From assembly GCF_000428525.1 (NCBI RefSeq), contig NZ_AUAC01000002.1, forward strand, positions 186,001 through 250,000: 64,000 nt of DNA. The letters are read 5' to 3'. A program made the translations under genes and the position numbers. Each line of letters starts with the position of its first letter. Within the stretch, counting starts at the first letter, position 1. Shown piece after piece: positions 1-64,000 of this stretch. The DNA comes from Hellea balneolensis DSM 19091. GTDB lineage: Bacteria; Pseudomonadota; Alphaproteobacteria; Caulobacterales; Maricaulaceae. The notes under the pieces were generated by a model. The model did no database searches and was not told where the DNA came from. It saw only the letters and a list, made by a program, of their open reading frames with translations.

Positions 1-128
1 TATGTGCTGGCAAAAGCAGGGCCCTTTTCCTCCTTGGTTTGTGTCGTGGTTTCAGTTTTATCTCCGCATGCAGCGAGCAATGCGAAAGAGGTTGCGCCTA
101 AGAGGGCCATGCGTAGTGTTTTTGTCAT
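1..128 (-). CDS. Lipoprotein, N-terminal fragment (runs off the window)
   Basis: The reading frame starts at ATG 128-126 on the minus strand and leaves the window at base 1 after about 42 codons. The translation begins MTKTLRMALLGATSFALL and continues AACGDK, a short positive n-region, a hydrophobic stretch and a lipobox (L-A-A-C), so it should be a lipid-anchored envelope protein. The residues after the Cys are Thr/Lys/Glu-rich, a typical flexible linker. It lies 21 bases downstream of aat on the same strand and may belong to the same transcript. The functional part of the protein is outside the window, so no family can be named. Confidence 0.6.
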   Translation of the reverse strand, partial: MTKTLRMALLGATSFALLAACGDKTETTTQTKEEKGPAFAST

Positions 129-149
129 GGCCGCAAATAATCACGGTTC

Positions 150-755
150 TTAATTAGGCGCAAGATGAAAGCTTGCTTTAACCAAAAGTGCATCTGTTAA
201 CAGTGCGTGATATTCCATACGAGAAATCTCTATAGCCCCCATGGTTCTCAAATGGTCTGTAATAAATTGCGTATCGAGCAGTATATAACCGCCTTGCAAG
301 AGCCGCTCGACTAGATAGACGAGGGCAATTTTGCTGGCATTGGTGGCACGTGAAAACATACTTTCACCAAAGAATGCACCTCCGATAGAGACGCCGTATA
401 GGCCGCCGACTAATATGTTATCTTGCCAGACTTCGACTGAATGGGCATTCCCCATATCGTGAAGGCGGCCATAAAGAAATTCGATACCGTCATTAATCCA
501 TGTATTTTCTCTTCCGGGAGCCGCTTCGGCGCATTTTTCAATCACTTGCGGAAACGCCTTATCAAAAGTGACGCTAAAGGACATGTTTCGGATAAATTTC
601 TTTAGAGACTTTGAAACGTGCAACTTATCGAGTGGAATTATACCGCGGTGGTCAGGGTCCAGTAAATATACGTTGGGGTCGTCCCGGTTGTCAGCCATCG
701 GGAACACGCCGCGGCGATAGCAATCCAACAATTCCTCAGGCCCGAATTGCTTCAT
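150..755 (-). CDS. aat: Leucyl/phenylalanyl-tRNA--protein transferase
   Basis: Transfers Leu or Phe from aminoacyl-tRNA to the N-terminus of proteins starting with Arg or Lys, creating an N-degron for ClpS/ClpAP in the cytoplasm. The 201-residue protein shows the family landmarks: an N-terminal YRRGVFPMAD segment, the central VEVW...LVGGLYGVSIGGAFFGESMFSR block and a later LLDTQF motif followed by HLRTMGA. The length is close to normal for the family. Its ATG overlaps the crtZ stop as ATGA (752-755), so it is probably translationally coupled to the carotenoid genes, with which it has no known functional link. Confidence 0.96.
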   Translation of the reverse strand: MKQFGPEELLDCYRRGVFPMADNRDDPNVYLLDPDHRGIIPLDKLHVSKSLKKFIRNMSFSVTFDKAFPQVIEKCAEAAPGRENTWINDGIEFLYGRLHDMGNAHSVEVWQDNILVGGLYGVSIGGAFFGESMFSRATNASKIALVYLVERLLQGGYILLDTQFITDHLRTMGAIEISRMEYHALLTDALLVKASFHLAPN

Positions 756-1207
756 TTAGACTTTAGCTCGGCTTTAAGTCTTTCCGGCGGTTCTGCGTAA
801 AGAAACCCAAAGGACACAGCACCATCTCTTTCTGTCGTGTGGTGGTGCAGTCTATGGGCAAGGACGAGACGGAATAAATATCCCTTCTTAGGTGTGTAAT
901 TAAAGGGCCAGCGTTGATGGACTAGGCCGTCATGCACAAAGGCGTAGAGAATTCCATAAAGTGTGAAGCCTAAGGCAACATACCAAAGAGGTTCCCACCA
1001 TAGCGAACCCGAAATAAACAATGCGGCGGCGATAATGCTAAAACAAACAGCATAGAGATCATTTTTCTCAAAATAACCTTTTGTATGAATATGGTGACTT
1101 TCATGCCAATTCCAGCCTCTGCCATGCATAAAGTATTTATGAAAATAGAGCGCGAAAACTTCCATGCCGACAATACTGGCGACAACTATCAGAATATTCG
1201 CAATCAT
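752..1207 (-). CDS. crtZ: Beta-carotene 3-hydroxylase CrtZ
   Basis: Membrane di-iron hydroxylase that adds 3/3'-hydroxyl groups to beta-ionone rings, giving zeaxanthin or, together with CrtW, astaxanthin-type xanthophylls. The histidine clusters of the fatty-acid-hydroxylase fold are all visible: HKYFMHG, HESHH, HDGLVHQRW and HRLHHH, among hydrophobic segments. I chose the ATG at 1207 (MIANILIVVAS) because it forms an ATGA overlap with the crtW stop; an in-frame start at 1240 would add 11 residues inside crtW. The resulting 151 residues fit the family. crtY, crtI and crtB are not in this window. Confidence 0.95.
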   Translation of the reverse strand: MIANILIVVASIVGMEVFALYFHKYFMHGRGWNWHESHHIHTKGYFEKNDLYAVCFSIIAAALFISGSLWWEPLWYVALGFTLYGILYAFVHDGLVHQRWPFNYTPKKGYLFRLVLAHRLHHHTTERDGAVSFGFLYAEPPERLKAELKSK

Positions 1208-1923
1208 GAGCCAAACTTTCGGGCGGGTAATCGCCACCAAGGCTCATGTGGGTAGAGGTGATGTTCATGATGATACCCAAAATGAAAACAAGTCAAAAGT
1301 GACAGCCATTTCGGAAAATCATTCGTGCGCGCGTTGTGATGATCCGGGAAAGCCTCTGAATGGCGATGCGTAAGATAGGTTCCAAAATAGAAAAGCTGGA
1401 CCGAGGACAGAATAGCCGGAACCGCCCACATAATAATTGTGTTGAGATATGAGGCACCAAACACGAATATATAAGCCATCGTGAAGCCAACCAATATTAG
1501 GAATTGCCGCAATCCGAAATACTCTCTGAAAAACTTCAGATACCATGGCCAGAAAGAGTTAGGGTTATTTGCATTAAAGTCAGGGTCATCCACTGTGCCG
1601 GGATAATCATGATGGGCATGATGGGCGGTGCGCATATAGCTCCAATCAAAGCCCGCATAGACGAACATGATAGCCTTGCCTATCACAGCATTGGCTTTTT
1701 CATTATCCGGAACCAACGTGCCATGCATCGTGTCATGGGCGACTATAAACATTCCGGCATATAACCAGCATTGCACGGCTATAAGGACTATTGTTTGCCA
1801 AAACGGGGCGCTAAGAGAATGGAAAAAGACGCTATAGATATGCACAATAGCCCAACTGCCAACGACTAAAATTGCGTAAAGCAATCCAATCGCTAAGTTC
1901 GGTTTTGGTATCGTCTCTTCCAT
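1204..1923 (-). CDS. crtW: Beta-carotene ketolase CrtW
   Basis: Membrane-bound di-iron oxygenase that places 4/4'-keto groups on beta-carotene or zeaxanthin (canthaxanthin, astaxanthin). Motifs seen are HDTMHGT, HHAHHDYPG, THRHS and FGYHHEHHLYPHEPWW, the histidine set expected of CrtW. The start is the ATG at 1923 (MEETIPKPN): its A is the last base of the preceding permease stop (TGATG overlap), giving 239 residues, the usual size. A longer frame to 2001 exists but lies wholly within the permease gene. Position between an ABC exporter permease and crtZ with no gaps indicates one transcript. Confidence 0.96.
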   Translation of the reverse strand: MEETIPKPNLAIGLLYAILVVGSWAIVHIYSVFFHSLSAPFWQTIVLIAVQCWLYAGMFIVAHDTMHGTLVPDNEKANAVIGKAIMFVYAGFDWSYMRTAHHAHHDYPGTVDDPDFNANNPNSFWPWYLKFFREYFGLRQFLILVGFTMAYIFVFGASYLNTIIMWAVPAILSSVQLFYFGTYLTHRHSEAFPDHHNARTNDFPKWLSLLTCFHFGYHHEHHLYPHEPWWRLPARKFGS

Positions 1924-3017
1924 CAAACTCTCATCATACGGTGCGAAATCAAGGCTGCGAGTAACAATATCACAGCAGCCAGGCCAAATAAAATTCCCCA
2001 TACATGTAAGAGATCAAACGCCGTTTGTCCCCGTGCCAAAATGCCGTAGAAAGCTTCTATGCTCCAATGATTAGGCGTGAACCGTCCTAAGCTTTGTAAC
2101 CAGTCCGGCATCATAAAGCGCGGGACCATAGATCCGCCAATGGCTGAAAATAAAAGCACGATAAATGTCGAGACCGTATTCATTTGCGCTGAGCTCCCCG
2201 ACAGGCTTGCGACTAGCACCGCAATGGCAGAGGCCAAAGCCGCTGAACCCATGCAGGCGAGGGCTAATGACGGCAAATGTTCCATAACAGACACGCCAAA
2301 AGCCACATGACCAACCGCAACGATGATCGCGGCCTGTATCGTGCCGATGAGTGTAAGAAATAAGAACTTCCCCGTCAGCATAGCGAATGCACCGGATGGT
2401 CCCACTAGAAGTCTGTCAGAAATACCGTTCTTGCGCTCATCAAGCGAAATGGCGGCGCCTTGCATTGCTGAAAAAAGTAAAAAAAGTATCGCTGTTGCTC
2501 CGATATAATAGGTCACAGATTGATCTGTAACATTATCGTTTTGCGTCTCAGGCATGGCGGAAACTTCCGTAAAAACTTCAGGCGAATTAACTTGAGCGCC
2601 TTCCGCCATGATTTGACGAAGCTGTCCCATTAAGACTGTGGCGGCCACCTCTCGGCTTGGATCTTTTATAATGGCAATCGATTTAAGCCCAGGTTGTGAG
2701 ATATCACCCGCAATAATAAAACCGACATCATCTTGCCCTAATCTGACCCGCTCGCGAACGGACTCTGCGTTCCAGTCATCATTCGTGCTAAGCGTGAATG
2801 TGGCTTTGTCCTCAATATTTTTCGCCAGCATAATACTCGCAGGCGCGTCACTGGTGAGCGCCATTGATACGCGCAAATCCAATGAACCGCCCGACGCATT
2901 GGAAAATATCGCAGCAAATATTGCGAAAATAAAACCGGGTAAGATAAAGGCTAGAACGAGGGCACCTTTATCACGCCATAATCTCAGCCACATAATTTTG
3001 AACATGGCCGAAATCAT
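1923..3017 (-). CDS. ABC-2 type transporter permease
   Basis: Inner-membrane permease of the ABC-2 family (365 residues). An N-terminal helix (LVLAFILPGFIFAIFAAIF) is followed by a periplasmic region of about 140 residues and then five or so membrane helices, including the ERKNGISDRLLVGP signature loop after the second helix. This NatB/YhhJ-like layout is typical of drug, Na+ or lipid exporters. The start at 3017 makes an ATGA overlap with the ATPase stop and has AGGA at correct spacing; an ATG at 3023 is a weaker choice. It sits between crtE and crtW, so a role in moving a carotenoid or another envelope lipid is possible, but the sequence does not show the substrate. Confidence 0.85.
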   Translation of the reverse strand: MISAMFKIMWLRLWRDKGALVLAFILPGFIFAIFAAIFSNASGGSLDLRVSMALTSDAPASIMLAKNIEDKATFTLSTNDDWNAESVRERVRLGQDDVGFIIAGDISQPGLKSIAIIKDPSREVAATVLMGQLRQIMAEGAQVNSPEVFTEVSAMPETQNDNVTDQSVTYYIGATAILFLLFSAMQGAAISLDERKNGISDRLLVGPSGAFAMLTGKFLFLTLIGTIQAAIIVAVGHVAFGVSVMEHLPSLALACMGSAALASAIAVLVASLSGSSAQMNTVSTFIVLLFSAIGGSMVPRFMMPDWLQSLGRFTPNHWSIEAFYGILARGQTAFDLLHVWGILFGLAAVILLLAALISHRMMRV

Positions 3018-3949
3018 TGGCATGTTCCTGTTTGCTCAATACGGTGCATCAAGGACGTCAAGCCAGGCCGCCTCACGCTGACTTCTCTGACTAGATCATT
3101 TCGGTTTTTTAAAGCAGTCATAAAAGCAGAAACGAATGACACTTCGCTCGCTTGTGTCATAGCAGTCCATATGGTCGGAAGCTCGCCTTGACTAAATTCA
3201 AAAGGTTTCATGGACTTTACCACTTCAGCCTCAGGCGGAGAGGCATAGCGCACCATGACCTCGCGCATGCCCGCAAAATTTCGGCTTAAGATACGCGGCG
3301 GCGTATCAAAGTCCAATTTAGCGCCATCACATAAAATCAGAACCTTATCGCAAAGCGCTTCCGCTTGCTCTAGCTCATGTGTGACTAATAAAACGGCAAT
3401 GCCTCTCTCAGCAAGTTTTCTGGCCAGCCTGTGGAGTGTGTCGCGGGCAGGGACATCAACGCCCGCCGTAGGCTCGTCGAAAATAATGACTGTTGGGTTG
3501 TGCATTATCGCCGCGGCTACATTGATACGGCGTTTCATTCCGCCCGATAACGCACTCACCAAATCATTGGCTTTACCGCTCATGCCAACGGCTATGAGTG
3601 CATCCTCTACAGCCGTTTTACGGCTTGTTTTCGGTAGACCCATAATCTTCGCAAAAACCGTTAAATTCTCTCTCGCGCTCATATGGCCATAAAGGCCTAT
3701 ATCTTGCGGAACGAGGCCCAATAACTTCTGACGGTCATGCCCGCGTTTTAGCCGTGCATCCGCAATTTCAACATAACCATCGTAATTAACACGCCCACAT
3801 AATGCCTTGATAAAGCTTGTTTTTCCAGCTCCATTTGGTCCTATAATGCCTATAAGCTCACCAGACGCAATTTCTACATCGATATTCTTAAGGGCATGAT
3901 GTTTGCCGTAACGAACTGAAAGATCAGAAACACGCAATGCTGATGTCAT
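3014..3949 (-). CDS. ABC transporter ATP-binding protein
   Basis: Cytoplasmic ATPase partner of the downstream permease (311 residues). The nucleotide-binding domain fills roughly residues 5-220: Walker A GPNGAGKTS, Q-loop LVPQDIG, signature LSGGMKRR, Walker B VIIFDEPTAGVD and the switch His in LLVTHE. A C-terminal extension of about 90 residues (YASPPEAEVV onward) is typical of ABC-2 exporters of the CcmA/DrrA/NatA type. It starts with an ATGA overlap on the crtE stop. The pairing with the next gene is certain; the transported molecule is not known. Confidence 0.92.
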   Translation of the reverse strand: MTSALRVSDLSVRYGKHHALKNIDVEIASGELIGIIGPNGAGKTSFIKALCGRVNYDGYVEIADARLKRGHDRQKLLGLVPQDIGLYGHMSARENLTVFAKIMGLPKTSRKTAVEDALIAVGMSGKANDLVSALSGGMKRRINVAAAIMHNPTVIIFDEPTAGVDVPARDTLHRLARKLAERGIAVLLVTHELEQAEALCDKVLILCDGAKLDFDTPPRILSRNFAGMREVMVRYASPPEAEVVKSMKPFEFSQGELPTIWTAMTQASEVSFVSAFMTALKNRNDLVREVSVRRPGLTSLMHRIEQTGTCQ

Positions 3950-4863
3950 GACGTCAGGAATGAGAATTGAGCATCCAAAACGGCGTTGAGCGTTAAGTCA
4001 TTACTCAACTTAGCCCGGGCTATAGCGGCCTTAGCACTGTCAATATAAGCGCCGAGCCGCTCCATTGCCGCCTCTGAACCTGTCAGCGCCAGTATAGTGG
4101 CCTTACCCACATCCCGGCCAACGGATTTTTCGGCCTCTTTATCGGTCATGACTGTATCTTTAACATCATCCATCAATTGAAAAGCGAGCCCTAAGTGATA
4201 AGAAAAGTCTTTTAAAGCCGCTCGTTGAGCCGATTCAGCACCCGCTAACACTGACGCGCCTTCCACACTAAAATCAAATAAAGCACCTGTTTTCAATGTA
4301 TTAAGGCGTTCTATTTCAGCAACGCTAGCATTTGCATCACTATTAGCCAGATCCGCTATTTGCCCTGCAATCAAGCCTTTGGATCCAACCGCATAAGATA
4401 GCAGGTCAACAAGCTCGATACGCTTCTCCGCATCAACATTTTTTAAGCGTGACAACACCCCAAATGCGCGGTTCAACAAAGCTGTCGCTGTTAAGATGGC
4501 GGTGCTTTCATCAAAGGCGATATGCGTTGTAGGTTGGTTTCGCCGCAACGCGGCATCATCCATACAGGGTAAATCATCCAGAATTAAAGATGCAGCATGC
4601 ACCATCTCCGCCACACAACCTACATCAATAGCTGCTTCTCCTTCGAACCCGATACCTTTGGCGACAAATACGCAAAGTAAGGGCCTGAAACGCTTTCCTG
4701 GGGACAAAAGCGCATGACGCTGTGCTTCGTGAAGACGTGCTGGCCATGTTTGTGCAGAAGGCACTATGCTGAACAAGCGCGTTTCTATTGCTGCACGGGC
4801 ACCGCTAAGGTCTTTTTCTAGCGATTGCCTTAATGACATGGTCTTTAGATTCTCAACAGACAT
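3946..4863 (-). CDS. crtE: Geranylgeranyl (polyprenyl) diphosphate synthase
   Basis: Trans-prenyltransferase of the FPP/GGPP synthase family, supplying C20 diphosphate for carotenoids. The first aspartate-rich motif is LDDLPCMDD, followed by RRNQPTTH; the second is in FQLMDDVKDT with downstream GKAT. Context with crtW and crtZ favours GGPP synthase (CrtE) over IspA, though the motif spacing alone cannot exclude farnesyl diphosphate synthase. The start is uncertain: candidates are TTG 4914, ATG 4863 and ATG 4839, none with a clear ribosome-binding site; the conserved domain begins after all three. It follows the nuclease gene by about 60 bases and overlaps the ABC ATPase start by ATGA. Confidence 0.88.
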   Translation of the reverse strand: MSVENLKTMSLRQSLEKDLSGARAAIETRLFSIVPSAQTWPARLHEAQRHALLSPGKRFRPLLCVFVAKGIGFEGEAAIDVGCVAEMVHAASLILDDLPCMDDAALRRNQPTTHIAFDESTAILTATALLNRAFGVLSRLKNVDAEKRIELVDLLSYAVGSKGLIAGQIADLANSDANASVAEIERLNTLKTGALFDFSVEGASVLAGAESAQRAALKDFSYHLGLAFQLMDDVKDTVMTDKEAEKSVGRDVGKATILALTGSEAAMERLGAYIDSAKAAIARAKLSNDLTLNAVLDAQFSFLTS

Positions 4864-4926
4864 GTTTACGTTTTGGCATAGCCATAACTCTGAGGAAAGA
4901 AAATAGCACGACAAAGCGCAGAATGT

Positions 4927-7092
4927 TTACGCCTGCAACTCTAAACGCTTTGTGTTGATGAGCTTGAGTAATTCTGCCGCCGCTTTCGCGTCACATAATG
5001 CACGGTGATGACCCGTAAGGTCTATCTCAAATTCTTGGCACAGATTTTTCAAACTATAAGAACGATAACCTGAATATAGTTTTCGCATGGACGCGCAGGT
5101 ACATATTTTGGGATGACGAAATTTCTGACCCAAGCGTTTATATTCGGAGGCGATAAACCCGTAATCAAAATTCACATTATGGGCCGCAAAAATAGCGTCT
5201 CCCATAAAATCCCTAAAACTATCTGCTACCTCGTGGAAAAGAGGGGCCTCCCTGACCATGTCCTGAGTGATCCCGGTTAGCCGCGTGATATTAGCTGGAA
5301 TTGAGCGCTGGGGATTTAACAGGCTTTGCCATTCACCAATAACTTTTCCGCTTTGAACTTTAACAGCGCCAATCTCTGTCAGTCGGTGTAATCCGGCTCT
5401 GCCGCCTGTTGTTTCAACGTCAACAACAACATATATTTGATCCGGATCCAGGACCCAATCAATACGCGTAATCTGTGTCTCAAACCCTGCTTGCCTGAGC
5501 TGCTGAATACGGGTCAATTGATTGCGCCGAATAACGTCACCTTCCGCCTTAATTTCAACAAAGCGAATATGCCCGTTTTCAACACACATTAAATCCGGAA
5601 AACCATCTTTCATCTGGTTATAATTCTGAACCATTAACCGCATAATAATGGACAAGGAGTCAGGTGGAGCTTGAAAAAGTAATGTTTTTACTTTCTCAAC
5701 TGTTCGTCCGTTCCACCGGAAAATCCCATTAGGTGTGTTATGATGGCGACTGATGACTTTCAGCAAGTCTATCAAGACTAAATTCGCTTTGGAAAGGTGT
5801 TTTAATTTTAGCTCTATTGCATCTTTATAATGGGTATAAAAATCACCTGATTTCAATAGTGCTGGAATGCGCTCAAAACTATTATAGAGACCTGCCGCGC
5901 TGTCTCCGTAAAGCTCCTCCCAGAATAATAGCCCAAAAAGCATTCGCCACATTGCATTTTCAGTTCGATATACGGTCTGGCCCTTAGCCTCATAGTAACG
6001 TTTAGCAGCGGCTTCGGGTTGATTACGATAAGCTTCATCAAGCTTTATATTGTCACCGCCGCGCAAAATATCTGTAACCAAACTTGTGCGCTTTTTTTGG
6101 AACTTTCGGCTATAAAAATCCTGTGCAAAATTATGTTCCTCATCGCTTCCGGGGTTGTCGATAAGGTCTAATAAGCGTTTTTCGCTCCACTCTTTTTCAC
6201 CCTGCCTATATCGAATACGAATAACGCGCTCATTACATAAAGGCGTATCGCTACGCTCATATAGTGATAAAGCCGTTGAGATGTCTTCCAGGCGTTCGGC
6301 AAGGCCGCCAAGCTTTTGTAATAGCTTATCTCTGCTGTGTGTGCTCACAGGACATATAGGAGCAGGCCAGTTATCAACACTGTCAATCAAAGCCGTAATA
6401 TCAGCCTCTGTTCCATGCTTGAAATCATGTAATGCACTTGCATAAAAATAGGCCGCTTGAGCCTCTTGAGACGTCTCAAAACGCGCGCCATAATCTTCTT
6501 TAAAATCAGGCGTTTTAATAAGTCCCAAATCCCGCATGGTGAAATTTTGAAGGTTAGTCTCGATCTTCCCAAAATAGAGAAATAAACAAAAATTAAGAGC
6601 GTCCTGACGCGACTGAACAATGTAATGCGGGTCTATGATATCTTTGGAGTAGGGAATATGCGTTAGAGCTGCATCAACCAAAACAGCTTTCTTCCAAGAA
6701 ACCCTATAAGCACTTGCGCAAACATGTTTCATCAAAAAGGCAATAAGCTCAGTTTTGGAGAGGGACATTAAAAAGCTAGCGTAATTTTCCGGTGCAACTG
6801 CTGAGACAAAATTCAGTTCGCGTAAAATAGTGGCTTGTTTTTTAAGGTGAGGGATTTCCGCATAGGATAGCTTTTCCAAGGAGAATACAGCCCCTTTTCG
6901 CCCAGCTAACCTCGCATAAAGACATTGCGCGGGGACAGGCAGGGCCGCGAAGTCTTTTAAAAATGATTTTTGCTCATCCTGCACAACAGCTTCATAGCGC
7001 TCTGCAACAAACTTCAGCATCTCGCAAAAATTTGTGTGATAATAATATTGAGGCAAATCAGGCAGGGCGCGTTTTTGTCTCTGCGGTCTCAA
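4927..7092 (-). CDS. FAN1-like VRR-NUC nuclease fused to a DnaQ-type 3'-5' exonuclease
   Basis: A 721-residue two-part nuclease. Residues 1-546 match the FAN1 family: an N-terminal YYYHTNFCEML block, AQCLYARLAGRKG (about 55-67) and a C-terminal VRR-NUC core with D500 (GFPDLM), E513 and K515 (VEIKAEGD) followed by RNQ. FAN1 proteins incise DNA near branches and unhook interstrand crosslinks. Residues 553-721 are a DEDDh exonuclease: D558/E560 (DVETTG), D643 (HNVNFDYGF), H696 and D701 (HHRALCDA), as in DNA polymerase III epsilon. All catalytic residues are present. The gene overlaps the upstream Y-polymerase by ATGA, so both are probably SOS-induced. The fusion is unusual in my knowledge of FAN1 proteins. 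Confidence 0.88.
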   Translation of the reverse strand: MRPQRQKRALPDLPQYYYHTNFCEMLKFVAERYEAVVQDEQKSFLKDFAALPVPAQCLYARLAGRKGAVFSLEKLSYAEIPHLKKQATILRELNFVSAVAPENYASFLMSLSKTELIAFLMKHVCASAYRVSWKKAVLVDAALTHIPYSKDIIDPHYIVQSRQDALNFCLFLYFGKIETNLQNFTMRDLGLIKTPDFKEDYGARFETSQEAQAAYFYASALHDFKHGTEADITALIDSVDNWPAPICPVSTHSRDKLLQKLGGLAERLEDISTALSLYERSDTPLCNERVIRIRYRQGEKEWSEKRLLDLIDNPGSDEEHNFAQDFYSRKFQKKRTSLVTDILRGGDNIKLDEAYRNQPEAAAKRYYEAKGQTVYRTENAMWRMLFGLLFWEELYGDSAAGLYNSFERIPALLKSGDFYTHYKDAIELKLKHLSKANLVLIDLLKVISRHHNTPNGIFRWNGRTVEKVKTLLFQAPPDSLSIIMRLMVQNYNQMKDGFPDLMCVENGHIRFVEIKAEGDVIRRNQLTRIQQLRQAGFETQITRIDWVLDPDQIYVVVDVETTGGRAGLHRLTEIGAVKVQSGKVIGEWQSLLNPQRSIPANITRLTGITQDMVREAPLFHEVADSFRDFMGDAIFAAHNVNFDYGFIASEYKRLGQKFRHPKICTCASMRKLYSGYRSYSLKNLCQEFEIDLTGHHRALCDAKAAAELLKLINTKRLELQA

Positions 7093-8327
7093 AAGAAATC
7101 CTCCGCATCAGGAACACGGCCGAACGCGATTTTTGCCCCCGCATATCCTCCTGGAATTTTGTAGCGCGGCCCAAGGTGGATGAGTGCTTTTTTTTCTTTG
7201 CGGTTATAGCTGTCCATGACATCTGTGAGCTTATCCCAATTTCGGGTGTCTTGCGGCTCGAAAAGATCTCGGCCTCGTTCACTCGGCAAGGCGATTTTGT
7301 GAAGCATGACATAGACTGCTGCCAGTTGGCGGGGCCTCATTTCAGAGATCCCGCGCTCATAAAGTCTGTGCATATGCTTTAACAGGCTATGATCATCACG
7401 GCAGGAGGGAAATTGAGTCTCTCCCGTCCAGCGCCGTTTGTTTTGATCCCGCAAAGACACAGACATAGCTGCAGCTGTGTAATTTTCCCGGCGCAAGCGA
7501 TTAGCCGCTTTCACCGTGAGGAGGCGTAGGCAATCAATCGCCCGTTTTGGGTTTTTAAACTCACCCGAAAGCACGCGGCTATGGCCGAACATACGGCGTG
7601 TTGTCTTGGGGCGTTCAATTTTATGGCCGTGGAGTTGCGCCCACATACGCTCGCCCTCAACATTCCCCCAAATCGCCCGGGCATGTTTGGCTGAGATCTT
7701 CCAAAAATCCTCGACAGATAAAATCCCCGCCGCGCTCAGGCGCTTTTCCATCCCGGTTGAAATACCCGGCAGATCTGAGAGGTTAAGGCTAAGCAACGGG
7801 CCGGGCAAATCCTCGCTACGCAGCATAACAAACCCATTAGGTTTCTCAAGCTCAGCTGCCACTTTGGCCAAAAATTGGTTGGGGGCCAAGCCAATTGAGG
7901 GCGTGATGTAAGCGCCTATATTGCGTCGCAACCCTAGCTGCACATCGAGGCCGATTTCATAGGCCTGCTCTCGTTCCCGTCCGATCAGCTCACATTCCAT
8001 TTCATCGATAGACCAGACCTTTTTGATAGGAATGTGCCGGTTTATCTCTTGAATAATTTTATTATGAATATCGACATAAACATCAGGCCGGGCCACACGG
8101 ATAGCAATATCGGGACAGGCTTCACGCGCCTCTGAGACCCGCATACCCCGCGTAATGCCGGCCCGCTTTGCCATATAGCACCGCGTTATCAGGGCAGAGT
8201 GTTCAGACCCCAAGGCTGTTATGCCCACTGGCTTTGAGCGAATGTTCGGTTCCAGCTGTTTTTCGACATTGGCAAAAAACGCATCAAAGTCGATATAAAG
8301 CGAATTTATGGAGCAGGGTGGTTGCAT
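7089..8327 (-). CDS. Y-family (DinB/ImpB-like) translesion DNA polymerase
   Basis: Error-prone or translesion polymerase of the DinB/UmuC superfamily, 412 residues. The palm residues are intact: D13 in YIDFDAFFA, D108/E109 in VWSIDEME; F18 occupies the steric-gate position. The helix-hairpin-helix thumb segment is DLPGISTGMEKRLSAAGI, followed by a little-finger domain. The C-terminus ends GRVPDAEDFF, a tail seen in alphaproteobacterial proteins often mislabelled 'type VI secretion ImpB'. The start has AGAGGA at good spacing. A LexA box lies 20 bases upstream, and the gene is fused by an ATGA overlap to the FAN1-like nuclease, pointing to SOS-inducible lesion bypass and processing. Confidence 0.92.
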   Translation of the reverse strand: MQPPCSINSLYIDFDAFFANVEKQLEPNIRSKPVGITALGSEHSALITRCYMAKRAGITRGMRVSEAREACPDIAIRVARPDVYVDIHNKIIQEINRHIPIKKVWSIDEMECELIGREREQAYEIGLDVQLGLRRNIGAYITPSIGLAPNQFLAKVAAELEKPNGFVMLRSEDLPGPLLSLNLSDLPGISTGMEKRLSAAGILSVEDFWKISAKHARAIWGNVEGERMWAQLHGHKIERPKTTRRMFGHSRVLSGEFKNPKRAIDCLRLLTVKAANRLRRENYTAAAMSVSLRDQNKRRWTGETQFPSCRDDHSLLKHMHRLYERGISEMRPRQLAAVYVMLHKIALPSERGRDLFEPQDTRNWDKLTDVMDSYNRKEKKALIHLGPRYKIPGGYAGAKIAFGRVPDAEDFF

Positions 8328-8346
8328 ATATGTCCTCTATAAAACC

Positions 8347-8361
8347 GAACATATATAGAAC
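8347..8361 (-). promoter_or_regulatory. LexA (SOS) box of the polymerase/FAN1 operon
   Basis: On the plus strand the sequence is GAAC-ATATATA-GAAC, i.e. GTTC-N7-GTTC on the coding strand, an exact match to the direct-repeat LexA operator known in Alphaproteobacteria. It sits 20 bases before the polymerase start codon and overlaps a plausible -10 region (TATATA). A -35-like TCGACA lies upstream in the neighbouring inverted repeat. Confidence 0.88.
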
Positions 8362-8369
8362 ATTTAAGC

Positions 8370-8389
8370 TTGTCGATATATTTCGACAA
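8370..8389. repeat. Inverted repeat upstream of the SOS promoter
   Basis: Perfect 7-base arms TTGTCGA/TCGACAA separated by TATATT. It lies between the end of the secreted-protein gene (8404) and the LexA box and covers the likely -35 region of the polymerase promoter. No T-tract follows on either strand at a useful distance, so an operator is more likely than a terminator. No binding protein can be named. Confidence 0.5.
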
Positions 8390-8403
8390 AATAGCTGAAT
8401 AGA

Positions 8404-9021
8404 TTATTCGCCCATATATTTACTGGCATCACCGTTCGGGCCCAGATTCATTATGTAAAATTGTCCAAATTGAACAGTTTGCTTTGCCCGCGCGAGATTG
8501 AAATTAAGTTGGGTCTTATCAGCAGCATAATCACGCTTGGCCTTCCCCGTAGCGTTATAAAGCTTCCACTCTTTGCCCAGAGCAACGCGTTCTTCGAATA
8601 TTGAGTCATATGGCTCGATATTGCGCTGGATGTTTACGCTGATGTCACCTGTTTCTCTTCCTTTTTGAGGCTTGGCGGCCCGCGCCCAATAAGAAAGTAA
8701 AATTACATCACCTTTCGCAATAGACTCTGTCATTGGTATACGGGTTGCAGTATCCCAAGGATTCTTTTTAGTTTTCTTCACACGGACTTGATAAGCAGTC
8801 CCGCCAGGTGCGCCTTCGGATTTTACGACGGCGTCTTTTTTATCAGAACCATCAGTACGCCACTTAATGTCATAAGGATTGTTTATAAGCTTACCAGGCA
8901 ATTGCGCGTCTAATGCCGCTAGGGCTTGTTCAATTGCAGCATCATCGGCGTGTGAAGGACAAACTGCAGTCAGTAATAAAATGGCTACTGCAGAAAAAGA
9001 TATAAAAATACGATCAAACAT
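8404..9021 (-). CDS. Secreted protein with CBM4/9-like beta-sandwich
   Basis: A 205-residue exported protein: signal peptide ISFSAVAILLLTAVCPSHA then mature DDAAIEQAL. The mature region contains a pattern typical of carbohydrate-binding modules of the CBM4/9 jelly-roll type: GTAYQVRV, KGDVILLSYWARAAKP, ISVNIQRNIEPYDSIFEERVALGKEW and a C-terminal VQFGQFYIMNLG. No catalytic domain is present. Its promoter carries the same TTGACAGCGCTGTC operator as the TonB-dependent receptor at 11610, so it probably belongs to the same glycan or nutrient response. Carbohydrate binding itself is an inference from motif pattern. Confidence 0.65.
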   Translation of the reverse strand: MFDRIFISFSAVAILLLTAVCPSHADDAAIEQALAALDAQLPGKLINNPYDIKWRTDGSDKKDAVVKSEGAPGGTAYQVRVKKTKKNPWDTATRIPMTESIAKGDVILLSYWARAAKPQKGRETGDISVNIQRNIEPYDSIFEERVALGKEWKLYNATGKAKRDYAADKTQLNFNLARAKQTVQFGQFYIMNLGPNGDASKYMGE

Positions 9022-9050
9022 TAATTTTTCCCATAGTTCTTTTTTAAGAT

Positions 9051-9079
9051 TTTTAACTGCAAAAAGACAGCGCTGTCAA
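9051..9079 (-). promoter_or_regulatory. Promoter with LacI-like operator for the CBM-like gene
   Basis: On the minus strand, -35 TTGACA (9079-9074), a 17-base spacer and -10 TTAAAA (9056-9051). The palindrome GACAGCGCTGTC (9066-9077), with a central CG as in LacI-family operators, overlaps the -35. The same arrangement occurs at the receptor promoter near 11501. A GGGA ribosome-binding site precedes the ATG at 9021. Confidence 0.7.
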
Positions 9080-9112
9080 TTTTCACTTACAGTATTCTAT
9101 ATAAGACCTATA

Positions 9113-9790
9113 TTAGTCTAAAAGTCTTGAAAGATAAGCTATTTGAGCTTCAATCTCTTTATTGGCTTCGCCAAATTTATAACTAGACTTTAATTTCTTA
9201 AGCTTTTTGAGATGCTTTGCAGCCCCTTTAAGGTTGCCATCCTGATACTCAAGTAAGCTCAATCTGAAATGCGCATCATAAAGATTTTTACGCATATTAG
9301 CAGCGCGAGATAGAGTTTTCTTAGCTTCTACTATTTTACCGAGTTTTAACTGGGAAAGTCCCTTCATATAAAGTTGAAACCCCCGATCTTCACAGGTTCG
9401 TTTTGTGGCCGATTCTTTGTTCTTAAAGGAGGAGGAGTTATATTGCGGGATAGGAGGTGGCGCAGACTCAACCACTGAGGCTCCTCCTAATCCACCCACA
9501 GGCTGTGGTGTTGAAACTGCATCGGCAGCAAGGTCAGAAGTAATTGAGCTGTCACGTGCCGTCTCAACACCTGAAATAAAATTACGCTCTGCTCTCAAAG
9601 CACAAAATGCATTTCGGTCAAACTCTATTTCAGCCTTTGCAAAATCTCCCGCGTGCCAAGCAGACATAGCTGGATCTTTTTGATTGGTGCCTCGTGAAAT
9701 AATTTCATCGATAGGCTCAGAACCTTGCGATAAGGCCGGGGCCGAGAAAGCAAGGCTTATGGATAATACTGATAATGCTAAGGTTTTCAT
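9113..9790 (-). CDS. Exported TPR-repeat protein of unknown function
   Basis: A 225-residue periplasmic protein with signal peptide MKTLALSVLSISLAFSAPALS. After a region with Cys-containing FDRNAFCALRAERNF and a Pro/Gly/Ser-rich linker (VSTPQPVGGLGGASVVESAPPP), the C-terminal 100 residues form helical TPR-like repeats (GFQLYMKGLSQLKLGKIVEAKKTLSRA; AHFRLSLLEYQDGNLKGAAKHLKKL). Proteins of this kind scaffold envelope complexes. It follows the halogenase-like gene by 78 bases on the same strand, and its ATG has AGAGAG upstream. I do not recognise a specific family. Confidence 0.7.
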   Translation of the reverse strand: MKTLALSVLSISLAFSAPALSQGSEPIDEIISRGTNQKDPAMSAWHAGDFAKAEIEFDRNAFCALRAERNFISGVETARDSSITSDLAADAVSTPQPVGGLGGASVVESAPPPIPQYNSSSFKNKESATKRTCEDRGFQLYMKGLSQLKLGKIVEAKKTLSRAANMRKNLYDAHFRLSLLEYQDGNLKGAAKHLKKLKKLKSSYKFGEANKEIEAQIAYLSRLLD

Positions 9791-9868
9791 CGTGCTAACT
9801 CTCTTTGCTCTGTACCTAATGCGTTTGACTTAATTTGGAAATTCTCTGAACTGCCACAATGGATATCG

Positions 9869-11386
9869 TTAAACTGGCTTGGCTCCATATGTTTCTAGAA
9901 ATGCCTCATGGGTTGGCATGTTATAGACAGCCCGCTTCATAGCATTTTGCATTGATCCAAGGCTATGCTTAACCTGCTCATGGGGCAAAGATGAAACAAT
10001 AGGGTCAATGGCCTTTGGAATAACGTTTTGGCCAAGACATACCGCGATCCAGCTAGCTTTCGAGAAAAGTTCGTCATCATACCTAAAGACACGGCCGGCC
10101 TCACGAAATAGATCGATTTTTCTGGAAAGGCTTTCCGGAACACTCATATTTCTACAATAATTCCAAAACGGGCTATCAGCACGCTGAGTAGCTGCATAAT
10201 GCAAGATGATAAAATCCCTGACTTGATGAAATTCCTTTAGCATTTGTTTGTTATATTCATCACGCACAACGTTAGACACATTCGCCGTGGGGAATAATGT
10301 AATAAAACGGCTAATGCCCATCTGAATTAAGAACAATGATGTGGACTCAAGAGGCTCCAAGAAGCCCGCCGATAATCCGATGGAGATACAATTCTTATTC
10401 CAAAGTGTTTCGCGGCATCCTGTTTTAAAATTGATTTTACGAGGCCCACCGAGTGGCTTGCTATCTAGCCCATCCATGAGAATATCAATGGCTTCATTAT
10501 CACCCATAAATTTACTTGAATATATGTGACCGTTTCCGGTCCTATGTTGCGTTGGAATACGCCACTGCCAACCTGCGTTCTTAGCGGTGGCTTTTGTATA
10601 TGGCAGCAATGCACCGACCCGCTCACTCGCGACCGTTTGGGCGCTATCACAGGGGAGCCAATGACTCCAATCCGTGAAAGGCACTTTTAAAGCCTTTTCG
10701 GTAAGTAATGCTCTAAAACCCGTACAATCAAAAAAGAAGTCACCCTCAATCTGACTTCCGTTGTCCATGGTTAGGCTGGAAACGTTACCATGTTCAGGCT
10801 CAAGTGATACACCTTCTACTTTTCCTTCTATCCGTTTAACGCCTCGCTTTTCAGCATAATCACGAAGGAATTTTGCATAAAGCGTCGCATCAATATGATA
10901 GGCATAACGCAAATGAGACAAAACAGAACGTGGATTGGTGTCCGGTAAAACAAATTTGTCGTGCTCAGCGGCTACAGCACACATACTATAATCCTGAAGC
11001 GGGGATGAATTTCCTGCGGATTTAGCGTGCAGCCAATATTGGTGAAAATCGATTCCTTGCATATCGACGCCAATATTGCCGAAAGGATGAATGTAAGATT
11101 CGCCTTTTTGGCCCCAGTCAATAAATTCGATGCCTAATTTAAACGTGCCGTTCGTCGCTTTTAAGAACTCAGCCTCATTGATCCCCAACATCGCATTGAA
11201 ATTGATCATATCGGGAATAGTGGCCTCGCCAACACCCACAGTTCCGATCTGCTCAGATTCAATGAGAGTAATATTGACTGATTCGGGTGACAAGAGACTT
11301 GAAAGAGCGGCTGCAGTCATCCAACCGGCGGATCCACCGCCGACGATTATGATGCTTCGCAGCGCGTTTTTTTGTATTTCAGCCAT
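9869..11386 (-). CDS. Tryptophan 7-halogenase-like flavoprotein (first copy)
   Basis: FAD-dependent halogenase family (PrnA/RebH fold), 505 residues. Seen: N-terminal FAD motif VGGGSAGWMTAAAL, GEATIP (53-58), the catalytic-lysine segment TFKLGIEF with K83, the WxWxIP signature as GWQWRIP and the PLESTS motif carrying the Glu/Ser pair near the chloride/FAD channel. These residues fit an active flavin halogenase, but in Caulobacter- and Xanthomonas-like genomes such proteins commonly sit beside TonB-dependent receptors with no known halogenated product, so the substrate is open. It is divergent from the receptor at 11610, shares its control region and has AAAGGTTG before the start. Confidence 0.85.
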   Translation of the reverse strand: MAEIQKNALRSIIIVGGGSAGWMTAAALSSLLSPESVNITLIESEQIGTVGVGEATIPDMINFNAMLGINEAEFLKATNGTFKLGIEFIDWGQKGESYIHPFGNIGVDMQGIDFHQYWLHAKSAGNSSPLQDYSMCAVAAEHDKFVLPDTNPRSVLSHLRYAYHIDATLYAKFLRDYAEKRGVKRIEGKVEGVSLEPEHGNVSSLTMDNGSQIEGDFFFDCTGFRALLTEKALKVPFTDWSHWLPCDSAQTVASERVGALLPYTKATAKNAGWQWRIPTQHRTGNGHIYSSKFMGDNEAIDILMDGLDSKPLGGPRKINFKTGCRETLWNKNCISIGLSAGFLEPLESTSLFLIQMGISRFITLFPTANVSNVVRDEYNKQMLKEFHQVRDFIILHYAATQRADSPFWNYCRNMSVPESLSRKIDLFREAGRVFRYDDELFSKASWIAVCLGQNVIPKAIDPIVSSLPHEQVKHSLGSMQNAMKRAVYNMPTHEAFLETYGAKPV

Positions 11387-11498
11387 AATTTACAACCTTT
11401 AAATCGCATATTGCCTATTTATTCTGAAAAGGCTTGTGTCATTTTTGTCACATCATGAATAAATAGTCACTTTATCTCGTTATTGGTCCCTCAAACAT

Positions 11499-11529
11499 AT
11501 TTGACAGCGCTGTCAAATTGGTCTTTATA
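11499..11529 (+). promoter_or_regulatory. Receptor promoter overlapped by a perfect LacI-like operator
   Basis: The palindrome TTGACAGCGCTGTCAA extends to 20 perfect bases (11499-11518). Its left TTGACA is also a consensus -35 (11501-11506), followed by a 17-base spacer and -10 TTTATA (11524-11529). A repressor bound here would block RNA polymerase. The site lies 92 bases before the receptor GTG and 113 bases before the divergent halogenase start. No LacI-family gene is in the window. Confidence 0.78.
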
Positions 11530-11609
11530 GGCTTTAAGAGAATCCGTAAAGGATCATTAAATAGTTCTACAGAACGTCAAAAGCCATCAAGGCACAAGGG
11601 AGAGATTCA

Positions 11610-14600
11610 GTGAAATCCAAAATAAACACGCCAATGGACCACCTAAATAAGCTAGCGCTCATGGGCACTACTGCATTAATTGCGAGTTTAATGACTTTGC
11701 CAACAATGGCACACGCGCAAGACAACACCACTTCTGTAGAGGAAGATGATGAGATTGTTACAACAGGTATTCGCCAGGCTTTGAAACAGGCTCGTGATCT
11801 AAAACGTGAGGCTGATACAGCAATTGACTCAATAACAGCGTCAGATGTTTCTGCGTTACCTGACCTTTCTGTCGCAGAAGCTTTAGCACGAGTACCCGGC
11901 GTCGTAGCGCAGAGATTTGACATCGAGAATAACAATGGTGGTGACTTTCCATCACCTGAAGGAGGCGGTAATCTTATACGCGGCTTAACTTTGGTAAGAT
12001 CAGAGTATAATGGGCGTGATGCTTTTTCAGCTAATGGTGGACGTTCGCTTGACTTCGGAACTGTTCCTCCTGAGTTAATTGGCGCCGTTGATGTATATAA
12101 GAACACATCAGCCGACCTAATCGAAGGCGGGATCGGGGGTACTATTAATCTGCGGACTTTAGAACCATTTGATCAGAACGGAACATTAGCCCAAGTTTCC
12201 GCTGACGTAACGTACACAGATTTGGCTAAAAAGTTTTCACCAGAATTCAGTGTCATATTGGGTGATCGATGGGACACGGGTAACGGTGAGTTTGGACTAT
12301 TGGGATCGTATTCCAATTCACAGTTACAATCCGAACTTCACGGCTTCCAAATTGGGCAGGTTGTTCCTTTTAATACAGGCAATGAGACCATAGGTCTCCC
12401 AGGTGGTTTCCAACTACGAACAAATGAAGTAGATCGCCAACGGGATAGTTATTACATAGCAGGACAGTGGCGTGATAATACAGGGGACTTGCAAATTACT
12501 GCTAAGTACTCACTCATTGAGAATGATACAAATAGCGATGAGCGCACACTTGAATTTTTCCCGGATGGTGAAAGTTGGAATCAATTTGAAGTCGCTAGTT
12601 TGACAACAACTCCATTTACGTCAAGTGGTTTGCCACAGTGCCAAGGCGGTAACGATCCAACGCCAGCCAATCCGACTTGCGAAATGACACAAGCTGTCAC
12701 AGGATTATACGAATCCGGAGTGATTTCAAATAATCTTCGTGATTGGACGGGCGCTGCGGGCGCTCCCTTCACAAATTTAGGCATCAACCAAGTTGATAAG
12801 TCAAAGACTGATGATATTAGCTTAAATATCAAATGGCGTCCAACAGATCAGCTATTTGTACACCTTGACGGACATAAAACATCTGCTGAATTTTCACGGG
12901 AACGCCTTTGGGGTGGAACACGTTTCTTTTCTGATTTCGAGTTGAATGCTGATTTAGATGACCCTTGGATTTCTCTTCAGCCAACACTAAACAACAATCC
13001 TAACAGACGCGCTGGTGGTGGCTCTCCAACTAATGGAGTTCTCTCAGATCCTTCTAATGCAAACCTATTGTTTGCTGCGGATGAGTTCCAAGAAAATGAT
13101 GGGGACATGTATGCCCTACGCGGAGACATTGAATATGAATTCGACAATGACGGTTGGTTTGACGCAATTAAATTTGGAGCGCGTTTCGCTGATCGGGAGC
13201 AGGTAAACCGTCAAGCGGGACTGAACTGGGCTGCCGTTGCACCGCCATGGGCTGGTGGATATTTACCTTATTCGGAATTCTCTGGTGCGGGAACTGGCGA
13301 AGTCGTAGATTTTGGCGGATTTTTTCGCGGAGGCGTTGTGCGCGGCGGACAAACACAAGTTGTTTTTGCTAACCGAGATCTACTCCAGAATTATGATTCT
13401 TTCGTTGGTGCCTTGGCAGGCGAAGAAACAATTCCTTCTCGAATTGATGATCAGAGATGTCCCGATAACCCTTTCACAGTTTACAGCGATTGGGCCCCTC
13501 TAAAGGATAACGGGTTTGATGGCGTTGACTATGCCTGCCGTGGTTCTGTAGGAGACGTTAGAGAGAAGGTGCAAAATTACTATGGCCGTCTGGATTTTGG
13601 TAATGAATTCGAAAATGGCATGTCAATTGAAGGTAATGTGGGGGTAAGATACACAAAAACTGACGTGACAGGTGTGCGGAGTAATACCTTTGTGCAAATC
13701 TTCAATGACCCAAATAACGCGGGTCAGACACCAATTGATTTTAGCCCTGAAACTGTTGCATTTTTCGATCAAGAGGGATTTGAAGAGCGTGATGCTGATT
13801 TGTCAAGTAATGATTATTGGTTACCATCGCTAAACCTTAAATGGAACGTAAGTGATGAAACCCTCATTCGCTTCGCTGCAAGTAAGGCGATCACACGTCC
13901 ACGTATTGATCAGTTGAGAGCCAATCAAACGACTGTTGCTGGACTACTCTTTGTTACGACTGATGACCCCACTGTTCCTCAAGATGAGCGGATATTGGAT
14001 ATCAGGCCAAATCAAATTAATGTATTTAGCGGAAATCCAGATCTAAAACCTATTGAATCGACCAACCTGGATGTATCAATAGAACACTATTTCGGAGATG
14101 ATAATTCACTTACCTTGTCTCTGTTCTCTAAAGATATCAAAAATAACATCATCTATGGTTCAGAAACCATTGGTACTGCGACCCTTGACAGCCGTGAAGT
14201 TCCAATCATCTTTAACGGTGACCTCAATCAAGATGAAGCTAAGATAAAAGGTTTAGAGCTAGCCTATACTCAATTTTATGATGAGTTACCTGGTATTTTA
14301 GGTAACCTCGGTATCCAAGCTAACTATACATATATAGACGCGAAAACGAATGCTCCTGTACCTGAAGTTGTCGAAGGCGACCCAGGGTTTGATTTTCAAC
14401 GAATTTATCGTTTTGGTGTAAATGATTTCCCAGGATTATCAGAGCACGCTGCTAATATCATTGGTATTTATCAAGACGAAAAACTTGAAATGCGTCTCGC
14501 CTATAATTGGCGTTCAGAATATTTGGGCTCTTATCGTGACTTTGTTACGGGCAACCCTATTTTCCAACAGGCAACAGGGTATTTGGATGGCTCTGCGAAA

Positions 14601-14762
14601 TATGATTTCAATGACAATTTCCAAATCCGCTTGCAAGTTGCTAATATTTTGGACGAAAAAGCAAATGCAGAGCAGCAAATTGATGCTGACGGTCAACGCT
14701 TCGGACGTACAAGCTTCACAGGTGACCGCCGGATTAAATTCGGTGCACGTTACAAGTTCTAA
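11610..14762 (+). CDS. TonB-dependent receptor, Xanthomonas/Caulobacter type
   Basis: A 1050-residue outer-membrane active transporter. It has a signal peptide (LMGTTALIASLMTLPTMAHA), a TonB-box-like DDEIVTTGIR, a plug domain (SDVSALPDLSVAEALARVPGV, then GGNLIRGL and GAVDVYKNTSADLIEGGIGGTINL) and a long barrel with many aromatic beta-strands ending in the terminal Phe of GARYKF. The size and the IRGL/GGTINLRT pattern match the TIGR01782-type family, often used for oligosaccharides. The start is GTG with AAGGGAGA upstream. Transcription likely starts at the TTGACA/TTTATA promoter under the palindromic operator and ends at the hairpin at 14787. Substrate unknown. Confidence 0.94.
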   Translation: MKSKINTPMDHLNKLALMGTTALIASLMTLPTMAHAQDNTTSVEEDDEIVTTGIRQALKQARDLKREADTAIDSITASDVSALPDLSVAEALARVPGVVAQRFDIENNNGGDFPSPEGGGNLIRGLTLVRSEYNGRDAFSANGGRSLDFGTVPPELIGAVDVYKNTSADLIEGGIGGTINLRTLEPFDQNGTLAQVSADVTYTDLAKKFSPEFSVILGDRWDTGNGEFGLLGSYSNSQLQSELHGFQIGQVVPFNTGNETIGLPGGFQLRTNEVDRQRDSYYIAGQWRDNTGDLQITAKYSLIENDTNSDERTLEFFPDGESWNQFEVASLTTTPFTSSGLPQCQGGNDPTPANPTCEMTQAVTGLYESGVISNNLRDWTGAAGAPFTNLGINQVDKSKTDDISLNIKWRPTDQLFVHLDGHKTSAEFSRERLWGGTRFFSDFELNADLDDPWISLQPTLNNNPNRRAGGGSPTNGVLSDPSNANLLFAADEFQENDGDMYALRGDIEYEFDNDGWFDAIKFGARFADREQVNRQAGLNWAAVAPPWAGGYLPYSEFSGAGTGEVVDFGGFFRGGVVRGGQTQVVFANRDLLQNYDSFVGALAGEETIPSRIDDQRCPDNPFTVYSDWAPLKDNGFDGVDYACRGSVGDVREKVQNYYGRLDFGNEFENGMSIEGNVGVRYTKTDVTGVRSNTFVQIFNDPNNAGQTPIDFSPETVAFFDQEGFEERDADLSSNDYWLPSLNLKWNVSDETLIRFAASKAITRPRIDQLRANQTTVAGLLFVTTDDPTVPQDERILDIRPNQINVFSGNPDLKPIESTNLDVSIEHYFGDDNSLTLSLFSKDIKNNIIYGSETIGTATLDSREVPIIFNGDLNQDEAKIKGLELAYTQFYDELPGILGNLGIQANYTYIDAKTNAPVPEVVEGDPGFDFQRIYRFGVNDFPGLSEHAANIIGIYQDEKLEMRLAYNWRSEYLGSYRDFVTGNPIFQQATGYLDGSAKYDFNDNFQIRLQVANILDEKANAEQQIDADGQRFGRTSFTGDRRIKFGARYKF

Positions 14763-14786
14763 AGTTTGAACTCAGCTAAAACTTAC

Positions 14787-14815
14787 AATGGAGAGCCTTG
14801 GCTCTCCATTTTTTA
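14787..14815 (+). terminator. Rho-independent terminator of the TonB-dependent receptor
   Basis: An 11-bp stem AATGGAGAGCC/GGCTCTCCATT closed by TT and followed by a T-run, 24 bases after the receptor stop. Because the arms continue into A/T-rich flanks it could also act on the opposite strand for the convergent halogenase gene. Confidence 0.9.
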
Positions 14816-14833
14816 TTGTCTCTTACTAGTTAT

Positions 14834-16351
14834 CTACATTTCAGAACTGCAGAGCTGCTCTATAAATCTCTCATGAGACGTCATAGATTTCAAGCATGCG
14901 CTCCAAGTAGTCTGGATAGAAGACATACGCGAATTGAATTCATCTTCCGACATAATATTAGCATTGGGATGATAGCGTGCAGGCTCTATACCTTGCCCAT
15001 TAAACACAGAGAACCAACTAGCATCCCCAAACAGTTCATTATCATGGCGATAGAGGCGGGCATTCTCTTTAAATATAGCCATACGCTCTTTTAAACTCTC
15101 TGGGATTGTCATGGTTCTGCAATAATTCCAAAACTCACTATCATCACGCTTAGTCGCTTTATAATGTAAAATTAGGAAGTCTCTGACTTGTTCATATTCC
15201 AACAAGCTTCGATCATTAAAATAATTGATATCAGCTTCATTAAAGTTCTTATCCGGAAAATTTGTCATTAAGCGCGCAATGGCTGTCTGGATCAAATGAA
15301 TAGAGGTTGACTCTAATGGTTCCATAAACCCTGCAGCCAAACCCAATGCGATAACATTCTTATTCCAGATTTTCTTACGCTTGCCCGTTGTGAAATTCAG
15401 AAATTTAGGTGACCCAATCGCATCTGTGTCCATCCCATCAATGAGAGTTTCAAGTGCCTTACTATCTGACATATAATCACTGCAATATATATGACCGTTG
15501 CCCGTACGAGATTGTAGGGGGATACGCCATTGCCAACCCGCTGACTTTGCTGTTGCTCGAGTATAGGGAAGGGGAGCGTTCTTTCTCTTGCTGGCTTGAG
15601 CTACAGCTTTATTACAAGGCAAAACTGAGGACCAATCATCATAGCCCGTCTTTAATGTTTGCTCTATTAATAAACCTCGGAAGCCAGAACAATCAATGAA
15701 AAGTTCACCTTCAATTATTTCATTGTTTTCCAAAACAACACTCTCAATGAAGCCTGTTTCCGGTACTTGTTTGACATCGCAGACCTTTCCCTCGATCCGC
15801 TTAACACCTAAATTTTCTGAAAATTCTCGCATGAATTTAGCATAAAGACTCGCGTCAAAATGAAAGGCGTATTCAATCGTACTGAGGGGTGAGTTTGGAA
15901 TATTTTGAGGTCGGCTAAACTTTCCTGCTTTGGCAGCCATTACCTGTAGATTATAATCATCAACAGATACTCTACTGCCACCATGCTTTTGCCTTAACCA
16001 ATAATGGTGAAATCTTACACCATTCATGGGAACACCATAGGGGCCAAAAGGATGAATATATGACTTTCCCAGTTTATCCCAATCCACAAACTCAATACCT
16101 AATTTAAAAGTGGCATTTGTCTTTCGAACAAAATCATCCTCATGCAGTCCCAATAGGTGATTAAAAGATCTTATATGCGGAATAGTTGCTTCGCCTACGC
16201 CAACTGTTCCAATAACCTCGGACTCAATAAGCGTGATGTTGATGTTGGGGTGGTTAATTAGCTTGGCCATAGCTGCTGCTGCCATCCAACCCGCAGTACC
16301 ACCACCAATTATAACAATATTTTTAATGTTGGAATCAGGAAGTGACCTCAA
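14834..16351 (-). CDS. Tryptophan 7-halogenase-like flavoprotein (second copy)
   Basis: A 505-residue paralogue of the gene at 9869, the same length and clearly collinear. It carries IGGGTAGWMAAAAM, GEATIP, the lysine segment TFKLGIEFVDW, GWQWRIPLQSRTGNGHIY and MEPLESTS, so the FAD site, catalytic Lys and channel residues are retained. It starts at TTG 16351 with GGAG eight bases upstream. It converges on the TonB-dependent receptor, and only a bidirectional-looking hairpin separates them. Unlike the first copy, no TTGACAGCGCTGTC operator is seen upstream, so the two copies may be regulated differently. The real substrate is unknown. Confidence 0.85.
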   Translation of the reverse strand: MRSLPDSNIKNIVIIGGGTAGWMAAAAMAKLINHPNINITLIESEVIGTVGVGEATIPHIRSFNHLLGLHEDDFVRKTNATFKLGIEFVDWDKLGKSYIHPFGPYGVPMNGVRFHHYWLRQKHGGSRVSVDDYNLQVMAAKAGKFSRPQNIPNSPLSTIEYAFHFDASLYAKFMREFSENLGVKRIEGKVCDVKQVPETGFIESVVLENNEIIEGELFIDCSGFRGLLIEQTLKTGYDDWSSVLPCNKAVAQASKRKNAPLPYTRATAKSAGWQWRIPLQSRTGNGHIYCSDYMSDSKALETLIDGMDTDAIGSPKFLNFTTGKRKKIWNKNVIALGLAAGFMEPLESTSIHLIQTAIARLMTNFPDKNFNEADINYFNDRSLLEYEQVRDFLILHYKATKRDDSEFWNYCRTMTIPESLKERMAIFKENARLYRHDNELFGDASWFSVFNGQGIEPARYHPNANIMSEDEFNSRMSSIQTTWSACLKSMTSHERFIEQLCSSEM

Positions 16352-16518
16352 TGTACAAGCTCCGCATAGTTTAAATAAAAATCACATAAAGACTAAACAT
16401 ACGTGATAGCATATTTGTGAGCTGTAACTATGCGACTTTATTGTCGTTTTCAACATAATGGAACTGACGTGACACGGAAACTGCTAAGTGTTTCCTATAT
16501 ATATTATTGATAGAGAAG

Positions 16519-16608
16519 TGGCGGGCGGGGAGGGATTCGAACCCCCGATGGAGTTGCCCCCATGCCGGTTTTCAAGACCGGTGCATTCAACCACTCTGCC
16601 ACCCACCC
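16519..16608 (-). tRNA. tRNA-Ser (anticodon UGA)
   Basis: A class II tRNA of 90 bases on the minus strand. The acceptor arm GGGTGGG pairs with CCCGCCC, the anticodon loop is CTTGAAA (anticodon TGA) on a CCGGT/ACCGG stem, there is a long variable arm (ATGGGGGCAACTCCAT), a TTCGAAT T-loop and an encoded 3' CCA. It lies upstream of rlpA in the opposite direction. Confidence 0.97.
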
Positions 16609-16899
16609 GCAAAAGTAAGGACTAGTTGTGCGTTGCAGCGCTCTAAAATGTTTTGAAGGCATGTTCAAGCATTTTTGCCTCTCAATGCGATAAAAGTCAT
16701 AAGCTCCCATAACGTATTAACGCCTCACTAACCCTGTAAAAAAACCTCCCGTTAAGCGTGTTACCTAACATCGATTTAAAGATGTTCGTTTAGCTTAACA
16801 CATACTGAAGAGGTCAGCCCTGCGTTAGACAAGGCAACTGTTCAGCAGGTGTAGAGCGGACATTACTGAAAAGATGTCCACGAGTATAGGTGAGTAGAT
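16609..16899. promoter_or_regulatory. Control region between tRNA-Ser and rlpA
   Basis: About 290 bases without a gene. It contains the tRNA promoter side and a structured rlpA leader: nested inverted repeats GTTAAGC (16751-16757)/GCTTAAC (16793-16799) enclosing AACATC (16767-16772)/GATGTT (16781-16786). A CtrA-like half-match TTAA-N7-CTAAC lies at 16717-16732. The rlpA ribosome-binding site is AGGTGA just before 16900. Confidence 0.4.
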
Positions 16900-17964
16900 A
16901 TGTTGAATTTAGAATATGGATTGAAACGGGCGATTATGTTGATTGCAGGTGTAGGCTTGGCAATGGGAACCACAGCTTGCAGCACGACCCAAACGGTTAA
17001 GGTCGCACAATCAGCGCCCATCACATATAAAGTCGGGCAGGGCGCCGCAAAATACGCCTCCACTGCTATGCCGAGCCGTGTTGCCTCAACATCTCCTTAC
17101 ATGTCTTCTCGCCCTACAGCTCCGCAAGTTATCGTACCAGACGTTTCACGCCCTGCGCCTCGAGCAACGGCTCCAATTTTCGACCAGAGCCGTGTGGATC
17201 GGACACTCTATAAGCATCAGAAAGTCGGTAAACGTTACACAATTATGGGCAAATCCTATACCCCTAAACATCAGCCAGACTATAATGTTGTCGGCATTGC
17301 TTCATGGTATGGTGATAAATTCCACGGGAAACCAACCGCGACAGGTGAAATCTATAATAAAAATGATATAACTGCCGCTCATAAAACATTACCGCTGAAC
17401 TCAATGGTTCATGTAACAAACCTTGAAAACGGTAAAACTCTCATGGTGCGTGTCAATGACAGGGGGCCGTTTATAGGCAAGCGTATCATTGACCTGTCAG
17501 AGGCTGCAGCAACTATGCTAGGCACAAAAGGTAAGGGCTTAGGAAAGGTTCGCGTACAATATGCAGGCCCCGCCGACCCAATGGCAGCTAAACGCTCTGT
17601 ACCTGCCCCGCGGCCACGTCAAGAACAAGCCCCTCAAATAGCCGAGGCGCCGCGCTCGTTACCGACACCGGCTCCCGCTCCAACACAGGAATACCGCCCC
17701 TTACGCCAACAGCCAATGGAACAAGCACCTACGCCTTACACAGCACCGCAAGTCGCGGAACGCCCCGTATACACGGCGCCTCGAAGTTTTGAACCTGTTC
17801 CGGACCCAATCACACCACAAGCGCCTCAGCCTTATGCGGCTCAGCCTGAGCCTGAGGATGGCGGACAAGTGACGCTGACTATAAAAGGGCCTATTCATGT
17901 TGCAGGTCACAGCGATACTCATCAGCAACCAAGACTTATAAAAGAGCGCCTTAAAACAAAATAA
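16900..17964 (+). CDS. rlpA: RlpA-family septal lytic transglycosylase-like lipoprotein
   Basis: Envelope protein of the RlpA family, which cleaves denuded glycan strands at the division septum. The N-terminus has a hydrophobic export segment ending at Cys27 (GTTACSTT), probably lipidated. The double-psi beta-barrel lies at about residues 125-225: VGIASWYGDKFHGKPTATGE, AAHKTLPLNSMVHVTNL and VRVNDRGPF. The C-terminal 130 residues are Pro/Gln/Ala-rich and lack a recognisable SPOR domain, which many RlpA proteins have, so peptidoglycan targeting must be different. It is followed by a UUCG-type terminator and then dac. The gene name rests on domain and synteny. Confidence 0.88.
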   Translation: MLNLEYGLKRAIMLIAGVGLAMGTTACSTTQTVKVAQSAPITYKVGQGAAKYASTAMPSRVASTSPYMSSRPTAPQVIVPDVSRPAPRATAPIFDQSRVDRTLYKHQKVGKRYTIMGKSYTPKHQPDYNVVGIASWYGDKFHGKPTATGEIYNKNDITAAHKTLPLNSMVHVTNLENGKTLMVRVNDRGPFIGKRIIDLSEAAATMLGTKGKGLGKVRVQYAGPADPMAAKRSVPAPRPRQEQAPQIAEAPRSLPTPAPAPTQEYRPLRQQPMEQAPTPYTAPQVAERPVYTAPRSFEPVPDPITPQAPQPYAAQPEPEDGGQVTLTIKGPIHVAGHSDTHQQPRLIKERLKTK

Positions 17965-18012
17965 AGCCCGTGAGTGGGCTTGTTCCCGCCACAAAGCTAA
18001 GGCATCTATATT

Positions 18013-18036
18013 GAGCATCTTCGGGTGCTCTTTTTT
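18013..18036 (+). terminator. Rho-independent terminator after rlpA
   Basis: Stem GAGCATC/GGTGCTC with a TTCG tetraloop followed by TTTTTT. A smaller hairpin (AAGCCC/GGGCTT, 17964-17981) lies just upstream. This placement argues against the TTG at 18011 as the dac start, because that codon lies at the edge of the terminator. Confidence 0.92.
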
Positions 18037-18058
18037 GATTCTATACTACAGGCCTTTT

Positions 18059-19198
18059 GTGTTTCGTTCTCTTCTTGCTACCTTGGTTTTTACGCTCGCG
18101 GGGTCTGCCAATGCGCAAGAGAGCGGTTTTACGACCAAAGCACCACATGTTGTCATCATGGATTTTGAAACAGGCGAGGTTCTTTATGAAAAAGACGCAC
18201 GGGAGCCCATGGCACCAGCCTCTATGACCAAGATTATGACCGCCAATATGATCTTCGAAGCCCTGAAAAATGAAACAATCACAATGGATACAGAATTCAG
18301 AGTGAGCGAAGAAGCTTGGCGGCGCGGCGGAGCTGCCTCAGGATCCTCCACCATGTATCTGGATGTGAAATCGTCAGCCCGTGTTGAAGACCTGATTAAA
18401 GGGATAATTATCCAATCAGGCAATGACGCCTGCATCGTCATGGCAGAGGGTTTAGCTGGGTCTGAAACGGCTTTTGCGGATAAAATGACAGCCCGCGCCC
18501 GTGAAATGGGCTTAACAAGCGCTACATTCCGTAATTCTACTGGATGGCCGCATCCCGAACACGAAATCAGCGCTTATGACCTTGCGCAGCTCGCTCAATA
18601 TATGATTACAAATCATCCTGAATATTATCCCATCTATAACGAGCGCAGTTTCACATGGAACAATATTCGACAAGGTAATCGCAATCCGCTTTTGGGCAAG
18701 TTTACTGGCGCTGATGGACTGAAGACAGGCAGCACTTCCGTTTCAGGCTATGGCCTTGTGGGGTCAGCAAAGCGTGGAGACGATCGGCGCATCATTGTCA
18801 TAAATGGTCTGGAAAATAAACAAGAACGCAGCGATGTTGCAAACAGACTTATGGGTGCAGCCTTTGATCAGTTTAAGGTTTATGATCTCTATGCCAAGGG
18901 AGATATAATCGGCAAAATTGATATCTTTATGGGTAAGGCTGATAACGTCGGTGTTAAAGTCGATGAAACTGTCATTGCAGGTCTTTACAGAGGCGATAGA
19001 TCAAAAATTAGATCGAAGATGATATTTAAAACAGTTAGTGCGCCTGTAATGGCTGGCGATCACATAGCCGATATGGTTATTTCCATACCAGGCAAGGAAG
19101 ACCGCGTTATTCCGCTCAAAGCCATTGATGACGTCAAGGGCAAATCCGCAATTGGTAAAGCCTGGAGCGTTTTGATTAGAAAAATTCGGGGAGAGTAA
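18059..19198 (+). CDS. D-alanyl-D-alanine carboxypeptidase (PBP5 family)
   Basis: Serine-type DD-carboxypeptidase that trims the terminal D-Ala of peptidoglycan stem peptides in the periplasm. Active-site motifs are SMTK (Ser55/Lys58 from the chosen start), SGN (120-122) and KTG (222-224), followed by a C-terminal beta-rich domain ending in an amphipathic-looking basic tail (AWSVLIRKIRGE). I start it at GTG 18059, giving a clean signal peptide FRSLLATLVFTLAGSANA; a TTG at 18011 falls inside a terminator. It overlaps tmk as TAATG, beginning the dac-tmk-holB-tatD operon. Confidence 0.93.
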   Translation: MFRSLLATLVFTLAGSANAQESGFTTKAPHVVIMDFETGEVLYEKDAREPMAPASMTKIMTANMIFEALKNETITMDTEFRVSEEAWRRGGAASGSSTMYLDVKSSARVEDLIKGIIIQSGNDACIVMAEGLAGSETAFADKMTARAREMGLTSATFRNSTGWPHPEHEISAYDLAQLAQYMITNHPEYYPIYNERSFTWNNIRQGNRNPLLGKFTGADGLKTGSTSVSGYGLVGSAKRGDDRRIIVINGLENKQERSDVANRLMGAAFDQFKVYDLYAKGDIIGKIDIFMGKADNVGVKVDETVIAGLYRGDRSKIRSKMIFKTVSAPVMAGDHIADMVISIPGKEDRVIPLKAIDDVKGKSAIGKAWSVLIRKIRGE

Positions 19199-19854
19199 TG
19201 GCTACTGGAAAGTTCATAACCTTTGAGGGCGGTGAAGGCGCAGGCAAAACGACTCAAGCAAAGATGCTTGTAGAGGCTCTTCAAGGTGCAGGTATCGAGA
19301 CAGTCATGACACGTGAACCGGGCGGCACATTTGGCGCGGAAGCTATTCGCGACCTTGTTCTTGAAGGCACAGCAGATAGATGGTCGGGCATGACAGAGTT
19401 GCTTCTGATGTATGCCGCGCGCCTTGATCACGTTGAGAAACTCATAAAACCTGCCTTAGAGCGCGGCGTGTGGGTTATCAGTGATCGCTTCGCAGACTCG
19501 AGCATGGCTTATCAAGGTTATGCGAGAGGTCTTGGGGCTGACAAGGTGAAATCTGTGCATGCTGCCGTCATGGACGGCTTTGAACCAGACCTTACAATAT
19601 TATTTGATATCGACCCTATACTGGCTCAGAAGCGCGTCGAAACACGCGGTGAGGACTTGTCACGCTTCGATGCGGAGTCAATCGTATTTCATAACGCATT
19701 GAGGCAGGCTTTCTTAGATATTGCAAATGATGAAGCGGACAGGGTTTTTACTGTGGATGCGGCTGCATCACGCGATGGCGTTCAAGCAAGAATTCTTTTT
19801 GCCGTGAGCCAGAAATATCCCGAACTCGCGGGTAAGTTAGGCAGTAGTGCGTAA
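19198..19854 (+). CDS. tmk: Thymidylate kinase
   Basis: Phosphorylates dTMP to dTDP in the cytoplasm. The 218-residue protein has the P-loop GGEGAGKTTQ, the substrate-binding REPGGTFGAEAIRD, the DR motif WVISDRFADSSMAYQG and the lid-region RVETRGEDLSRFD. It overlaps the dac stop (TAATG) and the holB start (8 bases), so it is translated from an operon transcript. Length and motifs are normal. Confidence 0.98.
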   Translation: MATGKFITFEGGEGAGKTTQAKMLVEALQGAGIETVMTREPGGTFGAEAIRDLVLEGTADRWSGMTELLLMYAARLDHVEKLIKPALERGVWVISDRFADSSMAYQGYARGLGADKVKSVHAAVMDGFEPDLTILFDIDPILAQKRVETRGEDLSRFDAESIVFHNALRQAFLDIANDEADRVFTVDAAASRDGVQARILFAVSQKYPELAGKLGSSA

Positions 19855-20908
19855 AACAGAGATAGAAGAATATCCTGAAGCCGACCGTGCGCCAGGATGT
19901 CCGCACCCGCGTGAAACTTATGACTTAATCGGACATAGCGAATCTGAAAAACGGTTTCTTGAAGCTCAATCCAGTGGGCGCCTGCATCACGCATGGCTGA
20001 TTACAGGCCCACCGGGTGTTGGCAAAGCTACTTTGGCCTATCGCATGGTTCGGCATATCCTCGGCGGCAAGTCTTTGCTAACGACCAGCATGAATGTCCC
20101 TCAAAGTGATCCTGTGGCGCAGCGTATTGAAAGCCTTGGTCACGGGAATTTCATGCTGCTTCGACGTCCCTATGATTTTAAACTTAAGAAGATTCGTACA
20201 GAAATACCCATCGATGATGTACGCGCAATGGGAAAGTTTTTCCAAGGCACCGCTGCAGAAGACCAAAGTTGGCGTGTATGTCTTATAGACACCGCAGATG
20301 AACTTAACCGTAATTCAGAAAATGCGATCTTAAAGTTACTTGAAGAACCCCCTGCTAAAGCACTGATAATATTGTTATCTTCTTCACCGGGCAGATTGCT
20401 GCCAACTATTCGATCGCGCTGTATGCATTTACCTCTTCGCGCCGTCCCGGAGGCAGAGATTTCGCCTTGGCTACGAGACCGGATAGAGGCACCTGACCAA
20501 ATTATTGAGGCGGCCGTCAAACTATCTCGAGGCGGGCCAGGTAAAGCTATTGCATTAGCCCAGAATGCCGATACCGTTTTAAAGCCGCTCACAGGATTTT
20601 TGGGTAGTCTGGATCGGTCACAGTCAAAAATGGATCATATTTTGGCCAATAGCCTTGCAGCGCAAAGTGCAGGAGCCTCGCGGAAGCTATTCTGGGAAGC
20701 CCTGCAAGATATCTTGCAAGCCCAGTCGGTATTTTCAGTAACGGGTGAATGGCATGGAGCATTCAAACCATTACCCGTCTCAAAGCCCCCAGAGGTCTGG
20801 CAGAAATTATGGGATAAAGTCGGAGAGATGCAGCGCCTTGAAGCGGCCATCAATATGGATAAGAAGACAGTCATGTCTGATACACTCTCCGCTATAAGAG
20901 CCGCCTAA
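19847..20908 (+). CDS. holB: DNA polymerase III delta-prime subunit
   Basis: AAA+ clamp-loader subunit, 353 residues. Walker A is ITGPPGVGKATLAYRM; the SRC arginine-finger motif is present as TIRSRCMHLPLR, and LLEEPPAKALIILLSSSPGRLLPT precedes it. The start is GTG at 19847, overlapping the end of tmk by 8 bases; the N-terminal 30 residues before YDLIGHSESEK are a typical alphaproteobacterial extension. It overlaps tatD as TAATG. In many Alphaproteobacteria metG follows here; it does not in this genome. Confidence 0.94.
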   Translation: MRKTEIEEYPEADRAPGCPHPRETYDLIGHSESEKRFLEAQSSGRLHHAWLITGPPGVGKATLAYRMVRHILGGKSLLTTSMNVPQSDPVAQRIESLGHGNFMLLRRPYDFKLKKIRTEIPIDDVRAMGKFFQGTAAEDQSWRVCLIDTADELNRNSENAILKLLEEPPAKALIILLSSSPGRLLPTIRSRCMHLPLRAVPEAEISPWLRDRIEAPDQIIEAAVKLSRGGPGKAIALAQNADTVLKPLTGFLGSLDRSQSKMDHILANSLAAQSAGASRKLFWEALQDILQAQSVFSVTGEWHGAFKPLPVSKPPEVWQKLWDKVGEMQRLEAAINMDKKTVMSDTLSAIRAA

Positions 20909-21702
20909 TGTTGGTTGATAGTCATGTAAATCTTCACGGCGAGAAATTTGATGAAGACCGAGAAGACGTCATAAACAGAGCTTTTGCGTCAGACGTGAGT
21001 ACAATGCTCAATATTTGCTGCAAACTTTCCGATTTTAAGGATGTCGTCGCCATTGCCGAAGACTATCCTGATATATGGGCTTCTGTAGGGACACATCCGC
21101 ATGATGCCAAAGAGAACCCAAATATTACAGCGGATGAGCTCATCAAATGCGCGCAACACCCTAAAGTTATTGGCATTGGCGAAACCGGCTATGATTTTCA
21201 TTATGGTTACAGCTCAGAAGCCGAGCAGATACATAATTTTAAAGCCCATATTATTGCCGCCCGTGAGACGGGATTGCCACTTATCATCCATACTCGCGAA
21301 GCTGATGAGTTGATGATGAACACGCTAAAGACCACTATCAAAGAGGAGGGGCCTTTCTCCGCCGAACTCCACTGCTACACGTCTGGAGCGGACTTAGCTA
21401 AATGGGGGGCTGATCAAGGTTTTTACTTTTCTGTTTCAGGTATTTTGACATTTAAAAATGCACATGATGTCCGCGCTCTAGCTAAAGATATGCCGGATGA
21501 GCGTATTATGCTGGAAACAGACTGTCCTTATCTTGCGCCCGTTCCGTATCGCGGACGGCGTAATGAACCTGCCTATGTTAGAGAGGTTTGTGAGGCTTTA
21601 GCCGAGGTAAAAGGGTGGAGTTTCGAGGACACCGCTAAACGTACGACTGATGCATTTTTCAATCTATTTGAGAAAGCTAAGCGACCGGGGGCAACCGCAT
21701 GA
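20908..21702 (+). CDS. tatD: TatD-family metal-dependent DNase
   Basis: TIM-barrel hydrolase of the TatD/YcfH family, 264 residues. Metal-binding landmarks are LVDSHVNLH (the usual DSHCHLD with Asn in place of the second metal His pattern), VGTHPHDA, GIGETGYDFHY, LPLIIHTREAD, ELHCYTSG and ETDCPYLAPVPYRGRRNEPAYV. The His-to-Asn change in the first motif is worth noting (SHVNLH rather than SHCHLD). It is in the tmk-holB operon and overlaps the next gene by ATGA. Assigned roles in the family are 3'-5' exonuclease or tRNA/DNA quality control. Confidence 0.93.
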   Translation: MLVDSHVNLHGEKFDEDREDVINRAFASDVSTMLNICCKLSDFKDVVAIAEDYPDIWASVGTHPHDAKENPNITADELIKCAQHPKVIGIGETGYDFHYGYSSEAEQIHNFKAHIIAARETGLPLIIHTREADELMMNTLKTTIKEEGPFSAELHCYTSGADLAKWGADQGFYFSVSGILTFKNAHDVRALAKDMPDERIMLETDCPYLAPVPYRGRRNEPAYVREVCEALAEVKGWSFEDTAKRTTDAFFNLFEKAKRPGATA

Positions 21703-22517
21703 CTATCAGAGCTGTTATATTAGGCTGCGGCTCGTCCGGCGGCGTACCCCGTGTGGGCGGAGATTGGGGTGTTTGCGACCCCAATCAGCCTAAAAACCGC
21801 CGCTCTCGCTGCTCGCTATATGTCGAGTACTGGGAGGGCCCAAAAGAACCTCCTGCAGTAGAACGCACGGCCGCTTTAATCGATACTTCCCCTGACTTGC
21901 GTGAGCAGTGCCTTAAAGCGGATGTGAAACGGCTTGACGCCCTGCTTTACACCCATGATCATGCGGATCAAAGCCACGGCATTGATGATCTGCGCGCCAT
22001 TGCGTACCGCATGCGTAAGCGCATACCGACCTATATGGACGCGCATACTAAAGAACACGTTTATGAGCGTTTTAAGTATTGCTTTGAAATGCCTGAAGGG
22101 CGTGTTCATCCGCCGATTTTGGAACTGCAAGAGCTTATAAAAGGCGAAGATCGATTTGACGTTTCAGGACCAGGCGGCGTTTTGTCTGTGGATGTGCTGG
22201 AGCTTAGTCATGGCCCTACACCTTCATTCGGTTTTATTTTGGACAGCAAGCTCGCTTATACCCCTGACGTCTGGGATATGGCGGATGCAGGGTTTGAGGC
22301 ACTGACAGGCGTAGACACGTGGATATTGGATGCCCTGCGCTATAATGATCATCCTACCCACGCCCACGCTGATAAGGCCCTATCATGGCTCGTTAAAACA
22401 CAGGCAAAGCAAGGTATTTTGACGAACCTGCATATTGATATGGATTACCACACGCTTAAAAATGAGCTGTTTGGAAATGTAAGGCCCTCTTATGATGGCA
22501 TGGAAATCCGTCTCTAA
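21699..22517 (+). CDS. MBL-fold metallohydrolase (PhnP-like)
   Basis: Metallo-beta-lactamase-fold hydrolase, 272 residues, of the PhnP/RNase Z-like branch. It begins RAVILGCGSSGGVPRVGGDWGVCDP, with Cys residues and the SSGGVP turn typical of the branch, and has the metal motif YTHDHADQSHGIDDLR, a later LELSHGPTPSFGF and a C-terminal NLHIDMDY. Members cleave cyclic phosphodiesters. It is the last gene of the dac-tmk-holB-tatD operon and its end overlaps the convergent oxidoreductase gene by 4 bases. Exact substrate unknown. Confidence 0.88.
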   Translation: MTIRAVILGCGSSGGVPRVGGDWGVCDPNQPKNRRSRCSLYVEYWEGPKEPPAVERTAALIDTSPDLREQCLKADVKRLDALLYTHDHADQSHGIDDLRAIAYRMRKRIPTYMDAHTKEHVYERFKYCFEMPEGRVHPPILELQELIKGEDRFDVSGPGGVLSVDVLELSHGPTPSFGFILDSKLAYTPDVWDMADAGFEALTGVDTWILDALRYNDHPTHAHADKALSWLVKTQAKQGILTNLHIDMDYHTLKNELFGNVRPSYDGMEIRL

Positions 22518-23458
22518 GCGCCGCGTATAACCTTATAAATATTTTCCATATGATCCGCATGTGATGCAATCGTTGCCAAATCCGTCGCATCGCCTTTAAG
22601 AAAGGCATCTGTTTGTGCGAACAAACCTGGCTTATAACGCGCGTCCAAATCGTCATCCAACTCCACAGGATTTATGGCAAAGCCTTCAGGCGATCTTTCA
22701 TTCAGCTTTTCAAGCGGATTAAACATGAGAGTTCGTTTTGGCGTCATAACTTCCACCATCCATCGTGGGGCGGCATCCCAATCTGCGTGATATGAGAACA
22801 GAGCGCCATTTTCCAAGGCGCCATGTCCGACGAATTGAGACCCAGCGGGGTGCCAGTCAGAGCCCCCAGCCTGTAATCCTGATATTTGCTTAGGGTAACC
22901 TGCCAAAAAGAACCCCATATCAAGAACATGAGTCGAATTAGCATAAAGCCATTGGGATTTGATGTGAGCTGCCGTCGGAACATCTTTGATGCGAAAGGCA
23001 AATTCAGAAAACTCCATACGTAACGATGTTGCGCCGCCGTCCTGGTCGATAAGTTTTTTTGCCGCTTTAACACTGGCATAAAAGCGTCGATTATAGGCAA
23101 CATAGACATTCGCGCCATTATCGGCGGCAAAGTCAGACAGATCTTGCGTCTCTTGCGGGGTAAGACCCGCAGGCTTTTCAACCAAAATATTCTTGATACC
23201 CGCTCCGATCAGCGCTTTCGTATTTGGAGCGAGGGCGTCAACTGGCGTAGAAACTATTGCGTGATTAGGTAAATCAGTTCCCGAAGACAGATAATCCTCA
23301 AGCCCGCCCGTGCGGACATCCAATCCTGTTTTCTCTTTAAAAGCCTGAGCGGATTTTTCGCCGCGTCCTATTACGGAAATTTCGCAATCCATATCTTTAA
23401 GGGCTACCGCATAAGCCACAGCCATAGGGCCTGCACCAATCAGAGCTATCTTTGTCAT
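22514..23458 (-). CDS. Gfo/Idh/MocA-family oxidoreductase
   Basis: NAD(P)-dependent sugar or cyclitol oxidoreductase of 314 residues. Rossmann motif IGAGPMAVAYAVAL at the N-terminus, then ILVEKPAGLTPQE containing the family EKP signature with the catalytic Lys, followed by the C-terminal alpha/beta domain. It lies 9 bases after the phosphatase-like gene and in line with kdsB, so it may modify a sugar in lipopolysaccharide, but this is only context. The substrate cannot be read from the sequence. Confidence 0.85.
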   Translation of the reverse strand: MTKIALIGAGPMAVAYAVALKDMDCEISVIGRGEKSAQAFKEKTGLDVRTGGLEDYLSSGTDLPNHAIVSTPVDALAPNTKALIGAGIKNILVEKPAGLTPQETQDLSDFAADNGANVYVAYNRRFYASVKAAKKLIDQDGGATSLRMEFSEFAFRIKDVPTAAHIKSQWLYANSTHVLDMGFFLAGYPKQISGLQAGGSDWHPAGSQFVGHGALENGALFSYHADWDAAPRWMVEVMTPKRTLMFNPLEKLNERSPEGFAINPVELDDDLDARYKPGLFAQTDAFLKGDATDLATIASHADHMENIYKVIRGA

Positions 23459-23467
23459 ATAATTATC

Positions 23468-24082
23468 CTAATCTGTGGCTCGCTTATCCCAAACCTTAAC
23501 TTTTGATATGCCGCCTTCAATCTCTATAACGCCGTAAGCCGCAGTCCGTAGTTTTCTTGGGGCGTCTGTAGCAATTTCATCGACAGCATCAAGAGCAAAA
23601 CGCGCTATTCCATTACTGGTGGCGACTAAAATATCACCGGAAGAGTTTGAGGTTCTATAATTTTCAAAAAATTTTTCCCAAGCCCTTATGATTTCTTTCG
23701 GTTCAACTTGCCAACCGCGAGGTGGTATCGCGTCACGATCCCATTTATCTATGGCCTCTTGACCCAATCTCGCAACCACATCCTCTTCAGCGGCATTTTC
23801 ATCAACGCCGTAATCAATCTCAGTTAAAAATTGCAACGATTTCAATTTTTTAGCGACATGTTTTGAGGTCAATATAGCTTCCGCTGTTTGCTGCGTTCGC
23901 TTAAGCGAAGAGCAGAATGCTTCCGAGAAGACAATATCAGATGCCGAAAAATGCGCCGCAAGCTGCCGGGCTTGAGCGGCGCCAGATTTTGACAAAGGCA
24001 AATCGGTTCGCGCCCCCACACGAGTGACAACATCTCCTTTATCGAAGGTGTTTCCATGGCGGCAAATGACGATACGCATCAT
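23468..24082 (-). CDS. Histidine-phosphatase-superfamily protein, second His missing
   Basis: A 204-residue member of the RHG phosphatase/phosphoglycerate-mutase fold. The N-terminal catalytic motif is IVICRHGNTF (His9), with SLKRTQQTAEAIL and a middle ETD/EID region. Where the family normally has a second catalytic His (…HG…), this protein reads VATSNGIARFAL, so the residue is replaced by Ser/Asn. It may have altered or no phosphatase activity. It overlaps kdsB by ATGA and precedes the Gfo/Idh/MocA gene, so a role in Kdo or core sugar metabolism is suggested by context only. Confidence 0.8.
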   Translation of the reverse strand: MMRIVICRHGNTFDKGDVVTRVGARTDLPLSKSGAAQARQLAAHFSASDIVFSEAFCSSLKRTQQTAEAILTSKHVAKKLKSLQFLTEIDYGVDENAAEEDVVARLGQEAIDKWDRDAIPPRGWQVEPKEIIRAWEKFFENYRTSNSSGDILVATSNGIARFALDAVDEIATDAPRKLRTAAYGVIEIEGGISKVKVWDKRATD

Positions 24083-24894
24083 AGATATGGATCGCCATGT
24101 TCAGCGATCAGGGCTTCTGCAAGCTTAAGGTCAGCCTCCGTATCGATTCCAGATGTTGCGATAAGCGGCGGATCAACCTTCACGCAGGTTATCGGCACGC
24201 CATTTTCTATTAAGCGTAGCTGCTCCAACCCTTCCAAGGATTCATAATAACCTTCAGGGCTTTCTGTGAAGGCTTTCAAGGCTTTATGGGTATAGGCGTA
24301 TAAACCGACGTGACGAAGAACAGGAGAGAGCTCAGATTTGTCTTTCAAAACCTCTTCTTTTCGCATGGCAGGCACAATATTTTTCGAAAACCATATAGCT
24401 GTGTTATCTTGCGCTTTTATAACGCAAGTACCGCTAAATGGCGTTTCTTGCTTATGCGCTCTTAAAGCCTCTAAGGCCTCCCATGATAGCTGAATATAAG
24501 GCGTGGCCACCTGAGCCCCGTTTTCCATGGCCTTAGCCATAGCCACAATGTGCTCTAAGGGGGTAAAGGGAGCATCCCCTTGCAGGTTTACAATGCAATC
24601 ATAGCCATTATCCAATTTTACATTTAAAGCTTGTGCCGCCGCTAAAGCGCGATCACTACCTGTTTTAACCTTAGCCTGCGTCATGACGACTGGAATGTCA
24701 TATTCATGGCAATGCGCCTTTATGCGCGCATCATCTGTCGCAACCACATAGTCCGAATTGCGTATTTTTTGTGAGGCCAACTCAGCGGTTCGCGCTGTGC
24801 GCCTCAACATGGAAATGCCGCCAATCTTAGCGAGTGGCTTTCCCGGAAAGCGAGTCGAGGCGTAACGCGCCGGAACAACAATAAGCGTTTGCAT
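24079..24894 (-). CDS. kdsB: 3-deoxy-manno-octulosonate cytidylyltransferase
   Basis: Activates Kdo with CTP to CMP-Kdo for the inner core of lipopolysaccharide. The 271-residue protein starts with the nucleotide motif VVPARYASTRFPGKPLAKIGG, followed by VVATDDARI, GSDRALAAA, CIVNLQGDAPF (usual NVQGDEPF; here Ala replaces the Glu) and HVGLYAY. The kdsD gene lies divergently upstream, so the two Kdo genes share a control region of about 120 bases. Downstream are the phosphatase-like and oxidoreductase genes in one operon. Confidence 0.94.
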   Translation of the reverse strand: MQTLIVVPARYASTRFPGKPLAKIGGISMLRRTARTAELASQKIRNSDYVVATDDARIKAHCHEYDIPVVMTQAKVKTGSDRALAAAQALNVKLDNGYDCIVNLQGDAPFTPLEHIVAMAKAMENGAQVATPYIQLSWEALEALRAHKQETPFSGTCVIKAQDNTAIWFSKNIVPAMRKEEVLKDKSELSPVLRHVGLYAYTHKALKAFTESPEGYYESLEGLEQLRLIENGVPITCVKVDPPLIATSGIDTEADLKLAEALIAEHGDPYL

Positions 24895-25012
24895 ATGGCG
24901 CTGATACAGATTGCCAAGATGACATGCAATACAGCTTTACCTTTCAAAGCCATGTGAGAGACATGTTTACACGGCTCGAGTGCTAGTTTACTTGCAAGCT
25001 AAGAATAATGAC

Positions 25013-25999
25013 ATGAAAGTATCTCTTGTGAATGAAGTTGCCATAGATGTTTTCCAAAAAGAATTGGCAGGCCTTCAATCACTTATTTCTGCAATGAAGG
25101 ACGATGCCGCGCGGGGCTTTGGCGCATCATTCAATGACGCATTAGAGCTTGTCGGGAATACGGCAGGACGCGTGATCGTAACGGGTATGGGCAAATCCGG
25201 CCACATAGCCCGTAAAATTGCGGCCACATTTGCCTCAACAGGAACGCTCGCTAGTTTTGTGCATCCCGCTGAGGCCATACATGGTGACTTAGGGATGATC
25301 GCGGCTGATGATCTCATCATCGCTCTGTCTAATTCAGGCAGCACAGCTGAACTCGCCGGTATAATTGGATATGCCAATCGATATGATATTCCTCTTATTG
25401 CAATTACATCAGGGCAGGGATCCACATTAGACAAAGGCGCGAATGTTACGCTTCTGCTTCCAAAAGCAGAGGAGGCTTGTCACGTTACTCAAGCCCCAAC
25501 GACATCTACCCTAATGGCACTTGCTGTCGGGGACGCACTCGCCGTAACGCTTATGAAACAACGCGGATTTACGTCTGATGATTTTCACCGTTTCCACCCC
25601 GGCGGAAAGCTAGGCGCAGGACTTAAAAAAGTTGCACAAGTCATGCGGCCTATTGCGCCCTCCTATTTGTGCAAAGACGACACCCCTATTTCTAAGGCAA
25701 TCGAAATTATAAATATGAGCGGTGTCGGATGTGTGGGCATCACGTCATCTAAAGGCCGCTTAATTGGCATCATAACGGATGGTGATTTGAGACGACATTA
25801 TGCGAAGTTGGCAAAGGATGGGGACGTCAAAGGTATAATGACTCAAAACCCTATATCTCTAAAGCCGGATGACCTGGCGGCTAAAGGCCTGAATATACTT
25901 AGCAGCAAAAAAATAACCTCACTCTTTGTGCTTGATGAAAATTCGAAACCTTTAGGGCTCATCCATATTCATGACTTCCTGGAAGAGGGCGTCATTTAA
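25013..25999 (+). CDS. kdsD: Arabinose-5-phosphate isomerase
   Basis: Converts ribulose-5-phosphate to arabinose-5-phosphate, the first step of Kdo synthesis. A SIS domain (GMGKSGHIARKIAATFASTG, FVHPAEAIHGDLGMI, LSNSGSTAEL, HVTQAPTTST) is followed by two CBS repeats (about residues 205-325). I begin at ATG 25013 (MKVSLVNEVAIDV), giving 328 residues, the normal size; a GTG at 24980 would add 11 residues without a better ribosome-binding site. The gene ends 10 bases from the convergent polysaccharide exporter ATPase. Confidence 0.95.
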   Translation: MKVSLVNEVAIDVFQKELAGLQSLISAMKDDAARGFGASFNDALELVGNTAGRVIVTGMGKSGHIARKIAATFASTGTLASFVHPAEAIHGDLGMIAADDLIIALSNSGSTAELAGIIGYANRYDIPLIAITSGQGSTLDKGANVTLLLPKAEEACHVTQAPTTSTLMALAVGDALAVTLMKQRGFTSDDFHRFHPGGKLGAGLKKVAQVMRPIAPSYLCKDDTPISKAIEIINMSGVGCVGITSSKGRLIGIITDGDLRRHYAKLAKDGDVKGIMTQNPISLKPDDLAAKGLNILSSKKITSLFVLDENSKPLGLIHIHDFLEEGVI

Positions 26000-26009
26000 G
26001 CATCGCACG

Positions 26010-26771
26010 CTAACCTTCGCGCTCCAAAATAGCGTGATATTCTTCCCAAACATCTTTCGGTGTTCCGTCCATAATAATCTCGCCTCGCGCCATCAAAATG
26101 GCACGGTTACAAAGCTCATATGTGATATCGGGGGAATGCGTAGAAAGCACAAGAATATTAGACTTCTTGAAAAGTTCCCGTGCGCGAGCTTCAGCTTTCT
26201 TAAAAAATTTGGCATCTCCTGCCCCGATAACTTCGTCTACGACGATAATATCTGCCGGCTTATAAGTGACGGCACCAAACATGAAACGCACTAGCATACC
26301 CGAGGAGTAAGTGTTTAAGGGGAGGTCAAAAAACTCACCTAGCTCTGTAAATTCCAAAACATTTTCAGTGAAAGCTTCAAGCTCACCTTTCGAAATCCCC
26401 AAAAGACGCGAGATTAGCTTTAGGTTTGTTCGCGCCGAGACCTCCATATTAACACCACTACCTAAGCTTAGAAGTGAAAGTATAGATCCTTCAATATCAG
26501 CTTTGCCTGATAATGGGTGGATAATACCGGAGACAGTTTTCAATAGAGTGGATTTCCCAGCACCATTACGCCCTATCACAGCAAGCCTGTCACCAGATTT
26601 AACATCCAACGACAAGCCCCTTATCGCGTTTACATAGGGAATTTTTTTCATATCGCCAGCAATGCGGCCAAATGAGGCTGTTGCGGCCAAGGCCGCCATA
26701 GTAGAGCGCTCTCGCCCACCAACGCGAATGGGGTAGCTCACGTCTATATTATCGAAATGAATATGGGTCAT
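26010..26771 (-). CDS. Polysaccharide ABC exporter ATP-binding protein (Wzt/KpsT type)
   Basis: ATPase of an O-antigen/capsule ABC exporter. Walker A VIGRNGAGKSTLLK, signature TYSSGMLVRFMFG and Walker B DIIVVDEVIGAGDAKF with LSTHS switch are seen; the FDNIDVSYPI N-terminus and the SSGM signature variant are typical of KpsT/Wzt/TagH proteins. At about 253 residues there is no C-terminal carbohydrate-binding extension, so chain-length recognition resides elsewhere. I place the start at 26771, where it forms TAATG with the permease stop. It is the last gene of the polysaccharide operon. Confidence 0.92.
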   Translation of the reverse strand: MTHIHFDNIDVSYPIRVGGRERSTMAALAATASFGRIAGDMKKIPYVNAIRGLSLDVKSGDRLAVIGRNGAGKSTLLKTVSGIIHPLSGKADIEGSILSLLSLGSGVNMEVSARTNLKLISRLLGISKGELEAFTENVLEFTELGEFFDLPLNTYSSGMLVRFMFGAVTYKPADIIVVDEVIGAGDAKFFKKAEARARELFKKSNILVLSTHSPDITYELCNRAILMARGEIIMDGTPKDVWEEYHAILEREG

Positions 26772-27559
26772 TACTGCATCCACATCCCGATTTTGCTACG
26801 CCGTTTGGAATAGATAAATATACCCAAAGTTAAGACCCCTACAGATACGGTGGTAGCGATTATAAAACTATCTAAAGGAATTCCTTGGTCAAGAATCGGC
26901 CCCCTAACAACCTCTAGAAAATGGAACAGGGGATTGTAATGCACAAAGGCGCTACGAGTTGGGCCCAGAGCAGACTCCAACCAGAATACAGGCGTGAATA
27001 AAAATAGAAACAACATGATCGATTCTAATGCATGGCTGAGGTCGGAATATCTTACGCCATACGAAGCAATGATAAGTGCCAAACCATACGCAAACATGAG
27101 GTTAGTAAATATGCCTGGAATTGCCATAAATGATACAACCCCTAAATCTTTCTGAGCAATCAAAATGACGGGAATAGCAACCAAAAGGTGGATAGCTAGC
27201 ACGATTCCCTCAACAAACACCTTTCGCGTGATCTGCATGCTCCAAGGGACATTATAGGTAAAAAGAATGTTCTTTCCGCTCTCCAGATAAGAAGAAGCCC
27301 CTGTCATTACAGTTGATAGAAATGTCCATAAGGCAATGCCTAAGGACACATAGACCAAAAAATCTGCAATCGGTGTTTTGAACAGCGCACCAAACACAAT
27401 TGTAATACCTATGACCAGCATTGCGTTTGAAATAACAATCCAAAATGGTCCCAAGACAGTCCTCGAGAACCGGTCTTTGATATCTTGCCAAGCCAAATCA
27501 AATGCTAAGTCCCATTTTGGAAACAAACGGCCAAAGACATTTGGTTTAGATGAAGCCAT
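26771..27559 (-). CDS. Polysaccharide ABC exporter permease (Wzm/KpsM type)
   Basis: Six-helix inner-membrane permease of 262 residues. It begins with a cytoplasmic segment (KWDLAFDLAWQDIKDRFSRTVLGPFW) and the family-typical WIVISNAMLVIGITIVFG, then helices ending in LFLFTPVFWLESAL, YNPLFHFLEVVRGPIL and a last helix followed by SKRRSKIG. This is the ABC-2 subfamily that exports undecaprenyl-linked O-antigen or capsule polymers. It follows the double glycosyltransferase by 2 bases and couples to the ATPase. Confidence 0.92.
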   Translation of the reverse strand: MASSKPNVFGRLFPKWDLAFDLAWQDIKDRFSRTVLGPFWIVISNAMLVIGITIVFGALFKTPIADFLVYVSLGIALWTFLSTVMTGASSYLESGKNILFTYNVPWSMQITRKVFVEGIVLAIHLLVAIPVILIAQKDLGVVSFMAIPGIFTNLMFAYGLALIIASYGVRYSDLSHALESIMLFLFLFTPVFWLESALGPTRSAFVHYNPLFHFLEVVRGPILDQGIPLDSFIIATTVSVGVLTLGIFIYSKRRSKIGMWMQ

Positions 27560-27561
27560 GA

Positions 27562-29388
27562 TTATCTCGTGCTCACCTGAATAATGTAAGGGTCTTCAGC
27601 ATTAGGCTCGCCATTCATCCCGACCTCAAGAACAATAGGTTTTCCGAACTTCTTTTTTGACTTTACCATCTCAGCATTTCCATAAGCCACACGTATCGTG
27701 TCAAGACTGACAATTTTATCTGCCTTTTCGGACATTGGGTGTGAGGCTGCTGCGGCTCTCATTTTTGAAAGCTCTGCAAGGCCTTCGCCCAAGCTTTTAA
27801 TAGACTTCTTCTCTTTGCGATGAAGCGGATGCCGATACATCGCTTTCATAATTTCCGTAAGTCCTTCTATGCCCTTTGAAAGATTAAGAGCTGCACTATC
27901 ATCACGCCAAGTAATAATTGAAAGAGGTTCATCGACACCCAAAATAGGATAACGGGCTGCTACCCATAACCAGGTTTCAATATCTTCGCCTAAATTTGAA
28001 GCCACAGGAAACTTGAGTCCCATTGCAATAAATATCCTGTGAAACATAACTGTCGGGGTGGATATAGAGCAAGAACGAATAATGTCTGGGTATAGGTTGC
28101 CATGTTGCTTACCACTATGAATGATGCCAAGTCCGGATCTGCCATTAGGATATTCAACATGATAACTCGTATGCGAGAATAAATAACCGCCTTCAGTCAT
28201 GGCAGATAATTGATGCGAAACTTTGTAAGGCATAAAGACATCGTCACTATCCAAGAATGCAATATACTCTCCAGTTGCAACCTTCAAACCTGTGTTGCGT
28301 GCATTGCCCACTCCACCGTTTTCGATATCAACAATTTTAGCATTCTCATGTTTGGCAATGAGAGACCGCACAGATTTTATATCGCTTGTTGATCCATCAT
28401 TTACGGCTATAACTTCAATATTAGGATGCGTTTGATCTAACGCACTTTTTATAGCCCGACATGTCAATCTTGGTTCATTAAAAAACGGGATGACAATTGA
28501 AACGAGCGTGTCTTCCTCGGCCAACTTAGCTTGTTCTTTGGCATGTTCAGTGGCCGCAAGATACGGTGTTTTGCTCAGAAAACCCTCAAGTTCAGTGAAA
28601 TATTTCTTACGGCTACCATTTAAAATAATCTTCTCTGTATCGCTTCTGCGGGACATCATCCAAATCCAGAGCTTATCACCCTCCACATTAGCTTTTGGAT
28701 TGTTCGTATCTTGGCCAGGGTGAATTCTATATTTCACCAAAGTTTCCGGCATAAATAAGAATTCACCATCTTCACGCAATCGGTCCCACATTTCATAATC
28801 CTGCGTAAACCTTAGCTCGGTCTTGAAGGGTAAATGTTTTCGCAAAATTTGTGTAGGTATCATCAATGTACAGCCATTGATCATACCGCGGAGCAGGGCG
28901 ATACTGGGCGTCTTCATGAGAAGCTCTTTGTCCATTTGACTCTCATGCCAAACTTTACCGTTATCATCCATCAGAAAGTAATCCCCAAAAAGCATTACAT
29001 CACCACGGCCAAGAGATCTTAAGAAATCTACTTGTTTTTGGGTTTTGTCTGGTAAGTGCTCATCATCATGACTGAGCCAACAAAATAAGTCACCCGTCAT
29101 ATGCTCAAGAGCTGTATTCATCGCACCCGCAACACCTTGGTTTTCCTGCTCTATATAGACAATGTCATCACCAAAATTTTTACAGATTTTAGCAGTCGCA
29201 CCGTCATCTTTAGAGCCGTCATTAACGACCAAAACTTCCATATTTTCATAAGTCTGATTTAATGCACTGTTGATGGCATTTTCGACATAATTTGATCCGT
29301 TATAGACAGGGATCACAATGGTGACTTTCGGCTCTCCGCTCAAGAAAAGGCTATCGGCATATTTATCGGAATCAATGCTTTTTATCAT
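27562..29388 (-). CDS. Two-domain family 2 glycosyltransferase
   Basis: A 608-residue cytoplasmic protein with two tandem GT-A (GT2) domains. Domain 1 (about 20-250): VTIVIPVYNGSNYVENAI, LVVNDGS and the DxD-like WLSHDDEHLPD. Domain 2 (about 293-520): VSIVIPFFNEPRLTCRAI, VIAVNDGS, GGVGNARNTGL and FLDSDDVFMP. A C-terminal 80-residue tail includes Lys-rich helices. Having two active-looking sites suggests that it adds two sugars or alternates linkages during chain building. It overlaps the small upstream gene by ATGA and precedes the exporter. Donor and acceptor sugars are not predictable. Confidence 0.9.
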   Translation of the reverse strand: MIKSIDSDKYADSLFLSGEPKVTIVIPVYNGSNYVENAINSALNQTYENMEVLVVNDGSKDDGATAKICKNFGDDIVYIEQENQGVAGAMNTALEHMTGDLFCWLSHDDEHLPDKTQKQVDFLRSLGRGDVMLFGDYFLMDDNGKVWHESQMDKELLMKTPSIALLRGMINGCTLMIPTQILRKHLPFKTELRFTQDYEMWDRLREDGEFLFMPETLVKYRIHPGQDTNNPKANVEGDKLWIWMMSRRSDTEKIILNGSRKKYFTELEGFLSKTPYLAATEHAKEQAKLAEEDTLVSIVIPFFNEPRLTCRAIKSALDQTHPNIEVIAVNDGSTSDIKSVRSLIAKHENAKIVDIENGGVGNARNTGLKVATGEYIAFLDSDDVFMPYKVSHQLSAMTEGGYLFSHTSYHVEYPNGRSGLGIIHSGKQHGNLYPDIIRSCSISTPTVMFHRIFIAMGLKFPVASNLGEDIETWLWVAARYPILGVDEPLSIITWRDDSAALNLSKGIEGLTEIMKAMYRHPLHRKEKKSIKSLGEGLAELSKMRAAAASHPMSEKADKIVSLDTIRVAYGNAEMVKSKKKFGKPIVLEVGMNGEPNAEDPYIIQVSTR

Positions 29389-29768
29389 GATTTTCTCTTA
29401 ACCGATGAAGTTTTGGGTTTAGACCCACTTTTAACACTTTTATTTGCAGAATTTAACAATAAATGATTATAATCAATCTGTAAAACATATAGGCTAGCCT
29501 CTAACGCAGCCGCCCGTTTTTGCTCTTCTCTCAATGACGTTGCTACTGTTTTGAAAGCTACTTCCAAATCGGTGTCGGGAAGTATTTTTTGTACGAACTC
29601 CAAATCTTCTGCATCAACATCATTTTCAGAGGAGATAACATCTTTGGGATCAATTCCATGGCGCTTAAGGAATTTTCGTAATTGTTTATTCTCATGCATC
29701 ATCAGGCGCGTCCGCATGATATGCTTATGAACGAGGGGAACTGTTCTGAGGAAATCTTCAAACGCCAT
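29385..29768 (-). CDS. Small coiled-coil protein in the polysaccharide operon
   Basis: A 127-residue protein I do not recognise. It starts with an amphipathic basic helix (FEDFLRTVPLVHKHIMRTRLMMHENKQLRKFLKRH), has an acidic middle (SENDVDAEDLEF) and a coiled-coil-like helix (TSLREEQKRAAALEASLYVLQIDYNHLLL) and ends in a Lys/Ser-rich tail. The layout resembles the other small protein of this locus at 34236, and such segments occur N-terminally in some glycosyltransferases and methyltransferases. It overlaps the glycosyltransferase by ATGA, suggesting it is a partner or chaperone of that enzyme. Confidence 0.7.
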   Translation of the reverse strand: MAFEDFLRTVPLVHKHIMRTRLMMHENKQLRKFLKRHGIDPKDVISSENDVDAEDLEFVQKILPDTDLEVAFKTVATSLREEQKRAAALEASLYVLQIDYNHLLLNSANKSVKSGSKPKTSSVKRKS

Positions 29769-29776
29769 GGTGATAC

Positions 29777-30895
29777 CTAAGCTTGGATTCCTTTACGCCA
29801 TGTCTCACGATTTACAAGATCCACATAGCTCATAACCGCATATAATATTTTACGGCTAACATGACCACCGCGATAATCATTAACGTTATCAAAGGTCTTA
29901 GAGGATAGTTGGGTAACAATTTTAACCGCGTTTAAAATTTTCTGAGTGTTAAGTGGAACCATTACTAAGCCGCCAGCATCCATGATCTCAGGACGCTCAT
30001 GTGCATCGCGAACGGTTACTGCGGGAAACCCTAAAAGGTTTGATTCTTCGCTTATCGTGCCGCTATCAGATATAACACAATGAGCATTTTTCTGCAGAGC
30101 TATGTAGTCGAAAAATCCGAAAGGAGGGAGAAACACATCATCATCTTTTAGGCCCTGCGCCTCTAATCGTACACGAGTCCTCGGATGGGTGCTGACAATA
30201 ACCTTACAGCCGAAGGTTTTTTGAAGCTCTTTAACTAATATAGAAAGTTCTTTTATGCGTTCAGGTCTGTCAACATTCTCCTCACGATGAAGGCTTAAAA
30301 TAAAATACTTGTTTTTCGTTAAATTCAATTTTTCTAGAATATCAGAACTAGAAATTTTATCATGATAGAAAGCTAGCACCTCCTCCATGTGAGACCCACT
30401 CACTATAACGCGGTCACCAGGAATGCCTTCTGCAACGAGATATTCTTTTGCACGTTCTGTCAGGGCAAAATTTATATCTGAAGTGTGGTCAATAATCTTA
30501 CGATTTATCTCCTCGGGAACGCGCTCATCAAAACAGCGATTGCCGGCTTCCATATGAAAAATAGGAATTTTTTTCCGCTTAGCCGCGATGACACTTAAAC
30601 CGGAATTGGTGTCACCATATATCAACATGGCATCAGGTTTGACTTCATCCAGTATCTTATCAGATTTGACGAGAATATTACCAATGGTTTCCATGGCAGA
30701 CCCTACAACTGCGGCTTCCATAAAATAGTCCGGCTTGCGAATTCCAAGATCATCAAAAAAGACCTTGTTTAGCTCATAATCGTAGTTCTGTCCCGTGTGA
30801 ACAAGAACATGTTCAGTATGGTCATCAAAAGTCGCGATAACTCGAGACATTTTTATGAGTTCAGGGCGCGTTCCAACGATGGTCAATATCTTCAT
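29777..30895 (-). CDS. UDP-HexNAc 2-epimerase (FnlC/WbjD/WbvD type)
   Basis: Non-hydrolysing UDP-sugar 2-epimerase of the WecB fold, 372 residues. Motifs: TIVGTRPELIKMSRV, HVLVHTGQNYDYELNKVFFDDLGIRKPDY, LIYGDTNS, HMEAGNRCFDERVPEEINR, LSLHREENVD and DSGTISEES. The YDYELNKVFFDDLGIRKPDYF stretch and GNRCFD variant point to the subgroup that acts last in UDP-N-acetyl-L-fucosamine or L-quinovosamine synthesis rather than to WecB proper. It overlaps the 4,6-dehydratase gene by ATGA, which supports that pathway. Confidence 0.88.
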   Translation of the reverse strand: MKILTIVGTRPELIKMSRVIATFDDHTEHVLVHTGQNYDYELNKVFFDDLGIRKPDYFMEAAVVGSAMETIGNILVKSDKILDEVKPDAMLIYGDTNSGLSVIAAKRKKIPIFHMEAGNRCFDERVPEEINRKIIDHTSDINFALTERAKEYLVAEGIPGDRVIVSGSHMEEVLAFYHDKISSSDILEKLNLTKNKYFILSLHREENVDRPERIKELSILVKELQKTFGCKVIVSTHPRTRVRLEAQGLKDDDVFLPPFGFFDYIALQKNAHCVISDSGTISEESNLLGFPAVTVRDAHERPEIMDAGGLVMVPLNTQKILNAVKIVTQLSSKTFDNVNDYRGGHVSRKILYAVMSYVDLVNRETWRKGIQA

Positions 30896-31941
30896 GAGGG
30901 CGACCAGTAAGCATGCTTATCCATGCGGCCTAATTGCTGCTGAATAAAGTCAATTTTAAGCAATAATTCTGCTGTCTCATCAACATTTAGAATGTTGGTA
31001 TTTTGAGAGCTATATTCATTGGGAATTACAGGAATATTATCCCCGTCATCCACATATTTGTCATAGTTAAGATCGCGTGCATCACATGGAATGCGAAGAT
31101 AATTACCTTCATCAACCGCGACCTGCATCTCTTCACGGCCGGCAAGAGCCTCATACATTTTTTCGCCGTGCCTTATACCAATAGACTTAACCGGAACTTC
31201 TTTTTCAAAAACCTTCATGAGCGCCAAATAAAGTGTTTCAATCGTAGCTGCCGGAGACTTCTGGACAAATGTATCACCTTGATTGCCATTCTCATAAGCG
31301 TATTTCACGAGCGCCACAGACTCGGGCAAAGACATCAAAAATCGTGTCATATCTTTATTGGTAACTGTAACGGGACCTCCCGACAAAATTTGATTTGTGA
31401 ATAGCGGAATGACCGACCCCCTCGAAGCCATCACATTTCCGTAACGCGTTACGTTTACAATAGGGCCATTAGAACCAATGTGGCGAGAACGTGCAATCGC
31501 AACCTTTTCCATCATGGCCTTACTGATACCCATAGCATTAATTGGATAAACGGCCTTGTCGGTGCTGAGAACAACTATCTGCTTTACATCGTTTTCGATT
31601 GCAGCACGAATTGTATTGTCCGTACCCTCAACATTAGTCTTTACAGCTTCCATAGGAAAAAACTCACAAGAGGGGACTTGCTTCAACGCAGCGGCATGAA
31701 AAATGTAATCCACCCCGTAACTTGCGACTCTTACGCTATCAATATTGCGAACATCGCCGATGTAGAATTTAAGGCGGTTATCTTTGTAAAATTTCCGCAT
31801 ATCATCTTGTTTTTTTTCATCGCGGCTGAGTACGCGTATTTCTTTGACGTCTTCCGTGAGGAAGCTTCTCAAAACCATATTTCCGAAGGATCCAGTTCCT
31901 CCGTTAATCAAGATGGATTTATTTGCTAAATTATTGCTCAT
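30892..31941 (-). CDS. UDP-GlcNAc 4,6-dehydratase/5-epimerase (FnlA/CapE/WbvB type)
   Basis: Short-chain-dehydrogenase-fold enzyme of 349 residues that begins conversion of UDP-GlcNAc to 6-deoxy-L-amino sugars. Seen: NAD motif LINGGTGSFGNMVLRSF, LSRDEKKQDDMRKFY, YIGDVRN, FHAAALKQVPSCEFFPMEAVKTNV, the active-site region VLSTDKAVYPINAMGISKAMMEK (here the usual YxxxK Tyr is replaced in the MGxxK pattern found in this CapE/FlaA1 subgroup) and RYGNVMASRGSVIPLF. The neighbours supply a reductase and a 2-epimerase, completing the three-step pathway. Confidence 0.92.
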   Translation of the reverse strand: MSNNLANKSILINGGTGSFGNMVLRSFLTEDVKEIRVLSRDEKKQDDMRKFYKDNRLKFYIGDVRNIDSVRVASYGVDYIFHAAALKQVPSCEFFPMEAVKTNVEGTDNTIRAAIENDVKQIVVLSTDKAVYPINAMGISKAMMEKVAIARSRHIGSNGPIVNVTRYGNVMASRGSVIPLFTNQILSGGPVTVTNKDMTRFLMSLPESVALVKYAYENGNQGDTFVQKSPAATIETLYLALMKVFEKEVPVKSIGIRHGEKMYEALAGREEMQVAVDEGNYLRIPCDARDLNYDKYVDDGDNIPVIPNEYSSQNTNILNVDETAELLLKIDFIQQQLGRMDKHAYWSPS

Positions 31942-32857
31942 TTCGACTCCAAACTGGTCGAGTTTCTTTCATTATATCAATCAATTCCGGCCATTCAGGT
32001 GAGGAAAAACCCGTCTCAGCCATAAATTTCGAAGAGTCCAGTGATCTATCAATCACCAAGTCGGAATTTGGAACCAACTTGACATTGTGTTGGTACTTTC
32101 GCGCTACTAAGCAAAGCAGGTTATGCTTGTCAATCGGGTTCGCAGAAATATGGTATAAACCATTGAGAGATGTATTGGGCAGTATATATCGTCCGATTAT
32201 TTGGGCTAAATAAGCTGTAGGAAACCCTGAAAAAATGGCTTTATCGAAACCTTTAACCTGACCGGACGTCGATAAAAACCAATCTATCAGAGAAGCAGCT
32301 CGGCCACTTTCATGACCTATTATTGATGTCCGTATTGTTAAGGCATTTGGATTATCAGTAACTTCACCCAAAAGTTTTGAGACTCCATAGATATCCCTTG
32401 CGTCCGGCTCATCCTCTTCAGAATACATTCCCTTTTTACCCGTGAAAACACAATCGGTTGAGACTTCTATAAAACGAGCCTCGACCTCTTCACAAAGCTC
32501 CATTAAATAATGTGGTAGCCAAGCATTTATCTTTATGAAATCCGACTTCTTAACCTGACCGCTTATTTGTTTTATAAGTCCAATCGCATTTATAACGACA
32601 TTAATCTCATTGCTTTTCATTATGTTCCGCAAAGCGTCTTTATCAAAAACATCCTCTAACGTCACAAGTGACATGTTCTCATTAATTTTAGGGGTAGGGG
32701 ATCCCGGCCTGACGCTACCGATAGTTCGGTAGCTTGCACTTACTTTAGGGAGCTCGGCAAACAGAGCGCTTCCAAGCATGCCGGAAGCTCCTAAAATTAG
32801 GACGTTAAGCGATTCAGGATCTGCTATTGGTTGATATCTCACAGCTATAATATTCAA
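31931..32857 (-). CDS. RmlD-like NAD(P)-dependent sugar reductase
   Basis: A 308-residue RmlD/dTDP-4-dehydrorhamnose-reductase-like protein. Rossmann motif VLILGASGMLGSALF, conserved VVINAIGL and KINAWLPHYL, STDCVFTGKKGMY, and YGVSK with the catalytic Tyr/Lys. In O-antigen loci with an FnlA-like dehydratase and a WbvD-like 2-epimerase, a reductase of this plain type (WbvR/QnlB role) gives UDP-L-RhaNAc and then UDP-L-QuiNAc, whereas FucNAc pathways use a longer, cupin-bearing FnlB/CapF. The protein lacks that extra domain. It overlaps its neighbours on both sides. Confidence 0.85.
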   Translation of the reverse strand: MNIIAVRYQPIADPESLNVLILGASGMLGSALFAELPKVSASYRTIGSVRPGSPTPKINENMSLVTLEDVFDKDALRNIMKSNEINVVINAIGLIKQISGQVKKSDFIKINAWLPHYLMELCEEVEARFIEVSTDCVFTGKKGMYSEEDEPDARDIYGVSKLLGEVTDNPNALTIRTSIIGHESGRAASLIDWFLSTSGQVKGFDKAIFSGFPTAYLAQIIGRYILPNTSLNGLYHISANPIDKHNLLCLVARKYQHNVKLVPNSDLVIDRSLDSSKFMAETGFSSPEWPELIDIMKETRPVWSRNEQ

Positions 32858-34185
32858 ATACGATTGTTGTTTTCATAACTCTCAAGCTCCTGAGAATTAC
32901 CTGCAATACTATTTGTAACAGACCAGAACCAAGCGCCTTCATTTATTGCTTCATACGGGTCGAATTTTTTGGGGTCGGTAACAACTAATTTTGGGTCTAG
33001 ATGAAGAATATTCGCCGTTGTATTTTTATAGTCTAATACAGCAAGCCCAGCTTGATCTATGTGCCAGTTGAGTTTTGCCTCATTATTCATGGCGCTTGTA
33101 AAGTAAGACTGCAGCTGTAAAGCTGCTTTTAGGCCTTCTTGACTTGGCCTAAATAGTGACAACGTCGCAGATATAACTGAAAGTATATTCAGCACACCTT
33201 TTGGAAACCTCAATAAAGCAACATCAAATTCATCATCAAGCAAACCTGCTGGTGATCGTAGAGGAATTTGATCAATATCAGCTACTAGGACAGGCTTATC
33301 GAAACTTCTCAAGAAAAGGGGCAATACATTGAATCTCTCAAAAGAATATACCGCCTTTTTTTGATGCTCTTGAAATCTGTCGCGTTCAATATGTCGTTTT
33401 GAAAAAGATGTTGAAACTGGGCTTCTCGCAAGAGATTTAGCTAGTTTTTTCCAGGGAGCATTTCTAACACCAGGATCATTTTTTCCTAATGAAATTCCGT
33501 GAACATGAAGATGAATTTCGTCGTCCGATGTTTTAGAAAGACTTTTAGCAAGGCTTGGGCCGAACATCTGACAATAAAATAAATCCCCTGAAACCAAGTA
33601 TATAATTTTTGTTTTGGCGGATACATTAATCTCAGAGAGAATTTCAATATCCTCTAAGGTAAGAGCCTCATTTTCAATTTCTGCAGCTTCAACAAAAAGA
33701 TCTACTATTCTGGCATTTGTTTTCCATGTGTTATCACAGCTCACGGGCATAGACTGGTTGAATATATGTTGAGCATCCTCAAAGTCACCCAACGCAGATA
33801 AAAGACTTGCAAGTTGATATTCTGTGCTCGCTCTTGCAGAATCAAAGCACTCATCCTCAGGCAAAGCTTTTAGCGCATATTTGAGGGACTTTTCTGCAGC
33901 TTTATGCTTGCCCATGGTTGCAAGTATTTTGCCTCTCAATTGTGCGACCTCAAACATTTCAGGTCCCAAGACACCAGTATTCTGCTTTATATATGCTCCT
34001 AAAAATTTAGATGCTTTTTTACTTTTCCCATTAAGCTCAAAGGCACGCGCTAGTATTAGCCTCGAAGGATGATCTCCAGCTTCTTGCAAAACTTTTGCAA
34101 AGTCTTCGGCCTCTTGGTATGCGCCTTCAGCGAATAAGCCTTCACACCACTCAAGTAGGGCAGGATCATTTGAATATTTAGTGAT
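32854..34185 (-). CDS. TPR-containing putative glycosyltransferase, possible ATC start
   Basis: N-terminal TPR-like helices (KKASKFLGAYIKQ, HKAAEKSLKYALKAL, TEYQLASLLSALGDFEDAQHIF) precede a domain with KTKIIYLVSGDLFYCQMFG and VLVADIDQIPL, a DxD motif at D271/D273 counted from TTG 34089, typical of GT8-like or related GT-A enzymes. The frame remains open and TPR-like for 32 codons above the TTG (LLEWCEGLFAEGAYQEAEDFAKVL), with no ATG, GTG or TTG. AAGGA stands 7 bases from an ATC at 34185, which I take as the probable start. It overlaps the reductase gene by ATGA. Enzyme activity is inferred. Confidence 0.65.
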   Translation of the reverse strand: MTKYSNDPALLEWCEGLFAEGAYQEAEDFAKVLQEAGDHPSRLILARAFELNGKSKKASKFLGAYIKQNTGVLGPEMFEVAQLRGKILATMGKHKAAEKSLKYALKALPEDECFDSARASTEYQLASLLSALGDFEDAQHIFNQSMPVSCDNTWKTNARIVDLFVEAAEIENEALTLEDIEILSEINVSAKTKIIYLVSGDLFYCQMFGPSLAKSLSKTSDDEIHLHVHGISLGKNDPGVRNAPWKKLAKSLARSPVSTSFSKRHIERDRFQEHQKKAVYSFERFNVLPLFLRSFDKPVLVADIDQIPLRSPAGLLDDEFDVALLRFPKGVLNILSVISATLSLFRPSQEGLKAALQLQSYFTSAMNNEAKLNWHIDQAGLAVLDYKNTTANILHLDPKLVVTDPKKFDPYEAINEGAWFWSVTNSIAGNSQELESYENNNRI

Positions 34186-34235
34186 GGGTGTTTCCTTTTA
34201 ATCAAGCAGAAATACTAGAAGCATAATATGTTGAC

Positions 34236-34670
34236 TTATGCGCCAGACACTTTTGATTTTGATTTTTTTCGCGCAGTCGGGTGTTTTTTCTTAACATGCG
34301 TTGTTTTACTCATAAGGTCATCAATATCCAAAAACTCACTTTGGATAAGTGACTCATTTGTCTTTACTAATGACTCGTTGGACATACTCAATATACAATA
34401 CTGTTTATAAAGAGCATCATATTTTTCATTCAAAGCAAAGTTTAGCTCTAAGAGCTTATCACGTTCAGCTTTCAAGTAACTGACATCTGAAGAAACTGCA
34501 CTGCTATCCAAATCACCTGATTTGCCGCCTCTAATTGCACGTGCCATCTGCTTTTTCAAGACGGGGATGTGGCTTTCAAGCTCTTCGACTCTGCGGCGGC
34601 GATTTTCCAGGTCAACATAAACTCTTCTAAGTGGAGGAAAAATAAGCGCAATCTTTTTCAAAATGTTCAT
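34236..34670 (-). CDS. Small coiled-coil protein at the head of the polysaccharide operon
   Basis: A 144-residue protein of unknown function. It opens with a basic amphipathic segment (MNILKKIALIFPPLRRVYVDLENRRRRVEELESHI), followed by a long coiled coil (KAERDKLLELNFALNEKYDALYKQY) and a Lys-rich tail ending KKSKSKVSGA. The ATG at 34670 has GGAGAG upstream; the in-frame GTG at 34685 overlaps that ribosome-binding site and is rejected. The overall plan repeats that of the protein at 29385. It is the first gene of the run reaching to 26010 and may tether a sugar-transfer complex to the membrane; this is inference. Confidence 0.7.
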   Translation of the reverse strand: MNILKKIALIFPPLRRVYVDLENRRRRVEELESHIPVLKKQMARAIRGGKSGDLDSSAVSSDVSYLKAERDKLLELNFALNEKYDALYKQYCILSMSNESLVKTNESLIQSEFLDIDDLMSKTTHVKKKHPTARKKSKSKVSGA

Positions 34671-34889
34671 AAATGAACTCTCCACATACGCCGTTCGCTA
34701 CAAGTTTGTATATCTGCCAAGTAATGCGTTGAGCGTCAACTTAAATGCTCAAAGCTTTGTTGTAAAAAAGAAATTAACAATTTCTCATAATAAACATTAT
34801 GCGATTTATATATAAGCCGTCCTTGCAATCAAGAGGGTCATACAGAACGCCTCCCTTTAAACAAAAACCGAAAAACAGATTGCTATCTG

Positions 34890-34919
34890 TGCATTTGTGT
34901 GCACATAAGCACAAATGCA
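34890..34919. promoter_or_regulatory. Inverted-repeat operator of arsR-alkB
   Basis: Perfect 10-base arms TGCATTTGTG and CACAAATGCA separated by 10 bases, with a smaller TGTGCACA palindrome inside. The arsR ATG (34915) lies in the right arm, so a bound regulator would block initiation. Placement suggests autoregulation by the ArsR-type protein. Confidence 0.65.
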
Positions 34920-35298
34920 AAATGATAACACTAAAGATACACCCGAATACAAGGCTATGGCGGATGCGGCTATTGGGGTTCTTGATACGAGATTTCTCAA
35001 AGCGCTTACAGACCCTACTCGGATACAGCTTGTTAAAAAACTTATCCTCCTCGGCGCTTGTGACGTTACAACAATATCAGGTGGGTTAAGTCAGGACAGA
35101 TCGGTTATATCACGGCACCTCAACATACTAGAGCAAGCCGGAATAACAGCCTCACGGAAAGATGGGCGGCGCGTTATATATGATCTTGATGGACCATATG
35201 TCGTTCAGAAGGTCACGCTGATATTGGAAGCACTCAGACCTATGGCGGACCTTTGCAAACCCTTCCAAGCCATTGTAAATAAAGGAGAAGTAGCATGA
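34915..35298 (+). CDS. ArsR-family transcriptional regulator of alkB
   Basis: A 127-residue winged-helix regulator. The HTH segment is FLKALTDPTRIQLVKKLILLGACDVTTISGGLSQDRSVISRHLNIL, then the wing AGITASRKDGRRVIYDLDG. A single Cys lies in LLGAC and another in ADLCK, not the CxC metal site of ArsR/SmtB, so it probably senses a non-metal ligand. There is no clear ribosome-binding site at ATG 34915, which sits in an inverted repeat; ATG 34957 is an alternative. It overlaps alkB by ATGA, implying it controls alkane hydroxylation. Confidence 0.88.
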   Translation: MQNDNTKDTPEYKAMADAAIGVLDTRFLKALTDPTRIQLVKKLILLGACDVTTISGGLSQDRSVISRHLNILEQAGITASRKDGRRVIYDLDGPYVVQKVTLILEALRPMADLCKPFQAIVNKGEVA

Positions 35299-36467
35299 CA
35301 AGCTTTACCGGAACAGCTGAAGACGGAAGCTCAATTGTCTATACAGATTCAAAGCGCCACATGTATTGGCTGATTATTATTTCGCCCCTTGTCGCCCTCC
35401 TCTCAATCTGGCTGTATTTTGCTCTGGATAAGAATCCTATTGTGACGCTTATCCCAACGCTATTCTTTTATGCTTTTACACCTCTTATGGACGCCATAAT
35501 GGGCGAAGACCCTCACAATCCTCCGGAAGAAGTTGTGAGCGCTATGATGGCAGATAAGTATTACCGCGCAACAGTCCACACTATGGTGTATATTGCGATC
35601 GCTGTATTCCTCTCTTTTGTTGTATTCGTGGGCACACAAGACCTGCCTTGGTGGTCTATTCTGGCCCTCATTATCGGTCTCGGTTCAAATAGCGGCGGCG
35701 TAATGGTTATGACACATGAACTAGGCCATAAATCCAACAAGATTGATCGACTATCGGCCAAAATTGGCAACATGATTATGGGGTATGGTCACTTTAATAT
35801 TGAACACAATAAAGGCCATCATACATGGGTTGCGACGCCAGAGGACCCTGCAAGCTCTCGCATGGGGGAAAACTTCTATGCCTTTATGGTAAGGGAACTA
35901 ACGGGGACGTTTAAGCGCGGCACGTCCTATGAAAAGCAAAGGCTCGAGAAACAAGGCCGCAGCTTTTGGTCCGTGTACAATGATGTCCTGCAAGTTTACG
36001 CAGTTACATTGGGTTTAGTCGCCTTATTCGTCTCGCAATTTGGCTGGGCCATTCTGTTTTTCCTAGTGCCACATCATTTTTTGGCTTGGCTTGCCCTCAC
36101 CCAAGCAAATTATGTTGAGCATTATGGCTTGAAAAGAGAAAAGCTCCCCAATGGAAAATATGAACGCTGCCAACCCAAACATAGTTGGAATACAAATCAT
36201 ACCTATTCGAACCTTTTATCTTTCCACCTGCAGCGCCACTCAGATCATCATGCCTACCCTCTTCGTCCCTATCAGGTTTTAAGAGATTATGATGATGTCC
36301 CGACATTACCCACAGGTTATGGCGGTTGTTTCGCAATGGCCTTTTTTCCGCCGCTCTGGTTCGCCGTCATGGATAAGAAAGTAGTGGAATGGGCTGATGG
36401 CGACCTCTCAAAGGTCAATTTAGACCCTAAAGCCGAAAGGAAGCTAAAAGCACGTTGGGAAATTTAG
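35295..36467 (+). CDS. alkB: Alkane 1-monooxygenase
   Basis: Membrane non-haem di-iron hydroxylase that oxidises medium-chain n-alkanes to 1-alkanols with rubredoxin as electron donor. The 390-residue protein has helices at about 24-44, 50-65, 95-115 and 120-138 and the eight-histidine motifs HELGHK (141-146), EHNKGHH (170-176) and LQRHSDHH, plus the NYVEHYGL motif that separates AlkB from other di-iron desaturase-like enzymes. No rubredoxin gene is adjacent. Translation is coupled to the arsR gene (ATGA). It converges on gyrA 35 bases downstream. Confidence 0.96.
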   Translation: MTSFTGTAEDGSSIVYTDSKRHMYWLIIISPLVALLSIWLYFALDKNPIVTLIPTLFFYAFTPLMDAIMGEDPHNPPEEVVSAMMADKYYRATVHTMVYIAIAVFLSFVVFVGTQDLPWWSILALIIGLGSNSGGVMVMTHELGHKSNKIDRLSAKIGNMIMGYGHFNIEHNKGHHTWVATPEDPASSRMGENFYAFMVRELTGTFKRGTSYEKQRLEKQGRSFWSVYNDVLQVYAVTLGLVALFVSQFGWAILFFLVPHHFLAWLALTQANYVEHYGLKREKLPNGKYERCQPKHSWNTNHTYSNLLSFHLQRHSDHHAYPLRPYQVLRDYDDVPTLPTGYGGCFAMAFFPPLWFAVMDKKVVEWADGDLSKVNLDPKAERKLKARWEI

Positions 36468-36502
36468 CTAATGCCTAGGAGAATGGCTAAAAATTTTAGA
36501 TA

Positions 36503-39280
36503 CTAATTCTCAGAAGCGCCCTCAGTCTCTGTGCCCGCTTCATCGTCATCATCACTCTCTTCGATGCGCTCCACACTTACGACGCGTTCTTCATCTTTGA
36601 CGCGAATAACGGTGACACCGCGAGAACTGCGAGAGACAATTCGAATGTTTTTAACAGGACAGCGTATCAATTGTCCTCCATCCGTGACGATCATGAGTTG
36701 ATTATCCTCTTCGATCGTAAAGCTCCGAACTAAACGTGCATTATCAGATCCCTTACGGGATAATTCCTGTGCGGTAACGCCCTGCCCGCCTCTGTTCATG
36801 CAGCGATAATCATAACTTGAACTGCGCTTACCGAACCCGTCATCTGCCAATGTGAGAAGGAACTGTTCTTTTCCGCCTAACTCGCCAATGCGCTGCTCAG
36901 ACAGGTTGCTCTCAATATCAATATCTTCAGGGGTATCATCATCCCCTTCCCCAAGCGCACGGCGCATGGCATTGGCGTGTTTCATATAGGCCCGTGCTTC
37001 ATCTGTTTCGATATCAACGTGATGCAAGACCGCCATAGAGATAACTTCGTCGCCATCAGCCAGCTTTATACCCCGAACACCGCTGGACGTACGGCCGACA
37101 AAACGCCTCACATCCGTAACGCGGCAACGCAAAGCTTTACCCATGGCCGTGGTTAGGACAATATCATCATCTTCGGTGCAGAGACGCACATCAACAATGC
37201 CGTCGCCCTCATCAGGCTTCATCGCAATCTTACCGTTACGGTTAACGCGCGTGAAATCAGCCAGAGAATTACGGCGCACACCGCCTGACCGTGCGGCAAA
37301 CATAATATCAAGCTCTTTCCAGCTCTCTTCATCCTCCGGGAGCGCCATGATAGAATTTATCGTCTCGTCTTGATCAAGCGGCAAAAGATTGACAAGTGCC
37401 TTGCCGCGCGTCGCCGGGCCACCCAACGGTAGCTTCCAGACTTTTAGCTTATAAGACATCCCGGTGGAGCTAAAGAAGAGCACAGGCGTATGGGTCGTCG
37501 CGACAAAGACAGTTGTGACATAATCCTCATCCTTCATGGACATGCCCGAGCGGCCTTTGCCCCCGCGGCGCTGCGCCCGGTAGGTGTCGAGCGGTGTCCG
37601 CTTCACATAGCCGGCTGAGGTCACTGTTACGACCATATCTTCAACTGCGATTAGGTCTTCATCTTCGAAGTCTTGGCCGCCCGCCGTAAAGATAGAGCGG
37701 CGCGGTGTTGCGAATTTCTCTTTGACCTCGGTGAGTTCTTCGCGGGTGATCGCCTGCACGCGAGCACGCGACCTTAGGATATCAAGCAGGTCAGTGATCT
37801 TGGCGGCGAGTTTTTCGACTTCATCTGTGATTTCGTCCATGCCCAACTGCGTGAGTTTAAGCAGGCGCATATCTAAAATAGCTTTGGCCTGCTCATCTGT
37901 AAGCTGAATAGTGCCATCATCATGCAGGATTGAACGCGGATCAGCGATAAGGTCAAGCATGGAACGCATGCCCTTCGCTTCCCATCGACGGGACTTTAAG
38001 TTCTCACGAGCTTCCTTGGGGTTGGCAGAGCCGCGAATAATTTTGATGATTTCGTCAATATTTGCAACGGCGGTCGCAAGTCCGACAAGTATGTGAGCGC
38101 GTGCGCGAGCCTTTGCGAGGTCAAATTTAGACCGACGCGCAATGACTTCTTCGCGAAACGCCAAAAAGGCTTCAAGCATCTGCCGAACATTCATCTGCTC
38201 TGGTTTGCCGCCATTGAGAGCCAGCATATTTGAGCTGAAATTCTGCTGCATTTGCGAATAACGGAACAACTGATTCAAGACAACATCAGCGACGGCATCG
38301 CGTTTCAGCTCTATGACGACACGCATACCCACACGGTCTGACTCATCCCTAACAGCGGAAATGCCCTCGATACGTTTCTCATTAACAAGTGCCGCTATCT
38401 TTTTGATCATATTAGCTTTATTGACCTGGTATGGCAGCTCAGTTACAATAATTGCATATCTGTCTTTTCGGATTTCCTCAACTTCAGTCACGGCCCGCAT
38501 TGTCACAGAGCCTTTTCCTGTCAGAACACCTGCGCGGGCGCCGCTGCGGCCCATAATTAAGGCACCGGTGGGGAAATCAGGTCCAGGTATAATCTCAAGC
38601 AACTCCTCATCCGATAAGTTACCATTATCCATCAAGGCGAGCGTCGCATCGATAACTTCCCCAAGGTTATGCGGCGCGATATTGGTCGCCATGCCTACCG
38701 CGATACCGCCAGCCCCATTGACCAAGATATTGGGAAAACGTGACGGCAATACAACGGGTTCATTTTCTGACGCGTCGTAATTTTCCTGAAAATTGACTGT
38801 GTTCTTTTCGATATCAGCTAAAAGTGAAGCCGCAGGTCTCTCCATGCGAACTTCGGTATATCGCATCGCCGCCGGTGGGTCACCATCAACTGAACCAAAG
38901 TTACCCTGCCCGTCTAAAAGCGGCAGACGCATTGAAAAGTCTTGCGCAAGGCGCACTAGAGCATCGTAAACAGCGCTGTCACCATGCGGATGATATTTAC
39001 CGATAACATCGCCCACAACACGGGCAGATTTTTTATAGGCCTTTTCGCGCGTAAAGCCATTTTCATGCATGGAATAAAGGATGCGGCGATGTACAGGTTT
39101 TAGCCCATCCCGCACATCGGGAATGGCGCGAGAGACAATAACCGACATGGCATAATCGAGATAGGAGCGTTTCATCTCCTCCTCAATCGTTATCGGCGAC
39201 ACGCCTTCAGGAAGCCCTTCAGGGCCGTTATTTTCGTCGTCATCGGGCGTATCGTTATCGTCGCTCAAATCCGCATCCAT
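36503..39280 (-). CDS. gyrA: DNA gyrase subunit A
   Basis: Type II topoisomerase subunit that cuts and rejoins DNA, 925 residues. The N-terminus has an acidic extension ([17 protein letters not shown]) before [36 protein letters not shown]. The active-site Tyr is in [10 protein letters not shown]. The quinolone-resistance region reads [10 protein letters not shown], with Ser and Asp at the usual sensitive positions. C-terminal beta-pinwheel repeats include the GyrA box [10 protein letters not shown], and the end is acidic. The start at 39280 lacks a clear ribosome-binding site but no better codon is near. Confidence 0.98.
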
Positions 39281-39331
39281 CCCATAAATTTAAAGCCGCT
39301 CGAATCGTGCGGATTTCGTGTTGTTTTCTAG

Positions 39332-39356
39332 CATTTGTGGGCATTTACTACAAATG
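39332..39356. repeat. Inverted repeat upstream of gyrA
   Basis: CATTTGT-N11-ACAAATG, 52 bases before the gyrA start. It resembles the arsR operator core CATTTGT-N12-ACAAATG but with a spacer one base shorter. It may be an operator or chance. Confidence 0.3.
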
Positions 39357-39439
39357 ATTGGAAGAGTTTTCCGCGCTTTTAAGAAGGCCCTCGTCAATAG
39401 AGCTTTTATGATTTACTATGTTGAAAATGGAGACTCTCA

Positions 39440-39970
39440 ATGCGCCTATTATTACCTTTGTCTTATATTGCTTTTGTAACCCTTACAGCCTGCCAACCCT
39501 CACCTGAAACAGGGTCTGAAAGCCTTACTATTGACCTGATAAGCAGCGCCGGAGAAGATATTGGTGATGTCACGATTACAGATGCCGGGGATGCCGGCGT
39601 CACGCTTGCCGTCACAGCGCGAAAAATAGCTGAAGGACCCCACGGCATTCATTTTCACGTTAAGGCCGACTGCCAAACACCTGATTTTAAAAGCGCTGGA
39701 GGGCACATAAACCCTGAAGGTCATAAACATGGTCTTGATCACCCGGAGGGCCCCGACAATGCGGATATGCCAAATGCCGTCGCAGATGCGCAGGATAATT
39801 TATCTTATGCTTACACCAATGAGCGGGTAACACTTGTCAAACGTGACAACCGCCCCGCTCTTTTGGACGCTGACGGCTCGTCCCTCATGATACACATCAA
39901 TGCAGATGATCAAATCACGCAGCCGATTGGCGGAGCCGGAGCCCGAATCGCTTGCGCTGAAATTAAATAG
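39440..39970 (+). CDS. sodC: Cu/Zn superoxide dismutase, lipoprotein
   Basis: Periplasmic superoxide dismutase, 176 residues. The N-terminus is a lipoprotein signal with lipobox LTAC at Cys18. Metal-ligand motifs are GPHGIHFHVKADC, GGHINPEGHKHG and SLMIHINADD, and the C-terminal GGAGARIACAEI carries the Cys of the intramolecular disulfide and the electrostatic Arg. The start has GGAGA at good spacing. It stands alone, divergent from gyrA and convergent with the DUF2330 gene. The genome also encodes a nickel enzyme (54369), so superoxide is handled in both periplasm and cytoplasm. Confidence 0.95.
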   Translation: MRLLLPLSYIAFVTLTACQPSPETGSESLTIDLISSAGEDIGDVTITDAGDAGVTLAVTARKIAEGPHGIHFHVKADCQTPDFKSAGGHINPEGHKHGLDHPEGPDNADMPNAVADAQDNLSYAYTNERVTLVKRDNRPALLDADGSSLMIHINADDQITQPIGGAGARIACAEIK

Positions 39971-39972
39971 CC

Positions 39973-41373
39973 TTAGTCCTCATCGCTGGGCCAAATCTTA
40001 TTCCACCAATCAACTCTCTTCTTGGGTTCATCAAGGTCAAAGAGTTCGCCCTTTCCTGAGGCTTTCATTTTTGTGCGGATATATTTGGTTTCCCAGCCGG
40101 TAAGATTGGCCAATGTTTTAATTTCGGTCTCCTTACGGGCATTGACCTCTTGCTTGTACTTTTCGGCTTCAGGACAATCCATTTCGCCGTCATATGCGTG
40201 GCGTAGGATGTAGCGCCCTTGGAAGTTCTGACGATCGCCTGTTTCTTTAAATTTTAGGTCCTCAGGAAAACTCTCCGCATCATAGCGCACATGCAACCGC
40301 GTAACATAGACATTCTTCGCCATTTGCTTTGGCCGCATACTGCGCGGCATTGGCATAGGTTGGTCATTACGGCCTTCATCGAGCCAGAAGACACCCAATT
40401 CTTTAAGCTGATCATCTGATAGAGGGTCAGCCGCGCAGGGGTCGCACCAATTCATATCCCACGCATATTCCATGAAGACGCCATGACCGCCCTGGCGGTT
40501 CGCAGATGTTTTGTACATATCTTTATAGAAATCACCAAAATCGTCCTTGATAAAAATCGGGAGTTCTTTGTCGGACGGGATTTTCTGGGTTCGATAATTC
40601 GTTGTTTCCACTTTGCCGTTCTTTGTCAGCGTATAAACAAACAAGTCTTGGTCGCCATTCGCATTCACAGTGCCAAGCCGAATAGGAAGCATGAATTTAG
40701 GGCTCTCATAGGCCACAGCAATAGGCCGTAGCATCTCGCCGCCTTGTTTCGCTTTCTCTTCTAGATTCACCTTGGCGACGAAGAATTTCATATCTTGTTT
40801 GATATAGCTGCCTAGAGTCTTTACGGCTTTTTTAGGAACGCGATAGCCGTTGCTCTCAAGCCAAGTTTGAAGACCATCACTTTCCTTGGCGGAGAGTATG
40901 AGGATATCATATTCTCCTACGGAAAAGCTCTCCTCGATGGTAACGCCTAAATTTTCTGCTTCTTCAAAAGCTGAGTCCATCATGGGAGCCATTTGCACGC
41001 TTGAGCGCATCGCCATTTCTTTGCGATATCGTCTTTCACAGGGGTTATCGTCAAAATACTCAACTAGGCGCGGCGCCGTATAGGCATCCAGATGATCAAG
41101 CAATCCAGCATCGGAAATATGCACCTGATCTTTGGTAATCACGGTCGGAACCGGAATCACCATAGCGAACTCTGTAGGGTCACCGATGTAATCATTCGCC
41201 ATAGTGATAACGGTACGGTCACCATCGCGCACCAAGGCTACCTTAGAGCTTTGATTGAACAAATCCGTATCGGCTTTGGCGACATAAAAACCGCAAAAGG
41301 CAGAGGCCGAAGGTGCGGCGGTTAGAGTAATGGCGACAAGCGCGCTACTCAGCAGGTATTTGAACTGTTTCAT
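39973..41373 (-). CDS. DUF2330 exported protein
   Basis: A secreted protein of 466 residues from ATG 41373, which has AGGAG six bases upstream and starts the signal peptide MKQFKYLLSSALVAITLTAAPSASA. The mature protein begins FCGFYVAKADTDLFN, the hallmark of DUF2330, and has paired Cys (DDNPCERRYR, WCDPCAA, MDCPEAE). The extra 41 codons above the ATG lie in the RnfD-like gene and are not part of it. It overlaps that gene by 29 bases and so is coupled to an Rnf/Nqr-type membrane subunit. Its biochemical role is not known. Confidence 0.86.
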   Translation of the reverse strand: MKQFKYLLSSALVAITLTAAPSASAFCGFYVAKADTDLFNQSSKVALVRDGDRTVITMANDYIGDPTEFAMVIPVPTVITKDQVHISDAGLLDHLDAYTAPRLVEYFDDNPCERRYRKEMAMRSSVQMAPMMDSAFEEAENLGVTIEESFSVGEYDILILSAKESDGLQTWLESNGYRVPKKAVKTLGSYIKQDMKFFVAKVNLEEKAKQGGEMLRPIAVAYESPKFMLPIRLGTVNANGDQDLFVYTLTKNGKVETTNYRTQKIPSDKELPIFIKDDFGDFYKDMYKTSANRQGGHGVFMEYAWDMNWCDPCAADPLSDDQLKELGVFWLDEGRNDQPMPMPRSMRPKQMAKNVYVTRLHVRYDAESFPEDLKFKETGDRQNFQGRYILRHAYDGEMDCPEAEKYKQEVNARKETEIKTLANLTGWETKYIRTKMKASGKGELFDLDEPKKRVDWWNKIWPSDED

Positions 41374-42226
41374 GGGAAACTCCTGTTTTAGATATTTGAA
41401 AATTAGGCCAGTGAATACGGCCCGCGGGGAATAATCGGTCAAAGAGCGGGACAATCGGCGCGGTGAGAATAAGCGCGAGAATAATGCCCGCCGCATTGTA
41501 AAAGGCGAATTGTATCGTAAAGCCTAGCGTGGCCACCAATATAGCATAGAGCACACGCCCTAGCCTTGCATCGGGCGTCGTTTTGGGGTCTGAAATCATA
41601 AAGAAGGCAAAGATGAGCAAAGCGCCGCTTTGCAATTGATGTACGGGGATGGTCAACGGATCGCCAAGCCATAAAGCGCGGCCAAAGAGCAGCGCCGCAT
41701 AGCTGACTAGCAACGCAATACTCACATCCCAGCGTTTGGCTTTACCTGTCACGATTCCGCCCATACCGAGCAGGAAGAGCGCGAAAATAGGCGCGGTGCC
41801 CCACTGCCCCGGCGATATCCACGCGCCCGTGAATAAGAGCGATAATATGACGAGGCCGAAATTGGCAGGGTTGAAGATATGCTTACCTCGCCAACGAACG
41901 ATATATTTGGAACTTATCGCGAGGATACCCGCTGCAACGGATAGCGTTACAGAGCCTGTGCGGAGCAAGAGCGTTAGGGACAAGGCCGATATTAGCGGGC
42001 TACGTGCATCAAAGCGGCGGCCAATAATCTTATCCGCGATAGCCTGTGTCCCGACTGTGGAGCCTACACAAGCCACGACGTGCCACCAAGGCAATTGGAA
42101 TGCGAAATGAAACGTGCCGAGCAAAATAAGCGATGATAAAACTATGATTTGATAATGGCGCGGATCAGCCAAGAGCGCGCTTATAAGAGCGCCCCTCTTT
42201 TGCATATATTGGGAAATTCCCGCCAT
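41345..42226 (-). CDS. RnfD/NqrB-like membrane protein, stand-alone
   Basis: A 293-residue integral membrane protein of the NQR2/RnfD/RnfE family with about nine helices. Family features include DARSPLISALSLTLLLRTGS, KHIFNPANFGLVIL and FFMISDPKTTPDARLGRVLYA. In Rnf and Nqr complexes the Thr of a comparable loop carries covalent FMN (SGATxx); I do not see a clear copy here. No other rnf genes are nearby; instead it is coupled to a DUF2330 protein. The pair may form a small redox or metal-related envelope module. Function inferred only. Confidence 0.82.
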   Translation of the reverse strand: MAGISQYMQKRGALISALLADPRHYQIIVLSSLILLGTFHFAFQLPWWHVVACVGSTVGTQAIADKIIGRRFDARSPLISALSLTLLLRTGSVTLSVAAGILAISSKYIVRWRGKHIFNPANFGLVILSLLFTGAWISPGQWGTAPIFALFLLGMGGIVTGKAKRWDVSIALLVSYAALLFGRALWLGDPLTIPVHQLQSGALLIFAFFMISDPKTTPDARLGRVLYAILVATLGFTIQFAFYNAAGIILALILTAPIVPLFDRLFPAGRIHWPNFQISKTGVSHETVQIPAE

Positions 42227-42670
42227 GCCTTCACCTTTGTAGCTACGTCATCATATCACGCGAACAATAAGGCGCAATCATCACGCACATATCGAACTCA
42301 TAACTATAAGACGCATGCCAAAGGGGAATCCTTGGGAGGAAATTTTGTTTTTTTTACTTTTTTATTTTAGAGAAAAATTTTGTCTGTGGTCGGCTTTTTA
42401 AACCTGACCATCACACCTTTCCCCTTTCATTCCCGCGGATGCGGGAATCCAGTCATGTGCATAGGTTAATTTCGCGAACACTCCATTTATGTGCCGAGAG
42501 GCTAACGATTTTAATCTTATGTGATTGAACCGCTCGACTTAACTGGGTCCCCGCATCCGCGGGAATGAACGGGATTGTAGAGGTTCGCTATACAATTTGA
42601 GCAATAGCATCTCGCAATTACCTAAGAAAATAGGTTTAATCAAATCGCCGAAATCGGCACTTGTCGTCCC
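42227..42670. other. Gene-free stretch between the RnfD-like gene and ssb
   Basis: About 440 bases with no convincing reading frame. It holds the promoter side of the RnfD-like gene, a T-rich run near 42344-42380, and the 140-base repeat element at 42428-42567. The ssb transcript ends here; no strong hairpin-plus-T terminator was seen beyond the repeat itself. Confidence 0.5.
42428..42567. repeat. REPIN/MITE-like element with 26-base inverted ends
   Basis: The left end (42428-42453) and right end (42542-42567) are inverted copies that differ at two of 26 positions. Each end is itself a hairpin, such as TTCCCGC-GGAT-GCGGGAA. Length 140 bases, no coding content. This matches the doublet structure of REP-derived (REPIN) or miniature inverted-repeat elements with GGGAATG ends common in proteobacterial genomes. 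No transposase gene is in the window. Confidence 0.75.
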
Positions 42671-43180
42671 CTAAAAAGGAATCTCATCATCGAGGTCGAA
42701 ATTCTCTTTTGGGCCTTCCATGGCTGAGGCGGATTGGCGTCCGCCGCCTTGGCCTTGATTGCCGTAAGCCACGCTATCTTGATTATAGCCGCCGCCTCCG
42801 CCGCCGTAATTACCGCCGCCTTGGGAGTTGCGGCTGTCGAGCAAGGTGAGCTGTCCGCCATAACCTTGAAGAACGACTTCTGTTGTGTAGCGGTCATTGC
42901 CGTCGCGGTCTTGCCATTTACGAGTCTGGAGCTTGCCTTCAATATAGACTTTGCTGCCCTTTTTGACATATTTCTCGACGATACCGACAAGGCCATCATT
43001 AAATATAGCCACATTTGTCCATTCTGTTTTCTCTTTGCGCTCGCCTGTTTGCTTATCGCGCCATGATTCTGACGTCGCGACTGAGAAGTTAGCGACTTTA
43101 CCGCCATTTCCGAAGGTACGAATTTCAGGGTCTTTGCCCAAATTTCCGACTAAAATAACTTTATTGACTGACCCGGCCAT
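42671..43180 (-). CDS. ssb: Single-stranded DNA-binding protein
   Basis: Essential OB-fold protein, 169 residues. The OB domain is at about 1-110 ([44 protein letters not shown]), followed by a Gly/Asn/Gln-rich linker and the acidic interaction tip DLDDEIPF that recruits repair proteins. The ATG has AGAGGTG upstream. A LexA box (43211) lies between ssb and the divergent uvrA, 31 bases before the ssb start, so SOS control is likely. Confidence 0.98.
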
Positions 43181-43210
43181 GTTTCACCTCTGATAGGATT
43201 ACTTGTATTT

Positions 43211-43225
43211 GTTCTTATTATGTTC
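43211..43225. promoter_or_regulatory. LexA (SOS) box between ssb and uvrA
   Basis: GTTC-TTATTAT-GTTC, an exact direct-repeat LexA site. It lies 31 bases from the ssb ATG and 129 bases from the uvrA ATG, so it may repress one or both divergent promoters. UvrA and Ssb are known SOS targets in Alphaproteobacteria. Confidence 0.88.
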
Positions 43226-43353
43226 TATAGAATTCACAGCTTAAATGCAAGCGGGTGATTCACTCCACTTGTTTTGATGTTTTAGCGCCTCTAAGTCCAT
43301 CCTAACACGTATATTGTCCACAAGCTTTTCATTCACTCGGAGCCGAACGCCAG

Positions 43354-46203
43354 ATGCATAAACATATCCAAGTGCGCGGTGCGCGTGAGCATAATCTGAA
43401 AGGGGTGAACATTGACCTGCCTCGTGACAAGCTCATTGTTATTACGGGGCTTTCAGGTTCCGGAAAATCATCCCTCGCCTTTGATACGATTTACGCTGAG
43501 GGACAGCGCCGCTATGTGGAAAGCCTATCTGCTTATGCGCGGCAATTCTTGGAGTTGCAGGGCAAGCCAGACGTAGACAGCATAGAAGGCCTCTCTCCTG
43601 CCATTTCAATCGAGCAAAAAACCACTTCACGCAACCCGCGTTCAACCGTCGGCACAGTCACTGAGATTTATGATTACATGCGGCTTCTTTGGGCGCGGGT
43701 TGGTGTGCCTTACTCTCCCGCCACAGGCCTGCCCATAACTAGCCAGACCGTGAGCCAGATGGTTGACCGGGTCATGACGCTACCCGCTGATACAAAGCTC
43801 TATATCCTCGCACCAATTGTGCGCGGCAGAAAAGGGGAATACCGCAAGGAATTGGCGCAGCTTATGAAAGACGGGTTTCAACGCGCCAAAATAGATGGCG
43901 AGTTTTACCGCATCGAAGACGCGCCAGAGCTCGATAAGAAATTCAAACATGACATAGACGTAGTGGTTGACCGCGTTGTGGTTCGAGAAGGATTAGAATC
44001 GCGCCTCGCTGAAAGTATCGAAACTGCGCTTCGCTTGGCGGATGGTCTTGCTATCGCGGAGCAAGCGAATGATGGTGCTGAGCGGATGCTATTCTCCGAA
44101 AAATTTGCATGCCCGGTTTCAGGATTTACGATTTCAGAAATTGAGCCACGGCTTTTTTCCTTCAACAGTCCCCATGGCGCTTGCCCTGTCTGTGACGGGT
44201 TAGGGAAGGAACTTAAATTTGATCCAGGCTTGGTTATACCCGACACAACAAAATCGCTTGCAGGAGGCGCAATCGCAGCTTGGCCCAATAAAACCAGCGG
44301 GCTTTACATGCAAACCATCAAAGCTCTGTCCGAGCATTACGGGTTTAAGGTCGATAAGCCGTTTAAAAATTTGGCTGACGGCGCAAAAGACGTTGTGCTA
44401 TACGGAACCAAAGGCGCGAAGATAAAATTTGTTTATCAGGATGATGGCCGCCGTTATGAAACGACAAAGCCCTTTGAAGGTGTTATCCCGAACCTAGAGC
44501 GCCGCTACCGCGAAACTGAATCTAGTTGGATGCGTGAAGAGCTGGGCAAATATATGTCAGATGCGCAATGCACGACCTGTCAAGGCAAACGGCTAAAGCC
44601 TGAAGCATTGTCGGTGCGCGTTGCTGATATGGATATTTCCGTAACACAGGAAATGTCTATCAAAGACGCGCTCACCCGCTTTGAAGAGCTTGGGACTGAA
44701 CTGTCTGAAAAAGATATGGAAATTGCCTCACGTATTCTGAAAGAAATCCGTGACCGCCTGAAATTTCTAAATGCGGTGGGTCTTGATTATTTGACACTTG
44801 GCCGTGGCTCGGGGTCGCTTTCGGGTGGAGAGTCGCAAAGGATTCGCCTCGCTTCACAAATCGGCTCCGGCCTTACGGGGGTTCTTTATGTGCTCGATGA
44901 GCCTTCAATTGGGTTGCATCAACGCGATAATGAGCGACTGCTAGAAACACTGCAAAACTTACGTGACCTTGGCAACACTGTGCTGGTTGTTGAACATGAT
45001 GAAGACGCTATTCTGACAGCGGATTATGTTGTCGATATGGGCCCCCTTGCCGGCGTTAATGGCGGCGAAGTCGTCGCCCAAGGTACACCAGATAAAATCA
45101 AAAAATCTAGAAAATCTCTGACGGGAAAATATCTAACAGGAAAAAAAGAAATTGCGATTCCAGATGAACGCAGGACGCCTTCAGGTAAGAAAATTACGAT
45201 TAAAGGGGCTCGCGGAAATAACCTTAAAAACGTGACCGCAGAGTTTCCTATTGGTTTGATGACATGTGTATCTGGAGTCTCCGGGGGCGGCAAATCTACC
45301 CTCACTATTGAAACGCTTTATAAAGCCACAGCACGGCGCCTAAATAAATCCACCATACAGCCTATGCCGCATGACGACATTGAGGGTTTGGAACATTTGG
45401 ATAAGGTTATCGACATTGACCAAAGTCCGATTGGCCGAACGCCCCGCTCGAACCCTGCGACATATACTGGCGCATTCACACCCATTCGGGAATGGTTTGC
45501 CGGCCTGCCTGAAGCGAAACTACGCGGTTACAAGCCTGGGCGTTTCTCTTTTAATGTAAAAGGCGGTCGCTGCGAAGCCTGCCAAGGCGGCGGGGTGATT
45601 AAGATTGAAATGCACTTCCTGCCCGATGTCTATGTTACTTGTGATGTTTGCAAAGGGGCACGTTACAATCGCGAGACTTTGGAAATTAAATTTAAGGGTA
45701 AATCCATTGCCGATGTCCTCGATATGACTATCGATGAGGCGGCGGATTTCTTCAAAGCCGTACCAAGTGTACGTGATAAGATGGTCACCTTACAACGTGT
45801 TGGCCTTACTTATCTAAAAGTCGGGCAACAAGCCACAACTCTGTCTGGCGGTGAGGCACAGCGAGTCAAACTTGCCAAAGAACTTGCTAAACGCGCGACA
45901 GGCCGCACGCTCTATATTTTGGATGAACCGACAACAGGACTACACTTCGAAGATGTAAATAAGCTGCTGACTGTTCTGAATGAACTCGTCGAACATGGTA
46001 ATACGATGGTGATTATCGAACACAATCTCGACGTTATAAAAACGGCGGATTACATCATCGACATAGGCCCTGAAGGCGGCGATGGCGGCGGGGAAATTGT
46101 CGCCTTAGGCACGCCGGAAGACGTGGCAAAAGTCAAAGCCAGTTGGACCGGACGGTATTTAAAGCCGATGTTAGAACGGGATGCAGCTCGGAAGAATAGC
46201 TAG
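43354..46203 (+). CDS. uvrA: Excinuclease ABC subunit A
   Basis: DNA damage recognition ATPase of nucleotide excision repair, 949 residues. Two ABC modules: Walker [14 protein letters not shown] (N-terminal) and [13 protein letters not shown] (C-terminal), with [12 protein letters not shown] and [12 protein letters not shown] signatures and [20 protein letters not shown] Walker B. Zinc-finger cysteines are visible in [24 protein letters not shown] and CDVCKGAR. It is divergent from ssb, with a LexA box in the gap. It ends 2 bases from the convergent TonB-domain gene. Confidence 0.99.
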
Positions 46204-46205
46204 TC

Positions 46206-47318
46206 CTATAAAGGTTTTTCAGGAAGTATATTGCCACGCTCATCTGTTAGCCTAAATGTAATTTTTGTTACAAGACCCTTGCGAGACTCTGGCGTATCGT
46301 CCTCTTGTATTGGTTCATAATCCCATTCTTTCAGAGACTTAGTTGCTGGCTTTACAAAAACGTCTTCCGTTGCGCTAACCACCTCAACATTTATAGGTTT
46401 GCCTTCATCGCTTACATCAAATTTGAAATTTACATGCCCTGACCGCCTAGCTCGGCTTGGCATAATAGGCGGAATACGCATCACAGGAATAGCAGAGTCA
46501 GCCCGCATTTCATCGTAAGGCCAACACTTACAAACGCCTGCCTCAAGCGCTTCTTCATTCTTATCGCTATCATTGATCAAGGAGCGCATCCAAAGCCATT
46601 TACCGAAAGCGCTTTTCACGAAGGGGTGGTCTTTGTCCAAGGTTCCTTCAAGGTTTTGCATAACAACTTGATACTCAAGGGCCGCTTTAATTGGGTCTTT
46701 TTTATTCCTAAGTGTGTCGCCCTTATAAATGCGGACTAAATAAGGGAATACAGATTGATACTTTTCCGTGGGATTATCAAAAATCGCTATGGCATTATCA
46801 AAATGTTTTATAGCAGCAATTTCATTTCCTTTCATGGCTTGAAGCCAGCCAGAGAGTGTCTTGATTTCGCCATCGATAGTTGACCCCAAAAGGTCTGTTG
46901 ACAAAATCAAATTATTCGCTTCAGAAACATGTTTAGTTGCGCGCTTATACTTTGGGGTCGCAATATACATTTCCGAGAGCTTAATGAGACGCTCTAACCT
47001 AACGCCTTTTTCCTCTTCACTATCCTGTGGAGATAATTCCACAGCGCGCTTAAACCCTTTTATAGCTTCTTCAAAATCATCATAGCGTTGTAAATCTGCA
47101 TAATTTTGCGCAAGGCTTGCGGTTGTCGTGCTATCACCGATAAGGTTTTCTGCCCTATCCCATGCTTTACGGGCTGCTTTTAAGGCCTTCTCTTTATCAC
47201 CGCTTTTAAGCGCAGCACGATACTCTTTATAAGGTTTCAATACTTCTGAAGGCGTTTTTGCATTTGCGGACCCACTCAATGCCACAACAAATCCAAGAAA
47301 TAAAAGTAGTTTTTTTAT
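46206..47318 (-). CDS. TPR protein with TonB-like C-terminal domain, possible ATA start
   Basis: An exported protein of about 370 residues. TPR-like helices (about 20-250: EALKAARKAWDRAENLIG, YDDFEEAIKGFKRAVEL, NEIAAIKHFDNAIAIF) are followed by a TonB C-terminal fold (GHVNFKFDVSDEGKPINVEVVSAT, KEWDYEPIQ, VTKITFRL). The longest frame starts at TTG 47366 without a ribosome-binding site. AGGAG lies 8 bases before ATA 47318, from which the product would begin with a clean signal peptide, KKLLLFLGFVVALSGSANA. I therefore favour ATA. It may deliver energy to or sense outer-membrane receptors; no exbB/exbD is nearby. Confidence 0.72.
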   Translation of the reverse strand: MKKLLLFLGFVVALSGSANAKTPSEVLKPYKEYRAALKSGDKEKALKAARKAWDRAENLIGDSTTTASLAQNYADLQRYDDFEEAIKGFKRAVELSPQDSEEEKGVRLERLIKLSEMYIATPKYKRATKHVSEANNLILSTDLLGSTIDGEIKTLSGWLQAMKGNEIAAIKHFDNAIAIFDNPTEKYQSVFPYLVRIYKGDTLRNKKDPIKAALEYQVVMQNLEGTLDKDHPFVKSAFGKWLWMRSLINDSDKNEEALEAGVCKCWPYDEMRADSAIPVMRIPPIMPSRARRSGHVNFKFDVSDEGKPINVEVVSATEDVFVKPATKSLKEWDYEPIQEDDTPESRKGLVTKITFRLTDERGNILPEKPL

Positions 47319-47382
47319 AAAGTACACTCCTGCGCAGAGCCTAGTTAGGCAATTGAGTTTGTGCAACTCTAAATCTGGTTAC

Positions 47383-48360
47383 TCAAAAATTCGGAACAGG
47401 ATCGTCTTTGGTCCACCATCGGACGGCATAACAATTTACACCGGCTACCAGTAATATCCATCCCGCTAATGCAGCTGCATTTACAATCATCGCCAATACA
47501 CCCAGGAGCATACCTAAAGGACTTTTCATGCGTTCAGCGGCGGCGTCAAATAAGACTCTGGGATTATCCTCGCCAAGGCCCGATACAGCCATAAGAAAGC
47601 CCATATCCCCCGTCGCAATACCCACAGAAATCATATAGATAATATAATATCCGATATAACCACCCAGATATGTGACCAAATACGCCACAAACAAATTCCA
47701 AAACCTATACTTAGTGACTTTATTAGCCGCCAGAACATGTGTTTTATCTCGTTGCATAGACAAGGCCGCTGCAGGAGCGAGCCGCACGGGAATAAATACA
47801 AACATGGCGATTAAGGCAAAGATGGCAACAAATCCAAATATGCCAGCCAAGATGGGTGATAATGCTGAGAATAATACAATGACAAGAGTTATAGCAAAAA
47901 CGCCAAGGATATAGACCAGAAACACAAGTAACCAAACGCTGAGTTGGCACAACATAGTACGCAGTTCTTGGCGCCCAAAACGTAGGGGTTGTCTCGGTGC
48001 TTCTTGATCATGGAAATAACGCCTGTAAAGAGCTGTTTCGCCAGCAGCCGTGACGACCCAGAGTCCAAGTGTAAATAAGAGCATCCCTGGAATAATCTTA
48101 CCAAACGCAGATAACATAGCGTCCGGGTTGGGTTGTTCATTTCCGCTAAACAAAGCGCGATTACTTAACCAGCTTTGCTCTAAAACCTCGCCGTAGCTTC
48201 CGATAAACAAAGGAAGCGTCACAATAAACACAATGGATAGACCTGCAGACATCCAAAACCACAGCCGTATAACAAAGTCTTTTCCGCCCAAGGTCTGGAA
48301 AGCACCTCCTGCGGCCACGTTAAAATCAAAAGCCGCAACGGGTTTTCTGGGTTCAATCAT
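47383..48360 (-). CDS. Multi-pass membrane protein of unknown function
   Basis: A 325-residue protein with about six membrane helices (LWFWMSAGLSIVFIVTLPLFIG; MLLFTLGLWVVTAAGETAL; VWLLVFLVYILGVFAITLVI; a long FGFVAIFALIAMFVFIPVRLAPAAAL; YLGGYIGYYIIYMISVGI; LAMIVNAAALAGWILLVAGV). ATG 48360 has GGGAGAG upstream; the TTG at 48378 overlaps that site and is rejected. The regular glycerol-phosphate-transferase-like layout is not diagnostic and I do not name a family. The next downstream gene on the strand is the TPR/TonB protein, after a 64-base gap. Confidence 0.75.
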   Translation of the reverse strand: MIEPRKPVAAFDFNVAAGGAFQTLGGKDFVIRLWFWMSAGLSIVFIVTLPLFIGSYGEVLEQSWLSNRALFSGNEQPNPDAMLSAFGKIIPGMLLFTLGLWVVTAAGETALYRRYFHDQEAPRQPLRFGRQELRTMLCQLSVWLLVFLVYILGVFAITLVIVLFSALSPILAGIFGFVAIFALIAMFVFIPVRLAPAAALSMQRDKTHVLAANKVTKYRFWNLFVAYLVTYLGGYIGYYIIYMISVGIATGDMGFLMAVSGLGEDNPRVLFDAAAERMKSPLGMLLGVLAMIVNAAALAGWILLVAGVNCYAVRWWTKDDPVPNF

Positions 48361-48488
48361 GATTCTGCTCTCCCTCAATTCAAGCCTATTCGAAACTCCG
48401 CTCTAACTGTAGTTAAATTTTGATTTCATGCGGGTATGAACGTGTGAATCGCTTGTTTTATCGGTGTCTCTCCCCTACATCGCGTGTC

Positions 48489-49886
48489 ATGATCAAAGCC
48501 TCAACAACAAAACCTGTTCACATCATCGGCGCGGGAATGGCTGGCTCTGAAGCGGCTTGGCAGTGCGTTCGCAACGGTGTGCCTGTTATCCTTCACGAAA
48601 TGCGGCCTGAACGTATGACGGATGCGCATCAAAGTGACGGTTTTGCAGAACTCGTCTGTTCCAACTCTTTCCGCTCAGACGATAAAACCGGAAATGCAGT
48701 TGGCGTCTTGCATGAGGAAATGCGCAAGAGTGATAGCCTCATTATGGGCATGGGCGATATGACGAAGTTACCCGCCGGAGGTGCGCTAGCCGTTGACCGC
48801 GAGGCCTTTTCCGATGCGGTCACGACGATATTACAACAACACCCTCTAGTCACAATTGAATATGGCGAGGTCAAAGGGCTGCCGCCCAAAGAGTGGAGAA
48901 ATACAATCATAGCCACAGGCCCTCTCACAGCGCCATCTCTGGCTGACGCCATCTTAAAAGAAACGGGTGAAGACAGCCTCGCTTTTTTCGATGCCATCGC
49001 CCCGATTGTTTACAAAGACTCTATCGATTTTTCCAAGGCTTGGATGCAATCGCGCTATGACAAAAAAGGCCCCGGCGGAGACGGTGCGGATTACATCAAT
49101 TGTCCACTAGATAAAGACCAATATGAAACTTTCATTGAGGCATTGGTGAACTCCGACCAAACTGAGTTTAAAGACTTTGAGAAAGACACGCCTTACTTTG
49201 AAAGTTGCCTACCCATCGAAGTCATGGCGGCGCGCGGAGCAGAGACATTGCGCTGGGGGCCAATGAAACCTGTTGGCCTAACGAATAAGCATAACCCGAC
49301 TGTTAAGGCTCATGCGATAGTACAACTCCGTCAGGATAATGCCCTCGGCACCCTCTACAATATGGTCGGATTTCAAACCAAAATGAAGTATGGCGCTCAA
49401 GCCGAAATCTTCAAAGCCATTCCTGGACTTGAAAATGCAGTCTTCGCGAGGCTCGGCGGAATACACCGGAACACTTTTATCAATTCTCCAAAACTTCTGA
49501 ATAAACAACTCCAGCTAAAATCTTGTCCTGATATTCGTTTTGCGGGTCAGATTATGGGCGTGGAAGGCTATGTCGAATCCGCGGCTCTTGGTCTAATCAC
49601 CGGGCGCATGGCGGCTGCGCAGGCGGTAGGGAATGAATATCCCGTTCCGCCCCTCACTACGGCCATGGGCTCACTTGTGGAACACGTCACTGGTGGTTAC
49701 ATGACAGGACCAAAAGCCAAATTCCAACCCATGAATGTGAATTTCGGCCTCTTCCCTCCAATCGAGGGCCTGATTTACAAGGATGAAAATGGGAAAAATA
49801 TTCGCGGAAAAGAAAAAACACGCTTTCGGAAACGTCATTTTGCACAGCGCGCCTTAAGGGATATTGAAGGTTGGGTCGCCGCTTAA
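48489..49886 (+). CDS. trmFO: tRNA (uracil-54-C5)-methyltransferase, folate-dependent (TrmFO)
   Basis: FAD- and methylenetetrahydrofolate-dependent enzyme that makes ribothymidine-54 in tRNA. The FAD motif [15 protein letters not shown] opens the protein, followed by the TrmFO signatures [30 protein letters not shown] and [14 protein letters not shown], and a C-terminal [14 protein letters not shown] that also belongs to the flavin site. I choose ATG 48489 (465 residues, typical length); a longer frame from 48420 adds 23 residues with no better ribosome-binding site. It overlaps the convergent DUF4153 gene by 4 bases. Confidence 0.96.
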
Positions 49887-51652
49887 AAGCCGGTTGTAAG
49901 GATAGAAAAATCTAAATTAATATTCGTCTTGGGATCTTCATCATTGGTAACTTTCCACATATTCAGACTATGAATAATTAAGTTTATCTTCTTATCCTCG
50001 GAATTTAAAATCACGATGCTTGGGTCGTCGAGAATGAATCTATCCTTTATAATTTGCAAGTCAGACACATACGCTTGAACATCAAACTCAGCGATAGAGT
50101 TGCCGTTTTGAGAAAAGCTGATGATGCTCCCATTACTGCTTATTTGTACATCGTTAAATATTGCAATTTGCCGGGCGTTATCATTATTTGCGGCATAAAA
50201 ACTATATCGACCGTGAAGTTGCTGAAACCCTGAGATGTCGATTGAATTCTTAGTGTCATATATAATAGATCTCCCGCTGTTATAACGGCTATCTAGAACA
50301 ACATCATCAAGGTTTAATCTCTCAAATATATCGGCCGTGTTGAACTTTTGAAATGCAGGAACATTTTTAGCCCCGCTGAATAATGACCTCAAAACTTTAT
50401 CTTCATCTTGCCGTATCAAGTAAGTTAAGCTTCCTTTGGCCTTTTTGGCAGCCTGAAGATTATCAATCGTTATATCATCCTTGTTTCTGACTACGCCTTC
50501 ATTTGTCATTACACCTGCTTCTATCAAGCCTGAAACTGCACGTGATTTTTGATTTTGGACTGACAAAAGCCCGGAAAAGAAAGTGCCTAAAAATAATAAT
50601 ATCGCAGCCGTTCCGGGAATGAGCCTGATGTCACGCTTAGCTTTTGGGCCGAATGAGAACCAGATTCCCAATCCTATAGCCCATATAACAGCTAGCAGCA
50701 GAGCAATACGTTCAGGTGTGAACCCATATTCTGTGATACGAACACCAACAGATATTGCGAGCATAAGAGCTGCAGGAATTGAGAGTGGGAACCATAGGCT
50801 ACGAAAGAGTTTGGCGAGAGCTTTTGTGCGAATGAAAGGCGGTTCTAAAACAAGCCAAGTCAAAGTCCCCACTAATAAAAAGGGCGTCGTAAGCTGAGCG
50901 ATTTCGCCTTTGGGCAGACTCCCGGCGACAATAATATTTATCCCGTAAGCGATCAATATAAGGGCATATATGAGTGTCAGTGGCGAAAGCAACCAAGTCC
51001 CCATAAATGCCACAGCCTTTGACACAAAACCCGGATTATCATGTAGTTCTTGATAACTCTCATCAACGCGCGGCGCCGTTGAGAGCCAATAAAGCGGTGC
51101 CAAAAAGCCTAAACCTAAAGGGAGTATCAGGTGCTCGATAAGGTCGTTCATATTGACACCAAAAAGAGATTTCATTGCGGCGCCAATAGCAAATACGCCC
51201 ACAGTAAATATCACAGACCCCACTGTGGCAAAGACAGCGCCTGTCCAAATTTTATGTGTAAAGTCCCATACATGAAGATTATCGCGAGATTTGCGCCAAA
51301 GCACCATGTTTCCAAGGATAAGCAAGACCGCCCCTATCGCCATAGGCAGGTTTATACGGAGCTCTTCAGAGAACCATGCAAGACTAGCGCAAATTAAAGC
51401 GATAATAATCTGAAGAACAATTGCGGGTGATTTACCCTGTGTTTCGCGCGCGATCGTGACGCAAAATGAGAGATACGCCCCAACAATAAGACCTGCGAGC
51501 ATGCGGCCAAGTGGTTCACGATTACCAAAATTATCAAAGATAATTATGATAACCGTAAAGATCGCCATTAGGGCGACGGCAACTGGAAAACGGGTCAAGA
51601 CCGCGTTTACATTAGTTATGCGGCCCACCCATCTTTTAAGGCCTGATTTCAC
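49883..51652 (-). CDS. DUF4153 membrane protein
   Basis: A protein of about 589 residues with around ten N-terminal membrane helices and a C-terminal soluble region of about 190 residues. The stretch [27 protein letters not shown] and later [26 protein letters not shown] fit DUF4153. GTG 51652 shares its G with the stop of the AbgT gene (TAGTG), so I use it; a frame up to 51715 lies inside that gene. The C-terminal part ([24 protein letters not shown]) is predicted to be beta-rich. Family function is unknown. Confidence 0.8.
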
Positions 51653-53283
51653 TATCCCGGCAGAGTGTAAGCCATTGGAGCGCCTGGCCCTAATGGCAAG
51701 CCGAGATAGGCCCAAGCCACAACAAGGATGACGCCTGTGATGAGCATCCAGATCGAATATGGTATCATCATGGCGGTCAAGCTACCCAAACCAAAATCCT
51801 TTTGCCATCGTTTGGCGAACACAAGGATAAGCGGGAAATAAACCATCAGCGGGGTGATGATATTTGTGGCACCATCTCCGACACGATAAACGGCTGTTGC
51901 CCCATCGGGACTAATCCCAAGAAGCATCAACATAGGCACCATGACTGGGGCGAGCAACGCCCATTTCGCAGAAGCTGACCCAACAAATAAATTTATGAGG
52001 GCCGAGAAAAGAACAATAAGACCAAGCAAAATTGGTAATGGAAGTCCAGACGACTCAATTGCGTTAGCTCCATGAACGGCGGAGATAAGGCCTAAGTTAG
52101 ACCATCCAAACATCGCCACAAAGTGAGCCGCTGCAAAGGCGAGAACAAGATAGTAACCCATATCTTTCATAGCTTCGGCCATCATATCCACAAGGTCGCG
52201 GTGGTCTTTAATTGTTCCCGCAGCTTTACCATAAGCCCAACCTGAGGCGAGAAAGAGCACCAAGAAGCCCGCGACTAAGGATTTGAAGAAGGGCGAGTAA
52301 TTCGCAATAGTATTACACTCCCCCGCTGCTGCAACATCTGCAGGACAAGCTGTTTCGTCAATCAGCGGCGTATCAGGTCCAAGCGTCATAAAGGCCCATA
52401 GTGCGACCGTGCCCAAGACCGCGAGCCCAGCCCAACGCAGACCTTTGCGCTGCGCGTCCGTAAGCGGTTTATCTTCTTCGGCATAGCTCGCATTCTCGCC
52501 TTCCGCGACCCATTTACCGAGGCGCGGCTCTATGATTTTATCCGTTACGAACCAGATAAGCGGAAGGTAGATCACCAATAACGCCATAATGAAGAAGGTG
52601 TTGCCAGCGATATTCGCATCATAACCCGCCACCAAAATTTCGCCGGCTTCTTCGGTGATACCGTAAAGAAGCGCGTCGAGTTGGCCTGGTGCCACATTTG
52701 CGGAGAAACCGCCTGAGACACCTGCGAAAGCCGCCGCTATACCTGCTAAGGGGTGGCGCCCGGCACTGGCGAATAAGACACCCGCAAGCGGAATAAGAAC
52801 GACATAAGCCGCATCCGCAGCGTGATTACCTACCATAGCGACGAGAGCCACAACGGGTGTAAGCAAAAATGCCGGGGCATTTCGAACAGCTGAGCGCATC
52901 GCACTTGCAAAAAGTCCTGAGCGTTCAGCCACACCGGCACCCAGCATCACGACCAAGACATAGCCTAACGGATGAAAATGTGTGAAAGTCTTTGGCATAT
53001 CGACCCAAAGACGAGAAATATTTTCTGCCGCTAAGAGGCTTTTTGCAGGTATGACGCCGTCGGCCCCGATAGAAAAGCGGGCTTTTTGACTATCGGGCAT
53101 ACCGCGTAACACATCTTCGCTTAATGTGGCAGAGCCGCCAAAAAATGCAACGATCAGCGAGATCACCACAAGAAATAAAATGAGATAAAAGAAAATAAAG
53201 ACCGGATCAGGTAACTTGTTACCTGTGCGCTCCACCCACCCCAGAAAGCCTTTTTGTATTGGCTGTGTTATTGCGTCAGTCAT
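51652..53283 (-). CDS. AbgT-family transporter
   Basis: Inner-membrane transporter of 543 residues with 11-12 helices from the AbgT family (p-aminobenzoyl-glutamate uptake or antimetabolite efflux). Recognised stretches are GWVERTGNKLPDPVFIFFYL, ITRLWVDMPKTFTHFHPLGYVLVVMLGAGVAERSGL, GVSGGFSANVAPGQLDALL and DGATNIITPLMVYFPLILVFA. ATG 53283 has GGGGAG six bases upstream; the 16-residue extension to 53331 overlaps the squalene-synthase-like gene. It is coupled to the DUF4153 gene. The direction and substrate of transport are not clear from the sequence. Confidence 0.93.
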   Translation of the reverse strand: MTDAITQPIQKGFLGWVERTGNKLPDPVFIFFYLILFLVVISLIVAFFGGSATLSEDVLRGMPDSQKARFSIGADGVIPAKSLLAAENISRLWVDMPKTFTHFHPLGYVLVVMLGAGVAERSGLFASAMRSAVRNAPAFLLTPVVALVAMVGNHAADAAYVVLIPLAGVLFASAGRHPLAGIAAAFAGVSGGFSANVAPGQLDALLYGITEEAGEILVAGYDANIAGNTFFIMALLVIYLPLIWFVTDKIIEPRLGKWVAEGENASYAEEDKPLTDAQRKGLRWAGLAVLGTVALWAFMTLGPDTPLIDETACPADVAAAGECNTIANYSPFFKSLVAGFLVLFLASGWAYGKAAGTIKDHRDLVDMMAEAMKDMGYYLVLAFAAAHFVAMFGWSNLGLISAVHGANAIESSGLPLPILLGLIVLFSALINLFVGSASAKWALLAPVMVPMLMLLGISPDGATAVYRVGDGATNIITPLMVYFPLILVFAKRWQKDFGLGSLTAMMIPYSIWMLITGVILVVAWAYLGLPLGPGAPMAYTLPG

Positions 53284-53302
53284 GCGACTCCCCTGTCTTT
53301 TT

Positions 53303-54055
53303 TTATATGTTACCGCGAATTGCCGCGCCAAGTAAACGAAGTTGTTTCATCAAAGGCCCATAAGTTATCGTCATTGTTTTTGGGTCGTGCTTGGAGCTTA
53401 GTAAACGTGATAGAAACTTTGGAACCAGGGCCGCATAGGCCACAGCCGGAAACGCTTCATTAGGGATCGACTTTAGTCCTTTATGAGCTTCATTTCGGCT
53501 GTCTCTAGCCGCTAAACATAACTCCTTAAAATCGATTTGGCTTAGCATCCCATTTTGATAATACCCATAAGCGCGGGCCAAGCCCGTCAATCCCCAGGCC
53601 TCTCCCGCAGCGAGGACCGCATCATCAGGCTCTGACCCGAGTATTTTTACGGCGATTTGCATCAATATACCAGAGGTTTGACGGCAATACGCCTTCGCCT
53701 CGTCCAGATTAGCAAAAGGGCGCGGGTCTAAATCCCGCTCTCTTCCGTCAATGAGGCGATCAACCCAAAAGCGCGGCACATCATAGCCTTTTAAAACTCT
53801 CGCCAACGGCGTCGTTATTTCATGTTGCCTTACGGTTCCGCCCTCATAAATCTCTGCAACCGCATCACGCCACCACTGATATCTTATCTGACCAATCATA
53901 GGTTCACTCACCAATTCAGGGACCTTGGCAAGCTCATAGTGAAACGCATAAAGCAACTCTAAGCGCTCTCGACCCTCTTCATCTGCAAACACAGCCGCAC
54001 GCAGCCTGTCAGGGTCAACAGATTTCAACTGGTCTAATGTGGGCGCTGAGAGCAT
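53303..54055 (-). CDS. NDUFAF6-like member of the squalene/phytoene synthase fold
   Basis: A 250-residue all-helical protein of the squalene/phytoene synthase superfamily. It reads LLYAFHYELAKVPELVSEPMIGQIRYQWWRDAV where true synthases have the first aspartate-rich DxxxD motif; here it is absent. The pattern AFxxELAxVxxxVSExxIGxxRxQ matches NDUFAF6, a complex I assembly factor, and its alphaproteobacterial homologues. I therefore think it is not a carotenoid enzyme despite the crt genes 49 kb away. The start at 54055 is near the divergent SodN-operon promoter. Confidence 0.82.
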   Translation of the reverse strand: MLSAPTLDQLKSVDPDRLRAAVFADEEGRERLELLYAFHYELAKVPELVSEPMIGQIRYQWWRDAVAEIYEGGTVRQHEITTPLARVLKGYDVPRFWVDRLIDGRERDLDPRPFANLDEAKAYCRQTSGILMQIAVKILGSEPDDAVLAAGEAWGLTGLARAYGYYQNGMLSQIDFKELCLAARDSRNEAHKGLKSIPNEAFPAVAYAALVPKFLSRLLSSKHDPKTMTITYGPLMKQLRLLGAAIRGNI

Positions 54056-54061
54056 GTTTTT

Positions 54062-54098
54062 GACAACTTTTTATGACTATCCCCGTATTAAAGTTGTC
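54062..54098. promoter_or_regulatory. Inverted repeat in the Ni-SOD cassette promoter
   Basis: Nine-base arms GACAACTTT/AAAGTTGTC with a 19-base spacer, including TTGACA at the left end. A 12-base perfect palindrome GCTTGCGCAAGC follows at 54103-54114. The site is 62 bases before the ATG at 54161 and 7 bases upstream of the divergent gene at 54055. It could bind a nickel or iron regulator such as Nur/Fur, though neither consensus is clear. Confidence 0.45.
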
Positions 54099-54160
54099 GG
54101 CTGCTTGCGCAAGCCTGTGATGCCGTTAAGATTACAAAAATCATTTGAGAGGACTTTATA

Positions 54161-54364
54161 ATGACTTCAACCAAAACTGTTTTGGGCGTCATGGCGGCTT
54201 TAGCTGCCTCAGCCCCTGCCCTCGCCCATAACGGCGAACACTCCCACGGCTTCGTTGCAACGGCTATGCATTGGCTGTCTAGCCCCACACACAGCCTCTT
54301 TGCTGTAATTGGCGGCGTTGTTTTGTCTGCGCTTATCTACAAAGCTATGAAGAAAAAGGCCTAA
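54161..54364 (+). CDS. Small His-rich exported membrane protein in the Ni-SOD operon
   Basis: A 67-residue protein with signal peptide (TVLGVMAALAASAPALA), a His-rich motif HNGEHSHGF after cleavage, and one C-terminal membrane helix (SLFAVIGGVVLSALIYKAM) ending in Lys. Resembles small metal-related periplasmic proteins such as HupE/UreJ-like fragments, but is too short for a family call. GAGAGGA precedes the ATG. It sits 5 bases from sodN, so nickel delivery or retention in the envelope is an attractive guess. Not proved by the sequence. Confidence 0.75.
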   Translation: MTSTKTVLGVMAALAASAPALAHNGEHSHGFVATAMHWLSSPTHSLFAVIGGVVLSALIYKAMKKKA

Positions 54365-54368
54365 GTCT

Positions 54369-54860
54369 ATGTTACACACACTACTTTCTAAATTTGATAG
54401 CTCTATCGACGAAGCCTCAGCACATTGCGATATTCCTTGCGGTATCTATGACGCGCGCACTGTTATGTATCACGCTGTATCAACGCTTCGCCAAATCGAT
54501 ATTCTCTTAAGCCTGAAAGACAAAGGTCTGTCAGAAACGGCTTTTGCGATGCAAGTGGCGAGAAACACGGCAGAAAAAGAAAAGCAAGCTGAACACACAA
54601 AACATGAAGTCCGCGTTATTTGGGGTGACTTTATGAAAGGCGATAAGCTTGAAAAGCATCCAAATGCACACGCTCTTGCGCACAGCATCATGGTTGCAGG
54701 TTCAGCCTGTAAGCAAGACCTTCACCGCGAATACGGCGAGAAACTTGTTGCGCTCTGCAATGAGTTTTCAGAAATGTTCTGGGATATGAAAGGCATCAAG
54801 ACGAAAACTGCGCCTTGTCCTTATGCCCCTAATGTTGATGTGGTTATTCCAGACCTATAA
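54369..54860 (+). CDS. sodN: Nickel superoxide dismutase
   Basis: Cytoplasmic Ni-dependent superoxide dismutase. A propeptide of 18 residues (MLHTLLSKFDSSIDEASA) precedes the nickel-binding hook HCDIPCGIYD, in which the mature N-terminal His, Cys2 and Cys6 bind Ni. The remaining four-helix bundle ends with CPYAPNVDVVIPDL. Length 163 residues agrees with the family. sodX directly downstream (2-base gap) supplies the peptidase that removes the propeptide. It is in the same operon as the His-rich protein. Confidence 0.96.
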   Translation: MLHTLLSKFDSSIDEASAHCDIPCGIYDARTVMYHAVSTLRQIDILLSLKDKGLSETAFAMQVARNTAEKEKQAEHTKHEVRVIWGDFMKGDKLEKHPNAHALAHSIMVAGSACKQDLHREYGEKLVALCNEFSEMFWDMKGIKTKTAPCPYAPNVDVVIPDL

Positions 54861-54862
54861 TT

Positions 54863-55159
54863 ATGCTCAAGCTCGTAAAAGTTACGGGCCAGTCCATGTC
54901 GCCTACCCTTGAGGATGGCGACTATGTCATAACAAAAAAGCCTCGCCGATATCAGGCGGGGCTTATTTATGTGATAGAGCATAGTGATTTGGGGCGGATC
55001 ATAAAGCGGTTACAAAATACCGAGCACGATAAGCTGTACTTTATTGGTGACAGTCCTAAAAACTCTACGCCTAGCAGCATTATCGGGGCGGTAGAGTATG
55101 ACCGTGTCATAGGTCAAGTCATAGGCATTATTGGGCCGAAGGGTTTTCGCAAACCCTAA
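54863..55159 (+). CDS. sodX: Nickel-type SOD maturation protease
   Basis: A 98-residue S24/S26-type peptidase. It shows the catalytic Ser11 in VTGQSMSPTLEDGD and Lys48 in RIIKRL, with an intervening DYVITKKPRRYQAG region. The short size, lack of a membrane anchor and position directly after sodN fit the Ni-SOD processing protease (SodX) rather than signal peptidase I. It ends in a 4-base overlap with the convergent secF. Confidence 0.93.
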   Translation: MLKLVKVTGQSMSPTLEDGDYVITKKPRRYQAGLIYVIEHSDLGRIIKRLQNTEHDKLYFIGDSPKNSTPSSIIGAVEYDRVIGQVIGIIGPKGFRKP

Positions 55160-56145
55160 GCGACTGCCGCGTCAGTATTCCCTGTATTCACGCCACGCTT
55201 AAGCTTAAGAAGCAATAGTAATGGCGAGGCCACGAAGATGGATGAGTAGGTACCAACGAAAACGCCCCAAATCATCGCGAATGAGAAGCCGCGCAGCCCT
55301 TCACCGCCTAAGATATAGAGAGAAACAAGTGCCAAGAGCGTTGTCATCGACGTCAAGATCGTACGTGAAAGCGTGTCATTTATAGATAAATTCAACACTT
55401 CAGGCAAAGGCATCTTCTTATATTTACGAAGATTTTCCCGAATACGGTCATAAACAATAACTGTATCGTTGAGGGAGTACCCGACAATAGTAAGGATAGC
55501 CGCAATAATGGAGAGGTTAAATTCAATCTGTGTGAGCGAGAAAACGCCAATAGTCAGAATAACATCATGGAAAAGCGCAATCACAGCGCCGAGACCAAAC
55601 TGCCACTCAAAGCGAAACCAAATATAAGCCAGTACCATGAGGAGCGCGAGGCCGACAGCAAGTGCTCCTTTCGTGCGAAGCTCACCCGAAACAGCTGACC
55701 CCACAGCTTCTTGGCTACGAATATCCTGCGGCCCATCAAAACCGTCAATATTTGCGACAAGCGCATCTTGGGCTGTTTTCATGGCAATTTGTTGCGCTTG
55801 CGCGCCTGTTTCTTCCGTCTCAGGTTGGAGCGGAATACCAATACGGACATAATCGTGATCCAACGTGCTTGAGGCATCAGGGGCGATACCCTGAACCGAG
55901 GCGCCGGGAAATCCAGCATCACTAATAACTGTTCGAATTTTGGCAAGATCCGGCTCACTGCCTGTATCGATTTCAATCACAGTTCCTCCCGTAAAATCGA
56001 TTCCATAATTCAATCCGCGTTGTGTGAACAAGAAAATAGAAGCAATAATTGCGAGAACTGAAAGAACAGCTGCAATTTTTCGCATGCTGATAAAAGGAAC
56101 CTTGGGTTCAATCGGCAGAATTTTTACGAGGGAAATATCTTTCAT
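55156..56145 (-). CDS. secF: Protein translocase subunit SecF
   Basis: Partner of SecD in proton-driven assistance of Sec-dependent export. The 329-residue protein has the first-helix block LNYGIDFTGGTVIEI, the family D...SLNDTVIVYDRIREN with LSRTILTSMTTLLALVSLYILGG, and six membrane helices. It follows secD by 16 bases and is the last gene of yajC-secD-secF. Its own frame is intact; the gene overlaps sodX on the other strand. Confidence 0.97.
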   Translation of the reverse strand: MKDISLVKILPIEPKVPFISMRKIAAVLSVLAIIASIFLFTQRGLNYGIDFTGGTVIEIDTGSEPDLAKIRTVISDAGFPGASVQGIAPDASSTLDHDYVRIGIPLQPETEETGAQAQQIAMKTAQDALVANIDGFDGPQDIRSQEAVGSAVSGELRTKGALAVGLALLMVLAYIWFRFEWQFGLGAVIALFHDVILTIGVFSLTQIEFNLSIIAAILTIVGYSLNDTVIVYDRIRENLRKYKKMPLPEVLNLSINDTLSRTILTSMTTLLALVSLYILGGEGLRGFSFAMIWGVFVGTYSSIFVASPLLLLLKLKRGVNTGNTDAAVA

Positions 56146-56161
56146 AGCGTTTCTCTTTTCC

Positions 56162-57790
56162 CTAAATCGGCAATGTTTTGGGGCGTTTACGGCGAAGCCA
56201 TGTCGCCGTAATTAAGCGGGCTACAACAACCGCTGTAAAGACGGACATCACGATACCAATGGCGAGCGTCACCGCAAATCCTCGCACAGGACCCGATCCG
56301 ACAAAGTAAAGCGTAACAGCGGCAATCAAAGTCGTAATATTGGCATCCAAAATTGGAGCCAGAGAGCGGCGATACCCCGTTTCAATCGCGTTTACGGGTG
56401 GTCGTCCCAGATGGGCTTCTTCTCGAATACGCTCAAAGATGAGAACATTAGCATCAACCGCCATACCAATAGTCAGAATAATACCCGCGATACCGGGGAG
56501 CGTAAGCGTTGAGCCCATAAGTGATAGAGCCCCCGCAATAAGGATGATATTTGTCGTGAGGGCAATATTAGCAATTGTGCCAAAGCGCAGTCCGTATGAA
56601 AGCCACATGAACAAGCCCACACCAGCCAGTCCAATCATAGAGGCAATTTTACCTGCATTAATCGAATCTTGTCCTAGCCCCGGACCGACTGTGCGTTCTT
56701 CTACGATTACGAGCTTTGCAGGTAATGCACCCGCATTGAGAAGAAGGGATAACTCACGCGCACTCTCGAGTGTAAAGCTACCTTCAATAAAGCCAGACCC
56801 GCCTGTGATAGCGCCATTGATCCGGGGCGCCGTGATGATCACACCATCAAGGACAACGGCAAAACGCTGCCCAATGTTCTTTTGTGTCAAATCTCCAAAC
56901 AAACGCGCACAACGAATATTAAAAGTAAAGTTGACTATCGGATAGTTGCCTTCCGGATGCAGACCTTCACTTGAGGTCTTAAGACACTCACCTGTGATTT
57001 TTGTCCGACGCTCAACGATAAGTCCGCCGCCCTGCTCTTCTGGATAGAATGCGGCCCCGGGAGGCACTTTACTTAGCGAGCCAGGTCTCCTCGCAAGCTC
57101 CATAGCGGCTTCATTATTGCTTTCTTTACGAACCATGTTGAATGATAAGTTCGCAGTTTTATTAATGACGCTTTTAATATCATCTACGTTTTTTGCCCCA
57201 GGAATTTGAAGCAATATACGATCATCACCTTCAGGCGCGATTGTCATTTCAGTCGTGCCCTGTGGATCAATACGGCGGCGCAAAACATTCATAGACTGCG
57301 CAATAGTCCGCTTTTGAATATCCGCAATATTGGCTTCGGTGATTGTAACGCGGAAGTCTTTTTCACTTAATTTTTCAACACGAGTGGTTTTGTCTTGAGA
57401 AATGCTCGTGGGATCGACGGGCTTTGACAGGTCACGAAGTAAGGCGAAGGCCCGGTCACTATCAGCGGCGTCGCGCAAACGTACAATAACGGCGTCATTC
57501 TCACTATCGACACGAATTGTTTCCGTTCGCAACCGATCAGCTTCGCGAAACTCTTGCCGAATTGTTTCTTTTTCGTTTTCAAGGGCTTGCTCAAGAACGC
57601 TCGTTAGATCCACTTCAAGAAGCATATGCGCCCCGCCCTGCAAATCGAGCCCAAGATTAATCGTGCGTTGAAACATACCCGGCATTTTAGCACGGGTATC
57701 TGCTGGAAGCGCATTAGGGAGAGCAAAGAAAAAACCCAGCATTAACGCCCCTAAAATCAGGGTAATTTTCCATTTTGAGAAAAATAGCAT
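56162..57790 (-). CDS. secD: Protein translocase subunit SecD
   Basis: Large membrane protein (542 residues) of the SecDF complex. Characteristic stretches are [18 protein letters not shown], a periplasmic domain with [46 protein letters not shown] and the helix block [26 protein letters not shown] (Asp essential for proton movement) with [29 protein letters not shown]. It is downstream of yajC with a 38-base gap. Normal length and motifs. Confidence 0.97.
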   Translation of the reverse strand: [542 protein letters not shown]

Positions 57791-57828
57791 GGGCGTTATC
57801 CGTTCAGTAGCGGGTTAAAGGAATCGAA

Positions 57829-58164
57829 TTATTTCTTCTTACCTGTATCATTTGCGGGAGCTGTTTTGTTACGAACATCCGCCAACATCGTGCGCACCAC
57901 TTTCATATCATTACCGTTAAAATCAACTGTGAGTTCATCATCAGTCACTTTTTTGACTTTACCGACAAGCCCGCCATTTGTAACAATCGTATCACCGCGC
58001 GTTACCTCAGACAACATCTGCCGATGCGCCTTCATGCGCTGGTTTTGAGGGCGGATAAGAAGAAAGTAAAAAATAACACCTATGAGAAGGATTGGTAAAA
58101 ATGACCCCATAGCTTGAGCCATTCCGCCATTTGCCGGCGCAGCTTGCATAATCAATGACAACAT
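57829..58164 (-). CDS. yajC: Preprotein translocase accessory subunit YajC
   Basis: A 111-residue single-helix membrane protein of the Sec holotranslocon. It has the helix SFLPILLIGVIFYFLLIRPQNQRMKAHRQML and then the short SH3-like domain VTRGDTIVTNGGLVGKVKKV. AGGGGA precedes the ATG at good spacing. secD and secF follow on the same strand. A strong hairpin at 58184-58220 separates it from the LysM gene. Confidence 0.96.
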   Translation of the reverse strand: MLSLIMQAAPANGGMAQAMGSFLPILLIGVIFYFLLIRPQNQRMKAHRQMLSEVTRGDTIVTNGGLVGKVKKVTDDELTVDFNGNDMKVVRTMLADVRNKTAPANDTGKKK

Positions 58165-58183
58165 TATGTTCCCCTAAAAGACG

Positions 58184-58220
58184 ACGCCCCTAATAAGGCT
58201 TTGAGCCTATATAGGGGCGT
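58184..58220 (-). terminator. Hairpin between the LysM gene and yajC
   Basis: A 9-bp stem ACGCCCCTA/TAGGGGCGT with a 3x3 internal loop and an upper AGGCT/AGCCT stem closed by TTG. On the minus strand a short T-run (CTTTTAG) follows. It probably ends the LysM transcript; the yajC ribosome-binding site comes right after, so attenuation is also possible. Confidence 0.6.
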
Positions 58221-58271
58221 AATATTCATATGCAACGGCAAAGACCGTAAATCATAACTGTTTGTCACATA

Positions 58272-59183
58272 TTAGTTCAAACAATGACCGGTCGGCATTG
58301 TCAGGCGCTGTCCCGGCTGCAGCGATGATGGGTCTGAAATGCCATTTATAGCGATAACGTCACCAACTTTGACACAAGCTCGGCGGGAAATTGAGTATAA
58401 CGTATCCTTTGGAAGAACAGCATAAACATCCGACGCTACAGTCTTTGCGGGCTCAACAGCCGTGAACAGTGTAGCCGAGGAATCAGACCACGTTGTAGCG
58501 GCTGGTGCCGTATAGCTGTTTTGATTCATCGTGTTTGCTGCGCCAGGCACAGTCAGCAATTGACCTAAACTGATAATATTATCGCTTAGACCATTTACAG
58601 ACTTCAGGTCGCTCACTGAAACAGCATAACGCCTAGAGATATTGTAGAGTGTGTCACCCTTCACAACAGTATGAGAAGCTGCGGCGTAACTGTTGTCAAA
58701 GGACGTTATTGGCTTTGTTTCCGCGTAAACGATATCACCTTGTGCGGGTGCTGTTGCAGTTTCAAAAAGTTCAATTTCATAAGATGGTGCATTATATGAT
58801 GATGAAGAGTAGCTCTCATTTGTGATCTGATAAGCTCTGACGCGGTCTGCCTCAGCTAACAGGGCTTCATATTCAGCAGCCGTTAAGTCTCCCTGCTTGA
58901 AGTGCTGGGCTTTAATAACGCCGCTATCCGAATAAGTAATCGGCGCGGATATTATTGGCTGAACACTTTGCGTCATTGGCGCTTCAATACGCACCGTATC
59001 CACAGGAGCGTTTTGATACGTTGTGGTAGCGCCCTGCCCATAATCAGCACCCGTGATGGCCGTACTTCCGTATACGCGCGGCATGAAACGTGGGTCGGTT
59101 TCAGTTGTTTGGACTTGAGCTAATGCGGGTACGCTTATTAGGGTCGCCACTGCCGTCAGTAGTAATATCTTTTTTGCAGCCAT
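58272..59183 (-). CDS. Exported protein with two LysM domains
   Basis: A 303-residue peptidoglycan-binding protein from ATG 59183 (MAAKKILLLTAVATLISVPALA signal peptide, GAGGAG six bases upstream). A Ser/Thr/Tyr-rich middle (SNSYAAASY) separates it from the LysM domains: HTVVKGDTLYNISRRYAVSVSDLKSVNGL (about 180-225) and YAVLPKDTLYSISRRACVKVGDVIAING (about 255-300). No peptidase M23 domain follows, unlike the usual protein in this position before yajC-secDF, so it may only anchor to peptidoglycan. The frame to 59219 is rejected. Confidence 0.88.
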   Translation of the reverse strand: MAAKKILLLTAVATLISVPALAQVQTTETDPRFMPRVYGSTAITGADYGQGATTTYQNAPVDTVRIEAPMTQSVQPIISAPITYSDSGVIKAQHFKQGDLTAAEYEALLAEADRVRAYQITNESYSSSSYNAPSYEIELFETATAPAQGDIVYAETKPITSFDNSYAAASHTVVKGDTLYNISRRYAVSVSDLKSVNGLSDNIISLGQLLTVPGAANTMNQNSYTAPAATTWSDSSATLFTAVEPAKTVASDVYAVLPKDTLYSISRRACVKVGDVIAINGISDPSSLQPGQRLTMPTGHCLN

Positions 59184-59263
59184 GGTAATCTCCTCGCTGA
59201 TATTGTTTGCGAAGAGCATGACGGCTTATAGTTAATGTTTGGCTAATTTTAGACAGAGAGAAT

Positions 59264-60085
59264 TTACGGCGAAGCCTCTACTTCTGACTTTTTTTCTAAA
59301 AGAGAAACGGAAAAAATAGACACTTCATATAAAAGATATATTGCACCGCCCAGAACGATTTGCGTGATAGGGTCTGGAGGGGTCACAAACGCTGCAAAGA
59401 CAGCAATTCCAAACAAAGCATATTTTCGAGATTTTTTTAGACCGGCTGAGGATATGATGCCGGCGCGTCCCAACAAGCTCAGCACGACAGGAAGTTGAAA
59501 TGAAAATCCGAAGGCCAGAAACAGCGTCATAGATAGTTTTATATAATCACTGATTTTTGTCATGAGCTCGACGGTCTCATCGCCCGTCAGTGATTGCTGA
59601 TTAAACGCAAATTCCATGACAAATGGAAACACGTAGAAAAATACAAGCGAAGCTCCTAAAATGAATAATAGTGGCGATAGAATGAGATATGGTAGAAAAG
59701 CGCCTCTTTCGTTCTTGTAAAGACCTGGCGCGACAAAACGGTAGAGCTGATAGGCCATTACAGGGAAAGCTAATATTAAGCCTCCGAAGACGGCAATTTT
59801 CACCTGAACAAAAAAGGTTTCAAGCGGATTAGTTGCGATGAGGCCTAGCTCTACAACTTCCTTTCCCTCTTTTATCAGGGTTTTATTATGCCTTTCCAGT
59901 CCCATTTCGAAAGGAATCATGAGGGCTTGGACGATCTGATCCAAAAAAGGAATACAGATAATACAGCCGATGATAATAGCTAAAACGCATTTTATAAGCC
60001 GCGAGCGCAATTCAAGTAAATGCGACATGAGAGGGGCTTTGCTATCCTCAATCTCATCATTTTCGATGCGTTCTGCCTTCCCCAT
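59264..60085 (-). CDS. tatC: Sec-independent translocase subunit TatC
   Basis: Six-helix core receptor of the twin-arginine translocase (273 residues). The N-terminal MSHLLELRSRLIKCVLAIIIG contains the conserved HLxELRxR; FFVQVKIAVFGGLILAFPVMAYQLYRFVAPGL and the EKK-type cytoplasmic C-terminus are typical. The start overlaps the tatB stop by one base. It is the last gene of tatABC; the LysM gene is downstream. Confidence 0.97.
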   Translation of the reverse strand: MGKAERIENDEIEDSKAPLMSHLLELRSRLIKCVLAIIIGCIICIPFLDQIVQALMIPFEMGLERHNKTLIKEGKEVVELGLIATNPLETFFVQVKIAVFGGLILAFPVMAYQLYRFVAPGLYKNERGAFLPYLILSPLLFILGASLVFFYVFPFVMEFAFNQQSLTGDETVELMTKISDYIKLSMTLFLAFGFSFQLPVVLSLLGRAGIISSAGLKKSRKYALFGIAVFAAFVTPPDPITQIVLGGAIYLLYEVSIFSVSLLEKKSEVEASP

Positions 60086-60411
60086 TAGCTCTCACCTTTC
60101 GGAGAAGATAAGTCAGTGGCGTCCCGCATTTCGGCATCGAGCTCACGCATTTCCTGAGTTACGTCGTCGCCTACAAGGTTTTCGAGTTTTCCCAGATTTT
60201 TGAGCTCTTCTATCTCTTTACGCATTTGGGCGATTTCATCTTCCGCGTCCATATCCGCAAAAGCGTCTTTAAACTCTTGCCCCATAGCGCGAACTTTAGC
60301 CATAAATCCGCCCAATGTTCGCATCAACTTAGGCAAGTCTTTAGGCCCGACGACGATAATCGCAAGCAAGGCTAGCACAACAATTTCAGCAAATCCGAAC
60401 TGCGGGATCAT
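60085..60411 (-). CDS. tatB: Sec-independent translocase subunit TatB
   Basis: A 108-residue single-helix protein. The N-terminus FGFAEIVVLALLAIIVVGPKDLPKLMRTLGGFMAKVRAMGQEFKDAF is the TatB hinge and amphipathic helix; a Glu/Asp/Lys-rich coiled tail follows. It binds signal peptides with TatC. It lies between tatA and tatC, 22 bases after tatA. Confidence 0.96.
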   Translation of the reverse strand: MIPQFGFAEIVVLALLAIIVVGPKDLPKLMRTLGGFMAKVRAMGQEFKDAFADMDAEDEIAQMRKEIEELKNLGKLENLVGDDVTQEMRELDAEMRDATDLSSPKGES

Positions 60412-60433
60412 AAATAGCCCCTAAAGGCTTATG

Positions 60434-60643
60434 TTATTTCTCTTGTTTTTCTTTGGGCGGGGTCACGTCTAGTGCGTCTTCAGCCGCATCTTTTACATCC
60501 TCAGCGCCTTCTTTCAGGCCTTTTTTAAAGGATGTGATACCTTTACCAAAATCACCCATAATTCCGGATATCTTCCCGCGTCCGCCAAATACAAGCACTG
60601 CAATCACGAGGATAATAGCAATCTGCCAAGGTCCAATAGCCAT
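60434..60643 (-). CDS. tatA: Sec-independent translocase subunit TatA
   Basis: Pore-forming protein of the Tat pathway, 69 residues from ATG 60643 ([21 protein letters not shown]). AAGGA stands at good spacing; the 13-residue extension to 60682 is rejected. The helix is followed by the [15 protein letters not shown] amphipathic helix and an acidic/charged tail. tatB and tatC follow. The Tat pathway exports folded proteins, useful for cofactor-bearing enzymes. Confidence 0.96.
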
Positions 60644-60723
60644 AATCTTTTCCTTAAAGTTAGGGAATATGTAGCGCTGCACGTCAAAGGGTTCAAGAAG
60701 ACATTACCCTACTAATGCCAGAA

Positions 60724-61473
60724 TTATGCTCTGTCCCCATCGTCTTCTTCAAGAAAGTCTTCAAAGAAGTTTGGATCGTCCTCATCTTCTAGCGGATCTT
60801 CCTCATTCGTCAACGTGTCAGGCATCATAGGCTCGGGCATCTCAAAATCTTTAGGCAATCGAGGATCTAGAAGTCCTGCAGCTTTAAGATCTTCGCGGCC
60901 CGGAAGGTCAGAAATGTCTTCCAGATTGAAATGCGCTAAAAATGCCTCAGTTGTTCCGTAGGTAACAGGACGCCCAGGCGTTCTACGGCGACCACGCAAT
61001 CTTACCCAGCCTAATTCCATCAAAACATCAATCGTACCTTTCGAAACCGCGACTCCCCGCACATCTTCTATTTCCGCCCTCGTTACAGGTTGATGATAAG
61101 CAATAATCGCGAGTGTCTCGAGTGCCGCCTTTGACAGCTTTCGAGGGGCTTCTTTGATATCCACCAGGTGGGGTTCTAAATCGAGAGCAGTTTGGAAACG
61201 CCAACGATCGGAAACCCGTACTAAATTTATACCGCGGCCTGAATAATCCCGTGTAAGTCTTGCCAATAAAGCGCCGACATCAGCCTCTTCGGGCAAGCGC
61301 TCGCGTAACGTTTCTGTATCAATGGGCTCAACAGCTGCGAATAACAGTGCCTCTAATAGACGCAAATCCGCTTCAATTGTCTCTCCATCAGGCGAGCTAT
61401 GCAGCCGCGCGGTTAAGCTCACAACGGAACTCTCAATGCCATCAGCGGCTTTTTCAACGCGATCTTCACTCAT
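60724..61473 (-). CDS. scpB: Segregation and condensation protein B
   Basis: Winged-helix kleisin-associated subunit of the SMC-ScpAB complex, 249 residues. Features: DLRLLEALLFAAVEPIDTETLRERLPE, KLSKAALETLAIIAYHQPVTRAEIEDVRGVAVSKGTIDVLMELGWVRLRGRRRTPGRPVTYGTTEAFLAHFNL, the family core. The C-terminus is an acidic tail. It overlaps scpA by ATGA and precedes tatA by 80 bases. Confidence 0.96.
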   Translation of the reverse strand: MSEDRVEKAADGIESSVVSLTARLHSSPDGETIEADLRLLEALLFAAVEPIDTETLRERLPEEADVGALLARLTRDYSGRGINLVRVSDRWRFQTALDLEPHLVDIKEAPRKLSKAALETLAIIAYHQPVTRAEIEDVRGVAVSKGTIDVLMELGWVRLRGRRRTPGRPVTYGTTEAFLAHFNLEDISDLPGREDLKAAGLLDPRLPKDFEMPEPMMPDTLTNEEDPLEDEDDPNFFEDFLEEDDGDRA

Positions 61474-62300
61474 GACGGATCCTTTTCTGAGGCGCGGGTG
61501 ACAGTGCGAACGAAAATGGGAGCAAATGCACCTGTTTGGCGAAGCTCCGTATGTCCCTCTTTCGTTAGCTCCAAACTCGCGAGTAGTGAGCTAGCTTTGA
61601 TCGATGAGAGCGGAATATCTTTTTCAAATTCATCTTCGGTTGGAAGCAGGCTTTCCAAAGATGTCCAGTCATCATTTCCATTAGATAGCGCCATGATAGC
61701 TCTTTTCAATCGGGCCCGAGCCCCCTCAAGACTTAGCACTAAAGGCTTGGGAAGTTTGTGGTTTTTTATAATTGAACGGGAGCGTGACGTTCCGTAAGCC
61801 TCAAGTATATCAAAGATTTCGGCGTTCCATAACGGCGTTGTTCTTGACCGTAACCCTTCAGGCATGCCGCGTTTAAACACATCTTGTCCTTCTTGAGGAA
61901 GGCGAAATAATCCGCTTGCCGCGCGGCGCATAGCTTCAAGGCGTTGTAAGCGAAAGGCAAGGTGCGCGGCCAACTCATCAGCCTCAGGCAATTGCTCTTC
62001 AGCTCCCTCTTTGGGAATAATTAGGCGCGACTTTAGGTAAGCTAGCCATGACGCCATGACTAAATAATCCGCGGCGAGCTCAATTCTTAGGTCCTGCGCA
62101 TTTTTTATGAAAGCGATATATTGTTCTGCCAATTCCAAAATTGAAATCCGCGCCAGATCAACTTTTTGCTTTCGTGCCAGTTCAAGCAAGAGATGCAACG
62201 GGCCTTCATATCCATCTATATCAATGAGCAGCCCCTCACCTTCATCGGCGGCATTATCTGCGGCTTCAAATTTCAGGTCTTCTTGAAAGTCGTCACTCAT
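61470..62300 (-). CDS. scpA: Segregation and condensation protein A
   Basis: Kleisin subunit of the SMC complex, 276 residues. Motifs: IDGYEGPLHLLLELARKQKVDLARISILELAEQYIAFI and YLVMASWLAYLKSRLIIP at the N-terminus; the C-terminal winged helix contains KEGHTELRQTGAFAPIFV. Overlap with nagZ (ATGA) and with scpB makes this a typical alphaproteobacterial cell-cycle operon. Confidence 0.96.
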   Translation of the reverse strand: MSDDFQEDLKFEAADNAADEGEGLLIDIDGYEGPLHLLLELARKQKVDLARISILELAEQYIAFIKNAQDLRIELAADYLVMASWLAYLKSRLIIPKEGAEEQLPEADELAAHLAFRLQRLEAMRRAASGLFRLPQEGQDVFKRGMPEGLRSRTTPLWNAEIFDILEAYGTSRSRSIIKNHKLPKPLVLSLEGARARLKRAIMALSNGNDDWTSLESLLPTEDEFEKDIPLSSIKASSLLASLELTKEGHTELRQTGAFAPIFVRTVTRASEKDPS

Positions 62301-63340
62301 CCCGCAAGCCTCTCGGCTGTGGGTTTGAGTTCGGGAACGAGTGAGATCAGCTCATCAAATTCGCGCTCCACACTCGCGCGGTCAAATGGCTTTATATGAT
62401 CTGCGCAGTGCTCTGCGATAAGCGCCCTACCTTCAGCACGCCCGTCTAAAAGCTTGGCCCCCTTCGCGACATTGACCATATCAGGTAATTTCCCTGAACA
62501 CTGCAACGCAATATCGCACCCAGCCGCCAAAGCGCGCTCAGTTTTGCGCTTAAGCCCCCCTTTAAGCGCCTTCATATCCAGATCATCACTCATCACAAGA
62601 CCATTAAAGCCAATTGCGGCCCGCACAAGCTCAGTCATGGATTTTTTGGACACGGTCACAGCGGAGCGTGAACTACACTCATAAACAGCATGAGCTGTCA
62701 TCGCCATAGGGGCATCAGATAAGGCCCTGAATGGAATAAAATCTGTTCTTTCAAGCGTCTGCCTTGAAGTCTTAATCTTGGGAAGCTCTTTATGACTGTC
62801 CACTGTTGCTCGCCCGTGCCCCGGAATATGCTTTATAACAGGCGCGACACCGCCGCACATAAGTCCTGCCATTGCGGCATTAGCGATATCAATAATTGGC
62901 GCAGTTTTATTGCCAAAAGCGCGGTCAGAAATGATTGGATCCGCTGATTTTTGCGGCAAATCCAGAACGGGCGCACAGTCAGCCGTGATACCGACATTGC
63001 GCAAATCATCCGCTATAAGTCTGTAAGACAAGTATGCCGCCCTTTTTCCCAAAGGCTCTTCCATGGAATATAGATACTGAAAAGCGGCGCCGGGTGGAAA
63101 ACTTCGCCAATGCGGAGGCCTTAAGCGCTGAACGCGTCCTCCTTCTTGATCAATAAAAATAAGGCAGTTTCTGCCGACAGCTTCGCGCAACTCTTCTGTT
63201 AGGCGGTAAACCTGCTCTGGAGTTTCAACATTGCGGGAGAATAAAATAAACCCCCAAGGATTAGCATCCCGAAAGAAGACTCGCTCTGCGGCTGTCAGTT
63301 TTGGTCCAGAAAGACCTAGGATTACAGCGAGAGCACTCAC
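62297..63340 (-). CDS. nagZ: Beta-N-acetylhexosaminidase (NagZ, GH3)
   Basis: Cytoplasmic glycoside hydrolase family 3 enzyme that removes GlcNAc from muropeptides in peptidoglycan recycling. Motifs: GFILFSRNVETPEQ, IFIDQEGGRVQRLR, the loop KHIPGHGRATVDSHKELP containing the catalytic His/Asp dyad, and VMSDDLDMKAL with the nucleophilic Asp. Length 347 residues is normal. It follows the SPOR protein by 1 base and overlaps scpA. Confidence 0.97.
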   Translation of the reverse strand: MSALAVILGLSGPKLTAAERVFFRDANPWGFILFSRNVETPEQVYRLTEELREAVGRNCLIFIDQEGGRVQRLRPPHWRSFPPGAAFQYLYSMEEPLGKRAAYLSYRLIADDLRNVGITADCAPVLDLPQKSADPIISDRAFGNKTAPIIDIANAAMAGLMCGGVAPVIKHIPGHGRATVDSHKELPKIKTSRQTLERTDFIPFRALSDAPMAMTAHAVYECSSRSAVTVSKKSMTELVRAAIGFNGLVMSDDLDMKALKGGLKRKTERALAAGCDIALQCSGKLPDMVNVAKGAKLLDGRAEGRALIAEHCADHIKPFDRASVEREFDELISLVPELKPTAERLAG

Positions 63341-63341
63341 A

Positions 63342-64000
63342 TTATTTCCGCGTTACAAAACACGCTTGGCCGCGCGCCTTAAATTTATCGCAGAGCGCGA
63401 TTGCTGACGTCTTATCTGCAAGCCCCGCAACACGAAGGCGGTAATAGATGCCCTTTTCGGCCAAATCCGCAAATTTGATATCAGCATACATTTGCGAATT
63501 TATAACGTCACTGAACTTCGTTTCCGTTTTCGTCCAAATCTCCTGCGCCGCTGCTGAGGTTCTGACCGACGCCACCTGAACAACGAAATCACTATTCCCT
63601 GTGCGAATTGAGGCGCCGTTAGGCGCTGATTTAACATAACCGGGCCCTGCCGCCTTTACGCTGCCAGAAGGGTTGGCGGCTTGCGGTTTGGGCTTAGGCG
63701 CTGCAGGCCTCGGCTTTGCCGCGGTAGATCGGCTTGGTGCGGGCTCAACTCTAATATTAGCCGATTTAGGCAGTTCAATCGGCGTTTCGGCCCCAGGTTT
63801 AGTCGTTACAGCTTCATTGGGTGTATTCCCGTCCATAACCTCATAAACAGTTTTATCCTGATTAGGAGTGTCAACACCCCCTGCATTTTCCGGCTCAACT
63901 TTAAAAGGCGTATTATCCGCAATAATCTTTGGCGGAGCATCTCGGTCTCGCACACCGGGCTGATAGACTTTCAAAATGATAAGCGCCAAGGCGAGTAAAA
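63342..64000 (-). CDS. SPOR-domain cell-division protein (5' end outside the window)
   Basis: The frame is open to base 64000 and reads LLALALIILKVYQPG at the edge, the end of a membrane helix, so the N-terminus lies outside the window. The visible 216 residues are a Pro/Ala/Lys-rich periplasmic linker, then a C-terminal SPOR domain (about the last 80 residues: FVVQVASVRTSAAAQEIWTK, GIYYRLRVAGLADKTSAIALCDKFKARGQACFV). SPOR domains bind denuded septal peptidoglycan. It is the first visible gene of the nagZ-scpAB operon. Confidence 0.88.
   Translation of the reverse strand, partial: LLALALIILKVYQPGVRDRDAPPKIIADNTPFKVEPENAGGVDTPNQDKTVYEVMDGNTPNEAVTTKPGAETPIELPKSANIRVEPAPSRSTAAKPRPAAPKPKPQAANPSGSVKAAGPGYVKSAPNGASIRTGNSDFVVQVASVRTSAAAQEIWTKTETKFSDVINSQMYADIKFADLAEKGIYYRLRVAGLADKTSAIALCDKFKARGQACFVTRK

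Follow-up and report, generated by a model that had tools for sequence, protein, structure and literature searches.

A FAN1 nuclease fused to a DEDDh exonuclease is a candidate SOS-induced DNA-repair enzyme of Pseudomonadota

We analyzed a window of 64,000 nucleotides (the whole stretch of DNA under study) and found a gene for a 721-aa chain that joins a full FAN1 nuclease to a C-terminal DEDDh exonuclease and retains the active-site residues of both. The fusion recurs in other Pseudomonadota, mostly behind predicted LexA operators of its own. We consider it probable that the protein is an SOS-induced, two-headed DNA-repair nuclease, judging from the sequence evidence, and some SOS-induced role in repair is highly likely. 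Crosslinks may be its main substrate, with a chance that we place somewhat short of even. The link to the neighboring translesion polymerase is local to the window's group; what is conserved is the fusion together with an operator of its own. The features of the window are as follows:

3946..4914, minus strand: polyprenyl synthetase gene (PF00348), behind the fusion and not part of the system.
4927..7092, minus strand: FAN1-DEDDh fusion nuclease, 721 aa, TTG start; single ORF, defined by Pfam domains, AlphaFold model, and Foldseek.
4966..5430, minus strand: DEDDh exonuclease domain, aa 555-709, with D558, E560, D643, H696, and D701 (RNase_T PF00929, 2.1e-39).
5467..5754, minus strand: VRR-NUC nuclease domain, aa 447-542, with D500, E513, and K515 (PF08774, 2.4e-11).
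6805..7047, minus strand: FAN1_HTH domain, aa 16-96 (PF21315, 3.4e-21).
7089..7092, minus strand: TTGA overlap of 4 nt, joining the polymerase TGA stop and the fusion TTG start; the junction is identical in locus L032.
7089..8327, minus strand: Y-family (DinB-like) translesion polymerase, 412 aa, ATG start (IMS PF00817, 1.8e-28; IMS_C PF11799, 2.1e-7).
8347..8361, no strand assigned: predicted LexA operator GAACATATATAGAAC (coding strand: GTTCN7GTTC), 19 nt ahead of the ATG start codon of dinB.

At the protein level, the three Pfam domains of the fusion passed their gathering scores (FAN1_HTH 75.4 bits vs. 27; VRR-NUC 44.1 vs. 23.8; RNase_T 136.1 vs. 24), and the D, E, D, H, and D of the exonuclease are present. 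In the alignment, D500, E513, and K515 pair with D507, E522, and K524 of PaFAN1, which PMC9635880 gives as catalytic residues. The AlphaFold model of the chain, with 25 of the 29 aligned fusions as input, reached pLDDT 88.8 and pTM 0.74. Foldseek matched this predicted model to PaFAN1 chains with TM 0.80-0.84 by target length and 21-23% identity, one match being 5y7g_A (E 8.2e-25, TM 0.84 by target length). The predicted fold is that of a whole FAN1. The first-pass annotation had named both nucleases and their active-site residues from the sequence, and these assignments hold. A frameshift or misassembly as the origin of the fusion was ruled out, because the frame is uninterrupted and other genomes carry the fusion at full length too.

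The exonuclease part resembles the PolC, epsilon, and DinG exonucleases in family-model, alignment, and Foldseek matches. Its top NCBIfam match, far under the cut-off, was PRK07883.1-4 ("DEDD exonuclease domain-containing protein"); we take PRK07883 proteins to be UvrC-type fusions. Such resemblance would suit an in-trans proofreader for SOS polymerases, in which the DEDDh half edits 3' ends from error-prone synthesis and the FAN1 half is a targeting module. Y-family polymerases are well known to lack an intrinsic exonuclease, and dinB neighbors are occasionally present. However, the FAN1 catalytic D, E, and K are conserved in 32/32 fusions (as in 14/14 stand-alone FAN1s), which is needless for a pure targeting module, and one lineage lost a residue of the exonuclease instead. 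We regard proofreading as quite unlikely. Across the fusions, D558, D643, H696, and D701 are each kept in 32/32 and E560 in 31/32, the exception being G674, so that 31/32 carry the full set.

In a tree of 46 rows, the FAN1 parts of the 32 fusions group as a single clade, separate from the 14 stand-alone FAN1s, with 100/100 support. Alignments and trees omit L087, which nearly duplicates L086, and L096, whose gene is broken. The combination had been called unusual, and unusual it is, yet it belongs to a recurring family: 11 of the 56 FAN1_HTH places in 398 Pseudomonadota genomes are fusions, plus one broken fusion. In G591, two transposase-like ORFs split the fusion gene. The enzyme is dispensable, since 29 of the 40 genomes from the family to which the window belongs had no full-length match. 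Where it is present in this family, the polyprenyl synthetase neighborhood is its usual chromosomal address, with protein cluster c1 directly behind the fusion in 10/13 loci. A scan of genome contigs gave three loci, two of them fusions and the third matching residues 519-710 only. A plasmid search at near-DNA identity with a 221-base piece gave no match.

This patchy distribution, together with plasmid copies in Bradyrhizobium and PADLOC matches (PDC-S48, generic DEDDh), could also suggest an SOS-induced nuclease for anti-phage defence or DNA turnover, not for repair. However, the PADLOC matches are confined to the exonuclease domain, no record among 50,697 phage records matched at least 80% of the fusion query, and on these two grounds a phage or defence origin was rejected. 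The constant chromosomal place in most family loci and the FAN1 fold across the FAN1 part of the predicted model also speak for a repair nuclease, and we see the defence or turnover role as very unlikely.

Upstream of the fusion, the polymerase has an IMS catalytic domain above its gathering score (99.8 bits vs. 23.2). It stayed under every cut-off of the 10 NCBIfam models listed (best 144.1 bits vs. 399), and by these models it does not qualify as Pol IV or UmuC. In the same genome, the polymerase gene at L045 passes an NCBIfam DNA polymerase IV model (612.6 vs. 371).

The first-pass annotation had correctly seen that the end of the polymerase overlaps the fusion, and it proposed that both form one dedicated crosslink-repair machine, with unhooking, trimming, and bypass from one inducible operon. 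The pair was found in three genomes of the window's group (window, L032, and G954); in the window and L032, the two genes overlap and share a single predicted LexA operator. Y-family genes or remnants also adjoin the fusion in G674 (an intact dinB in convergent orientation at a distance of 16 bp), in G824 (C-terminal remnant only), and on a Bradyrhizobium japonicum plasmid (frameshifted, divergent dinB). However, none of the 11 other loci of the family had a polymerase next to the fusion, and a Y-family catalytic domain lay within 10 kb of the fusion in only 2/23 whole genomes, the window's own and G674 (22 genomes with an intact fusion and one with a broken one, with plasmid and MAG loci outside the count). 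From the dinB side, three further genomes of the same genus have the dinB orthologue, and two of them (G929 and G947) had no fusion within 1.5 kb behind it. A search with the N-terminal part of DnaE gave no match in 31 fusion neighborhoods. The unlinked family loci, the 2/23 count, and the dinB orthologues without a fusion led us to reject a conserved polymerase-nuclease operon, and a dedicated machine seems unlikely. A survey for the C-terminal exonuclease and for DinB linkage with LexA boxes had been suggested: fusions and boxes do recur, whereas the linkage to DinB is local.

Regarding regulation, the exact LexA box that had been noted before the polymerase is present, and the same 15-mer precedes the L045 gene. 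A single box in the window is weak evidence by itself. GAACN7GAAC occurs three times in the window vs. 1.48 expected, 11 of 100 shuffles reach three, and genome-wide it shows no enrichment (67 vs. 112 for the reversed control). The lone box was rejected as proof of SOS control, the pattern being too frequent in window and genome. Nevertheless, the window box appears to be more than chance because operators of this type also lie before lexA, recA, and ssb/uvrA in this genome and before dinB orthologues elsewhere. The former genes, whose identity family models confirmed, came from a check of boxes with at least five A/T in the spacer (in 30 loci and 14 stretches, out of the 67 boxes). As for the latter, we inspected the 12 best of 35 dinB-orthologue matches, window included, and 11 of these loci had a box.

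The regions before other fusion genes argue for SOS control beyond what one box shows, in agreement with the proposal of an inducible gene. We scanned 300 bp before the FAN1 anchor and took the expectation from 30 mononucleotide shuffles. A strict alpha LexA box was found in 18/20 unlinked alphaproteobacterial fusions (expected ~0.14), namely 9/11 unlinked family loci and 9/9 from other Alphaproteobacteria (expected 0.07 and 0.07), counts that are not independent trials, given the relatedness of loci within a family and the near-identity of L086 to L087. The two other family loci, L004 and L008, had one-mismatch boxes only. When the spacer was set to any other length between 3 and 12, the alpha box gave 0 matches in the family and 0 or 1 in other Alphaproteobacteria. 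In gamma (Pseudoalteromonas-type) fusions, strict CTGTN8ACAG was present in 5/7 and within one mismatch in 7/7 (expected 0.57), and four further gamma fusions each had a one-mismatch CTGTN8ACAG box. L093 lies outside the 300-bp count and was scanned with this additional gamma set. Families f191 and f245 are likely Gammaproteobacteria from their tree grouping with named Pseudoalteromonas loci, with L095 (f191) alone at the base of the tree and not within that grouping. An additional strict gamma-type match at the alpha locus L089 is presumably chance.

Since the bare pattern is frequent and the B. japonicum box sits between divergent genes, the operators might be chance matches or a property of neighboring genes. 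We find this extremely improbable: the strict alpha boxes exceed expectation with a spacer of exactly 7, CTGTN8ACAG replaces them in gamma loci, and a -35-like TTGA(C/T) lies at most 40 nt upstream of the box in 16/18 strict-box alpha loci, vs. 15% of all 40-nt stretches there. The fusion has a predicted class-specific LexA operator at its promoter.

To our knowledge, little has been established about what FAN1 does physiologically in bacteria. LexA-type boxes were also found in 15/16 Pseudomonas-like stand-alone FAN1s. However, FAN1 is not always an SOS gene, because the stand-alone families f202 and f204 mostly lack a box (within one mismatch in 1/8 and 0/6, respectively). According to PMC12796719, UV-C and ciprofloxacin induce PA1865 (PaFAN1), which is not known to be under LexA, PrtR/PrtN, or AlpR/AlpA control. 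The operator data give a specific hypothesis for this damage induction, which that paper leaves unassigned. We see an even chance for a broader picture in which FAN1 would be an overlooked SOS gene in part of Pseudomonadota, one lineage of which gained a DEDDh domain to become a two-polarity "cut and trim" enzyme. The operator would have been kept or rebuilt on passage between classes whose LexA reads different words. Bacteria would possess, under LexA control, an equivalent of the FAN1 step in the Fanconi pathway, and the induction of PA1865 would reflect direct LexA control via a degenerate box.

For the fusion as an SOS-induced repair nuclease, we propose that LexA would repress the gene and damage-activated RecA would release this repression. 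Human and P. aeruginosa FAN1 have 5' flap cutting and 5'-3' exonuclease activity (PMC4103454 and PMC9635880). By analogy with known relatives, the fusion may combine these activities with a 3'-5' exonuclease, the polarity of the DEDDh half being assumed from its relatives. The FAN1 half would cut the 5' flap or branched DNA and degrade 5'->3' past the blocking lesion, and the DEDDh half at the C terminus would shorten the 3' end on the opposite side. With this division of labor, one polypeptide might leave a clean gap to be refilled by SOS polymerases. In the window's group, dinB and the fusion, elsewhere each under its own LexA operator, would have merged into one operon of overlapping genes that is controlled from the dinB operator. 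The role of bacterial FAN1 could be tested in this genetically simple system, a conserved FAN1 that carries a second exonuclease and stands behind a predicted damage-response operator. Our literature search of open-licence papers found no description of a FAN1-DEDDh fusion, and the accessible part of PMC3323433 contains nothing on it.

When compared to known systems, the window fusion is like PaFAN1 (PA1865) and human FAN1 in its full FAN1 fold (in the predicted model), FAN1_HTH, and VRR-NUC with D, E, and K. Unlike PaFAN1, at 21-23% identity, it adds a second nuclease domain of ~160 aa behind VRR-NUC and belongs to a separate clade. Cho is a GIY-YIG endonuclease, and Cho/UvrC-exonuclease fusions also combine, within a single chain, an endonuclease that incises at lesions with a DnaQ-like exonuclease. 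Some Cho homologues are fused to a DnaQ-like exonuclease that is N-terminal (PMC1839093), whereas in our fusion it is C-terminal. Because the endonuclease differs (FAN1 vs. Cho), the FAN1-exonuclease pairing is independent of the Cho pairing. Finally, the window resembles the SOS translesion genes (dinB; imuA-imuB-dnaE2) in placing putatively LexA-controlled translesion synthesis beside repair genes. It differs in that the sole partner is a dinB-like gene, a pairing restricted to the window's group.

The first-pass annotation had proposed two adjacent genes as a compact crosslink-repair operon:

7089-8327, minus strand: Y-family polymerase gene (dinB), 412 aa; Pfam IMS and IMS_C, both over the gathering score
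4927-7092, minus strand: fusion gene, 721 aa; Pfam FAN1_HTH, VRR_NUC, and RNase_T, all over the gathering score

At the gene level, the end of the polymerase gene overlaps the start of the fusion gene as described, with four bases (TTGA) in common. The combination of a FAN1 nuclease and a DEDDh exonuclease in one protein was confirmed by the Pfam domains, a reading frame open along its full length in the source genome, solved relatives, Foldseek, and conserved residues. The nearest solved relative of residues 11-549 was the P. aeruginosa FAN1 (PaFAN1), and those of residues 551-709 were PolC-type exonucleases. An AlphaFold model with 25 aligned fusions as input (mean pLDDT 88.8, pTM 0.74) matched PaFAN1 in Foldseek (TM 0.80-0.84 by target length) and also human FAN1, and its C-terminal part matched DinG, epsilon, and PolC exonucleases. 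Elsewhere in the window, 9869-11386 encodes a member of the tryptophan halogenase family (PF04820, E 5.9e-185).

Residues D500, E513, and K515 of the fusion aligned to D507, E522, and K524 of PaFAN1, which are named in PMC9635880. These three residues, together with D558, D643, H696, and D701, are each kept in 32/32 aligned fusions, and E560 in 31/32, which argues that selection maintains both nuclease centres in nearly all fusions examined. The sole exception, from genome G674 (loci L089 and L121), has a glycine at E560 and intact FAN1 residues, and is followed after 16 bp by an intact, convergent dinB.

The full-length fusion was found in 11 of 200 genomes of the order, all 11 from the window's family (40 family genomes searched), which is probably Robiginitomaculaceae, the label carried by the two named MAG loci with the fusion. 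In a class-wide survey of 385 genomes, four had it at E up to 1e-40, one of them being the source genome of the window. In the phylum survey (398 genomes), FAN1_HTH was present at 56 places in 55 genomes: by open-frame length, 11 were fusions (10 genomes), one was a split fusion, and 44 were stand-alone. Two long frames inspected among the latter (G790 and G748) had FAN1-like ends. The fusion is genuine and, as first suspected, an unusual form of a nuclease family that is already known. All six alphaproteobacterial FAN1_HTH places in this survey were fusions, and the remaining fusions all belonged to family f191. Within the order of f191 (148 genomes searched), 17 genomes had matches at E up to 1e-60: seven intact fusions (three in family f245), one split, and nine stand-alone. 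Plasmid records added five fusion places (two Bradyrhizobium and three Pseudoalteromonas), and phage records gave no match covering 80% of the fusion query.

In an unrooted tree, a 100/100 branch split the FAN1 parts of 32 fusions from 14 stand-alone FAN1s, which fits a single fusion event. Genome G556 carries two fusion copies. In G591 (L128, 8410-11849), the fusion gene is interrupted by two ORFs of 140 and 272 aa, presumably an IS3-type transposase pair. In Bradyrhizobium sp. 172 (L084), the fusion is on a conjugative plasmid, behind an SOS response-associated peptidase gene.

The LexA box proposed ahead of the polymerase gene also held: GAACATATATAGAAC lies 19 nt upstream of the ATG. The bare alpha-box pattern (GAACN7GAAC or GTTCN7GTTC) is not rare in the source genome (67 occurrences vs. 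112 for a reversed control). Some of the examined boxes with an AT-rich spacer lie upstream of lexA, recA, ssb/uvrA, and two further Y-family genes; family models confirmed LexA, RecA, UvrA (N-terminal part), SSB, and one Pol IV behind the boxes. A box of this pattern also stands at the start of a fourth Y-family gene, but its spacer is less rich in A/T. Therefore, the LexA of this genome very probably reads this word.

GAACN7GAAC-type boxes mark the start of all four Y-family genes found in the source genome (C1:193854, C1:594681, C1:652401, and C2:59273). Within the window, the box GTTCTTATTATGTTC (43211-43225) lies between divergent uvrA (+) and ssb (-), a classical SOS arrangement. Further genes behind AT-rich LexA-type boxes (L065, L066, L067, and L073) encode a radical SAM protein, a C-5 cytosine methylase, DNA polymerase III alpha (N-terminal part), and a Mg-chelatase/ComM-like protein; in Caulobacter, comM and dnaE are both SOS-regulated according to PMC3323433. 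In three small genes with a similar N-terminus, L051 (C1:841264), L070 (C3:176187; at 3688), and L074 (C7:85062), a LexA-type box spans the start codon, and its presence could therefore also reflect coding constraint. L051 encodes a GIY-YIG protein (Pfam), and L070 and L074 were assigned by likeness; an SOS box is reported for one UvrC-like Caulobacter gene, CC3518, in PMC1839093.

For the fusions, we scanned 300 bp upstream of a common FAN1 anchor, with expectations from shuffles. The strict alpha box was present in 9/11 family loci unlinked to dinB and in 9/9 other alphaproteobacterial loci (0.07 expected in each); alternative spacer lengths gave 0 boxes in the former and 0 or 1 in the latter. 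The two remaining family loci had one-mismatch boxes, which are weak because two such loci in 11 are expected by chance. The Pseudoalteromonas-type (gamma) fusions, a class assigned to f191 and f245 from tree grouping with named loci, had no strict alpha box (0/7). Instead, CTGTN8ACAG was strict in 5/7 (two of the five being near-copies) and within one mismatch in 7/7 (0.57 expected). We take both words to be the LexA operators of their classes. Four further gamma loci had one-mismatch gamma boxes, and the alpha locus L089 had an additional strict gamma-type match 242 nt upstream. Besides, TTGA[C/T] occurred <=40 nt upstream of the box in 16/18 alpha loci (15% of such stretches in the background), as for an operator overlying a promoter. 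Since the loci are related, these counts are not independent trials; the change of box word from alpha to gamma is nevertheless hard to explain by descent alone.

Stand-alone FAN1 genes had a strict gamma box in 8/44 cases (0.1 expected) and one within one mismatch in 24/44 (4.1 expected), unevenly distributed among families. In f195, 3/16 had the strict box, 12/16 had CTGT-N8-CCAG, and 1/16 had none; one member inspected was a close PaFAN1 relative (phmmer 6e-206). Boxes were found in 1/8 in f202 and 0/6 in f204. PMC12796719 reports that UV-C and ciprofloxacin induce PA1865 (PaFAN1) and that this gene falls in none of the three known P. aeruginosa damage regulons.

A conserved operon of polymerase and nuclease was not borne out, and the pair is a local variant: dinB adjoined the fusion in 0/11 other family loci, and of the 23 fusion-bearing whole genomes examined, which together encode 60 Y-family catalytic domains, just two had such a domain within 10 kb of the fusion. 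The pair recurs in MAG locus L032 (polymerase 91% and fusion 78% identical, TTGA junction identical) and in the same-genus genome G954, whose locus covers the first 500 fusion residues only. In 8 of the 11 dinB-less loci, the fusion is at the same place, ahead of a polyprenyl synthetase gene, and window-type dinB also stands without the fusion at other loci of the family. Among the 12 best window-type dinB loci, 11 (window included) have a box upstream; in the twelfth, the contig ends 28 nt before the gene. A Y-family gene also neighbours the fusion in G674 (intact, convergent), G824 (C-terminal remnant), and a B. japonicum plasmid (frameshifted, divergent). Clustering of repair genes alone may account for these neighbours.

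Altogether, the sequence evidence for SOS control of the fusion is strong. Epsilon-type DEDDh enzymes are 3'-5' exonucleases. FAN1 cleaves 5' flaps and possesses 5'-3' exonuclease activity, according to PMC4103454 and PMC9635880. We suggest that damage would release LexA and allow the fusion protein to be made; its FAN1 half would cut a branched or unhooking intermediate and digest in one direction, while the DEDDh site would trim the 3' end. The resulting gap would be left to SOS polymerases, which in the window's group would include dinB. Our literature search reached no description of a FAN1-DEDDh fusion, and the closest analogue of this pairing is the Cho-exonuclease fusion mentioned in PMC1839093.
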